From positions 4,889,525 through 4,953,524 of the forward strand of contig NC_037593.1 of NCBI RefSeq assembly GCF_003073045.1: 64,000 nt of DNA, written 5' to 3'. The stretch is from Pomacea canaliculata. Lineage: Eukaryota; Mollusca; Gastropoda; Architaenioglossa; Ampullariidae. The notes under the pieces were generated by a model. The model made no database searches and was not told the origin of the DNA. It saw nothing but the letters and a program-made list of their open reading frames with translations. The number at the start of each line of letters is the position of its first letter. Position 1 is the first letter of the stretch. This document shows positions 1-64,000 of the stretch, one piece after another. The translations under genes were made by a program, and so were the position numbers.

Positions 1-409
1 CAGAACCATAAGAAATAAAGCATTACACTTTTCTGTCTGCATGTAATAGAATAAACAAACAAAACATGTAACTTAACAAATAATTTTACAAAAATTAAAC
101 AACCAATGTAAATAGTCCCACGAAATACTGAGTGCAGTGGTTCTTTATTTCTAAGTTGCAGCATGCAGGACAATTGAACTCAAAGAAACATTTCTGTGTT
201 TTCCAACCATAATCCCAAGCCTTCAACCAGTCACTTTCTAGTAGAAGTTCTACTCCACATTAAAGCGTATGCATCAAAAGGCACAGGAAAAGGATGTCAG
301 CCTAAAAAGCCTCAGTTTCAAGTAATATCCCATACCCCCACACACACACACAGACAGAGGACATGAAGTTTTGTATTACCAGCATTGCTATACTATCATC
401 ACCATTTTA

Positions 410-1189
410 CAGTGGAACCTCAGCTAACGATCACAATCCATTCTGGAAAGTTGGTCGGTACCCGAAATGTTCGGTATCCGAAACAATTTTCCCCATAAGA
501 AATAAAGGAAATAAATTTCATTGGTTCCCAGCCCCTGTTGACTTGCTAATATATGAAAGTTACAAACTATAAAGCAGCACTTGTCCCTGGGGTTTTCTTC
601 TGCAAATCTTCATCGATTGTCAGCGCCTTCTCACAAATGAATGACTCACTGATGCTAGCACCTTCTATTTCTCCTTTATATACACAAGCAACAACTTTTC
701 TACTTCTTCCATTATTTGAGGCCTTCGTTTTGTTAAAGTACTTACTCCTTTTGAAACATTAGCTTCTTTAAGTCGAGACTGTCGACTTTGACATGCCGTA
801 TTTGGCAGCGATACCCGACACATGCATGCCTCCTTCATACTTTGAAATCATTTTCTCTTTCAAGTGAATTGTTGGGCGCTTCCTTTTCATTCCCTTGCTA
901 CTAATGCTCTTAATCTTCTTTGGAGCCATGATTGAGGGCTATATTATTAAAATAAAGCACAAAAATCACTAAATAAAAGGTGCACAGATAAAGATAACGA
1001 ACGACCAATTGTAACTGCGTTTCAAGCGGGAGTAATGCTTGGTCTGAGATGTTGGTCAGTCCTTTGTGAGTGACTTGACTGTTCGGTATCTGAATTTTGT
1101 TTGGTATCCGGTGCAAATTTTTAATGAAATTTTTGGTTGTTATCCGAAATGCTCGCTATCAAAGGCGTTGGCTAGCCGAGGTTCCACTG
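410..1189 (-). mobile_element. pogo/Tigger-type DNA transposon, internally shortened
   Basis: The element starts CAGTGGAACCTCAGCTAAC and its right end, read on the other strand, starts CAGTGGAACCTCGGCTAGCC, so the terminal inverted repeats are well preserved. TA dinucleotides flank both ends (408-409 and 1190-1191), the target duplication of Tc1/mariner/pogo elements. On the minus strand, from about 928 downward, it encodes the start of a pogo transposase: MAPKKIKSISSKGMKRKRP, a CENP-B type helix-turn-helix with GGMHVSGIAAKYGMSKSTVS, then in another frame VSKGVSTLTKRRPQIMEEVE. The catalytic DDE part is absent at 780 bp, so this is a non-autonomous deletion derivative. It lies in NAA25 intron 2. 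Confidence 0.87.
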
Positions 1190-1227
1190 TACTACAATCC
1201 ATCTTTAATTACAACTTATTCAATTAC

Positions 1228-2755
1228 CTTTGCACATTGAAAATCCTTCTGCTTTTTAAGCACTTTATCTGCTTCCTGGATAGCCTTGCGATTGTTGCCG
1301 TTGTCTAAACAATCTGAAAACAAAAAAAATTCTATTAATATAAAAAATGAAATATTTTATAAAATACTCTAAATAAATAAAATGAGCATTAAATGCCAGA
1401 TATCCATCATAATTGAGTTGTAAAGATATCCTGGCATGTCTCAAAACATAAATTTATATTGGTGGAAAAGTGTATATCTGTTTTCTATTAGCTCTACTAT
1501 GAGCACCCCTACCCCCACCACCCGAAGATTAAATGTTTTGTGCTAAAGCCACAGATATATCCGCTTGTATATACACAAAGGTGAACTTGCCTAGCATGAA
1601 ACAAGTCCTCGAGTTAAATACACACTTTGTTTTCAACAAAAATTTATGGAAAACTATCTACATTAAAAGAAAAAATGTATATTTACAGTCAGAATTGTAT
1701 TCACCTTTGGTAAATCAGGGACACACAGACAAAAAAAAAAAAACAAAAACAAACGAAGAACATGATGATAATATTGTGCCAATGCTGAAACTTGTCAAAT
1801 CATATAACCTCTGTCAGCCGCCCATTTTGAATGATGTTTATGTCTCAAAATGTCAACCAGTAAATATATTCAGCAGTCAGCAATGACAATTCAAATTAGA
1901 TAACAGCATTGTAATAACAATGCAGAAAATAGATAAAGTGTACATAAGGCTTACATAATTATGTATTTACAAGAAACTGTGCAGAGAAATCAGATTATAG
2001 TCTTGTGGTTCAATCATTTACAAGATTGGAGAATGCTTTATTTTTATACAAATGACTGTCACATGGGATTTAATACCAAAGCAAAAGCTAAAGGCTCTGA
2101 TTGTGCCTCCAGATCAAATGTCAAGCTTTTGACAATTGTGCGTATTCGTGACCTCGTCAACAACCGATTGTCTTTCAAAACTGTTTTCTTGGGCTGTCTT
2201 GTAAAATGCAAATAGCCGTCTTAAGATGAAAGTAAACGTTACGTGATAGTCAGCAGTAAAATTATAATACGTAAATAAAAATCATCTATAGCCGCTTGTC
2301 TACTTCATCTCTTGATGATCACTGCATATTAGAGGGTTATAATATGTAGTCCGTTAAGTCTACACAACTGGGCTTTTTTATTTAAATTTGTTTTGGAACA
2401 AGAATATGCAAGGACATCTGACTACAAGATAAGGAAACAAAAGGGTCAGTGTTACTTTATTTTATGCATAGAACAACTTCAATCACCGTTAGGCGAAATA
2501 CAATGTAAATAAGGCACTTTGCTCGGAGAAAGTGTCAAAATGGACAGAAAACCCGTCACTAATGACTCAAGGGAATTGAGTTTCAACCACAACAGTTTCT
2601 ACAATGAGCAATTGTTCAATTTATTTTTAGTCGAAACCGAGTAAATATTTCGTTTATATCGTTTTCTGTTATTGGTATTGTACACTATCTTATCACTGAC
2701 CATAGATAGGTCGAAGTCGTCTTTCATTCACGTCCACATGGCTACGAGACGCCAT
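1228..2755 (-). CDS. NAA25: NAA25 (MDM20), NatB acetyltransferase auxiliary subunit, first two coding exons
   Basis: Exon 1 is 2701-2755 (start codon 2755-2753, donor GTCAGT) and exon 2 is 1228-1313 (acceptor TTTTCAG, donor GTAATT). Joined they read MASRSHVDVNERRLRPIYD, then CLDNGNNRKAIQEADKVLKK and QKDFQCAK, ending in phase 0. This follows the N-terminus of animal NAA25, where the human protein has RRLRPIYDYLDNGNNKMAIQ. NAA25 is the TPR-rich auxiliary subunit that binds the catalytic subunit NAA20 in the ribosome-associated NatB complex, which acetylates N-termini starting Met-Asp, Met-Glu, Met-Asn or Met-Gln. Only about 47 residues are inside the window; the rest of the gene runs off the left edge, and exon 3 is not in positions 1-1227. 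The start codon has the context CCAAAATGGCG. Identity is confident; the splice sites are inferred from phase and homology. Confidence 0.87.
1314..2700 (-). other. NAA25 intron 1
   Basis: The intron between NAA25 exons 1 and 2 is AT-rich. An open frame of 117 codons on the plus strand (1533-1886) resembles no family I know and has a lysine-rich low-complexity part. I see no other structure here. Confidence 0.7.
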
Positions 2756-4610
2756 TTTGGAAGAGCGAGAATCTCGTCCACGAACGAGATGTGCTTGCAG
2801 GTGAGGGCAGTGCCGCCCACCCGCATAAACACAAACACACCTGCGCTCGCGCGAGAGACGATTACTGGTTTTACGTGACCGCCCTAATGTGATCATAAAA
2901 CATTCATTTTTTAATGCTTGCTTTTGCTGGAAAAGATGAATCTTGAGGATTTTTGTGAGTGGAGACTTTCTACCTTGCAGCTCATATAAGAATGGAGTTT
3001 TGTAGAGCTGCAGTGTATTTATGGAAGTGAAAACATGTCCAATTCTGAGAGGTGAATGCATGGGGTTGCCATGAGTGTGATAAGTCTATGTTAGGATAAA
3101 ATGCTAATTTTTTGCAGCTTTTGTATATTCTTTGCTTTGTCATACTATACTCCCTCAGTTTTGGAGCAACTATATTGCGGTTATATACTTTTATCATGTT
3201 TGTACCAATATATTGATATTCATGGCACATCATTATTCGTACTGATCATCATTTTGTGAATAATTAAGGCTTTGACCAATCAACCAATAAATGGTTGTAA
3301 AAGGGGCAATAACTTGTGGCAACGCAGGTCTTCACTTAAACCTTAATTTTTCTCCCCCTACCCAAATTTTAAACTTTCCAAAATTTATTTTAAAAAAATT
3401 CATTATGATTAAATTTTTACAAATTGAAAAGAAAATAGACTTTTAAAATGCCCATTGAAACAGCAAGCCAACAGAAATGTGTAGTTGTGTCAATGAAGTG
3501 TTTGATCACTCATTTAATACAAGTTTAGGTTTAGCTGACATAAGTTTCTTTTTTAGCATCTAAGATATATGGATACACCTTCACTAACACACACACATAC
3601 AAAATGCATGCTGTGCTAACAAGGGAAGGAATTTCATGATTCATCACTAGCTACTAATCAAAAAGCTGTTTCCAGTATTTAGCGCATTACCCAAATTAAT
3701 GAATAATATAAAAGTAGACACGTCATAGACTTATAATAAAAGACTTAACAATTTCAGCAATTCCATTCGGTTAGCAATGTCCATGTTAAAATAGTTCTTA
3801 CAGTTTCTTTTATAGTGGTTGCTTATCTCATGTCCCATTGCTTGCCTGCTTATTGCATATTTTGTCACTTTGTTAGCATATAGAATGGCATGTGCATGTA
3901 ATGTTGTTACATATTAGATTTGGTTTACTGCCTGTGGCTAAATTGCCAACAGGCTTATAGACATGAAATAAATGAAACTGAAATGAAAAGTGAAACCTCG
4001 GCACCATTTTTTTGCTATACAAATCTCTTCGCTAGCTTGAACATTTCAGTTTAACTGTCCTGTATGTAAAAACTTAAGTGGCAATTGTGTAGGATAAGGA
4101 CATTTAATAACTTTGACAAAACTTAACATAAGAAAAATATTTTTGATATTTTTTGAAGTTTTTGTTTTATTTTTATGTTATTCTTATATTAACCAGATGA
4201 ATACAGTTGCCAAGTGTGATTCTTGCATTCTCCAAGGGCATTATATACAGCAGTAGCACAACAGCCATTGAAACTCATTTTGAGCAGACATCAAATAAGT
4301 ACTACAAGCACTCCAATGGAATTATAACCACCATGCAAAATGTACTTCTTCCAGATGTTGCAAAAAATCTATGCTGGACATTGGGTCAAAAATTACTATT
4401 TCACGTCCAATACAAACATCTAGCACACAATCTCTGACAGCAACACACAAAGTCATTGTGACCTTCAATTTCCCACAACTTCATCCTTTCCTTTTACCTT
4501 TCATTCTTGCACGAGGCCACATGCATGCTTGCACATACACACACAGAGGGATATACGCACACCCACGTGCATACTGAATTTATGTGTCGGGATTCAAAAC
4601 TAAATGTTCT
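2756..4610 (-). other. SFSWAP 3' UTR and NAA25 upstream region
   Basis: This gap lies between the SFSWAP stop codon and the NAA25 start, both on the minus strand. The part near 4610 is probably SFSWAP 3' UTR. The part near 2756-2880 is CpG-richer (CGCTCGCGCGAG at about 2845) and probably holds the NAA25 promoter and 5' UTR. A hairpin GCCTGTGGC / GCCAACAGGC lies near 3930-3955. CA-rich stretches occur at 3590 and 4530-4560. No coding exon was found, and in particular no alternative last exon for SFSWAP. Confidence 0.55.
4166..4171 (-). terminator. Possible SFSWAP poly(A) signal
   Basis: AATAAA occurs on the minus strand about 440 bp past the SFSWAP stop codon. It would give a 3' UTR of roughly 450 nt. 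It rests on the hexamer alone. Confidence 0.4.
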
Positions 4611-7600
4611 TCAACAATCCATGACATGAATATCACCACTCCAGTCTTCAACCGCACAGAATTCATCTGGCCCATTGCTGCTGACTGTTTTTATGAGAGA
4701 TGAGTCACTGACTGAAGACAAAACATGGGATTCCTCTTGACCTTCATCAGAACTAGAGCTGGAATCTGAACTGATCACTTCTGGGATAGGTGATAAAACT
4801 CTTTCAATCGACTTCTCCTTTAAAGGTGATTGCATGAGAGATTTATCTGCTGCATCTGAGTCATGGGTTTGACTGCAAGATGGCTCTTTCTGCCTGCTAC
4901 TGGACCGGCTTTTGGTTTTGCTATCTTTGCTGCCAGACTCCTGGCTCTTGATGCTGCTTTTTTTGTAACGACTTCTGTCTTTCTCTCCATCATCAGTTTT
5001 GTAACGACGTCTTTCTTTTTCTCGATCATCAGTTTTATGCTTGTCCTTCTTGCTCTTTAACTTGTCTTTCTCCTTGTCTTTCTTTTTCTCCTTGTGCTTG
5101 TCCTTGTGTTTTTCCTTATCTTTCAAGTTATCCCACTCGTTGTCTTTGGATCGTCTCTCCTTCGATTTCCTCTTCTCCTCTTTTTCTTTGGATTTATCAC
5201 TCTCCCGGTCTTTCTTTTTGCTGGGTGTCCTATAGTGACAAAAGTGAGAAAGAATGAGGGAAAACAAAGTAATTTCAAAAACACAGATGTACAAAAGAAG
5301 GTCCCTCTAAATTAAGAACAAAATTACCATCATTTTATAAGTGATGACAATGCACAAAATGCAAAATTTTATAGCATTCTTTTCTGAAGTCCAGTCTTTT
5401 TTGCTAAATGTCTATAACCCAGAAGTGCTGATAGACAATGGCCATGACCTGTTAACTGAAGATTCCAAACTTATTTTATGCACCTCCTAGTCTTTTGTTC
5501 TGGTTTTGCAAACATGGTGCTGATAACACTTGGAACCGTGAAATGATTCAATAAATAAAGGAGGGAAGCATATATGGAACAAAAGATACAAGTACAGACA
5601 GCAAACCTTTGGTTCTGAAGACAAGATATAGGTAATTCATAATCTTAGTCAAAAAAAAAAAAAAGGCAATGATTGTTCATAGATATATTTGAAAAAAGGA
5701 TTGTGCATGAATATACACTGCAGATGCTTTAGTACATGGGAGAACCAGGAAAAGTTGATAATCAGGTGATGCATGTCTGTGTACAAAAGTGATGTCTCAA
5801 GTTTGACCTCTCTGCGTTTGGAGGTGTTATCTTGAAAATGAAAGGGTGAGGGGTTGAGTTACCCAGACTTTCGAAAAATAGTATTTTGTACTTATTCTGT
5901 CATTAGAAAACAAAATTTGTGCCTTTAGACCTAGATGATGCAAGACATTGGTTTAAAAGACTTACTTTGATCGGGAACGTTTATGCTTTTTCTTGTGCTT
6001 GCTGGACGTGGGAGACGGTGATCGAGATTTAGATTTTCTAGTGGTCTTTTTTCGTGGTGATTCACTCGGTCGTTTCAAGGGAGATCGACTCCTCATGGCT
6101 GGGGATGGAGACCTTCGTGACCAGGAGCCAAGAGGTGAGATTCTTGGACGTGTGCCAATGTGAGGTCTCCTTGGTGATCGTGACCGTCTTTGAGCAGGAC
6201 TGTATCTAGGAGGTGATCTGAAAAGAAATCGGAGAATATTGCCCTCAAAAAATCAACCTCAGAAATGGACAGGTGACAACTTCTGAAAGACACTAATTAA
6301 TAAGTGTCTTTCAAATTTTTATTTTCATAAAGAGGCCTGCTATTACCTTCTGGGATTAGAATACGCAGTAGGGGGTGTAGGTGACTTTGTTCTTCGTTTT
6401 TTCCGAAAATCCGAGGGTGATTTTGATCGGGAAGTTCTCTTGGATTTGTCTTCCCATCGAACTGGTGTCCCGGATCGGTTGTTGTATTCAAAAACAAGAG
6501 GAGAGTGGGGCTGACTGTTTACAGGAGTCACTGTTGGGGAGGATTTTGCTTCTGTAATTGACGGAAAGAGCAAAAATTAATGATAAAAACCTCTTTTTTA
6601 AAGTTACTACATTTCCATTGCTTTATGAAACCCCCTTTTTTTAACTTCCATGCAAATGAAAACGCTCCTTTTGCGCTGCCAATTAAGAAGCAAAGATAAA
6701 AAAATCTTTCTCTATAAGAAATATGCCATTGGCAGAGAATACCTGAGGCAACTTCGCCACTTCCACCTTCATCAGGGAAAGGTGATTCTTTGACAATACG
6801 AAGCAAATTGATGAACATGGCTGCCTTTCGTTTTCTCTCTAGCTGTAGCTGCTTCTCCCTGGCTGTACTCATCAGTTTGTCTCTGGCAGCAGCTACTAGC
6901 TTATCTTTCAGTCTTTCCTCGGCTAAAGAAACAAAATGGCTTTAAACAACATATCAAGGAGCAGGGGAAAGAGGACACAACCACCCTAACCTTCACCAAT
7001 GTCTCACTGCCCCTTCTGTTGAAACACTTGTCCTATGGATGACCTTATGCAACTGAGCAGAAAAGGCTATTGAAAAGCTAAAAGTATGAGATCAAACAAC
7101 TTTAATATGGTACTGCCAACACAGCCTAACAATAAAAGAAAGTAGCAATTACAATTTCACTGAAATCTAGACATTCAAATAGTTGTCCATCTACCTCACA
7201 CACACACAAAAAGTCATCTTGCTTTACTTATGAAGACCCAGCAAGAGCAGACTTACCTTGTCTACGTTCCAGCTCCTCTGGTGCAATTGGTGCCTTAGTG
7301 TCAGAAGTTGCAGGCACTGATGCAGAAGTTGTGGAAGATAAGTTAGTTGGTAACAAAACTGCACTCCCACGTACATCTGGTGAAGAAGATGGTGAACCAC
7401 TGCCTTTCTCTTTTCCATCAGCATCACCTGGAATGTCATCAATGTGGCCAGTAAAAAACAGAAAATAAGAATACAAAAAGGTATTTTCAACCGCCACAAT
7501 TTAATGCTCGTCTGTTTATTGTAAGCAATTTACTGAAACCACCATCATTGCTGTATAGTGGTGTGACGACCAACTTAAAGAGCAAAGTACAGTGTTATAT

Positions 7601-10600
7601 TGATTGGCTCATCTAAGTGTGTATATCTCTGACAGTACTGCCACTGTACCTTCTGTCTCTCCATCACTACTGTCATAATCAAACAGGGGCCGCTTCAGTG
7701 TGTTGACTGCATCTGGCTCTCGACTGCGCCCTTTGATAGAGAAACTGATGCTGCGATTAGCTTGCGCTGCTTCTTCTCTTTCTTGTTTTTCACGTGCTTG
7801 TTCTTTTAGTTTTTCTGCCTCCATTTTCTTCTTTGCCTCCTAAAATAAATCCACATTTAGTCTCAGGAAAAGAGAAGGTGATAAAGACATCTGAATGAAC
7901 AGCAAGGGCTCATATTACCATACTTGTCACCACCAAGCATGTATCATGAATATTGTCACTTGAGAACAATAAGTTCAAAACAGAAAGCTTGTTTATTTCA
8001 TACTTACTTTAATATGCATTTGCTTCTTGGAATCATAATAATGGAAGTGAACATGGCCGGGCTCCAAGAAGGCAAAACGAGGGTCTTTCTTGCTCTTTAC
8101 CACTATCTCAAACTCTAAACCATTCTTTGCCACATACATGGCCATGCGGTCAATGATAGGCTGTATGTCAGGTGGTGGTGGTACTTTGTCACTTTTAGCC
8201 GAGCCGCTGCAGACAATGAAAGGTTATTTCAAGGTCATTTGTTCACCAACCAAGTGGAAGTGTTATTTTGACCATGCATGTTCAACTGAACTTATTTAAT
8301 GAAACTGACAATCAAGTATCTCTTAAATGAATGTCAGTGATTGCGAGATTGAAGAAAATGTAGCCAACATTGCAAAGAGCACCATGAACACAAACATAGA
8401 AACTCCAATACAAACTGTTATAAAAATTTAGAACACGATTTTCAAATTCAATATTCTAAATTCAATGAAAGATGGTAACTGTATGGAACAGAGACTTCCT
8501 GTCATGAAAGTAGGTTCCAAGGCAGAAATAAAAATAATATTCTTGTAAAATTACAACAGCAACTGTTAATTAAACTGGATGATTTATTAGTCATAGTAAA
8601 AAAAAAAATATGAGAAAAGAACAAGATGACATTGCATAGTTGTGAAGACCTTGTCTTGCTTACCAATCTTCTTCATTCAGAGCTGCTAAGTCGCCTGCTG
8701 AATGAGGTCTTGGAAGCGGGCCAATAGCTTCAGTACCAGGAGGTGGGGGCTGCTCCCGCTCATCACACAAGCCACTCTGGTGAATGCGTTGGTGGAACCC
8801 AGCAACTCTGAGGCTGTGAAGAGGAGAAGAGCTGCCATAATCAGGCTGAGCCATAAATGGTGGTAACGGAGGTGGCCCCATATCAGGTACTTCATCTTGC
8901 TTTTCTTCTTTTGTGTCAACTCTGCACAATATAGGGATAAAATTTATGTGTCATGATCATTTGTTATCTCTGCAAATGACTGGAAAGTCTAACATAAAAA
9001 TTTGATGGGAAAATGTTGGAAGTGTCTTTTAATGTGCAAATCAACACTTTCCAAACAATATTTAGACTCTAGTCCACACCAGTAAAGCAGACTATCCATA
9101 AGCTCCCCACCTCACCTCAAAGACTAGCACCAGTCAAAGGACAAATGACTGACTGGAAGGAGGTTGTGTGGAAGGGCAACGAAGTGTGTCAACTGGATTT
9201 TCTTTAAAACATCCCCATATAAGTGCATTAAGTGTAGCCTACCTAAAACAATAATGATGCTGATAGCAGTATTTTAAACACACCTGGAAAACTTTTTAAA
9301 TGATGTGATCAGCTGACCGTAGGGAGTGTCATGGATAGAGATCTTGGGCATGATGATTGGCTTAGGAGGCTGCACACAGTTTAAAAACAGAATTTTCAAA
9401 CCATTTTAGAAAAAGTGAAACTAAAAAATGTGCATCTAAAAAAATGTGTGCCTAAAATTAACAAGAACAGAAAAGATAACTTTGTTTTGGCCAAAGACAA
9501 GAATTACCAAAAGGGAAATTATTAAACATACTTGAAACAACATCCAATTTGCTATTTGTGGCAAAATTTGACATTTCAGTGTACTTTTTTCAGAACTCAC
9601 CGGGGGTGGTGGCAAAGGCACAGCTGCAGAAGAGTTTGACAAACTTGGATGAAGGTAATGATCTTTGTCATATCCTGCACACACACACACGATGAGACAA
9701 GTTAAGCCAATTTCAAACATGCTAGCCTTGAGGACAATTTATAATCACTCCTATGTCACTTACATACTTTTAAGCTCATGCTATCTGAACAGAACTTCCC
9801 AACCCTCAATTTTTCACATCACCTGGGAAAAAACTCTGTTATAGCTGCTGTATAAATTTTTGTTTTCTAAATGGACTACACAATCATTACCTTTCTCTCC
9901 TTCCCTCCACAGCATTTTTATTGTTACTTCTCTCCTTTAGCAACTACTGTGTTATCAGGTTGATGGTGTGATCTGAAAGATGATTTCACTTTGTACATCT
10001 CACCCTTGTCTGATTTAATAACACCAGAATTCTATTGTCATCACCTCAAAATATGCAATTAAAACACTAAAGATGTACACAGATTTAATCTGCAAGATGC
10101 AGACATACTGTTGGGAAGAAATTCCCTGGAAGCATTAAGTGCCTTCTCAGTCACCTGAAAAGAGCTGGTACCAGCACAAGAAGTGCATCACATTTGCCAA
10201 TGAGCCAGCCACACAACAGCAGCTCAATGCAGCTGAAAGCCCAGACATAAGACATCAAAGATTTCTTTTTTTTTTTATGGCAAAGTTGATGCTTTTCACA
10301 TAATAATGATGAGCAAAACAAATGTACAGTCTTTCCCTGCCACCCCACCAAATGAGACCTAATCACAGTGACAATCTAAGAAAAATATACCATTTCAAAT
10401 AGATCATAAGGATCACCACACAAATTTTTACTGAACAATATGCCAAAGGTCTTAACAGACTGGACCATTCCATCAAATCATCATATTCTGGTGGAGTTTT
10501 CTGTTATTTTCTTCCAATGTTTTTGTACCTGCCATCTCTTCTTTCTCTTCCTGGTCTTGCTGAGGTCGATACTTTCCATCTTTGATCATCTGCACCAAAT

Positions 10601-13391
10601 GTTTGTAGTATTGGTTTAAGGGATGCTCAAAGTTGAGAAACTCAAACTGTGGATTTCGGGCCTGCTTTGCCTTCACCATTATCTCCATCTGAATACCATG
10701 CTTTGCAATGAAAGTTGCTGTTTTCTCTATTCGAGTATGTTCCTTTTCCGTTTGTGGCTGAAAAGATAAAAAAAGCTATCTTTTAAATAAAGCAAAGTGT
10801 GTACATTAGATAAATAAAAAACTAGACAGTATCTGGCCACTGATTTATAAAGCCTTTAAATCTCTCTCTCACTCTGAATTTCCCAGATGACAAAATCGTT
10901 TTGCAACAGTGATACTCCTTAAGTCATTTCAAATGAATAAGAAGGAAAAGAAGTTCAGGCATCGTCCCTGTTAGAGCTGAGAATTAAGATATAAGTAAAC
11001 ATTATTTAGTTAATAACCTATCATGACTTACCACTTCTACATCTGAAGGTATTCTTAGTTCTTCTGCAGGAACAAACTTTTTTTCTTCTTCAGCAGGCTG
11101 CTCATCTGCAATTAGATTTGTGGTCAATGTGTAGTCATTTAATGCCTGTGGATGTCAAATTAAATATCAACCTCTTAATGCTGGAAAAGTTTGTAAAGCC
11201 TTTCTCAGAAACCCCTTAGCTTTTACGTTCTTTTTAACTTGCTCTTTCCTTTTACTTTTTTTTTTTAATTTATAAAAAGTCAGCATTACTATTAACCTAT
11301 CAGACACTCTATTGTAAGGACTGGACAGCCGACTCCTTATTTAAAAAAAAAAAAAATAGCTAAACATTAATTTTGTTTCCTCTCCCTTCAAGAATCATTC
11401 AATATTTCAATCCTCATGAAAATAAGCTTCTAAGATAAAATTTGCTTAGTTTAAATCTGTTGGTGTAACTCCACCTGGAAACTCCCTGGGTAGCCTGCTG
11501 GTCCCAAGCCCAGATGAAGGAGGGTTAGGCATGGGGCTAGCAACCCCACCCTGTAAAACAACCCATGCTACAGAAATGCAACAAAAGTTTGCATGGTGTA
11601 GTTGTGGCCCTATGCTCCACTGGAAGTGAATAGGAAGAAGAAGAAATTTGCTGGTGTATTTCGTGAAAACAGTCTGATGATCACAGCAATGTTGAAAACA
11701 TATTTTCTTGTTCTCTCAACTCTAGCACACAATAATTAAAAAGATAAATCAATCTTACATGTTTCTGTTCCTTCTCCAGAAACTGGCTGATCATAGCTGA
11801 AGCCAACTGCTTTGTAACCTTCTTGCAAGGATTCATAATAGCGCTTCCATTCCTCTTCTGCAATGAAATATTAAGTCCACTTTGTCCACCATTTCAAACA
11901 CTGACACTTTTCTGTATATCAAAACTTAATGAAAGCAGCCTAATCTCATCCTATTTACAAATAATGTTATACTTTTTTCTCTTGTCTATCCTTTATAAAA
12001 CAAGTTACAGTGTATAGCTGCATCACATTTTTTTTTATTACTGCTTCTCTATGAATGGCAGATGCTAAGTTAATGCTTATCTTGCTTGCTTGTCTTGCTA
12101 ACCCTGACATATTTTAAAACCTGTTAATATTACTTGCTTTTTACACAGTCTTACCTTCATACATATTCTTTTCCTGAATATCAGTGTGCAGTTCGAAGTA
12201 GCGCTCTTCATCACAAGCTGCCTCAATAGCCTTCTCCTCTTCACTGAGCTCCACTGGGAAGCCTTTGACCACGTCAGCATCATGCTTGGTCAGGTCATAC
12301 AGGTGCCCTCTTCCGTCATATCTACAGCACACACAAATCAAGGAGACAAGTCACTACCATCCTTCACAACTTTTAGCATGTAAAGCTGAAATAAGGAATT
12401 AGCAAGTTTACTTTGTTTAGGTCACCAAAAAGGAAATGTTTGTAAAAATGTCAGCTGTGTTTTTAAATAAGCACAAGCTACATTTGCAATAATCCCTGAT
12501 ATTAAAAAACCAGCAAAACACTTTATCAACATATTTTCTGGTGAATGACCACCCTTTAAGTATTTTTTATGGCATTACTATGGCACTTGGGCGTCTGCGT
12601 GTTTCCTACATGTGTGAAAGATGATGAAACATCCAAATAAAATGCAAATACAAATCTTTCATAAATCCCTGACATGTCATACCAATCATTGGTGAGTGGG
12701 CCTTCCATAGCAGACACAACCTGAAATGAAAGCATTCCAAAAAGATCTGCCTTACAATTGTGTAGGGTCTCTGATTTATAAAGACACCCTTAAATTGCAA
12801 AACATGGCCAGGGTTCTGATGATGTGGTAGGCCCTGGAAGTCATTCTGGATTCAAACGATCCAGACGGCCACTTGATGCTGAGGTTTCTGTCTGCAACCA
12901 GCCTTGAGTCTTAGATGGATGGTATTTATCTCAGGGCTTTGTGATGTTTTCCATGATTCCTAAGGCTCCTCCCCATCTTGTTGCGGCGTAAGGGCATTAG
13001 GTGACAAGAAAGTCTAAATTTTGTCTATGTACATGGAAATGTATATGCCCTTTCATTCTCCTATGGACGAATTACATCAGCGTAATTTCAACAAATCTGA
13101 AAGAGAATGAGTGTTATCACGACCCGAGTGTTTATTTTGCGCGAACGAAAATTCGATGGTGGCTACACCAAAAGCAAGGTGCGAGCTTTTGAAAACCGAC
13201 CTGTCGATCATGAGTCTCTCATCTCCCATCCATGGAATAAGGTGCTTTCCTTCGTCGATCTCCTTCGCCTTCTCATCATCCCTAAACAATTTACAGGCAT
13301 ATCCGAACATGAAGAGATCCTCTGTTTCATTCTTTTGTATTATTTCTCGATCAGAAGCGGTCGAATCACTCCACCACAAAGACGTCGCCAT
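4611..13391 (-). CDS. SFSWAP: SFSWAP, splicing factor suppressor of white-apricot homologue, 15 exons, 997 aa
   Basis: Exons are 13391-13201, 12321-12155, 11857-11759, 11105-11032, 10757-10529, 9674-9601, 9369-9284, 8921-8664, 8206-8008, 7839-7650, 7427-7257, 6922-6743, 6551-6347, 6217-5966 and 5229-4611. All junctions are GT-AG and in phase; the total is 2994 nt including the stop, against 951 aa in human. The N-terminal DRY_EERY domain (about 30-150) has [40 protein letters not shown] and [13 protein letters not shown]. Two SURP (SWAP) RNA-binding modules lie at about 185-245 and 400-459. From about 640 the protein is an RS and KD/KE-rich tail. SFSWAP regulates alternative splicing in the nucleus; SURP domains bind splicing proteins such as SF1. 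The ending [11 protein letters not shown] replaces the C-terminal block known from vertebrates. The start ATG (AAGATGGCGAC) is the first in frame before FGYACKLF. Confidence 0.95.
11465..11645 (+). repeat. Dispersed retroelement-derived repeat in SFSWAP intron 3
   Basis: The stretch has CTGGTCCCAAGCCCAGATGA, GGGTTAGGCATGGGGCTAGC, AACCCCACCCTGTAAAAC and a GAAGAAGAAG end. I recognise this wording from high-copy sequences linked to LINE-type elements in many invertebrate genomes, but I cannot name the family. The borders are approximate. It lies wholly inside the intron between SFSWAP exons 3 and 4. Confidence 0.55.
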
Positions 13392-13588
13392 CTTGGTTTT
13401 AATCTTTCAGAACGTCACGTCGAGCTAGCATTTTCAGAGATAAAAAAATCCTTTAAAAAAGTTATAAATATTGAATGAAACTAAAATTTGAGAGTTTTTT
13501 ATCGTTTAATTTAATACTTATTTCGTGACCTCAAGGGCTCGAGTTTCTTCATGGTTTTTTGTGCACAAGGGGAGATAATTTGTACACA
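13392..13588. promoter_or_regulatory. Shared divergent promoter of SFSWAP and TMEM199
   Basis: Only 197 bp separate the two start codons, so both 5' UTRs and the promoter must fit here or overlap the neighbouring gene. It carries AACGTCACGTCGAG (13411-13424, a CRE-like half site). The SFSWAP start codon lies in AAGATGGCGAC, a YY1-type motif common at animal initiators. No TATA box is placed consistently for either gene. Promoter function is inferred from the layout. Confidence 0.65.
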
Positions 13589-16120
13589 ATGGAAGGCATT
13601 GAGAAGGCGGTTCCTTCCGTGGAACTTACAGAAAAACTCCAGCGTCTTTTCAAAGAAGCTGAGAAAAGTATAAAATTAGACGAAAAAACAAAAAAAGAAC
13701 TAAAATATTATTTACACGCGAAAACTGGCGCTCCTGTCTCTTTTCGAGTTATCCGCAGTGTCCTTTCTGCATTGAATGATGAGGGTATACTTTCTTCACT
13801 ACTTATCACGAACTAATATCCTATATACGACTGTGCTATTTACAGCTAGTACTATCGTCGATATTCTTTGAGGCTTTATAAATCTGTGATAGCTACTGTT
13901 CTAATCTGACAGTCTTTTGAGTCTGGATTTTATTGTATGAGTGAATTTGAAGATACTTCCGTTAATGCAATTGATACTGTTTTAAGATACTTATAAAGAT
14001 ATAATAATTATCAACACACAGATTAGCAAGACATGATTTACGATGATTACTTTAACATGCAAAGAATTTGCTTTGCAACAAAAATGGATTTTAATTGTAA
14101 AGATATTAGGAAGGCAGCTGGAATTCTTATTCCCATGCATCTTTTGTCTACACCTGTGACTACACTCTTCCAATTTTATTCAATATTATTTTACATTCAC
14201 GCAGGAAAAAATATCTATCTTCATGAGATGCTTGCTGACAGTGATCTTGTTTTACCAGGTGTTAAGCTTCCGCCCAGAGTAAGTGACCTTAAATTAAATA
14301 GCCTGGATTTTTTATGTCTTTATAGTATGACTCTAATGAATCAATAATAAAATTTGTTAATATCAATTTGTCCTTAAACATGAAAATATTTCATCTTTCA
14401 GATATAGGTGTAATACCGATAGATCCAAATGCAAACAATTATGACATAATTTTTTGGCTATTTTTCTCCCTTTTCTAGGATCCAGAACTTGAAGCAAGAA
14501 TTCAAAGACTGAAAGCACTGGAAGCTAACCGTGAATATCAAAGAATGACACAAAATGTTGATGTCAGTGTAAGTAAAAAATAAAAAGCTTTAAATAAGTT
14601 TGTAATAATAGCATATTAATCTAAAGGCTAATTTGATGACCATAAAGATATAAAGGGCATGTTATGAGTAAGTTCAAAGCACCAATAGGTGCATTTATAA
14701 TGGGCATGAAGATTTGTAGTTTGTTACAACTCTGGCTTTGTTTTCTTTTCTAGAGACATGAAGAAATAACCTTCAGGGAGGATGGTATGTTAATATATTT
14801 TGCAGCTTTAACCCTCTTATCCAAACTATACAAGTTAACTAGAAAATCCAGATGATTGTTTTATTTAATAGTAATAGTATGTTTTTTGGCAGTGATTGCC
14901 TGTCAGTTTTCTTGCCTGTAAGAATATAAATTAACACTGGTTAATTCTTATTATGTATGATTAGAATGTTTTCTGTTACATTTGCATTTTACACTGGGTT
15001 TAATCAAGTCCGCATGGCAAATGTATTGAAAAAAATCTTAACTGCCAGCTGGAAAGTCCATGTTAATAGAAGGTCTTGCTGTTTGGTTGCTAAATCAAAC
15101 AACTTTATTCCAGAGGGCAATTAATAAGCGTGCTATAAGGAAGCAGTCAAGAACCACACAGCAAATCGATAATGCCATCACACACTCATACTCCCCACAC
15201 CAGAAGGACCCCCATACAATCATCAGTCAGGCGCATATGTATATAATTACAACTAATTCACACCCAGTAGTGTTCAGAAATCCTACTGCTGAAATAACAA
15301 AGGACAGCCTCCAATCTACTAACAATGCAAGTTCGTGGTCTAACTGGCAGAATAAATCTGACCAAGTGAAAAAAACATTTAAAATGAACGTGAATTTATA
15401 GGCGTTTGAATTCATGCATGGTTTGTTGAAGGGAAGCAAACTGGTTGATCTCCCTATAACAAGCCAAGTTATGACCTGATTTTGTTGGATTTTAGCTAGT
15501 CTTAATAGGGAGGCTTTACTATAGGCAATTTGCAGGCAATATAGTCGTACTTAATAAATAGCTCAGACACAAACTCTTTGTAGGACATATATTTTGTGTT
15601 TGTCCATGTACATATTAACATTGTGTTTTTTTGTCTTTTAAATAACATTTTTGCTGTATTTGTAGTTAAAAGTATGAACCGGCAGCTGATTGCAGTTTTC
15701 AACTTCTTGGTTACTGTGGGAGGAGCCTTTGCCTTTGGATACAAAGGTGTTGAAGTTGCATTTGGCAGCAAGATGTTTCCTTTGGTAATATGTCAGTCTT
15801 TAAATCTGATGTTTTTCCTGAGACTATGTGTAGATTAACAAAATTATTTCCTTGCAAATTTAAAACAATTCTTACACCAGATAGTTACAGCGATGTTGAG
15901 GTCTTAAAAATTTGTTAAACCTATACAAACAAAAAAAATTGCTTACGCATTAAAAGTTCGGGAGGACCCCTTCATTTTCGTCATGAAATGGCGAAGAACA
16001 GGGATTAAAATTTACCCCAAAGATTTTAGTCTGCTGCAGCAAATGATGTGTGGTCTTCTCCTTGGAACTGTGGTGTTCTTTGCGGACCTCTACTTTCTTA
16101 TCAAGTTTAACCCTGTGTAG
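13589..16120 (+). CDS. TMEM199: TMEM199 / VMA12 homologue, V-ATPase assembly factor, 6 exons, 196 aa
   Basis: Exons are 13589-13784, 14205-14278, 14479-14568, 14754-14784, 15666-15784 and 16040-16120. They are in phase and close on TAG, giving 196 aa (human 208). The cytosolic part carries the family pattern: VSFRVIRSVLSALNDEGKNI, YLHEMLADSDLVLPGVKLPP and RDPELEARIQRLKALEANRE. Two membrane segments follow at about 137-156 (AVFNFLVTVGGAFAFGY) and 171-191 (MMCGLLLGTVVFFADLYFLI). Vma12/TMEM199 is an ER membrane protein that helps assemble the V0 sector of the V-ATPase, and human defects disturb Golgi glycosylation. The start at 13589 is the first ATG in this frame. Exon 4 is only 31 nt, so automated predictors may miss it. 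The gene is divergent from SFSWAP and convergent with RPUSD4. Confidence 0.93.
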
Positions 16121-16370
16121 CAGGCAGAGAGTTCCACAGCAGTGCATTTCTACTATGTGCATAGTTCTGAAAATAGATGTGCTGAAGTGTGCTCATCAAA
16201 GAAAATTCCAGGCAGGAAATGGGCTAAAAGACGAGCAAATTTTTCACCTGGAGCAATTTAATCTGTTGCATATGTACTTAGATTTAAGAACAAAATTTTG
16301 TGTAGATGATATTTGCAGCATAAGTTCTACCAGAGAACAAACCAAGACAGAGGTGATGAAGATGCTTAAA

Positions 16371-16376
16371 AATAAA
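16371..16376 (+). terminator. TMEM199 poly(A) signal candidate
   Basis: AATAAA lies 250 bp after the TMEM199 stop codon. A second AATAAA at 16600-16605 is an alternative just before the hAT-type insertion, so both would leave the element outside the transcript. Confidence 0.45.
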
Positions 16377-16659
16377 AGGAAAAAAAAGTGATTGCACTCA
16401 GAGATCTGATCCTTGCAGATAAAAAGACGAGAAATCATTCCATTGTTCAAGAACTTAGAGTTAATGTTTTTGAAAATATTTAAACAATGCATTAACCCTT
16501 TCTTGCTTCAGATTATTATACTTAATCACAATAACCTCTCATAATCATTTAAAAATAAGTTAAATTACCATTTACAATGTACTGTGTGCATGTGTCTGAA
16601 ATAAAAGTAACCCATGCTTATAGTAAGCAAGGTAAACAAAATGTACCCTCAGTGTGCAT

Positions 16660-17555
16660 CAGGGGTGGGGATTGTCTGCAAAATTATTTTATATGGCCAA
16701 GCCAGGCAACTGCAGGCAAGACTTGAAGTTCAGCAAATCATACAATGTAAATTCATTAAACATAAACCATAATAATAATGTAAATTTTGAGGGATAAGCA
16801 AAGAATGTCCACTATGGGATGGACAGGATGCATACGAATATATGATGGGACAGACATGTTTCATGTGAGCTGCCTGCAGCCTACTTGGATAACTTTGCAG
16901 AATTATATGTGCATGTGACCTTCACCCCAAGATGATGGTAGACTACTTCCAGTTTGATGTCAGGTTCTTATTGTATGTAGTGTTTTTCGACTGTGTTGGT
17001 TCTTACAATTAACAAATGATTGTCTACATGGCGGTGTACCTCAGTGTATATAATATGCAGTTGAAAAAGATATCACTTGCAAAAATTCTTTCAGGATTAT
17101 TTGTGCGTGTGTAAGCTTGTGTGTGTAGCATGTATTTAGAATGCCATGAACTTTTCCGTGAGGGGGAAGTACGTGTGTACCGAACAGTTATGATTATTAA
17201 TGTATTTCACTGCACAACTACCAACAGAAAACTGTGCATTAGGAAAAACAATCCTTTATTACTATATACTCTGTTCTCTATAGACACTTGTTAATTATAA
17301 ACATATATTTCATGAACACCAAACAGTTGTTTTGCCATGTTTTTCACAGGAGCAGAGCATATTTTTTGCACACATAATTATGAATTGGATTGTGGTGATT
17401 TGGAGGACAGCAAGCAGGATGGGACTGTGCATGTTACAAAATTGTTAACACTGGAAAATATTAGCAGGTTGAGTTTTAAGTAATTTCTTATGGCCTGCAG
17501 GAGATGTTATAAATATCAATATGGTCCTTGCAGGTGAAAAGGTTCCCCACCCCTG
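16660..17555. mobile_element. hAT-type non-autonomous DNA transposon
   Basis: The left end reads CAGGGGTGGGGATTGTC. The right end read on the other strand is CAGGGGTGGGGAACCTTTTC. These match the terminal inverted repeats of hAT elements. The flanks are GTGTGCAT (16652-16659) and CTGTACAT (17556-17563), an 8 bp target duplication with two differences, which is the hAT length. The 896 bp interior has no long open frame, so it depends on a transposase elsewhere. It fills most of the gap between the convergent TMEM199 and RPUSD4 genes. Confidence 0.8.
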
Positions 17556-17920
17556 CTGTACATCAAGCCAGTGACCTCAAAGAATGTGACATTTCTCAAA
17601 ATCTTTAATGATCTCTAAAGATTGATAATGTTGGAACATAATGCAGCCTTGACTGGGATAGAGTTTGCACCAGACAAGTCGATGCTGTTGAAGCCAACAA
17701 GAAGAGAACTGGAGTGAAGAACGGATGCTTTTTTCCCAGCTTTACTATAGTTGCAAATAATTTTCAAAGCATAATACAAAAATGTTCTTTCCTTCCCATC
17801 CTACTTCCCTCGCTTAGGATGTAACAGCACCACTGCAGAATAATGTTTGTTCACAGATATGGAAAAGCACTTTTACAATAACAGCACTTAACAATTACTA
17901 TGAGATTTGAATCCTTTATC

Positions 17921-20900
17921 TTAATTGTGTGGAATTTTTATTTTCAAAGTTGCAAGATTCTTTAGAAAGTACTTTGGCACTTTGGCTTTAATGAAGACAT
18001 TTTTATCACCCCGCCATTCTGGTAGTACCAGTGCCTTAGCATGAAGGTGCATAGGCAGATACCGAACCTGGGCTTGACGAAGATTCAGCTTTTGGAGAGC
18101 TTCCGGAAACAATTTCTGATAAAGCAGTGAAACATAAGTGATCATTGTTTCCTGGTCATGATTAATCTTTAATCTTGTCAGTTTGAATATGACAGTCTTT
18201 TGTCAGAGTTATAAGGAAATAGTATGTTAGGTAACTGTTGCATACATTTAAATATCTGCAATAATGGAAGTGACTTCTTTCAGTAATGAGCAAAATAAAA
18301 TTTACCTTCAATTACTCCAGAAATTACATGATTTTTTTTCCATTTATTCTGTACTCATCCCACATTAGTTATCCTTATGAATCCTTCTCTACAGTCTGCA
18401 TCTAAAACATCTAAAAGTGCTTGTAACTCACCTGAGGTGCCAAACGATCAAAGTGCGAATATTTATGGTCTCCCAGCACAGGACTATTCATCCCCTGTGC
18501 CAGGTGAGCTCTTATCTGATGCTGAAATCCAGTCTGTGGTATACATTCAACCAGTGCCATGCTGTCTCTATGTGCCAAAACTTTGTACTGTGTGACAGCT
18601 CTTGAGCTCTTATCATCATCACGAAGAGTTTTCATTTTCTCACCCACAACCCTTTTTTCAGGCTTGATAACTGTCTACAAAAGAAAGAATGAAATAACAT
18701 TTGATAAATATTGTTCTGATTATGTTAGTGATAAATTTTATTTTAACAGCAGAAAAAAAGAGACTTATTACAATTTGTCAAAGGAGAAGATTTTAAAGGT
18801 TTAATTAAAAACACACATAAACACTGCCTTTAAGGAGGGGGGGGGGAAATTGGTGTTTTACGCCGTGTCAGCAACTAAGGCTATATTACGGCAAGCAGCC
18901 AGCCCTGTATGCCTTTAAGGACTCAACCTAGGTTAAATATTTCTGAAGCTACTTTGCATGGGTCATTAAAAAATTTGAGCAAATTTATGTGCTTAAAGTT
19001 AAAAAAAAAAAAAAAAAAAAGTGGTGAGACAATAACCAGAATCCTAGCTATGCCAAAAATTCTGTTGCCAACAGAAAGCTGTACAGCATCAAATGACAGT
19101 TCATTGCACTTCTCTCTTCTTGGACTTGAGCATCAGGAGAAACCTGCCGATTTTATAACTTACAGTCTTCTATTAGTGACACGGCACTTTTTGTCTTGTG
19201 CAAGACTTAATCTAGTGTCCTTTCGCATACATTAGCCACTACTTTTTATGACATAAAGGTCTTCAAATCTGTGACAATATGTTAGGACAAATGCTTACCT
19301 TGTCAAAGCTACACTAACAGCTAATGTGAAAGATGATAATACATGTTAATTATGCATATGCATGTTAGGACATTTTATCTTTGTGGGTGCAAAGGTGTGA
19401 ATGTCAACTTCTAAATGTTTGTACCTTATCAACAACTAGGGATTATTGCCTCAATTTGAAGGAAACTATAAAGGAGATAAACACTATTAGAAACATTTCC
19501 ATTTTGTGCAAGTCTTTAAAATCTCCAGTATGTAAAGGATACAAAATTTCAAAACAAAAGAACAGCAGCATCTAGATAACCTTGACATAATAAAAAAAAA
19601 ATTGGGGGTAGGATCACTTCATCAATATATACTATAAGAAAAATGCTAAATATTGAAACAGGATGTAAATATGAACTTGAGTTAGAAGTGAAAATTGGTA
19701 CAATGGTCGAGCCAGCAACTAAGGCTATATCACGGCCAGGTAGCCAACCCTGTAAAAGGATGCTACATGCAGAGAAAGAACAGTGCAACAGTGGGAAAAT
19801 GATGCAACCTTAACTAATATAAATACAAGAAATGATTCAGAAAATGTATCAAGCATGATTGGAAGCTATTAAATATCTAACATCTCCATGCTGGAAAAGG
19901 TAGAAAAACTTAAGCATGTCAGAAGTGGTGTAAGGGTGATCCCAAGAAATTCAGTATTTAAAATGTTTCAGTCTGAAACACATGCACAATGTGTACAACT
20001 TGCAGAGTTATGTGATAAACACATGCCAGGTTTCCCACCCTTTATTGGACATGCTAATAAATGTTAATTTAAAACAATTTTGCAGTGGCTTCCTGAACTT
20101 AAATTTTGTCTCAGCAACTGTGTCACAAAGCATCACAGACTGCAAAAGTAATTTAGTACTTAAGCTTGTTTGCGATCACTGAGTACTATTGGCCAAGCAC
20201 ATAAGTACTATAAGCTTTGTATGCAAACATTATACTATGGTAATGTTTGGTCATGCCTGAAAAGCAGATCCCCTTGTGGATGAGGATTTCTAGAATCATG
20301 GTTCATGGCAGGTATGAGTAGTTTTGACAGCTTTGCTAATGTTTCAGAATGTCATACCTGAATAGCAAACATTTGTTAACATTCTGCTGTTCACTTTAAT
20401 AAGCAGTATTAATTAGCATTATGTGTACCAACCTTGTAAACGTCATTGATTTTTTGCCTTGCAAGTGGTACATCAATGACACCTGTAATACAAATTTAAA
20501 ATCTATTATGTTCAGAAATCAACTTCTAAAAAAATGGAAGGAGCTTTTCCTTGCCAGTCTAGACTGTATATACATACTGTAATAATTTAATGTGGTTTCA
20601 GGCCAGATATAAACAGTAAATATTAGAAGAGTGAATGTTAATCTTACACAGAATTATAAATTTGATGAGGACAGCTGTTAACAGTCAAGAACAATGGATG
20701 AAAGTACCAAAAAGGTAAAGAAATGCACAAACCTTCATGAGGCTGTGGCAAACCCTTGGTAATTGTCCAGTAAATCTTTTTCACCTCGCGTCTCCGGAAC
20801 ATGCCCAGCAACTGCCAAGAAACCTCAGCAGACCTGTATAATAGGAGATACAGAGTACTCAATAAGCTCAGCAGACTTATAGAATACGAAACATCTTTAT

Positions 20901-23900
20901 TAATACCTTTCAGGAAATTATTATCTGCCATGCAAATATAGCATCAGATATTATATGATACCTCAAATATATATATCAAAAACAATGGTACCAGGTGCCA
21001 GCTATATGAGAACCTTCACTTAAAGACCTGTCCTAGCCATGATTTGGTTGTACATACAGATTGCCGCCAGAATAAAAGAGTGCAGATATTGTGCAGTTTT
21101 GGCTCGGGGAGCTCTATCACTTCTGTCTATGAATCTGTTGTCGAACTCCTGTCGGAGTCATCAGCTAAAATTGTAGTCAGTTTGTTGAATAGAAGCTTGT
21201 GATATAGTATCTCTAAGTCATTCTGTACCCTCCCAATCACTCCTGCTTTTTTAATGTTTTTGTTCAGCTTGTCCCTATCCTGTCTGGCAATGCTCCCACC
21301 CCAGCACACTAGGCCAAATGTCACAGTGATGCATGTTACAAAAGTACAGAATAATTGCAGGAGTTTAGGGCGGGCATTAAAAATTCTAAGTTTTCTCAAA
21401 CACCAAAGGCAGATATGCATTTTTTTGACAACGCTATCAACATGTGTTTTCCAGGTGAGTTCAATGTCAATAGTTATACCTAAATATTTGTAACTGTCTA
21501 CTTTTGTTATGACCCAACTTTTAATAAGTATGTCATCAAAAACAGCCTTCTCTTTCCTGAAATCTACAATCATTTCTTTTGTTTTTGTATCAAAATGCTC
21601 AAACTCCTGTCTGTAGTAGAAGTCATCATTGTTGGAAATCAGTCCTGTAAGTCCAAAGTTGCCTACAAATTCAACTACATGGTAGTTTTCATTCCTGTGT
21701 CTACACTGCAGTGTACAAGGCAAACAAGAAAGGAAAGAGTACAGTCCCTTGGAGCACACCATTATTGGTGTATCAGAAATGACATCACTAGAAATTCTTA
21801 TAAATTGAGTTCTGCTGATCAGATAGTCGAAAATCCGCAGAGTTCTGGTATCCACATTCATCTGAACTAGTTTTTCAACAAGCAAATAACATTGCATTGT
21901 GTTGAAAGCACTAAAGAAGTAAAAAAAACATTAGACAAATGGAGGTGTTGGGGTTCTCCAGATGTGCGTAAATACTTAGACATATAAGCATCTTCTGCAC
22001 TAAATTTACTTCTATAGGCAAACTGGTGAGGGTCTAAGGTCTAATGAGGTCTAATGAGGTCTAGTAAACACTTGAGTACAAGCTTTTCAAAAACTTTCAT
22101 TACAGCAAATTTGCATAAAAGGACACACAGAGTACTCTTGATCTATTGATACTTCTCTCATTCAACTATTCTTAGTTTTCCCTTCTCTCCTTAATTATCT
22201 CTTAACAGACACGTGTACACACAAATATTTCTTTTCACTTCCTCCCTGAACAAAAAGAAAATAAACACATCAGAAAATGGACTGCTTTGCAAGAACCAGA
22301 ATTCTTTTAATTTATATATATTTGTTCACAATGAGATTTAATATTCTTTTAGCGATTTATCTTCAAGATAGGAACATTAAATCTCAAAACTGCACATAAT
22401 TTAGAGCAAGTGCTTCTTCTGGCTCTTCCATTGTCCATGCATTTCTTGTGAAAAACTCACTATTCCCGCCTGAACCAATCAGCAGTTAGTATAACCCTTA
22501 CATCCTTTCACCACCTAACAAATCATGTCCCTTTTTATTTTTTAACCATTAGAAAAGCATATTAAATCCTCACTGACTTTGCTAGAAGCATGATTCCTGT
22601 GGTTTCTTTATCAAGCCTGTGGACCAGATGCAGTCTCTGAAAATTTCCACGGCCAGCATCTACAATCCGACTCAAAGGCTCCAGCAACTGACCAACACTC
22701 ACCCGAACTCCTGGACCACCTGTGCATAAACCAGAACTGGCAGCTGTAAGTAATCTTGGTACTTGTGTTGCTATGAAGATATGCATCACAAAGTAAATAA
22801 TTTGTCATTTGATCACATTTTTAAGTACAAGCATTCTGTAATAAATTGACCCCAGTCATCTGAAAGCATTTCTGCAACTTAAGTAAATATTTCCTCAAAT
22901 AGTCATTGATGAACATGAAAGTAGTGGTGTGAGAACATTGTGAGCATTGTTGTTTTAAATATTGCTGTTAACAGACACAAACATTTGCTACCGAAAAAGG
23001 ATGTTCTTGTTAAAAACTATGAAAATCAAACACCACCAGAAAATGAACCTTTCCAAGAGCTGCACAGAAAATTTGACATTTTTAGAAAGCCAGAAAAAAA
23101 ACTGACCATGTGATGCTAATCCATATGGCTTGTGAATAGCAATGAAGTCATCTGGTGAAATAAAAAATTAGTAATACAACTGATCTATGAAAAACCTCTT
23201 CAAAATAAAAATTAAGGAAACAAAACAGATGGCAAGAATATGAAAAAACCCCAAAATAACCAATAAAAGCTAGGTAAGCCAACTACACAGCAATACATTA
23301 TGCAAACATTATTAAGCATTTATTACAGTGACATTTGTTCACATTAGATGCTTAATTTTATGATGGAATATAATAATTTTCAATAAATCAATCCCATAGT
23401 TCCTATGACAATTAACATAGTAAGTAGCATAAAGGCAGATGTTAAATCACCATTCTCAAATATAATGCTTGCTGCCAGAATCTTGGTAATATCTGCTGCT
23501 GGTAAACGCTCAAAGTCGGTATCTGTTCTTTGATCTCAATCACCCTCATCCTTTCTGCAGAAAGTTTCTTTTCTGTCAAAAATATGATAGTAATTAATAG
23601 TAATAGTGATAATTCTTGCTTTTAAAAGCACAGCATTTCAACACATCTATTAGTTTCAATTTGCTGTCTCAATCCATTCATTTAAAAATGATTTACAGAA
23701 AAGTACAAGCACTTTAGATTTACAAAACTGATTCTACTGAATCCTGCAAGTGCCAAAGCACTTGTCATATATAGCAGCAAACTCTGTTACCAATTTAACT
23801 GTTATGCCCTAACACAAGAGTGTAAAGAAAAGCAATCTGTTGTGAGGTGTTTAGCAACAGTTAATTAAAGTCATGTTGAATTTTTAACTTCTGAACTGAA

Positions 23901-25528
23901 AGTTTAAACAGCTGCTCCTGTCAAAAGCAGTTTCTTGATTTTGATATCTTGCAGTGCTAAGAGTTGCTACTAAGTTTATTTATCCAGAAAGTCCACATGC
24001 AAACAAAAAACTAAAGCTGTCAAAAATAATTTTAATTAAACTGAAAATTACCATCTGTTAACTTGTGCTTGATATCTTTTCGAATTGACATTGCCACATC
24101 ATAAGCGGTTTGTGAATCCTCATGAGGCTGGTCCTTTCTCTGAAGTGTCTTAGATCTCTCTTCTGTTGTTACTAGTTTCTGGTTTGGAATTTGCACTGTG
24201 AACTTTGTTTTTGCTGTTTGCTGATTTGATGCCTGTGAATAGATGGGCTGCCGTCCAGTCACCGCTTCAGTGTGAGTGCCCTGGAGCCTTCTAAAAGGTT
24301 TATGCTGCACATTTTCATTTATGGTATTATGCTGCTGCACTTCTGTATCAAACAATAATGAGTGATTGTGGCTGCCACCACTGGTTGCATACTGTGCATC
24401 AATAAAGTTGAACTCTTCATCTTTCTCTTCATTTTTGAAAGATCCTTGACCTAAAATCTTCTGAGATAAGCCAGTCTTTGGTGGTGGTGCAGATGTGGAG
24501 TCTTGTGCATAACATTCATCTTCACTCTTATCCCATGTAAGTTTTGCGCTATCATGAAAACTGAAGACTCCAGAATATTTCTGAACCTCTGCATCATTAA
24601 CAGAGTCCATTGTATCATTCTTGTTACTACAAACACCAGGAAAAAACTGTTGGTCAATGTATGACAAGTCAGATTTTCTCTCTGGTTCACCACTGGCACA
24701 TGATGCTTCTTTTTGGTCAGAGTGAAGAAGAGGTGAAAAGTAAACTTGATCAACGAAGCTGTCTTCAGGAGGGTCACTACTAGCAGGATGATCTTTGGCA
24801 TCAGTATTTGATGCATGGGATTGAACTTTCAAGCCATTTTCTAAATCTGTTGTCGGGATGTTAGAGATAACTGTTTTCTGCCTATTTGTATTGTTATTTA
24901 AATTTATATGAGCCCCAACATATGGTGTTATTGTTATAGTCTGGTCATTTTGTTCGCTTACATCCAATTGGTGTTTTGATTGGAAGCTTGTGTTATTTGC
25001 TGGTGTACCAGACTGTGATGTATCTGAATATTTAAAAGAGTATCTGTTCTTTTCTTGCATCGAGAACGAGTTTCTTGTTCTTTTTACCTTTGTAACAGTC
25101 TTATCTTTAGGGCAATCGTCTATGAAGGGTTTGTCTGCCCGAGATGAAGTTAAGGCCTGTAGAAATGTTTCATGGTTAAGATTGTGTAAAACTGTTTTTT
25201 TCCCATAACTATCTAAACGAATTTCTCCAAAAGGTGCTTGGTATATGACTTCCTTAGGTTTTTTACTTTTTTGTCCAGATGGAGTAATAAGATGTTCAAT
25301 TTCTGACTGGGACAGACGATGAGGCACTGCTTCGGAGTCAGCATTTGACTCTGATGGTTTTTCTGCAAGGTTTGAATTTTCTTCGATGCCAAAGAAATCT
25401 TCATGTTTTACCGAAAAGTTTCTCCTTACGTAAAGTAATGAAACTGAGCTTGCATCAGTATTTCTTCCAAGATAATTATTTAACTGAATGAAATGCTTCA
25501 AGCACGATTTCCTCAAGGGCGCAGCCAT
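17921..25528 (-). CDS. RPUSD4: RPUSD4-type mitochondrial RNA pseudouridine synthase with long N-terminal extension, 8 exons
   Basis: Exons are 25528-24052, 23572-23451, 23151-23107, 22719-22578, 20833-20733, 20482-20433, 18674-18432 and 18115-17921. The C-terminal 300 residues match RPUSD4: DDFIAIHKPYGLASHGGPGV, the catalytic loop LVHRLDKETTGIMLLAKS (nucleophile D about 585), QTGFQHQIRAHLAQG, LGDHKYSHFDRLAPQ and RYLPMHLHAKALVLP. RPUSD4 converts uridine to pseudouridine in mitochondrial RNAs, including 16S rRNA. The start MAAPLRKSCLKHFIQLNNYL, followed by VRRNFSV, fits a mitochondrial presequence. The first exon encodes about 490 residues of mostly disordered sequence absent from the 377-residue human protein. 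Total exon length is 2375 nt, one short of a whole frame. In exon 2 the frame of AERMRVIEIKEQ does not continue into DTDFERLPAADITKILAASI, so a one-base gap or another acceptor is needed. Confidence 0.88.
18838..18905. repeat. SINE-like repeat, copy A
   Basis: GGTGTTTTACGCCGTGTCAG followed by CAACTAAGGCTATATTACGG and CAGCCAGCCCTGT. The core recurs at 19698-19757 and 30184-30224. TTTACGCCG with CAGCAA and GCTATAT is a pattern I associate with mollusc SINEs. A run of ten G (about 18836-18846) lies at one end. It lies in RPUSD4 intron 6. Confidence 0.55.
19698..19757. repeat. SINE-like repeat, copy B
   Basis: CAGCAACTAAGGCTATATCA followed by CGGCCAGGTAGCCAACCCTG matches copy A at 18838-18905, only 800 bp away in the same RPUSD4 intron and the same orientation. 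The 5' part (ATGGTCGAGC) has diverged. Confidence 0.55.
21127..22110 (-). mobile_element. LINE fragment, CR1/Rex1-like reverse transcriptase
   Basis: The minus strand encodes part of a non-LTR reverse transcriptase: KVFEKLVLKCLLDL and HQFAYRSKFSAEDAY near 22090-21990, VCSKGLYSFLSCLPCTLQC, GLTGLISNNDDFYYRQEFEH, KTKEMIVDFRKE, YKYLGITIDIELTWKTHV and LRKLRIFNARPKLLQLFC. The order suits the CR1/Rex1 group. The expected FADD catalytic motif reads FVGN and the frame is interrupted near its start, so it is dead. Endonuclease and 5' parts are missing. It lies in the same orientation as RPUSD4, inside its intron 4. Confidence 0.8.
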
Positions 25529-25793
25529 GTTTTTAAAATGTATATAAATACAAAACCAATGTTACATTGGTATTTTGAGATCTGCTTGATAGTTAAAAGT
25601 AATCCTTGACTACTAATATTACTAGTTACTGAGAAATTCTGAAACAAAAAATTCAGAGTATTAGTTTTGTATTCAGAAAAGTGTCTTAAGGTTTTGGTTA
25701 AATAGATAACAAGGAACAGTCACTCTCGTTGCAGGTTGCTTATGGTTTATTAAATAGTTTGATTCTTTACGGGCAGGGCACTTGTCGTTAGAA
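25529..25793. promoter_or_regulatory. Shared divergent promoter of RPUSD4 and the FkbM methyltransferase
   Basis: 265 bp separate the RPUSD4 start (25528, minus) and the methyltransferase start (25794, plus). The stretch is AT-rich and I see no clear TATA box or CpG cluster. Its role is inferred from the head-to-head layout. Confidence 0.5.
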
Positions 25794-28488
25794 ATGCGTC
25801 TTTATTCTCTTTGTCGTGTACTTTTGTATCTGGTAGTTGGCTGTGGGGTAGTGGAACTTTTCATATTGAATATTGTAATTATTTACACTTTTATATCTCT
25901 GAAGCAGGAGTTTAATGAAGTTTTTAAAAGTTCGTCAGACTTATCTGTAATTGACAAACTTCTCCAAAGGCCTCTGTTCCGGGACCTGATTTACCACGGA
26001 AAGAACGGCGGATTTCTTTCTTTGCTTCAGGAAACCCTTGAAAGAGTTTACATTGTTTCAGAACCGTGTAGGTCTGCCTCAAAAGATGCTCATTTTCAAC
26101 GTCAGATCAGCTATCTCGGCTTTGACGTTTCTAGCGCTGGAGAGGCAAATTACTTACAAAAACGAATTCAGTCAAGGGCCAGCCTCTTTTCTGATCATTA
26201 CATGTTACTGATAGTTGACATCGGAGCGAACGATGGGTTAATGTCAAGCAACTCGTTTAATTTTATACAGCTGGGTTGGAATGCGACGCTTGTTGAACCA
26301 CAGGTGGCTGAACTTAATTTGGCAAAAACCAACATTGAAAGGTATCAGCTTCCAAGCGTCAACCCTCAGAAAAAAAGAAAAAAAAAAGAGTTCATTATTC
26401 ATATGGCAGAGACTAATAATGCATTGGATTTTTTTTTTCTTGCTTTTGCTTAAATATGAATTTCATTTATGATGACAATTATTAATATTAATTAAACAGA
26501 CACATTTCTTTGTCATCTAATCCAGGAATGCAGTTTACAAATGTACAGCATTGTATTATTTTCATCATCACACTACTCATAGTTTTAGTCTCTCAATAAA
26601 AGAACAAGTGAAACATGGCAGGAGACCAAAGCTCTCATATTAAACCCCCTCCACCACCACAAACTCTGAAGTAGTAAATTGTTAAGTGCGTAACGGGAGG
26701 GAGAATGTGTGTATCTGCATGTGTGCATGAAGTAGATGTTGTAGGGAACTGTATGGTGTCTGTTGTTGCTTCATTGAGTGTGCTATTTTTTGGCAGGTAT
26801 GTAGATCCCTACAATGAGAACAAGCAGATAGTAAGATTTGTAAACTGTGTCATCGGGGATCATGATGGTTTAGAGGATTTTGTGCTGCAAGGATCCTCTC
26901 TAGGCATGGAGAGCCATGTTTATGATCCTCGGCGAGCTGCCTATGAGGCCAAAAGGGGAACTGACACTGGCAGTCAGCTGATTGTCAAAGTACAGAGTAT
27001 GACTGTGCCAACCTTCGCAAACAAGTACAAAATTCCTGTAAATTTTGGAATATTGTCTATTGATGCAGAAGGATTTGGAGACAGGGTGAGTAAAATTTAT
27101 CATCATCATCACCATCGTAAAGCATATTTATATAGTGCCATTCCCAGGCAGGCTCAAAGCGCTGTACATACAGATGCAAACAATATTAGAAGAAACATAG
27201 AGATGTTGCACAACAGCATGTTAGGCAAGTGAACACAATGAACCTTTGCATGTTTGAACTAATGCACTCACAAACACATATGCACAGTGACTGTAAGAAG
27301 TTTCACCTGCAAGCTGTCTTAGTATGCAGGAAGTTCTCATATTAAAAAAAAAATTATGCCCTGTGTTCTCATTTTAAAAATTGTCATTATGAAGGAGGAA
27401 TGTATTATGATGTCGTCATCATCATCATTAAAGGATAAACTTAAGCTTTAGGTTACTAGCACGTTTTCAGAACATAGAACTATTATTAGACTGTTACAAA
27501 TAACTTAGTAAATATTAAATTTTTTGCTAGAATAGCACAGATTGATGGACATCTGTGATTCATATGTTTATGAAGTCCAATTAGGTCTTCAAATGAGGTC
27601 TTAATCTCTATCCAAAACCTAAATGAGAACTGCAATGTTCAAAAGCTTGTATCTCATGAACAAAACTTTTTTGCTCAACTTTGGGCATGTGTGTCTTTAA
27701 ATAAACTAAATCCAGTCATTTGAAAATGATTTTGCATTGGGTAAACCTTTAGTTTTGAATTCATGTACCACATAATTTATTTCAGTCAGTGGCAAACCTC
27801 ATGTGAGACATTGAATATAACGGCACATGAGATACTGGTCTCATAAGATTATAATGAAGCTGAAAAAAAATGTTTGCTGTATAACAGTATGCAGTGTCAT
27901 GCCAGTAGTAGCTTCGTAATATCATGTTTACTTTATCTCTCAATTGCATTGTTTTAATTTGAGCATGATTTAATCTTGTTTTGATTTTCATGACCCCTAA
28001 CTGTCCATAGCTAATGTTACACATCATTTGATTGACCGGGAAGTAACACTTAAAGTGATTATGAAGGGAAACCAATCAGTGGTTAGCCATGATTGTCCCT
28101 TTTCATCATAGCTTAGTTGTGTAGTAGGCTAAGCCGTCAAGATTTACATCTGTATTCGATGTTTGTGAAATGACAAAATCACCTAATAATGCATTTCTCA
28201 AAACATATCTCTGTTATTAAGCGGTGTATGACTGTCTTAATGTTTATGTCTAATGATTAAAAATATAAATGTAAACATAAAATACCAGACCTTCAATTTT
28301 GTTTACGTGCGCAGATTCTTCACCAGTGGATAGACAATGGGTTCAGACCAGCATATATATTGTATGAGCAACTACGCAATAAAGAACCACTGAGCAGTAC
28401 TGTTGAATATCTGCAAGAAAACAGTTACAGGTTTTTAACTACACGAGGCTGGAACCATATTTTTGAGCACAAGCATTTGGAAGAATGA
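25794..28488 (+). CDS. FkbM-family (Methyltransf_21) SAM-dependent methyltransferase, membrane-anchored, 3 exons, 336 aa
   Basis: Exons are 25794-26341, 26797-27085 and 28315-28488; all three close in phase on TGA. A hydrophobic stretch at residues 8-37 (CRVLLYLVVGCGVVELFILN) looks like a signal anchor, suggesting a type II membrane protein facing the secretory lumen. The Rossmann core starts with LLIVDIGANDG (D142-G148, SAM-binding motif I) and NATLVEPQ (E168). MTVPTFANKYKIPVNFGILS, IDAEGFGDR and ILHQWIDNGFRPAYILYEQL are typical later FkbM blocks. The family was named for bacterial O-methyltransferases; animal members are mostly uncharacterised and no substrate can be read here. The start ATG is the first in frame just before the membrane segment; an in-frame extension upstream has only a TTG. 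Confidence 0.88.
27094..27230 (+). repeat. SINE or LINE 3' tail repeat in methyltransferase intron 2
   Basis: A CATCATCATCACCATC run is followed by TTTATATAGTGCCATTCCCA, GGCAGGCTCAAAGCGCTGTA. I recognise the 'TATATAGCGCC...CAGGCTCAAGGCGCTGTAC' theme as a very common invertebrate dispersed repeat with a trinucleotide tail. It begins about 10 bp after the exon 2 donor (GTGAGT). The right border is uncertain. Confidence 0.55.
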
Positions 28489-28821
28489 GGCTTTTTTTGA
28501 AATTTGGTATAAAAGTGAAGAAGAACAGAGAATTGGTAAATAGGGTGAGCGAATGCTGTAATTTTATGGGTTTCTTATCATTCCATTGTACAAGAAAGAT
28601 TTTTTGAAAGACTTCTAGAGCTGCGCCTTTGTCACTCCATTTACAAATATTTATATTTTTCCACATATATTGCCATTTTATTGCTGTGCAAAAGAAAATA
28701 ATTGTGCTTATGTTATGTTGTTACCAACGTGCAGCACTGAAATAAGCTTGCCAGTTCGGAGACTGAGATGTAAAATTGGAAGCTACAGCTGTTTCATTCT
28801 GAGGGGTGAAGGAATGCGTAA

Positions 28822-28827
28822 AATAAA
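28822..28827 (+). terminator. Methyltransferase poly(A) signal candidate
   Basis: AATAAA lies 334 bp after the stop codon at 28488, giving a 3' UTR of about 350 nt. It rests on the hexamer alone. Confidence 0.45.
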
Positions 28828-29004
28828 AGTTCTTGTAAATACTTATGCTATATTTTAAACCACTTGTGGGACCTATTATGCAAAAATAATTATTTTGTAA
28901 GCTTTTGGAGACCAAACTGCCAGCATTTACCTTGGCTATTCCACTTGATCATATTGTTTTAAGATCAGTAGACTGTCATTAACTATGTACCAATATGTTT
29001 TTAT

Positions 29005-29043
29005 ACATCTGGGTGGGAGCAGGTGTAAATTCCAGAGAAGATG
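29005..29043 (+). repeat. 39 bp dispersed repeat, copy 1
   Basis: It starts ACATCTGGGTGGGAGCAGGT and ends TTCCAGAGAAGATG. It matches 30098-30136 at 37 of 39 positions. Flanks differ, so it is either a conserved end of a longer decayed element or a short duplicated piece. Confidence 0.6.
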
Positions 29044-30097
29044 TTCTCCAAGTAGTGTTGCAGAATGTGAGTAAATGTATTAATTTGCAGCGTTGTTGCT
29101 CTTTCTAAGTTAGTCATTTTATTGTGCTCTTATTTATACAGACTTTCTAAAATATATTGGCTCTCTTTGATCTCTTGATCATATGTATACAACATATCAG
29201 TGTTCCAAGTCAGTTCTCACTCAGTGTCTTTTAAAATTATTTTTGAATAATATTACTGTGAGCTAAGCTCAGGAATAACTTAAAAAACATAAATTTAATG
29301 GAATGTTATTTACCTATTAACAGCCAAGTCTGCATTAAATTTTGCACGTTGAGTATGCAAATGTGTTATTTAAAATATGTCTCGTTAGAGTTTGGCAGCT
29401 GGACATAACAGACTAATAAAATAATTAAATATGAGTAAAAATGTTTGTGCTTATTAGAACATATGCAAATCAGCTGCATCCTGTAAATCTGTGGATGTGT
29501 GCTTGTTATTTCTGGTCTCTCGACTGAGACAAGGGAGAATACTGTTGTAAAAAAACTTAATTTTCCGTGCGTTTGTAAGGGTTGTATCCCTTACATGAAA
29601 GCGGGACTCCGATGTACTGGGAAAACTAAAAATCAGGTTTGGAAGAAAACACGTGAGAGTCAGTTTTCACATTTGTCGATAAGGCTCAGGATCAGGTGCG
29701 CGAGGAAACCGGACACATCCGCCCTTGGTGAACCGGACACAACGTTGAGAGAGGGACTGTAATCATCCCGAGAAGTAGTAAAAGGATGAACGTGCGAACA
29801 CGAACTTGTATTACTGGACTGCTGGCACACGATTTTTTCCAGTTAACTACTAAAACGATGCAGGAGTGTACAAAGCATTAAATAGTTTTCTCATTTTCTT
29901 TGAAGTTGATTTGGATAAAATGTTGGTTTGAAGAGCAGTATTTGAGTAGGGATATAATTCCACGAGCAGGGATTTGAGATTAAAGGTCGGACTAAGGAAG
30001 GGAGGCATTTCCTAGCATTCATTTGACACAACAGGTGAGATGTGTAGGGGGTAGGAATGTGACGCGAACGTCTAGACGCCAGGGTGTGGTGAGACCT

Positions 30098-30224
30098 ACA
30101 TCCGGGTGGGAGCAGATGTAAATTCCAGAGAAGATGGTCCAAGGTATGAGAGTTAAGTTGGAGGGGGGGAGAGCAATTAAAGTGTTTCACGCCCACCCAA
30201 CAACTAAAGATATACCACGGCAAA
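30098..30224 (+). repeat. 39 bp repeat copy 2 with adjacent SINE-like core
   Basis: 30098-30136 matches copy 1 at 29005-29043. Some 48 bp later, 30184-30224 has GTTTCACGCCCACCCAACAA then CTAAAGATATACCACGGC, a diverged version of the core seen at 18838 and 19698. The two pieces may belong to one element. Confidence 0.5.
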
Positions 30225-33200
30225 GCTCTAATGGGAGGTGAGACGAGCGGCGCTAGTTACAGGAGTGATTGGGGAGAGACGGGGGAGAGGAGGAAGGGAA
30301 TCGTAGGCCTTGACCGCGTTCATATGAATGAACTGAAAATACTACACTTCTTTTCTCACACCACTTGTTTTTTTCCTTCCCTCATGAAAATTCCACAGCA
30401 GCTGTCAAACCCAATGGCAGTGTCAAAGTGTATTTACCATGTATGTATTATTTCAGTCACGTCTTTACTCGCGTTCATATACGACCGCGGGTGCGTGTGT
30501 ATGTGTGCGCGCGCGTGCTCACGAGACAAATGCTTTATTATCTCAGGATGCCCAGAGTTGGACACTGATCACGGCTAAGACCAGTAGGTCAAAATATGCG
30601 AGTTGAGATGTCTCGGGAAGCAAACAAAACCAGAAAGGACATGATCGAAAACAAAACCAAACATCTCAGGGAGTATTAGTGGCGGACTTTTCACTCTATC
30701 AACACACGATGCGACATAATCAAGCGCTCAATCATCCTCCTACAGCATAGTCACGTGGTTCAGTCTCTCGACATCCTACAGCACAATCAAGTGGTTCAGC
30801 AACTTGACCAAGATTCAAGATGAGCAGCCAACAATCAGAACCTTCCCTCAAAGATCCTCTGGCACTCGTGCAGGAGAACGAACGACTCTGAAGAGCGTCT
30901 ATGGTCGGAGTCCCCTCTCATTGCATGGCTCGCACACAGAAAAGACGAAATTAAAAAAAAAAATAAAAAAAAAAAAAAATGTATATACATTCTGTCTGTG
31001 GCGTGTACGATAAACATCGGAGTCTTATTTCCCCCAGATCCACGTCATCCTCGCATGCTGTCAATATTTATGGTATAACTGATAGCAGACGAGTGTGACT
31101 TGTCTACCAGGTCACTCAATCAACGGCTCCCCATCTGTTGCAGCGTCACACGTGATCGCAACAGCTGTGACCGCTGGCCGTTAGCCTTGAACACCTACAC
31201 CTGGTCCAGGATTTTGAAAATCTGTTGATGCGCATTTTGAAAGGACTGGTTTTCTCACATTGCACCGGATCGAAAGCAGTTTTAGAACAGCCATCAAACT
31301 CTACCTGCTTGGAAGTTCATATCTTTTTTCTTCCCACTATGATGTGTTTAAAAACTTATCACTACATAATAGATGCTGGAGTTTTGTATACAAGCAATTT
31401 ATGAAGACAGCGCTAAAACATTTTTGTTCAAAAATTCTTCATGGTGTAGTGACAGTCTGTTCAGCGGTAGGTGCTTAGTTTAATGCCCGTCTGCAGATCG
31501 CAAAAGGCATTGATTAAATAAACTAACTTCCTAATTAGAATACTTTAAACGGGGATCGATACTGTAATACTGTTATCGCACGACTCATCCTGTCACTTAA
31601 GTTCAAATCTTATTAAAAATTACTTATCGGATTAATACACCAACTGTCAGATACACAATGTTCAGGAGATGAGTTTCGAAACTACACTGACAAAAGCAGC
31701 AAGAAGAGCTCAGACTGACAGAAATTTCCCGAAGGGTGGCCAATGTTCCTGTAGTGACAAACAGTCGAGTGCATCTGTTACCAGCAATTCTTAAGAATTA
31801 ATCCAACGGACGCGAACATTGTCAACGGGAAGAGAGTAAAACTCGGAACATCCTGCTAGTGGCGCTGCTATCGCAGGAAGCAAGTGGTTACGAGGACGAG
31901 CAGAGCTGTGGATGGAATATTCAACTGGGTTTTGCCGAGAACAATATCGGCATGTACTGTTCAAGTGGATTTTATATCAGTATATCACAAATTCCTGTCA
32001 CTAAACACTCTTAAGCATCACATGAAATACTATTTTGTCAGTAATCAGAAATATTGCAGTAACCTTTTGGTCAAAAATAAAGCACCGCAGGAGGGTTTTT
32101 TATTTTAATTATTAACCCTCAGCATGGCTTCATTCTTTAATTTGTTACACGAATTAATTATGAAGCTAGTCAGTGATGGAAGACATGAAGTGCGCAGATT
32201 TAGGGTTTCGACCTCTAAGCCACTCATTTACATAATCGATGCACAATTCGAGAAGGTTCCAGCAGCTTCATCACAGTGGTTTTATTGCCATAGCCATCTG
32301 TGCTGAGGGAGAATTATTCTGACGAAAACGACCTTCATTCTCACATGAATTAAATTAATTAAAAATCGCAATTCATATGTTGGGGTTGGTTTCAGAGCAG
32401 CTGCTCGGTTGTTGTGCCCTCGGCCACACATACTTCCCACTGCCTCCTTCATTCGCACTCTCCCCAAAAATCAACCAATGATAATGTCTTCAATAAGTTA
32501 TATATATTTTATGGTCAGCAATTTGAACCTTAAAATCTCACATACTATTAGTCTCCTTCTTATTTTAAAGTATCTTTTAATTAGTAATACGAATAAATAA
32601 TTTACCACAAATAATTTTTATAAATTGGATAAGTATTCTCAGTACATGCTTTTTATGGAGTAGAAGGGACTGTTAAATTTAACGGCCTTAACATATTTTA
32701 AATAAAATTTAGAATTTTTGCTTCATTGTTGAAGTAACCACAGACTAGAATATAGTGAAATTAGTTCCCTGAATAACAAGCTTTATATTTTGTACAGTGC
32801 AGTTGGTGATCTTGGTATATTGTATAACAGCTCAGTCTGAACCGGAATGTTATTATGTAAGGTTCTTAACTTAAAATACTCTTCACAGTCCTTGTAAGAT
32901 AAGAGTAATAAAGTTTTCACAGAAGAAAGAAAGACTCTTTATACATTATCTCTTTCTCATACTATGCAGAGAACCATTTTGAGATAATCATGTCAAACAA
33001 ACACCTTCTAACCTTACATTTAAAATAGTTGGGAAGATCTTCAAATTTTTCTGTTGGTCCAAAATCCACGACACCTCTAAACTTTCAGCAAATCTTTAAC
33101 TGCAGTAACATAATCTGAATGGATTCCTTTGTTCGTAAAAATAAATACATATTCCATTACAAATACAATTCGTAGGTAGACCAACAAGCAATGCTAGAGA

Positions 33201-33979
33201 TTCATGTTTAATAATAGTGTTACAAATTTGTTATACCAAAACATAACATTCTAGTCTTTGCAATATGATATATTGGAAATTTACCTTAGAGGTGGTGTGT
33301 TTGTCCTAAGTAGAAAAGTCTGCTTATAATAAACACATGTAATTTTGTAGCCTGATAACAAGAACCAAAGCTCCACGTTCATAATACAGCAATACTAGAG
33401 AAGTAATCATCTTATCAAATAGGTCCACGTGTACATCTGCAGGAAGTGACCGTTTCCGACAAGTATGTTGGGATGAGAGCTATGAGACCTAAGAAATGTA
33501 GGTGGGTCGTTTGTAAGTTAATTTATTTCTAGACCACAAACTCTCATTGTTTGTTTGTTTGACACCTTTCATATGCAAAATGTTGACATATAGGTAAAGT
33601 ACTGTCGGCAATGTTAGCAAGTCTTGTTATTGAATATAAATCCAGATTGTAGATACATGTGTAAGTCTCGCCTATTGATGGATTCAAGGTCCCGCTACCG
33701 TTTCGCTTGAGCGGTTCCAACATGCCGAGCGTGACCCTGCATGTCATTCTATTTTAAGTCCAGGTCACAAAGGACACACGCGCACAGCATGCAGAGCAAA
33801 ATGTGTGTGCGTGTGATCGAATCCTATAATGCAGGTTTTGTTGGTCTCTTGCCTACAAAAATGTCACACATAGATGTAGCATTGTTGCCCCAGAAAATCA
33901 ATGCCTTGTGTGACGGAGGTTAAAGGTCGGAGGGCGAAGGAAAATGCACAGCCACACTTTTCCTGTTGTTTTCCTTCTC

Positions 33980-34060
33980 GGATGTGACGTGGCTGCCCTT
34001 TGATCAAATCGACTTCCGGTTGCCCCACATGGCCGACCCGTGCAAGGTCGCTGCTCCTCT
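33980..34060 (+). promoter_or_regulatory. Promoter-like patch with ETS and CRE-like sites
   Basis: GATGTGACGTGGC (CRE-like) is followed by CGACTTCCGGTTGCC, an ETS-type site, then CCACATGGCCGACCCGTGCA. The ATG at about 34029 opens only a 36-codon frame (MADPCKVAAPLAGN...) with no recognised domain. The motif grouping resembles an animal promoter, but no gene was found downstream. Confidence 0.25.
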
Positions 34061-36821
34061 GGCGGGAAATATTTTCCATCCCTTTCTCGCTCCTCCGTTA
34101 AGTTTGTTTGTGTGTGTGGGGGTGATGAGAGAGAGATAATGAATCTTTTTCACGATAGTAATGGTTCATTCCCCTTATCCGCCATTGTGTTGACTGTGAG
34201 GGTTGGAGGACAGTCCTATCGAAGTAGTGGTGACTGTATTTGTTTCAGTGTTTGTATTTTTTAGGGCAGGGAAGGATACGAAATGAACAAGATCTTCTTC
34301 GTCTTCTCGCCCTTCTCCTCCTCATCAGTCTCAACAATCGTGTTGGCTTGTGGTCAACCCACATACTTTGCCGAGTGTAACGGGCACCGCAAAACAAAAT
34401 GGAAACTAGCAGGAAGAAGCTCAGGGAAGATCTCACTAACTGAAACGGAAAGTGTGAGACAACAGATTATGTCGCTGAGTGGAGATTCGTCGTCCATGAC
34501 TCGACTCAAGTTTTCAAAAGCCTGTCAACAAGACCGGAGGTACGCTGACAAACCGGAACACAATCGAAAGCAGACATCCGGTGTAACGGTGTTATCGCAG
34601 GGCCCACCCTGACATGAAGGTGAAGTAAAGGGCACTTCCAAGAGGAGAAATGCGAAGAAATTTTCTCAAGTATTATAATATTCAATTCTACGATGGGATT
34701 GCTTCAGAAGAGGGAATCTTCGAAACGATGTTATGTGATTAAAATGTAATGCAATCATTCTGAAACGAAGCATCGTCGTTATAATTCAATGCAGACAGTT
34801 TAACAGTTTCAGCAGCAAAGGTCATTTTATCATGCAAAGATATATATATATATATATTTTACATATTATACTTTCAATTGTGTCTGTATCATCAATCTTA
34901 ATCCTCAGTATATGTAACCTGTAAACTTTAACCTTTAACTTCTTAAATTATGACACTTAGCTTTGCAGGTTTATTTTGGTGTTCCAGCAAAAATACTTGA
35001 AAGATCTGCTAGAGTAAGAGTCGAACCCTTGACAGTAAGATTTCCACTGATGACAAGTTAGCATATGGTTCCAATCTCTCTCATTGGCCGTGTCTTAGCA
35101 TCGTCAACGTATCTATGTAAATCCTGATGTCACAGGCCTTGACCTCTCTCTGTGCATGCTGGAGTTTGTAGGCCACATCTCCACAAGCTTGCTGTGATAG
35201 CGGCGGGAGGGTGAGGCAGATGTGGGTAAATATTTTCAACAATGCTCCGCCCAAACATAAAAGAGGTTTGCACTTTAATATACTTTTATTTAAATTCATG
35301 CGCCTCAAGGCTCTTATTCATACAGTTGTGTGTCTATTTGAGTGTAAGCTAAAAATACACAAACAGTCGACTCATGTGAACGGTCTCTTTATGAGACACA
35401 CAATGACAATACAGATTTTAAGTAAGGGAAATGACACATCATCCAAACCGTCATTGTTTTCTGTATGCAAGCCCAGTGATGACCTCTAGTGGTCTAGGGT
35501 ATTTCAGGGTCATCATGAAACGCGGGTTTGCGCGAAATGTTGCTTGTAGTTATTAATATTTAAAACATTTATCACTTTTCGCTATTGTTGATAAATCTGT
35601 ATACTTTTCGTCTACTTGTTTTATCCTTACTTCTTGGAAGTAGTTCTAGGATGTGTTCTGTAGGCTACTCATCTTCTCCACCGGGACTCACAGGACAAAA
35701 TAGAGACTTCATTTCAGTTGACAATTTGGTCAGCTGTGCCTGATAGTGAGCCTGAATATGATCACCTTGTCTGGACAGGTTAGAAATTATAGTGTGGTTG
35801 TAGTGGTCTGTATGTGGACCTGATTATGGTCTTTATCTCTGTACTTTTAGACCTCACTGACTTACTGTGTTTTTTCTGCACACCCACCACCCTCTGTTCT
35901 CTGCTTCTCCGTTGCCAGCTACGTAGCAGTGTGAGGGAATCCACTGAAGTGCAATTCCCAGGCAGTGAAGGGTTTAGAACTCTAGATTATAAATACGATT
36001 TTTTTCCCCGACTATAATATTAAACGGAAGAAGCTGAGCGCCTTATAATCTTAGTCTGATGTGTCACAGCTTCATGCGAGACAGTAATGATCATGGCAAA
36101 GAGAGAAAGCCTGATAAAATGTTGTAGTTCGACACGTGTCCTCTCCCTTTCTCTGTCTTCTTGTGAATGATAGAGAGAGAGAGAGAGTGAGAAACAGAGA
36201 CAGTGTATGTGTGTGTTTTAACAGTGAAAACTTTTCAATGCTTACCATTTATAGAGACCGTATGTCTCAGTTTACACAAGGTTAGAATCAGACGATTTTA
36301 GTTTCCCCAAACCCTTGCTTCGTTTCGTTTACTTTCTCTACTGTCAGTTTGATGTGTGATGGTATCAGGTACAACATTTGGGTATCAGCAGGAAACACAC
36401 GTTGTCTCCCCTTGTGTACCAGCGATGTCCAGCCAACGGCGTCAACGAGGCTTTGAGCGAGCGTCCTCACTCCGTCCCGTGTTGCTGTCACTGCAAGTGT
36501 CCGTTGGAAACTAAATGAACTGTGAAATACAGTTGATTCTGACTGCAAGTGTACAGACATAGACTTACGTATATTTGCAAAAACCTGCTAATTATCATTG
36601 TTTACGGTCACCTGCACTCTACAGTGCCTTTCAGACGAGGAAGATAACTAAATAAAAACAACAATATTAAATTTTAAAAGTGATATAATTTAAAGTAAAA
36701 GAAAACACAAAATAAATCCAAATTTCCCTACTCACATTTCTAACACAAGTTTCTTCTAATGTCTCAAAATATCCGATCTTCTTGTCGACAATACAGTTCC
36801 CCACACAGTCTCCACTTTAAA

Positions 36822-37169
36822 GCAACACAAAATCTACACTTGACAATGACACAAAATATCCACTTGAATATAACACGAAGTTTCCACTGGCACCGACGCC
36901 CTTCCTGAAAATGTTAATTCAATGCTGGTCGGCGAACCCCAGGCAGATACGAAGAATAAGAGCAACAAACAAAAGAGAAAAATACAAAAACACACAAAAC
37001 ACAAAAACCTCAACAGGTTCAATGTTACTCTACGATAAAAATCTGGTAATTCCAAGTTTGTTCAGGACTTGTACATAACAATACAATCTTGTCAGGATTT
37101 GTTCCCAAGACTACAACACCAAGTCCGTTCAAGACTGGTTACAAAACAAAAAAGTCCGCTCGGGACGCA
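36822..37169. repeat. Two degenerate short tandem arrays
   Basis: At 36822-36890 about three 24 bp units share ACACAAAAT and CCACTTGA. At 37053-37169 about four units of roughly 33 bp share AAGTCCGTTCAGGACT-like wording, decayed between units. No coding sense is visible. Confidence 0.5.
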
Positions 37170-38645
37170 CTGACAACACGGAGGAGACTGTTCTCTCCCC
37201 TCCAGTCAAGGAAAAACTCAGTCACACCACAAACATCATAAACATTACAACACTCTTTCCTTTGTTCTTCGAACAAAACAACCTATAAACACCACTTGAT
37301 TAAAACAAAGACCGGCAGCCATCCCTGAGAGCCGCAGTAATTGGTGTCTTTCAACCTCCCCCTTCAGTTACTTTTCCCTCTCCCTTTCGTAGGTATAAAT
37401 AAATAAAAATACAGCGCAGCAGGTTTGTGACATTTACATTGTTATGTATGTGGATAACGAGCATTACATCATAATGTGTAACGGATATGAATGTTTTTTA
37501 CAGACGTTACACCACACTAACATCATCACTCGCATGTGCATAATCAAGAAAATACTGGAAAAAAAAATAAACAAAGTGCTAGTCAGTGATATGAATGAAA
37601 CAATTCGTATTAATAGCTTCACGAGAGAGTTCACCCGTTATGTACAAGATTATTTATCTCCCATTCCTTCCCGTGGCGCTGTAACTGTCATCCTTGAGGG
37701 GCTGGAGCAGTGACGTCACTCATAAAAAATGTTCTCGCGATGTTTCCGTAAACAAGTAGCCAACAGCTACAAACAGAAAGAATTTTTCATCCGCCAGCCT
37801 TGCAGCCGCTCACAACAGCTTCCGGACCGGTCTGAAGTTCATCTGTTAACTCTCTGTTCAGCTCTGACCCTCTGATTTTAAACTAACCCTATAATTTATT
37901 GCTACCCTTCCCACTAAACTACGAGTTACACCTCCGCTGGCCTCTTTGACTTCGCGGAGGAATATATTAACCGGCTTCCAGGCGGCGGTGATGAATTTTA
38001 GACCGACAATGGCGAGAAAATCGACTTCGACGAAGCAAGAGGACGGATGACAGATTGTGACGAAGCAAGAAGACGGGGGACATGTGAACAAGAGAGGAGA
38101 ACTGATGATGGGTCATCTCACCAGCTCACACCCTTTCCACACCCACTCATCCGTTCGAGGGCTTCCACACCAAAGCAAGGGTATCCACCTACACTTGATA
38201 AAATGTACAGCTCAGCCGAATTATTATTATTGTTGTTACGTGAAAACAATGATGTAAACTTGCTTTGCCACAGTCTATCATCCATCCTCCTTCTCCGTGA
38301 CAGCTGATTTTCTCTCCATTTTTCTCACCCTTCATGCCCAGAAAACAACACGTGTCCTGACCTCAGCACCTGGCGTCTAGCACAAACATAACTACATAAA
38401 CAAAAATATAAACACAGATAAATCATTTTGACGTAACAGATGTTCAGGTGTAATTGAAAGGAAGTATTCCTTCTCCCCAATACCCTCATCCACCAGGTGT
38501 TAAATCCCTTGTCACCCATACTCAAGCTTAAAGACCCACCCGACTGGTCCGACTGTGGTGTTCGCATTCAACAGACAGCTGTGTAGGTCCAGTAGATCAT
38601 CTCTAACCACAAAAGAAGTTGGTCCATTTTCTTCTGAAAGATGAA

Positions 38646-38745
38646 TCCTTTGGGAACGTATGAACACAGTTTCCGTTCCTATATTTTCCTGTGCAGTCAA
38701 CAAGGTCAGAATAGTTTCCATATCTGCACTTGGGTTTTCGAGATT
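38646..38745 (-). pseudogene. THAP-like zinc-finger fragment
   Basis: Minus-strand sequence reads KPKCRYGNYSDLVDCTGKYR then NGNCVHTFPKDSSFRRKWTN and FFCG before a stop. The VHTFPKD...FRRKW part fits the FHRFPKD...RKKW centre of THAP domains, with Cys residues ahead of it. The distal Cys-x2-His pair is not found, so it is either a first exon with a weak donor (GTTAGA) or a decayed copy. A perfect CRE, TGACGTCA, lies upstream at 38798-38805. THAP domains bind DNA and occur in host regulators and P-type transposases. Confidence 0.35.
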
Positions 38746-38805
38746 CGGTATTTTCTTGTATCCGCCATGCTGTGGTCATGCAAGATGCCACGGTTACTGA
38801 CGTCA

Positions 38806-41233
38806 CAAAGTCCAAAATAAATGGAGATGTAAACAGGCGAGGACATTGTTTTATTTAATGTCCCGAGATTCGTGGTCCTCCTTGCGTGGTTCTCCTTGTC
38901 CAAGGTATTAATCAGTGATAGGACAGGAGTCTTTGGAGCATGTGTTGCCGGTCGGTAGGTCTTTAAAGCTTTATGAAGGTATTTGTAGTCGTTGCTGTGT
39001 CTGTGGTATTGTGTTCATTTGCTTCTTGGGTCGAATCCATGTAGAGTGTAGACTGTAGACCTTTTATCTTTCCAACTCTCCCTTCCTCGTATTCAAACTT
39101 CTTAAAGGGAAAATCAAGTAAATTGTCAGTTCGACTTGAATGATAGACACTTTTTACACACACACATTGTCAGTAACTCTTTGGAAATCTCAGCATTTGA
39201 GCTAGTCTTGGATTTTTCATGATGAAGAGTGGAAACCACGAAGGGTTGTTTTGGAAAAAGAACAAGACAAGTGACTTTCCTGGACATAAGAACAAAACAA
39301 ATCACGAGCATTGTGGGACTGATCCTGTTACAGCTACTCTAAAACTCCGGATTGTTTTCATTTCAGGATCACCTTACCATCTGACTAGCTCTTCACTTTA
39401 AATTAATGAAATGACTAGCTGCCATGGCACACCTGGTCTCCAGACTACAAGATGTCGTTGTTTATAGCCTAAAGCTGAGGTGTGCCTCTTATTTGAGTTT
39501 TCTTTGTCATCTGTGAACATGTCACACCTGTCTTCTCTGCCACCTGTGAATACGTCACCCCTGTCTTCTCTGTCACTAGATATCCACAACATATAGTCCT
39601 TCGCGAGCATGTTTCTAGATACTAAAAGTAGTCCCTTTTACACATCACAAGGAAATTTTGATCCTCGCTAACTTTCCGAGAGAGAAGAAAGAATAATGCA
39701 TGAAGATAATTTACAGTATCCTCTACCTTCATGCGCTAACTCTTGTAAATTTGATTTTATTTCTCTCTTTTGAACTATCACTTCATTTTGAGCCAAGCAT
39801 GTGATTGCGAGGTCCATACAGTTGATAGTCTATGTTCACCAACGGGGGAAAGGGAGGGAGATACTAAGGGCAGTATAGACAGATTTTATATCGCACCACC
39901 TCACACATTTATCTTTCTCCCTTCGTCGCTCTTTCTCCATGCTGTTCTCTCTCTCTATGGTGTAGGACACTTTTAAATAACGGCTTTGTCCACGTGTGTT
40001 CTGTGTACAAGATGTATGTCACAATATCTTCTGAGTAGCATGTTTGGCCTGGAGCCACACACGCGATACTGAACTCCCTACCAAACATCCTACAACCTTT
40101 GACTTTTGAGTAGTCAACACAAATATTCTGGGTGGATGGGAGATCACACACACACACATAAACATCGCCTTATTTAGAAGATGATGTACACATCATTCAT
40201 TATTTTCACAGTGTAGCGAGTTTTGTGAAAGAGGATTTAGAAAGATAATTGTCCAAAATGAGCATCGGAGGAGCAGCTGAGAGATGTAGAGATTGGATTT
40301 GCAGGGCGGAAAGATAACTTTATTAAACTCTTCCCTTTCCCCGCCTGGAAAATCCATTCCTATCTCTCAAATGGTCTTCTCTGCACAAAGGCTCGTACTG
40401 CGAGTCGGAAAAGGTACGGGCGCCATTCACTACTCCAGGCAAAGAAGAATGCCAATAAAAACCTAAATTAATCCCGCCTCCAGTCCACTTTAATTAAAGT
40501 TTCTTGTGTGCATTTTTACGGCCCTATTGTTGGATATACAGCGAGGTCAGGGCCAGATGAAAAGACCAAAACATGAGACGAAAATGATCTCGAAAGCGGA
40601 ATGCCACACCCAGTTACATCTGCTGCCACTGCGCATGCCCAGAAGCCGTTGCGTTGTTGTGGAGATGATGAACCCTGCTATCGTGTTTGAATGTTGTTCC
40701 TGAAATAGATCAGTAGACACAAAGCAATCGTTCCGCGAAGAACAAAAAAAATTTGTTGCTTTTTTTTTTGAATTTTGTAAAGTTCGCTAAGACTACGTGT
40801 CTGAGTGTTTCACACGAAACGCGGGTAAGGATGGTAAGGACACAAAGTCCACCTGTTCTACCTCGTCTTTAAAACCAAATAATCGGATGTTACACCTTTT
40901 ATAATGACTGGATAATGCTATTTTCTCAAAATCAAATTGAATATTCACCTCCTCTCTTTTTTCAAGAGACACACATCTCCTAACATCAACAAGAGGCCAT
41001 AAGGTTCATTAATTCTTCTCTTGACCGATACCGGTCGTTTGGAGGAGGACATGAATGAAAAGACCCGTCACTTACACCTGTCTTGGGAGATGATGAGTTG
41101 ATCCTGCTCAGGATGACAATTCCATTTCTTGATATTCGTAACTCAGTTCTTCTTCTGGTCACCTCGGCACCGACATCCCTCCAAGGTGCCTTGAAGGACC
41201 TGGTCTCCATTTCACACGCGTTGGAGTCTGTTG
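38806..41233. other. Intergenic, no gene seen
   Basis: Nothing recognisable was found. A short imperfect duplication around CTGTCTTCTCTG(C/T)CAC lies at 39529-39580. The stretch has several CpG-rich pieces (40380-40440, 40600-40660) without an open frame that resembles a protein. Confidence 0.5.
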
Positions 41234-41515
41234 GTAAGGGGCAGCGCATAGCCGAGTGGTTATAGAACTGGACTTGGAACTGAGAGTGCGCTGGTTCAAT
41301 GTCCGATTAGCGCAGCAAACGTCCCTCAGTCGACAGCTGGCAGGAATGTGTACCTGACTCCTTAGAGGGTTGGGGAAGGCAAGGCAGAGAGGGACAGGAG
41401 ATGGACACCGCCCTCATGTACACCTGGCCCCGAGAAGAGTGAGGTCTCTAACACCCTTCACCCCAGTGACCTGAAAAGTTAGGGGATGACCTTTACCTTG
41501 CATTAAGGAATTGCA
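41234..41515 (+). mobile_element. tRNA-derived SINE
   Basis: A tRNA-like head has a box A, TAGCCGAGTGGTTA (41249-41262), and a box B, GGTTCAATGTCC (41293-41304), at the right spacing for RNA polymerase III. The unrelated body runs through CACCCTTCACCCCAGTGACC and TGAAAAGTTAGGGGATGACC to about 41515. It is not a working tRNA because the arms do not pair fully and the body follows without a terminator. It ends directly beside a LINE fragment. Confidence 0.7.
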
Positions 41516-41532
41516 GGTCTGTACTGTCGTCT

Positions 41533-41800
41533 GCTAATTGCCCTTCCGCCGATGGAAATGGAAGTAAAATTTCTCCTTAACTGCGCTGTTACCTGCTGGG
41601 AAGTCAGTCTCTTCTGCTGGTAGTTCCCTGGCAGTCTTGCTGATGCGATTCCGACTTGGATGGCAGATTAGGTTTATTGTTCTGTAGTTCTGACTCTATT
41701 TCCTTTTTTGGAAGTGGAATGGTTAGTAGCTGCGTCCATTTCTCAGACTCTTTGACATACAGCAGTGAAGGACTTCGGTCCCCACCTTGCTTGAGCCCCT
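41533..41800 (-). mobile_element. Decayed LINE reverse-transcriptase fragment
   Basis: On the minus strand KWTQLLTIPLPKK (near 41750-41710), TINLICHPS (41681-41655), ELPAEETDFPAGNSAVKE and TSISIGGRAIS (41566-41534) follow the order of a widespread invertebrate LINE whose intact copies read PKKGN, YRTISLICHPSK, AEEQAGFRAGRS and SISIGGRPIS. The last two blocks are closer than in intact copies, so roughly 100 codons are lost inside. The clade is not resolved. Confidence 0.65.
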
Positions 41801-42449
41801 AAGCTGGGATTTCCTGTCTGTGTATCACTCTTTCCACCTACTACCTGTAGGTCTGCAGGTTTCCTGGAGCTAGTCTGGATGTTTGAAGGATGTTAGCGTC
41901 TGTGTTCAGCTGGAGGATGTACAGATCTTTGAATATTTAATTCACAAATGATATAATTATTTACTCCCCTTTCTAGCCATGAAGTAGCCATTGATGTCTT
42001 CAAAGACTTAGGTCTTGTGTTGACATGTTTTGGCGAGGGTCATTACCAGGCAATTTCGCTGTAACCCCGTATCCCTTCCTCCTCTGTGATCCGGCTTTGA
42101 TCTTCTATCCAGTTTTTCCCGGCTGCCCTCATCTCTTTGCTAATGTAACAATTCACTTCTTTGTACTTGCAAGCTGCCTCGGGTTAGCTTTTCCTTTCTG
42201 TCTTCAAGGCTCTTATCTGGTGACAGAGATCTAGGCTGTTCATTATGACCCAGGGATTGCCTTCTTCTTTTGACACCCTGGCACATTCTGGGCAGTTGAC
42301 AGAAGAACCTCTTTCATGAGGCCTTGATAATGTAAACGTGTTCATGTACAATCCCAAGCGAGAACAAGTCTGTTCCAGAGAAAAACGGGGAACTCAAGTA
42401 AAGCGCCATGCTTCCGGTTATAAACTGGTTTCGAGGCTCCGCGGACACT

Positions 42450-42610
42450 ACTTCTTGTTTCTAAACATTACCACCACTTTATAACTACGGGTCCAGGGGT
42501 AAACAACATCTACGGGATCTGGACATCGCTTTCTAACTTTGAAAACAAGATGCTTATCCTCGAGTTCTTTACCTTGCCCCAGGTCAACAATTGCCCTCGT
42601 CACAGATGAC
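42450..42610 (+). repeat. Dispersed repeat family 2, copy 1
   Basis: CACTTTATAACTACGGGTCC, AGGGGTAAACAACATCTACG and CTTATCCTCGAGTTC match 56350-56470 in order and spacing, with many substitutions. No coding capacity is seen. The family is unknown. Confidence 0.6.
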
Positions 42611-43860
42611 TATGTTGAGTTCTTTCTGTGCGTGGATGATGTTTGTAGCAGTGTATCTCGAGAATAGGAAGAGAAAAATATTGAGATTTACTATCAAAAA
42701 CATGTTACAGCCGACTTGACCATTCAATACTTTTAGCTTCGATAAATCGAAAAGACAAAGATCTTCAGAGCTTGCTTTGACCTCAAAATGGCTGAATAAA
42801 TGAAAGTTAAGAGGACAGGGAAAATGCTTTGACAGTTCCGGTTAAAATAAATCAACGAAAATTTCTAACAATGACGATAATATGTTAAAAGGTCCCTTTA
42901 AAATATTTTTAAAAAAAACTTCTCGAAATGCCAAATGAACTAAATGACATAATCACCATAGTATTATTCAGGTAATGCATCGTGCAAGAAAAACCCTTTT
43001 CCCTTCTTTTGCTGCGTCACATAGGTCAAATGTCACAAAATACTCCCTAATATTCAAACTGTGTCGTGTGAAAGTAGAGCTGTTCTCATTGTGTGGGGTA
43101 AGGAAGAGCCCATAGCATAGTTTTAAGGATCAAAGGTCATCTTAGCTTTATGCACTTTACTAGCAAACGACGGCGGAAGCCCACAGATTACAAAGAGTTG
43201 AAGTGAGAAGTAAGTCAGAATAAGAATCAAGTGAGTGAAGCTCACGCGCTGATGCACAGAATGAACTAACCACACATCTCTCTAAAAACCCTCGCCCGCC
43301 CATCTCTCACCTTTCGTGACCCCGGCTGCCGACACACAAAGGAATTATTGAGCTCTTCTTCAAGTCATCTACAACATACACACACTCGTCCCTTGAGTGA
43401 CTCAGTAAAAGTTAAAGAAGCGACAAGGAGGACCAGCATGATCTTGACATGCCGAACAGGGCTGCCATCGCGCACCTCACTGAGATAAAACACAATACAG
43501 CGATTGTCAGAACCTTACAGTTTTTGTTTAATTATTTAAATTTTTTTTGCTTCTTTCTCATTTGTCATAAGGATTTCTGACGTGCAATACCCTGGGAGAG
43601 TAATGCTCACTAGCCTTCTATTCGTCTTTTTAGGGAGCTACAGTTGTATCCCCAGCGGGAACGGGAAGAGTGTTACGGTTATCTTCCGCTTTTTTGTCCA
43701 AGCACAATAAACCACGAGTTTCCTCTCAGGGACATGTCATCTCTGACTGCGACAGAAATGTCAACTAAATTTGTTTATCGTGTTATAAAATCTTCTGCCT
43801 GCCCATCTAAGCCCATGCCATTATTGCAGGATATCCCTAAAGGGCCATGACTGGACACAC
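42611..43860. other. Intergenic, no gene seen
   Basis: No exon, repeat of known type or regulatory cluster was recognised. It is of mixed composition with scattered CA-rich runs (43375). Confidence 0.5.
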
Positions 43861-43879
43861 ACAGTGGACTACTGATTAA

Positions 43880-44080
43880 ACCTGACACACAGACGTGTAT
43901 AGGTGGACTGCTGTCTGTCTGCCGAGACCAACGCTCAGCCTCTTGCGAAGTTCTCCGCTGTTAGTCTAGGCGAGCCTAAACAAAGAATGTGACTAAACCG
44001 GAAGTTATTTACACACCAGCCTCGTTCTAGCTAACTGGAAAAAAATAGTCTGCACAGTTCAGTAATACAAGTTCGTGCTT
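43880..44080 (+). repeat. Dispersed repeat family 1, copy 1
   Basis: GTGTATAGGTGGACTGCTGT, CCTCTTGCGAAGTTCTCCGC, TGTTAGTCTAGGCGAGC, CAAAGAATGTGACTAAACCG and CTAACTGGAAAAAAATAGTC recur in the same order at 59770-59970, and the first part again at the right window edge. No open frame or terminal repeats are evident. Confidence 0.7.
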
Positions 44081-47000
44081 GACATATTTTGACTTAACGA
44101 AACATTTGCCGTAGTCACAGTCGACCGTGTGTCCACAAACATAGCTTCATCAGTCTTTATAATATATATTTTATCATACGATATTTAAGTTGAAGAATCA
44201 AAGTATCAGCAAACGAAGCAAACAAGGGCTAGCTGAAGGATAGTACTGGGTCTAGGGACCAGAGACCACATTTGCAATGGTAGCCTAATGGTTATCGTGA
44301 ATCAGTTAGCTAACTTGCTTCAATGATTACTCAGTTTAGCAGTTCTAGCTAACTTTTCCCCACCAAGCTGGGTAAGTTGCCGTTAATTAAATAATAATAT
44401 AAATTAGTTGCTACCTTAATGCTGCGAAGCCCAATGAAGCATAGTGACTAAGGCGGCTATTGTTGTGCTGATATGAGTTTGATTCTTATCACAGTTTTAA
44501 TTTTTAAAAGTTTTTAAAACTTACAGAAACAGGTCAACATTTTTTTTTCTTCAGTTGAAGATCATTTTCGGGCTTCTTAATTTCAACCTTATTTCGCCCG
44601 AGATGTGTGAATCTCGGATTATCTCATAAATTAGGGTTAAAGTTGGAGTTAGGATTTGAGTGACACTTAAAGTTATTTGCTGGGGTTGACAAATTCGGAC
44701 TGGAGGTTAGCAGGTACTGCATGCGCATGTGTCGCCCAGCCTGGTGAGGTACATTAAAATGTCAGAGGAAATACGAGTATTTGCATCTGCCGACAGGTTT
44801 GAAAAGAAAATCAATGACAACAACCATAAAGTGGATGTTACCTGAATACAGACATACGCCATTGACTGTAAAATGACTACCTGGCGCTGTTTTCATAAGG
44901 TTTTATAAACTCCATGCTATAGCCCTTAAAGGACACGCCTTGAATTTGATATCAAAGCTGAGCAAAAGCAATCACCTCCCCTCCACACACACACACCAAC
45001 CCACTAACACCAAACTACACCAACAGCTAGGTATTAATGATAGGAATTACAAAAAGTGTTGAATATTTCTCATCTGACAGTAGGCCCAATGCACTCTTCA
45101 AACATAACGCATACACACAAACAAAATAAACAAAAATATCAAATACGCGTGGTGTAAGGAACACAATATCAGCAAATACAGAAACATATAAACAGTGACA
45201 AAACACAAGACAAACGAGAAAGAGCACACAAAGCCTGCCACACTGTGTACACCAGGTCTGGCAGTCAAGGCGAGGTGGGAGAGTTGTTTTAAAGTTGTCT
45301 TCAACTATTCAAATGACAAACTCAGTCCAGAAGGAGCAGTAGTTGACAGAATATATAAATAGCAACAAACACTCCATCAATCATACCACGTTCCTCTTAA
45401 AAATACTTTCTTCTTCTTCACCATTCATTTCATCCAACTTACAAACATTTGGTGGGTCCGGAAGTTGCAGAGGTAGCGGACATAAAAGCGGTTTCTTATT
45501 CTCCCAAGGGAGATAATAACTCCCCCCCACACTAATAGCCGGCGCCAGAGCTGACAGGAGGTCAGAAAGCTCCAAGATGACCAATACAAAAGTTTCATGA
45601 CATCAATAACAAATCCAGATTGCTGGACCAGAAGACAGGATGATCCTAGAGTTCAGCCCAAACGTCCAACAAAGGGAGATAAACAGCATAGAGCTAGAGG
45701 TTGGTATCGTGGCGAATCCTACATTTCCAGTTGGTCGCATCACTTGGTTTGCTTCCCTTACCTGGCTTCTCCAATCTGAGAAAAGGAAGAATGGACCTAT
45801 GAAGAGGAGACTGTGAACCCGGGTTTGTCCACACCTGGGGTAGGAAAAAGCCAAGGTCAGGCGATGTACAGGTGAGCTGTGCACTGCATCACCACCTGTT
45901 GCAGTTGATGAACATTTTACGCAGCGACAGGTAGCGCCGTCTGCTGTCTGTCCTCGCCAGCCTCTAAATTAAACCTGACAACATGGTTCGTAAGCCTGCA
46001 GTCAATACACTGTATCTCCTTTGTTTCGCCAAGCAGACGATCTCATCTCGTCCCAACCCAGACCCCAACCTTTCCTTTCTTTTTTTCTTCTTCTCCTCCC
46101 CACCCTCCTCTCACACCCACCTCCTCCCACACCCACCCTCCTCCCACCCCTCAGAACTGGAGGAACACTGGTTCTGTGCCGCGGACAGCAGAGGTCGCTG
46201 TACACTACTGAATATTTTACTACAAGCATTGACAAACTCGCCTTTGTTACCCGAAACTGTATACTGCACGTGAATAGATTCTTTTTTTATTATTATTATT
46301 TCTTTCTTTTCTTCTTTTGTGTGCTTTCCAAAGGTGGCGCTGCGGCAGGCGTTCTATTGATCTCCAGTGTCACATTCATGCTAGTCCGTGCTCTCGTCTT
46401 TCTATTATCAGACGCTTCTCTCCCATCGGTTGGGGGTCGAGCTGGTGGTCTCCTCGGACAGAGGTCACCTGAATAATTTGCATCTTCAATGTGCAGGATC
46501 GAAGTATTTCGATTGATTTTGACACGTGTCCCTGGTACCCACGGGTACTGGGTGGGGTGACATGTCTTTGTCATATCTTTGGGTGCTGCCAAGGATGTCT
46601 TGAGGTAAGTGTTGTTCATGTGGACGATGAATGGAAGTCAAAGTTCACATGTTTATTCTGCTTGTGAATGTGTCGTTCTTGCCATGGAATAATAGTGTTT
46701 GAACAGAGAAATAACTTCAAGACTAGTTGTTTGACAGCAGCAACTACTCCATTCCTGATGAAATCGGCATTTTAGTGTCCTTACACTTTAGTGTTTTATT
46801 GTCAACCACTCAGTCAATGTTGCTTTACAATCAACAACTGCTAGTAATCAACAGAATCATAAAAAGCTAGATGAGAAAAACAAGTCTCCTGCGTCCAAGA
46901 GTTTTAAACCTTTAGACTTCGCTGTTCTTAGTTTTTTGAAAAAAAAAATCAAGACCTCCTTTGGAGTAATGTGAACTGTCTTCCAAAGTTCTCGCATTGG

Positions 47001-49625
47001 CCATGGAAGATGTTATAAATAAGGACAACCCAATTTTTGACCCAGGGTTAGTATTTTATAATACGGTCACAAAACACCTTGGGCGATACATTAACTTAGA
47101 ATGCATGTGTGAGAAAGACTACACCTTTTCCCTGTATATCTAACATGTGTCTGTCTGAACCTTCTGTAAATTCACACTTTGTTGTAGCCGCGAGCAGCAA
47201 GGACATTAAAAATGCTTTCAGCCTCATAAACACTTTGTTCATCCCATTGTGCTGGTTCAGCTTGAGGATTGACACGTGACAAGTTGTGATAGGACTAAAT
47301 GAAGGTGCACGTTCAGGTGAGCTGGAGGGTGAGGGTAACAATGGTTAGAGTCTAGACACCCATCAGCACCATCCTGGACATGTTGACAGGTAGACGACAG
47401 ATGAATCAACAACCGTTTGGAGTCCACGACCGGGACTCGTTATGTGTTCAGCTAGTGACAAGAAGTGAATGAGTATTTGGAGATTGGGTTCTGATTGTCT
47501 TGCTGGCCTTGCTAACCGTTCTGCACTTGTTAGTCTCGTCAGCCATGTAAATGAAGTCACCACCTTTCATGTCCAGTGAGCTCCCCTTCTAGGCTACAAT
47601 TGCAGGTACAGAACAATCCTTGAGGCCGCGACACAGATGCATGCAAAATAATGCATTTAAATGATGTTTCTACAATATTTGTATGTCAGGGTGCACGGCA
47701 AGGAACGGAACACATTTAAAAATAACTTACAAACGTTTCATGATCCACATGACATGTCAGCATGCATCCACAAGGTATGTCAACGCTTGATGTACAACTG
47801 AGACAAGTCGCTATGTTCTATCACACATGAGTTATCTACTCGGGTACTTCATTGACGTCAGCGAGTAACGGTTGTTACATCCAGCAAAGAACTTACTGTG
47901 GTCTATATTTAGACTTTGTCAGAAATGTGTGTACACAAAAAATGAGGGAAGGGGAGATAAGGTCCCTGCAACACACTAGGGGACCCACAGACTTCTGTAC
48001 CCTGTGTCTGTAATCTTTTAACAATCTTACAGTCGACAAGTCAACAAGGACAGTAGACATTCTTAAGTACAGTTTATCTACATCTTCACTCCCTTATCTT
48101 CCTAGATTATCTGATGTCAGTGAAAGCCTGGCTGAGTGAGGCAACGAACAAGAGTTATTCACGACTGCTGTAATCTTTACCTACAGAGGTTATCGTCGCT
48201 GTTTTCTTTGGGACAATGAACTTCATTAATTCAGAACATTTGTGACAACACAGTGATGAGCTGCTCTAATGTTATACTCGTCGCTGCAGGGTAGAGGAAA
48301 GGTAAATGATGTAAATCAGTAGTTTATATCATTTACAGTGTTTGTAAAACTAGCCAATCCTTCACGACTTACAATTGAAATTTTCAGAGCATTCTTTGTT
48401 TCAATGAGAACTTGCTAATTTGGAGTACTCGGACATAGGCTGCTTTGTCTGCGAGAATTCAAGGGACTGTTCATGAGCCTCACTTTGTTTGTCAAAATAA
48501 CGGGCATCGGTGTCGTGTGAGAGAGTGAGTTTTGAATCTCTTGTTTTGATGACTCACATGGGCGAATGCCATGTTGATGCAGCTGTTGTGGTCTGGCTGT
48601 CCGGATAACATCTCTACAGTTGAATATGTAGCAGCAGTTGTCAGGTGAGTGACAGTCAAACAAAAGATGACATGATTCACAGTGCAGACAATAGCAGTGG
48701 ACTTTGATATAGTCATATGTAATTACAACTTATTTCAAAAACGAAAACATCGCGAACATCATCTAACAGATTTTTTTTTAAAATAAATCCTTCTTTGCCT
48801 TAGTTTTCCTCTATGGTTCAGCCGGAGGTAATCAATCAGGTATGATCTTAAAATTCTACATATCTTCTGTGAGGCCAGCAGGCCATGATGTGGTTGAATG
48901 ATTGCTGCGATCAGTAGATAGGACTGCGTCTGGAGCAATAAAACAGTCTGAACGTTTTTGCCGACATTAAATTATTTGCACTCGGTTAACTTTCTTCTCT
49001 CTTTCCCTCGCACTTGAATGTGCAGGCATGCTTACAGAACTATGTGTATGCAGAGAGAGAATATGTCAGTGCGTTTGTCTGCTTGTCTATGTGTGTGAGT
49101 GAGGGGAGGGGAAGAGACAGGTTTGTCGAGCTTGAGCAATGTGTGTGTTTTGTGCACGTGTGCTTGATTTGGATTTTTTCCACAGACACAAGGTTTACAG
49201 TCTATTGCTAATGCTTATCTGTGACTTAATCCTTGGTTGCAAAAGGAAGAAACCCCTTTTCAACGCAAAGTTCAAAGTGCAGTAGGTCAGCAAACCAGGT
49301 CACCTGATTCTGCATGCCGATGACATTTTTGATAGAGAAGGTACTCGACAATCGTGCTAAAACCTGTATTAGATGACACACTTATCCCTGACTATTTCGG
49401 AATGAAACAAAAGGACACTTTGTGTCTACATTTCAAGCAGTAAAACATGTCCTGGTGATATTTCACCATCTTCTTTTGTTTTTAAACCCTCACAGATATA
49501 CATAAACATATACCATTCGTCGTCAGGACACCCAAAGAACTTTACTGTGTTAAAAAGGAAAAAAGAGGAAAAAATAAACAAATAATTGAATTAAAAGTGA
49601 CATAGGCAAGTATGAGAGAAGAGAA
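44081..49625. other. Intergenic, no gene seen
   Basis: No convincing exon was found. Contents are weak tRNA-like wording at 44284-44300 and 44446-44500, a strong pyrimidine tract (46060-46144) and a T-rich tract at 46280-46320. Open frames here are short or of low complexity. Confidence 0.5.
46060..46144 (+). repeat. Pyrimidine tract ending in a splice-acceptor-like CAG
   Basis: About 85 bp of almost pure C and T (TTTCCTTTCTTTTTTTCTTC, CTCCTCCCACACCCACCC and more) ends CACCCCTCAG followed by AACTGGAGG. It could form triplex DNA, or be the polypyrimidine tract of a 3' splice site. The frame after it, ELEEHWFCAADSRGRCTLLN, matches nothing I know. Confidence 0.45.
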
Positions 49626-49655
49626 GTGTGTCTACATTCGCCACTGACAGTATGG

Positions 49656-49806
49656 CCGTGGACCATGTCCACAATACTGAAACATCAAGAAGCCATTAAA
49701 GCAGCTGATGTAGCGAAAGGATTAAAAGTGGGAACAAAGGAAGAGATGAAAAAGTTAGTAGAGGTGTGGATAAATGAGAAACAGATACCCGGACACAAAC
49801 CCACCC
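49656..49806 (+). mobile_element. pogo/Tigger transposase fragment
   Basis: STILKHQEAIKAADVAKGLK then EEMKKLVEVWINEKQIPGHK matches the region between the two helix-turn-helix motifs of pogo/Tigger transposases (typical wording STILKNKEKIK...VEKLLLVWINEKQLAG). About 50 codons survive. No terminal inverted repeats were found near it, unlike the element at 410-1189. Confidence 0.72.
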
Positions 49807-50489
49807 TTTTACATACGCCGCACTACTATGAATAATACACAGTGATTAGCCATTGATGGGTAGCGGAGCTACTCAAATATTCTGACATATTGTAAGGGGG
49901 ATGTTCTGCCACTTGAATATTGTATTAACTGATCAGCACTCGACCAGCTCAGAATTCCTGTGGAATGGAGACCAGCAATGAAAAGAGCAAAGTTGTGATC
50001 AATGGAAGCGAACCGAGCGCTGCTAAGCTTGAATTTCTTTCTTCCTGTCAGTCGTTCTTTCTTGTTTTGTGTCTTCCTTCCTTCCTTGAAATTTTCCTTT
50101 TATGCAAAAACTATCGTAAAATTACAAGATATTAATTGTTATCATTAACTTTTTATCAGTCAGTAATAATATATAAAGAAATGGAATACACTTCAGAAAC
50201 GACACGCATTTATTTTACGGGTAAATGAATCATCGTAGAGACCGTTACAACTATTGTGTGCAAACACTGAAATACATTAAAAGGTACAAATATTCGATTT
50301 TTAGATCACACAATTCGATGTCTGTCGACTATAAAAATAATTTAAAAAGTGTTTAGTGATTTCCAGTGTTATTTGGTTTTGCAGCTGTTGAAAACTAAGC
50401 AAATCATTTCATGCACCTGAGCTATGGTCTGACATGAGCTTTGGTTTGCAGCACCAGACATGCATGCCGCCAGAAACTGGAAGCAGCAT

Positions 50490-50540
50490 ACTAACTATAA
50501 CTATAACTATAACTATAACTATAACTATAACTATAACTAT
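50490..50540. repeat. (ATAACT)n microsatellite
   Basis: About eight perfect hexamer units, CTATAA in phase throughout. Confidence 0.95.
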
Positions 50541-50987
50541 TTATTGATGTTTTTAACACTACAAATGACATAACAACTGCTGCCCAATTTAAACCACAGC
50601 CCAAAAAAGATTTAGTTATCAAAACCATCTTCTATTTTAATTGTTCTCACTTATCATGCTTTCCTATCCCCTCTCTAAATTTAGAACATTGCCTCAAGGT
50701 GACCGTTATCTGTTTCGAGTTAGCCTAGAATTTGTGGAAGGTATTTGCAAAGCAAATATGATGACTTTACTAGACGGGTTATGGACCATATTTCCATAGC
50801 TGACAATGAATTTAAATAATTTAAATTATTATTTAAACAAGAATTATAAACTGCTGTAGTTAAATTACTATCCTCCAGATCCCATGTACATCATGCTATT
50901 CTTGTTTTTGGAGCTTTAGCATCATTTTCCTTGAGAAGAACGATTGTAAGTCTTGCAGGATTTCCAAATGAAGGATGTATGTTGGGC

Positions 50988-51029
<42 letters not shown>

Positions 51030-51030
51030 G
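50988..51030. repeat. (GTT)n microsatellite
   Basis: About 13 to 14 uninterrupted TGT/GTT units. Confidence 0.95.
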
Positions 51031-51707
51031 TTAGAGACTCACAAATAGTTTCATGCTTTACAGGGAATGAGGGGTCCTCTGCTCTCTCTTAGTTTTTGAA
51101 ATGATGATGTCTTACTTTGAAAGGCAGGGGTGAGGATATGTCCCGTTGTTGTTAAAAATACTTTATTGTTGCTGACCGTGCTTTGCTACAGGGCTTGAGA
51201 GAAATGCTTTTCTTACATTGATGAGGGGATGACAGTTATGTGGGTGCACACAGTCTTGGATGGCTATTTTGACTGTGCCTTGGGTTGGCTTTTTCCTAGT
51301 ATGTTAAATATTGCCATTATATGTATATTTATATCTTTTTGATGCATTTGTGTATTGTGCAATAAAAATAAATTAAAAAATATATGCTGCACACACACAC
51401 ACAGTTGCATGTGGTTTTCAAAACTTCTGTTTATTGATATGTCCAAAGTATACCTGTACATACATGAAAGTTTTAACTGCAGAAAACTGGTGTGTGTGGG
51501 TGACTGTGCTGGCTGGTGTGTACTGAAAACTGAAGTTTTCCTCTACCATTATTGTTTACAACATTCATCAAATTATCATTTCTATAATTCAACATCACTT
51601 TTTCAACTTTTGTTATATCCCTCAAAGTAGTGTTTCCGTCTCCTTTCTTTTGATCGAGGTCTAGATGTAAAGAAATATTCTGTTCATGTCAAACAAAACT
51701 CTCAGAT

Positions 51708-51886
51708 AGTTTACCAGTTTTGAAGTAAATGTCTTTGAAGTGACGCGAACAGATTATCCCCCTTTGAGGCTTCAAGGAGTTGTCTGCTCGCCATTCGTCG
51801 TTTCTCCTCAATTCCGAAAAACGGTGAAAGACCCCGATATTTGGCTTCCTTAGTAATACAATCGAGAATCGCACAATTTTTGCTAC
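51708..51886 (-). pseudogene. THAP zinc-finger domain fragment, frame interrupted
   Basis: Minus-strand reading gives KNCAILDCITKEAKYRGLS, then in a shifted frame FHRFSELRRNDEWRADNSLK and PQRGIICSRHFKDIYFKTG. Together these supply the C2CH pattern of a THAP domain: C-x4-C, about 37 residues, then C-x2-H, plus the conserved W and HF. The frame change inside the TATCGGGGTCTTTCACC stretch and the Ser in place of the FP proline suggest decay or an assembly error. GTAAAC after KTG could be a splice donor, so it may be the first exon of a THAP gene or of a P-type transposon. Confidence 0.6.
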
Positions 51887-52589
51887 CAGGAATCTCGACT
51901 ACAATGAATAATGAAAGCTCCCACCAAATGTTGCAGCAACAAATACGTTAACAAGATGGCGGGTACTAGTAAACTTCAAACCGCATGAGGACTGGCACAT
52001 GCTGAGCTGGTCGGAGATGTGTTCGGTATATTTTAATTAGATTGTATACTCCTTTAAACTGCCTCCTAGTTTCAGTTAGGTCACTAAGGTACAGACACTT
52101 TTATGGAAATATGTCTGTCACTAGAACAGAAACTGTTTCAGAAAGGGATGTTCAAACAAAGCATGACTGTAGGGAAGGAAGATCGATCCAGTCTGTGAAT
52201 TTTGTAGATGTCACACTGAACTCAATCTGACTTCCTTCACTGATCGATAGCATTGTGCAGTTTGTCTTTATAAGTAACCTTATCGTGTGACACCACTGTT
52301 GTAGCTAGGGTTTTTTTTCATTGTTTATCGAGCTCCGGTAAAATCTAGTACAAAAAACTTTATTTTTAATATGCTAAAATAAATAGAGCCTCTACCCAAA
52401 GCATTGCAAAATCAATGATAATTATTATTCCAGTAATAATGCCTCAGAAGTATCTAAAAAATAAGAAGAAAAAATATAAATAAACTAATATAATCTATTT
52501 GTTTTTATTCATAGGCACACCCTCATTTTATTTACTTTTGGATTTTTACTGTTTTTTTTTTTTTGAGACTGAAAAAAACCCACAAAAAA

Positions 52590-52715
52590 TTTGGGGTGTT
52601 TGTCACCACTGCAGTGAGCGGCTCAGGGTTCAGATCTCGTCTCAGGACACTCTCTGTATGTGACACCTAGACCTGCAGGTCGAGGTTTTCTCCGGGTACT
52701 CCGGTTTCCTACTAA
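52590..52715 (+). mobile_element. tRNA-derived SINE fragment
   Basis: GGTTCAGATCTC (52627-52638) fits a polymerase III box B. It is followed by GACACTCTCTGTATGTGACA, CCTAGACCTGCAGGTCGAGG and TCTCCGGGTACTCCGGTTTC. I recognise this body from abundant invertebrate SINEs. Box A is degraded. Confidence 0.55.
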
Positions 52716-53620
52716 ACAAACAACAAAAACAACAATACAAACCTGAAGTTTAGATTCCCTCATGTTTCTGACAGGAAAAGGAGTTTTGTTACAGTTTTTC
52801 GGTTTTTGCTAGTGTGCATTCGAATAATTATAACGAAGCGCACCCGTAATACTAAAATACGAGAGACACGTGTGGCTGCGAGAAATAAAAACATATAAAA
52901 TAGTTACTATGAAACACTGTGGACATGTCTGTTCGCTCTCACAACGGTCTTACAGCAAAGAGTGAGAAAGAGAACACGAAGGACGACGGCGATGATGAAG
53001 ACGATTGAAGTCGAACAACAACCACAACCATGGCTGCGACAGACGGGTATAAACCTCCCTCCCCTACCTCGACTAAAAGCCGCAACTCTTGCAGCAATAT
53101 CCTGCGAGCCAAACCTCCAAGAGCATGTCAAACAGCGAGCACTGGGTCACTAACGATTCTTCCCTTTTCCCCACTCCGCTCCCTCCGACCCCACCCCCAC
53201 CCTGCCAAAGCAGACAACGTTCAAAAAAAGAAGGAAAGGAATCAATTCTAACTCTGACCGGTTACTCTACTCCCACTCCCAACCTGCCCCCCAACAAAAT
53301 AATGATAAGAAAGATTAATCCAAATTCAGGATGTTATGTTATTCTTCAATCTGCCTTACCTACGAGCTCTTCACCGTTGCTGCCAATGGCGGCACGTCCT
53401 TTATTGGCAAAGTGCTCTGTTTTATTATTCCATCGACCCACACCAGCGCCCGGCACTAAATTTTACGCCAAACATCGACTGCACGGAGCATTGGAGGCTG
53501 GACGCCCGGCACGCGCCATGCTGGCAAGATAATGTCTCGAGCCCATGCATCCCCCTCCTCCCCATCCACAAACTCGTATTCTGTCATACACACACTTCCC
53601 ACATACACACAGGCTTCAGA
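52716..53620. other. CpG-containing stretch without recognised gene
   Basis: An ATG in good context (CAACCATGGCTGCG, about 53030) opens 73 codons, MAATDGYKPPSPTSTKSRNS..., proline- and serine-rich with no known match. It could be a short first exon or chance. Nothing else is seen. Confidence 0.35.
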
Positions 53621-53621
53621 A

Positions 53622-53702
53622 CTGTCCAAAGCTGAATTCTGTACTCTGTACATTGGTCACACGTGCAGGCGTCTGATGGATCAAAGAATCAACGGTCATG
53701 GA
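53622..53702 (+). pseudogene. Possible GIY-YIG endonuclease-like fragment
   Basis: KAEFCTLYIGHTCRRLMDQR followed by INGHG resembles the LYIG-x-T-x-R-x-L-x-x-R-x-x-x-H pattern of GIY-YIG domains seen at the ends of some invertebrate retroelement proteins. Only about 25 residues support it, so chance cannot be excluded. Confidence 0.35.
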
Positions 53703-56340
53703 CTTGGAGCGTGTCCAGGCAGGAGTTTGGCAGGGAGGTGAAAATGGCGTCCTGCGTTCGTGAAATGTAGTACAGCAGCTGATATGTCCAACCCAAACAA
53801 CATTTACACTCACACTCGAACGTGATCCTCCATAAATAAACGATATCCAAATCCAACCAAAAAAAAAAATTCTTATTATTATTTACATGCAAACATATCG
53901 CTCCCCAGACAATTATCAATACATAGTAATAAATGTATAATTGATCATACATGGTCCAAAAGGAAAATAGTCTGGACGAAACACATGTAATACAGTTGCT
54001 TCTATTCTATTCAACTCACAATTTTGTTGCATATAATATTATATTATTTAATATCAGGATTACTGTTACTACTGAGCAAATAATTGTACATCCAGTGTTA
54101 GTAACGAAGAATACCTTTTAAACTTTCTCATGGTAGTTGGTCGCTGTGATATTGTTGGTAAAACTATTTACATTTTGACATTTGCTGTTAGTTTTAATCT
54201 CCACTCTTTACTGATGATATGCTTTAATAGTTGGACATAACTTCCTGTCACGAGTTCACACAAACTGGAAAATATTGAAGATGCGAGTTGGTAATTAGCA
54301 TTCCTTGCCCTGCGGGATGGCGCCGTGATTCATACTCATCCAGCAAGGTATACATAAAAACTGCTGCACATTCTTATTACAAGTCACAATGTTCTCCCTT
54401 GAAGAGATGGAAAGGTCTCTGTGAGTCTCCAACAAACTAAACACTTCTCTGGTTGTGGACCTCGTTAACAAACCTTGGCAAAACTGTGACACAGCCTCAG
54501 CTGCTGACTCTGCATAAAGCAACAACAACTGACCATCATCTACAAACTTCTATATCTTCTTGATCATTGTAACTTCACGATGTATTCCAGTGCAATAAAG
54601 TGATTTCTGTCTATATGAAGACATCCCTATCCCCAGTACGAATAAAATTCTTCACTAAATGTTCACAGCAGCTTTTAATATTAACTTCCCGAGTAAGCAA
54701 GCTCTACGTATGTACATCAAACACACACGTTTGATGCCCTGTAAGTTTTATATTAGCTTTTTGAAAGTGAAAGATTGTAACATTAGCCAATAAAAGTATA
54801 TCGCCCCCAAACTGACATTTGTGGGGGCAAAGGTGAAGGACATTTTGTCGCTGAATGTGAGGCCCTGGTCGAAAACTGTGGCTTGGAAAGAAAGTGTTTC
54901 AACTTTGCTTTATACGGGGAAAATAAAACCGATATACAATTAAGTTTCAGACGATTGTAAAACAAAAAACACCACCACGTGGACAGGTTGGGGAAAGGAG
55001 GGTGAGGAGAAAGCCGGAATATCACGAGGACAATGACGTATGCCGGAAGTGACCTCTAACCCTATGTCCCACGAACCCTTTGTCTTAGTGACACCACGGG
55101 ACCACCCTGTTAGCCTCATTTGTATCGAGAGGTACAACAACAGATGAGTCAGCAGCCATGTCAACTGGATGTCCCAGTGCACCTAGGACTAGTTTCATGT
55201 CCTTCAGGCCTGCTACACAAAATTATATCATGTAGAAGAAGAAAAAGATGATGATGATGACGGTGATCGTAATGAAAGTTCATTCCCTTTCACTTCGTCT
55301 TTCCTCCAATATCACATCTTTCTGTCCTTGCTGTAAATGACAAAGTAAAACATGGCCGACATCATATCTTTCAGAAATTTCTTCATAAATGTCAGTCATT
55401 GGTAAGTGGGGTGCCATGGCTAGTGCACTTCATGCTTACCTCAAACAATGAAAGAATTCATGAAGGGTGATAATGGAGGCGCATCTGAAGCTATTGATTC
55501 TGCACAGAACGGGGAACACGATGACGCAGTCTTGCGCGAGCGAGGGTTTTAAAACTGAAGCCAGTTATCATAAACCGACATTTTGCTTTAGCTGGGGGTG
55601 TAATTTTGATTTAAAAAATATTTGTGTGTTATTAAAAGTCGCTTAACCAAACGAGTTAAGGCAAAGAGTTCTACAACAGCACGATGCTAAGTCTGTTCGT
55701 GCTTCACGCTGGTTTGCACGACGAGTGGTAAGATGGCCGCCTGCTGGCTTCAGCGTGGTACGGAGGCTCATGCGAGGTCTGTCCAGTATTTTTATACCAA
55801 TGCTACATTCCCATCCATACCCTTTTTCTGACCCTTTCCCCTTAGATGAGCTCAGACTACAATGTAATAATCTAAATATAGGATTGGAGTTCATCGCTTG
55901 GCCAGAAAGGATGTAAACGGTTGCCATAAAGAATGACAGGCGGCAGTGCTGGACCCTTTCGCCTCTTGGCCAGTTCGCACGAGTCCGTTTTCCATTTCTC
56001 ATTTCAGTTTTCCGATCTGAAACATCTCTTGTTTGGCTATTAGACTCTTGTCATTTGTCGTAAAACGAAGACAGTTCATCATACCAGAACAGGTTATGGC
56101 GATGGCACCAGGCCGGCAAAACCCTTGGTGGCAGGAGGGCCTCGCTCTCAACTTTCGTGTGGAGTTTGGTTACTCTTTGTTCATACTGCAGTGGGCTGCA
56201 CCTCTAGGGCAGTAGTTACGAAGCGAGAATGAGTCGTTTACCCCGGGGTAAAATAGGGGACCTCGAGGAAGAGCATTTTGTTTATGAAGTTATAAATCAG
56301 TGTCGAAATCTACACTTCATGTTTCTTCACCCCGAGGCAC
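53703..56340. other. Intergenic, one possible first exon
   Basis: No complete gene was found. 55352-55401 is a possible start exon, described separately. An AAGATGGCCGC motif at 55730 begins a 32-codon frame, MAACWLQRGTEAHARSVQYF..., without known relatives. Confidence 0.45.
55352..55401 (+). CDS. Possible first coding exon, gene unknown
   Basis: ATG in the context AAAACATGGCC reads MADIISFRNFFINVSHW up to TG|GTAAGTGGGG, a near-ideal splice donor. Start context, length and donor together suit an animal first exon. No matching second exon was found to the right, and the peptide matches no family I recognise. It may be chance. Confidence 0.2.
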
Positions 56341-56349
56341 CTTTGTCAC

Positions 56350-56475
56350 CGCTTTATAACTACTACTCCAGGGGTAAAACAACATCTGCGGGGTCTGAAC
56401 ACTGCTTTATAGGTTTGGAAACAAGACATATCCTTGAGTTTGCCACTTGCCCCATGACAACGACCTCCTTGCTTC
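56350..56475 (+). repeat. Dispersed repeat family 2, copy 2
   Basis: CCGCTTTATAACTACTACTC, CAGGGGTAAAACAACATCTG, CGGGGTCTGAACACTGCTTT and ATATCCTTGAGTTTGCC parallel 42450-42610. The copies differ at many sites, so the family is old. Confidence 0.6.
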
Positions 56476-59400
56476 GTAACTACGGCCCCGCGTACTTTCG
56501 AAAAGCAAGTTTTTTTGTTTTTTTTTTTAATTTGCCCCATTGTCGAGTTCCTCGTCAAGTACTTGACATTATCCTCCCCTTCCCACCCACACACATCTAG
56601 GCACACATTTTTTATTTGTTCCAGCTATTCATAAGCTTCGTCTTTTAATTATCCATACATTACTCCGATTCTAAGGTCTCAAAATAGCAAATTTATACGG
56701 AGACACTAACATCTTTTGTCACAAGAGATAGCAGTGTCAGGCATGTGAATAAACCTATTCACATTTTTTAAAAATTTTATTAGAACATGTAATTAATTGG
56801 GTTTTAAAAAAATTCATACTTATGATAAAAAAATTAGTCTCTTTTGATGTGTAAAAGATCTCTGGAAAAATTCCCTGCTCCAACGATTTCTTTACCTCGT
56901 TGATGTTCACCTTATTTTGTGGTCTGGCGGGGAGCACGAAGTCAGCTTCAAAAGAAATTAATGTCAACGGAAAAAGAAATTGTGCGACAGGAGGAGGGAT
57001 TCACATGGGCTCCGATGAGTGGCGGGACGAAAATGAAGGTTACCGGATACTGGTTAGCAAAAGTGCCTATTCATAATGACAGATGAGTTGAATTCTTTTT
57101 TTCTTAACAATCCGTAACTGTTTGCGTTGCAAGTTAAGGAAGGGATCGTTAAGATGAGACAAGGTCGGTCACAAGTCACCCAAGGTGCATGAATGAGAAA
57201 ACCCGAGATTTTTCATAAGCTGAAGCCTACCTTGAAGCTGTAAATCAAGGGCGGTCTTTGAAAGAGAACCTCTCAATGATGAATGGTCATGATTCTGAAT
57301 TTCGACAGCTCACTCTATCCAGATTACCTGCAACACGTGGTGTGTCTTCTTTTTTTTTTTCTTTTTTGTTTTTTTAATAAGAAGGGCCCGGTAATCGAGG
57401 AGAGGCTCCGGAACCCTCCTCCTCCTCATAATCGATGGAGATGACTTTACATGCGGTGGAAGGAATGAGTTGCCTGCTTTCCAAATGCCGTGGACTGAAC
57501 ACGATGAACCACTTATATTAACGGCTCGCACGGTCACAGATACTAGATTATTCAGACTCTTAACCTCTGCACCTCAGTGGTAACGACGACCACACCACAT
57601 TACTGACCGTTACGCCACGTACCTGCATGTGCACACACCTGAGTGGTGTGACAGTCCTCGCCAACTACCTGCTCCAAATGATAAATGATGTTTCCTCCGC
57701 CTTGTGACGGCCATGTTGTATCTCATGTGATTAAGTGCTTTTCTCGGGCAGTCTGTTAAAGTGCAGAGTCAACACATTTATAATTTTAAAACACCTTGAG
57801 GCATTAAATCTGTTCAGATCAGTTTTACAGAAACAGTGCAACATTAAAAAAAAAAAGAAACTTTAAAAAATAAGATAAAGCTGTTTCAGCCACATTTTAA
57901 GCATAAGTTTTAAATGCACTTATGCAACGTATCTCAATAGTCGAAAAGATTTGAAAACGTTTTTAATTTTGCTTTGGAACAGTTTTAATTTTTTAGAAAT
58001 AAACAATTGTGTAACTAGCTCCAGGCTTGCAATGTGTTGAAACGCATCTCCGGATCTCCCCTCTACATCCTCCACCACATTGTGAGCCTGTGTGTTCTTT
58101 TGGAAGAAACATCCACCTGTCACTAGGAGGAGGCTTTTAAGTTTGGATAAACCTTCTTCAGCCAACTTCGTGGAAGTTTTGTTCACTCAGGTCCAGCAAG
58201 CCTGGTGGATGCTCCGTGCAGCACGTGCATTAAAACGGTTGGCTGGTCAAGTGACTGGATTTTACGAGGCCTACAGCAGACCACCGCAAGTTTCATTATC
58301 CTTCGACACTTTAAATACTGACAGCTGGCAAACGTGGAGTTATTATTATTATGTATTTAAATTTTATTTTGTTCAACTCCCTATTCCCCTCGCCACTCCT
58401 AATACAGACTGGCAAACACACATAAATGAATGAACACTCACACACATGCTAACATTTCGACATTCAGTTATTTTATCAGTAATATATACACGAATGCCTA
58501 TATAAATTAATAATACATACTTGAATGTTTTCATGCATAATTAAAACATACAAGGGCGAGTTTTATCTTGCTAAGATTTGTCTGTCTAAATAATCAGGCC
58601 AAGACAGGAATGTTATCCTGCTGTTCATACGTGCTTTATCTGTAGGCAGCCAAATTAAGACAAGATTTATTTATTCTTTGCTGCTTTAATAATAAGCCGA
58701 TTATTAAACTGCACTTTAAACTTAAAAGTATTTGATTATTTTCAAGTTAAGGTTTCCTAAAGAGCCCCTACATTTTTCTCAACATTTTTTTTAAAATTAG
58801 AAGCAAGTATTTGTTGAGTCCTGCTCCCTTTGGTCGTCTGCAAAATGAGCAAGCATTTAACTGGCAATGATCATGTATGGGAGAGAGGCTCGAACACATT
58901 TTGTTTTCCTCTCCCTTGGCGCAAAACTCCTGAGACACACCAGCAGTTATCCCGGGGAAACAAGTTTGCCAACATTTAAGGGTGTTGACCTATACTATTT
59001 TTTTGTTGTTCCTTCCTTTCGCAAAGCCTGCTTAACATGAATGTTAGCAATATCCAGCTGGGATAAAGTACATATTTAACAACCCTGGGTTGGGGCGACC
59101 CGCTGTGTTCTGGTCAATGCGGACTGCGGGCAATTACGACCGTCTGAGTTTGCATTTAAAAAGGCTGATTATTCCTCCATTTAATCTGCATTTTAACACC
59201 TTTTTTATGTGAGACGTTTGCGAGTCTCGTTGCGACTGGGTATTTAGCTCAAATGCTAGCATTTCCGGTAGTAGTGGCAACTTGGTGATGTCCTCGCTAC
59301 CTCATGTGCTCGGAATCCTTTGGCCGGGGCTGCAAAGTGTTTACGAAAATCTCTCCTCTCTTGCGTGTCTCGCGAATGGGTGGGGCAGGAGGACAGACTC

Positions 59401-59769
59401 TATTCCCTGTCTTCATTAGGAATATAGTTATCAAACCTTATTGTGACACTTTGTCCAAGACATCCTGACAAGTGCCATTCTTGTTTTTGTCAAACAGCCA
59501 CCAACATGTCAGTGAGCGAAAGTTGGGATGGGGAGAGAAGATGGCGGTAGACATAAGGTTTATTTCAAAGCTTTCAATGACAACATTTCTCGTGGAACTA
59601 CACCTTAAGAGATGACCCTCTGCTTGTCCTGTGTCCATTTACCTGAACGAATGGACGGGCAGAGGACCAGTGGTCAAATAATGAGGTGAAGTTAGTTATT
59701 GCAAATTTTTGCCCCAAAAGCGCTTACATGCGGGGTAACATATGGAGATAGTTGGTGGTGTGTGTGGGT
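56476..59769. other. Intergenic, no gene seen
   Basis: Nothing recognisable apart from T-rich tracts (56510, 57345), a weak tRNA-like stretch on the minus strand near 57630-57540 and an AAGATGGCGG motif at 59538. No exon was identified. Confidence 0.5.
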
Positions 59770-59970
59770 GCATGGACGTGTATTGGTGGACTGATGTCTG
59801 TATGCGAGACTCACTCTTGGCCTCTTGCGAAGTGATCCACCGTTAGTCTCGGCGAGCAGTAACAAAGAATGTGAATAAACCGGAAGCTCTGTCGTCTAAT
59901 GCCTCGTTTTAGCAGTTAACTGGAAAAAATCGTCTGCCAGCAGTCCAGGGATATTAGTTCGTGGTGGGTG
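59770..59970 (+). repeat. Dispersed repeat family 1, copy 2
   Basis: GTGTATTGGTGGACTGATGT, CCTCTTGCGAAGTGATCCAC, CGTTAGTCTCGGCGAGC, AACAAAGAATGTGAATAAAC and TAACTGGAAAAAATCGTCTG match 43880-44080 in order and spacing. Confidence 0.7.
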
Positions 59971-62900
59971 TGTGCTCGCTCTTGAGAAACAGAGTAGAAT
60001 GAGAGATTGACACCTGATATGGAAAGATCCGGAACAGAAAGTGCTCCCCCTGGTTTTATTAAAACTGTCACAACAAAAGCGACAGAGGTAGAATTTAAAA
60101 ATATTTGCAGCATCGCCTTTTTTCTAATAGCTGAAAATGATCTCCAACTCGATATGACTAAAACAGCAACAGCTGGTGCATGAAGCTGAATGTCATGTCT
60201 GCATCCATGCGTGACTAACAACACATAGAAGGCCATAAAACGACCTTTACTGTAAGTTCACCTGCATGCATGTTGTTGCTGGTCCTCATAGGTTAGTGTG
60301 TGGGTTGGTGTGGGTAGGTGGGTGGGAAGCGCATGTGCCTTTCGAAACATTTTCCAATAACTGCTCCCGAAACATTTTTCCATGTGATCAGTGGCTAGTA
60401 ATATGTGTATTATGCACAGAATGTATTCCCACACATTCGATTGATGTAAACACTAGAGAGAAAAAGCCTGCAATTGTTTTGAGGTAGACATAATATTGAC
60501 AAAAACATTTGGAATAGCTCGCACACGTAACACATCAAACACTAGCTATCTATGTTTGATAGCAATATGAGAGCTTGCTATGCAATTGGAAGCTCCAGGA
60601 TAACACATAAAATGATCTTTCAGGAAAATAAACATATACAACGAGATTCGAAAACACTTGCATTCGCCTGAGCTTAAAGGGGAAAGCAAGTCAAAATGGA
60701 AGGAGGGGCTTAAAGGATATATCCTTGTTCTTAATTATACCCGAGAAAACGTTTGAATAACAAAATGATTGTTTACAATTGACATAAAACACAGGCTGCT
60801 AAGCAGGTGCCATGTTGTGTTGTCCAGTCTCTAAACTGTCCATCAATAGACAGCTGTTGGTCTTTATACTCCGAGGGTCGTCTGAAGGGTGACATTTTGA
60901 ATCTATAGATTGTGCAATGATGAAAAGTTGAACTAGTTGCTATTTGAGAAAGAATATAATATTAACAACAATAACATTAGAGTTTTAATGTAACATATTT
61001 CGATATGGCAGTCTGTTGAACAGATCGTTGGTCAACAGGCTCTGTGTCACAAATGAAGAACGCATTTACAAAGGTGAATGAACCAACCTTGGCGTGACTT
61101 CAACTTTGTGACTGGCAGTAGAATTTGTACAGATTTGTGAACACTAATGAAGCTGCTTTTTCAGTGGTATACCCAAGTAAGAGAAATCTTACACTGCTCT
61201 AAATCAAGGTGTCACTGCACAGTTGCTAACAGTATTTTTTTCTTGTCAAATAAGTCAGTCCAAAAATTATTCCCGCTACTCCAGTCTAACTCAGTTCTCT
61301 TTTTTGTGTCCAGTGGGTCAACCTACATCACGGATTTCTGTTTTAATTTATGAAAGAGTCTGCCAATGTGACGGCCTTCCGGAGTCAGCTTGCACCTCTG
61401 TTTTATTAATGATCATTTTAAGCCTAAACTTGTCCTCCAACATAATTTTGAAGTCACTATGTCCTCATAGCATTTGACTTGCTGTCCCCTTTAAATACTC
61501 TTTTTTACTGTCCTGTTTACATGACCTGCACGGTCACTGCCTCCCGGTATGACAGTAACTATACACCCGTGTATGGACGGGTGTCAACAGCGTGTCCTTA
61601 TTTGTGCATATGAGCGCGTGCGTGCGTGAGAGAGAGAGAAGGAAGAGAGAAGAAGAACTTACTGTCTGTGAAGAATGTTTACGTGTGCGTGCGTGTGTGT
61701 GTGTAAGCGAGAGTATTTTAACCGTTTGGCTACAGCTGTTTCAATTTTAATGTCATGGCATATGTGACTGCATCCTGTTCTCGGCTTTCAGCGCCATCAC
61801 AAAAGCTGGTAGAAACCTGATGCTAGCACCCCGCTTCTTTCCTTTCCGCACGAAATGATTAGAACTTCTACTGTCCATGCACGACCATCATGAATGCTGC
61901 AACCGCAAGCCTCGCTAGCTTCTGGAAGTCTTTACAAGAGCGTGGCACAACCATGCCCACACTACTACTGCATCGTCTGGCCCTGAGTTAATTGTCAGAT
62001 GAGTTGGTTAACGAGATGTGCACGGCTTACCAGACCCGCATTGTGGAAATACAAATTATGTGGGTGTTTTTTTTAAAGCAAGAAAATTAAATATTCTGTG
62101 TGTGTGTGTGTTTATAAACATTTTGCATCTCAATTGCTTTGGCATTGAACTTATGTGTTTTTGAGGACGAGTTACCTTATCTGCATCTGCATCCAGTCTT
62201 TGTGAAGTCATGTGACTGTACGAACTAATCCCCCGTGTAAGTTAAAGCTCCATCGCAGCTTCATAGAATACCAATTGGCTTGGAAGCAGTTTAGGTCAGG
62301 TAAAAACCATTAGAGAGAAATCTTTGAAGAACGGGAATGTATCACCGTGCGCCGCTGATTCACATACCCTTGGATATAAGGGGAGGGGGACATGATGGGC
62401 ACCCACCTGAACAGGCCTGACTCATGAGCTGTTCACCTTTAAAGGAGAGATGATAGTGGTCGGGTATTCATTCACCGTTTTGTTTCTTTACTTAGCGACA
62501 AAATTATGAATGTCACGACAGTCACGTTGTCGTTTAATTATATGGTGATGCGTTGTGGGCAAGTGAGTGACAGAATGGAAGAGCAAACAGTGACTCCAGC
62601 TGTTGTGGAAACAATTATATTACGAATTTGTCTGCATGGTCGGAGAATACAATAGTCGAGGAGCTAGTAACTGTGGTGCTCCAGCTGAGAATTTTGCGGA
62701 TTAATTCTAAACCAGGGATGTGACAGAAGTCGTGCTGTCTGTCACGGAAAGCCATAAAGAACAAAACTGTACTGCAGGGAATGAATGCTTATCCACTGGA
62801 TTCCCCTACTTCATTGCTCTGTAACTGTCCTGCAGCCGTTTAGCAGTTGTCCTATACCTATTAAAATATTCATCAATTATTGTTCAACTATTCAGTTGAA

Positions 62901-63945
62901 GTCTTTGTCATCGTGCTTCAGGTACACAAATCAGACAAACTTGTCTGAAGTGTACCGTCGCCACAAAATCTCACTAAATCTTGTGTCGCACACAATTCCT
63001 TTTACAACATGAAGTATAAACTGACTAAGGAATGTCAAAGACTACGTGTGCTTTTTGGCGCTATGTTTATCATGCAGATGTGAACATCCATTTAAGTGAC
63101 ATCATATAATTTCGTGCAAAGAACGCTCAAAAGCTGACAAGCGTTTCAAAATGATAATACAGTTTGTGTTCCAATCTCCAGCCCCTAAGAATTCCTGTCC
63201 ACTAGTTTCCAACTATGAACTTCGCGCAGAAAACGCCAAGCAGCGTGAACCTCCACAATACTATTTCGTTCGACGCCATCATGTTTACAAATCAGAAGAT
63301 CAATCTTTAATCACAGCTTCATTTTCATCGGTGGAGGCCGATATCCATCCTGCGCTTTGCAGGCGGGAACCACTGACGGACAGTACCAAGAGCGGACACC
63401 AGGACTGACAAGAAGAGTCAAGAGTCACCTGTCCTTTCGCCCCCAAACCGTCTGAGTCAAATCTTCCAGCCATGACCACATCGCTCCAACACCAATAACC
63501 GAATCGTCCCAGGACCAAAATATGAATCAATCCCCAATGACACAAGTAGCCATTAACTTCAGAAAATACCTACAAAGCCACAAGTTGTTTAAGCAATATG
63601 TATATGTAAGCTCTGCCACCTATTTCCAGCAGGGCCATAGGAACAAATGTAGTCATCATCTTACTAAGCTGAAATGAAGGCTTGGCAACATGCATCCAGA
63701 GAACAGATTTCACACTGACGCATGAACACGATTTCTCTTTAAATAGTTTCTCGAAACAGAAGTTTTTGCCATCATTTATTTTTAGTCTGGGTGTAACATT
63801 AAATGTAGATACGAAGGTGCCACTATTCGGGTATTCGATTAGCTTGAAGCACGTGTATCGACACCATTGTCGTGGGGTGTGAACCCCACTTCAAAAGAAT
63901 CTTGATGAGCTGTATTCAAAATTCGTGTCTGAGTGTACGTGTATA
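59971..63945. other. Intergenic, no gene seen
   Basis: No exon was recognised. Simple repeats occur at 61620-61645 (GA-rich), 61680-61705 (GTGC/GT) and 62097-62112 (GT). Confidence 0.5.
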
Positions 63946-64000
63946 GATCAAGAGAATGTTCAACAGTGGATGTGTATAGGTGGTACTGTCTGTTAGCCAA
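63946..64000 (+). repeat. Dispersed repeat family 1, copy 3, cut by window edge
   Basis: GTGTATAGGTGGTACTGTCT at the very end matches the start of the family 1 copies (43898 and 59777). The rest lies outside the window. Confidence 0.45.

Follow-up and report, generated by a model that had tools for sequence, protein, structure and literature searches.

RPUSD4 of the apple snail Pomacea canaliculata probably carries a long, mostly disordered arm ahead of its enzyme domain

Human RPUSD4 is 377 residues long, with a helical stretch located ahead of its enzyme domain. One published account reports pseudouridylation of mitochondrial RNA by the human protein, describes it as a component of RNA granules, and places a mitochondrial targeting signal in its exon 1 (PMC5377769). 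Here we analyzed a window of 64,000 nucleotides of the P. canaliculata genome, in which one minus-strand gene resembles human RPUSD4 (5uba) over residues 12-281 of a 282-residue catalytic query, keeps the HRLDKETTG segment, and has a presequence-like start. Unlike the human protein, the snail product appears to have approximately 400 more residues, here called the arm, between presequence and enzyme. The RluA-type domain also aligns with trypanosome mt-LAF3, a mitoribosome assembly pseudouridine synthase (6yxx, E 6.7e-11), but that chain has 406 residues and aligns from residue 157, leaving a far shorter N-terminal part. Bacterial RluC and RluD (TIGR00005) belong to the same superfamily, and the snail enzyme scored 138.9-142.0 bits against their model. 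However, this lies under the curated cut-off of 192.7 bits, and the arm would not fit a model of 298 positions. The papers listed for RPUSD4 and for N-terminal extensions of pseudouridine synthases yielded nothing on a mollusc RPUSD4 arm, which is no proof of its absence from print. We think it fairly probable that snail RPUSD4 is a mitochondrial RluA-type pseudouridine synthase of about 765-790 residues with a long, mostly disordered arm before the enzyme domain. The exons are as follows.

24052..25528, minus strand: RPUSD4 exon 1 (open frame and splice check)
23451..23572, minus strand: exon 2 region (acceptor scoring and frame check)
23107..23151, minus strand: exon 3, with HKPYGLASH
22578..22719, minus strand: exon 4, with HRLDKETTG
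20733..20833, minus strand: exon 5
20433..20482, minus strand: exon 6
18432..18674, minus strand: exon 7
17921..18115, minus strand: exon 8, with the stop codon

Introns 2 to 7 are all GT-AG and keep one frame throughout, and exon 4 holds the RluA-type pseudouridine synthase signature HRLD with the catalytic Asp present. In the PDB, the 282-residue catalytic query matched human RPUSD4 best (E 8.6e-67, 228.5 bits), as expected from the original prediction, which had named the gene RPUSD4. The next chain reached 74.1 bits, no bacterial RluA-type chain did better than E 1e-19, and human RPUSD1 (5vbb) scored 22.1 bits (E 7.2e-4); RPUSD2 and RPUSD3 were not among the matches listed. A catalytic query with two extra residues matched PF00849 (E 1e-27) and, when searched against the snail genome, recovered this locus exon by exon along with one weak place (E 2.4). 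The PF00849 profile found two exons here and one place on contig C12. Judged by these scores, the product of the downstream exons (as far as 17921) resembles RPUSD4 more closely than it does other RluA-type enzymes and is an RPUSD4 ortholog. Two other open frames on the minus strand of the window were noted. One of 267 codons in RPUSD4 intron 4 (21130-21930) resembles by eye the end of a retrotransposon reverse transcriptase, and its single weak Pfam match, to another family, was below cut-off. The other (4611-5306) has a high content of Lys, Glu, Ser, and Asp; its one Pfam match was weak and below cut-off.

Exon 1 runs from an ATG at 25528 to 24052, that is, 1477 nucleotides or 492 codons plus one base, with GT next, so the predicted length of about 492 residues held. 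It lies in an open frame of 509 codons (25561-24035, minus strand); the ATG has A at -3 and G at +4, and there is no upstream in-frame Met. Protein and DNA searches of the snail genome (440,159,624 bases in 24 contigs), in which scoring was limited to the best candidates, found exon 1 in single copy at its own locus only. An origin of the arm from a transposon or a duplicate was rejected, as these searches returned the locus alone. The arm was also rejected as a known domain: the best Pfam match of exon 1 (E 0.064) was below cut-off, residues 75-145 had no Pfam match, and the arm query had none in the PDB at E up to 10. Among GTDB genomes, 34 stretches fit a peptide pattern and none was confirmed as a relative of the arm; the same was true of the six such stretches in IMG/VR. 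On the other side of the RPUSD4 start (25528), a plus-strand gene begins head to head at an ATG at 25794, with 265 bases between the two starts. It is probably an FkbM-type methyltransferase gene (PF05050 on 26678-27232, E 0.0036, below cut-off), and it is possible that the two genes share a promoter.

Several features suggest where the extra residues sit:

25412..25528, minus strand: presequence-like segment, residues 1-39 (charge, predicted helix at 4-23, RRNFS at 35-39)
24059..24109, minus strand: predicted helix ahead of the RluA domain, residues 474-490 (AlphaFold2 block-mean pLDDT 47-54)

A positively charged, helical start with few acidic residues is a mark of a mitochondrial presequence. 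The first 40 residues of exon 1 contain one acidic residue and have a net charge of +5, and single-sequence AlphaFold2 gave the helix at residues 4-23. Residues 1-39 are presequence-like by charge and predicted helix, and may direct mitochondrial import. Toward the other end of the exon, residues 466-492 have a composition of the disordered type, despite the predicted helix at 474-490. Since the presequence-like start and this pre-domain helix flank them, the approximately 400 extra residues resemble an insert, and the arm appears to sit between the import signal and the enzyme domain. The original prediction spoke of an N-terminal extension; the extra residues are probably better named an insert between presequence and enzyme, a placement drawn from structure predictions and the human layout.

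Composition agrees with the description of the arm as Ser/Thr/Asn/Gln-rich and largely disordered. Residues 131-465 are 36% S/T/N/Q, and their mean hydropathy of 0.384 is below the Uversky boundary (0.422), which puts this stretch on the disordered side. By the same charge–hydropathy measure, residues 91-130 (0.443 against 0.422) and the catalytic part (0.466 against 0.438, for a sequence with a surplus Ser where exons 4 and 5 meet) lie on the ordered side. TOP-IDP gave a modest contrast, 0.159 against 0.091 in the same one-Ser-longer catalytic sequence. In single-sequence AlphaFold2 of the 492 residues, pLDDT was below 50 in 463 (mean 35.3), although low confidence obtained without an alignment is by itself no proof of disorder. 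Taken on composition, the arm is probably mostly disordered. One stretch within it may be different:

25148..25249, minus strand: candidate small ordered element, residues 94-127 (AlphaFold2, two runs, low confidence)

The block VIYQAPFGEIRLDSYGKKTV, singled out earlier as ordered, is at residues 94-113 as claimed. The models of residues 94-127 were alike in both runs, with strands at 94-98, 101-105, and 111-114 and a helix from 119. Block means of pLDDT here were 52-66 in a 71-residue run (overall mean 54.9) and 36-44 in the 492-residue run, which also drew four short strands within 330-374 at low confidence. It is possible that residues 94-127 form a small ordered element.

The arm also contains a recurring short motif:

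25115..25135, minus strand: motif copy 1, DKPFIDD, residues 132-138, without the second aromatic
24737..24766, minus strand: motif copy 2, EDSFVDQVYF, residues 255-264
24641..24670, minus strand: motif copy 3, DLSYIDQQFF, residues 287-296
24389..24415, minus strand: motif copy 4, EFNFIDAQY, residues 372-380

SFVDQVYF (257-264), SYIDQQFF (289-296), and NFIDAQY (374-380) are all placed as predicted, and PFIDD is present, but at 134-138 rather than 135-138. For motifs chosen post hoc, recurrence looks extreme: [FY][IV]D occurs four times against 0.23 expected (a fraction of 0.0002 of 20,000 composition shuffles), and none of 20,000 shuffles reached the three occurrences of [FY][IV]D..[YF], for which 0.016 would be expected. 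Such values are limited to motifs picked after viewing the sequence, while unguided tests pay for the choice of motif. With BLOSUM triples of width 7, 91 of 1000 shuffles matched the real recurrence; in an unguided search at widths 6, 7, and 8, the real score was equaled by 250, 109, and 73 of 400 shuffles. At width 5 a different triple won, and 354 of 400 shuffles reached it. A reduced-alphabet test was won by [DE]xx[FYW][ILVM][DE], which takes in all four copies, with 32 of 300 shuffles as good. The best 7-mer pair was unremarkable (742 of 1000 shuffles as good). The copies themselves are genuine, but their recurrence is no more than suggestive and not clearly above chance.

If the four [DE]xx[FY][IV]D copies, three of them followed by xx[YF], were true short linear motifs, they could give the arm several docking points for a single partner in mitochondrial RNA granules. 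We regard this reading as unlikely. The copies do win five of six unguided tests, and all four share an acidic residue at the same spacing, three before the aromatic; but in those five tests shuffles reach the same recurrence in 9-63% of trials. Neugrin and the FAST kinase domain families are granule partners known in human, and both have matches in the snail genome: a single one for Neugrin, over cut-off, and five for FAST_1 (FAST kinase domain), three of them over cut-off. These matches permit the docking idea, yet as a test they leave it untouched. Elsewhere in the genome, the strict form F[IVM]DxQ[YF]F had 26 hits, as did its backward control, and none of the 26 had a second [FY][IV]D..[YF] in the same open frame (the longest frame being 118 codons). 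All 26 were read, and a second motif-bearing gene was rejected, within the reach of a pattern that is narrow, since the window's own copies do not match it, and of an open-frame reading that would miss copies located in other exons. Of the original proposal of docking sites, then, the copies stand; docking itself fared poorly, with unguided tests not above shuffles and no second copy in the genomic hits. The motif and a docking role for it in mitochondrial RNA granules amount to a fair hypothesis rather than a finding.

The other two explanations turn on the junction between exons 1 and 2. Among 16 AGs scored from 23618 to 23471, the acceptor at 23572 had the best pyrimidine fraction (0.65), but translation from it departs from the catalytic frame and ends at codon 545, so that an intact enzyme would require either a small indel or splicing to a weaker acceptor. 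In-frame acceptors at 23534 and 23522 have poor pyrimidine tracts (0.20 and 0.30); those at 23498, 23495, and 23492 have fair ones (0.60, 0.55, and 0.55), at the cost of the residues ahead of them. Joined to exon 1, all five stay open to the end and give proteins of 778, 774, 766, 765, and 764 residues. This awkward acceptor, together with an in-frame stop six codons beyond the exon 1 donor (24034-24032), an ATTAAA overlapping that stop, and an AATAAA at 23980, raises the prospect that exon 1 is mainly a separate protein of 498 residues, made by polyadenylation in intron 1 or from a gene of its own, with the enzyme using another first exon. Because of that stop and the AATAAA, a product without the enzyme is possible, but AATAAA is commonplace in A+T-rich introns, exon 1 ends in a GT donor whose phase is compatible with the five in-frame acceptors, and a non-systematic look saw no alternative first exon. 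We hold a mainly separate protein to be unlikely, slightly more so than the docking arm. From the TGA at 23538 up to the exon 2 donor, the catalytic frame has no Met; translation must therefore begin in an upstream exon, and the start that exon 1 offers is presequence-like. Single-base errors occur in long-read assemblies, and an assembly indel near 23540-23505, or use of a weaker acceptor, may explain the frame change. Least probable of all, in our judgment, is a real frameshift in exon 2, with the gene damaged in the sampled animal or allele. The frame from acceptor 23572 reads EKKLSAERMRVIEIKEQ before departing from the catalytic frame, and the frame-joined version scored slightly higher against TIGR00005 (142.0 bits against 138.9 and 139.3 unjoined). 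With queries carrying extra residues at the exon joins, the joined version (132.5 bits) had been below the unjoined ones (134.7 and 135.2), an order that the corrected sequences reversed. However, the gain is about 3 bits. Exons 3-8 are intact, in-frame acceptors are available, and the published P. canaliculata assembly is described as long-read based (PMC6129957).

We thus return to the reading that the RPUSD4 gene is genuine and that its unusual arm is probably disordered. The mature mRNA would contain exon 1 spliced to the exons of the enzyme domain, and after import the presequence would be removed, leaving a long, mostly disordered arm fronting the enzyme domain. The arm could act as a flexible tether, free to evolve rapidly in sequence, that holds the enzyme close to its RNA or its partners. 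Residues 94-127 might make a structured contact, and further, weak contacts might come from the acidic-aromatic motif copies, which is the least supported step of this scheme. A bolder extension, to which we give little credence, is that RPUSD4 in apple snails, and perhaps in molluscs more widely, is a scaffold whose repeated [DE]xx[FY][IV]Dxx[YF] sites bind several copies of one granule partner and bring them together around the large-subunit rRNA; a further product, encoded by exon 1 only, would act without the enzyme. If the motif copies are not conserved, the arm would be an ordinary case of a housekeeping enzyme with a disordered extension that evolves quickly. If they are conserved, the arm would offer a handle on how mitochondrial RNA granules retain RPUSD4, a connection that may be concealed in the human protein because it is shorter.
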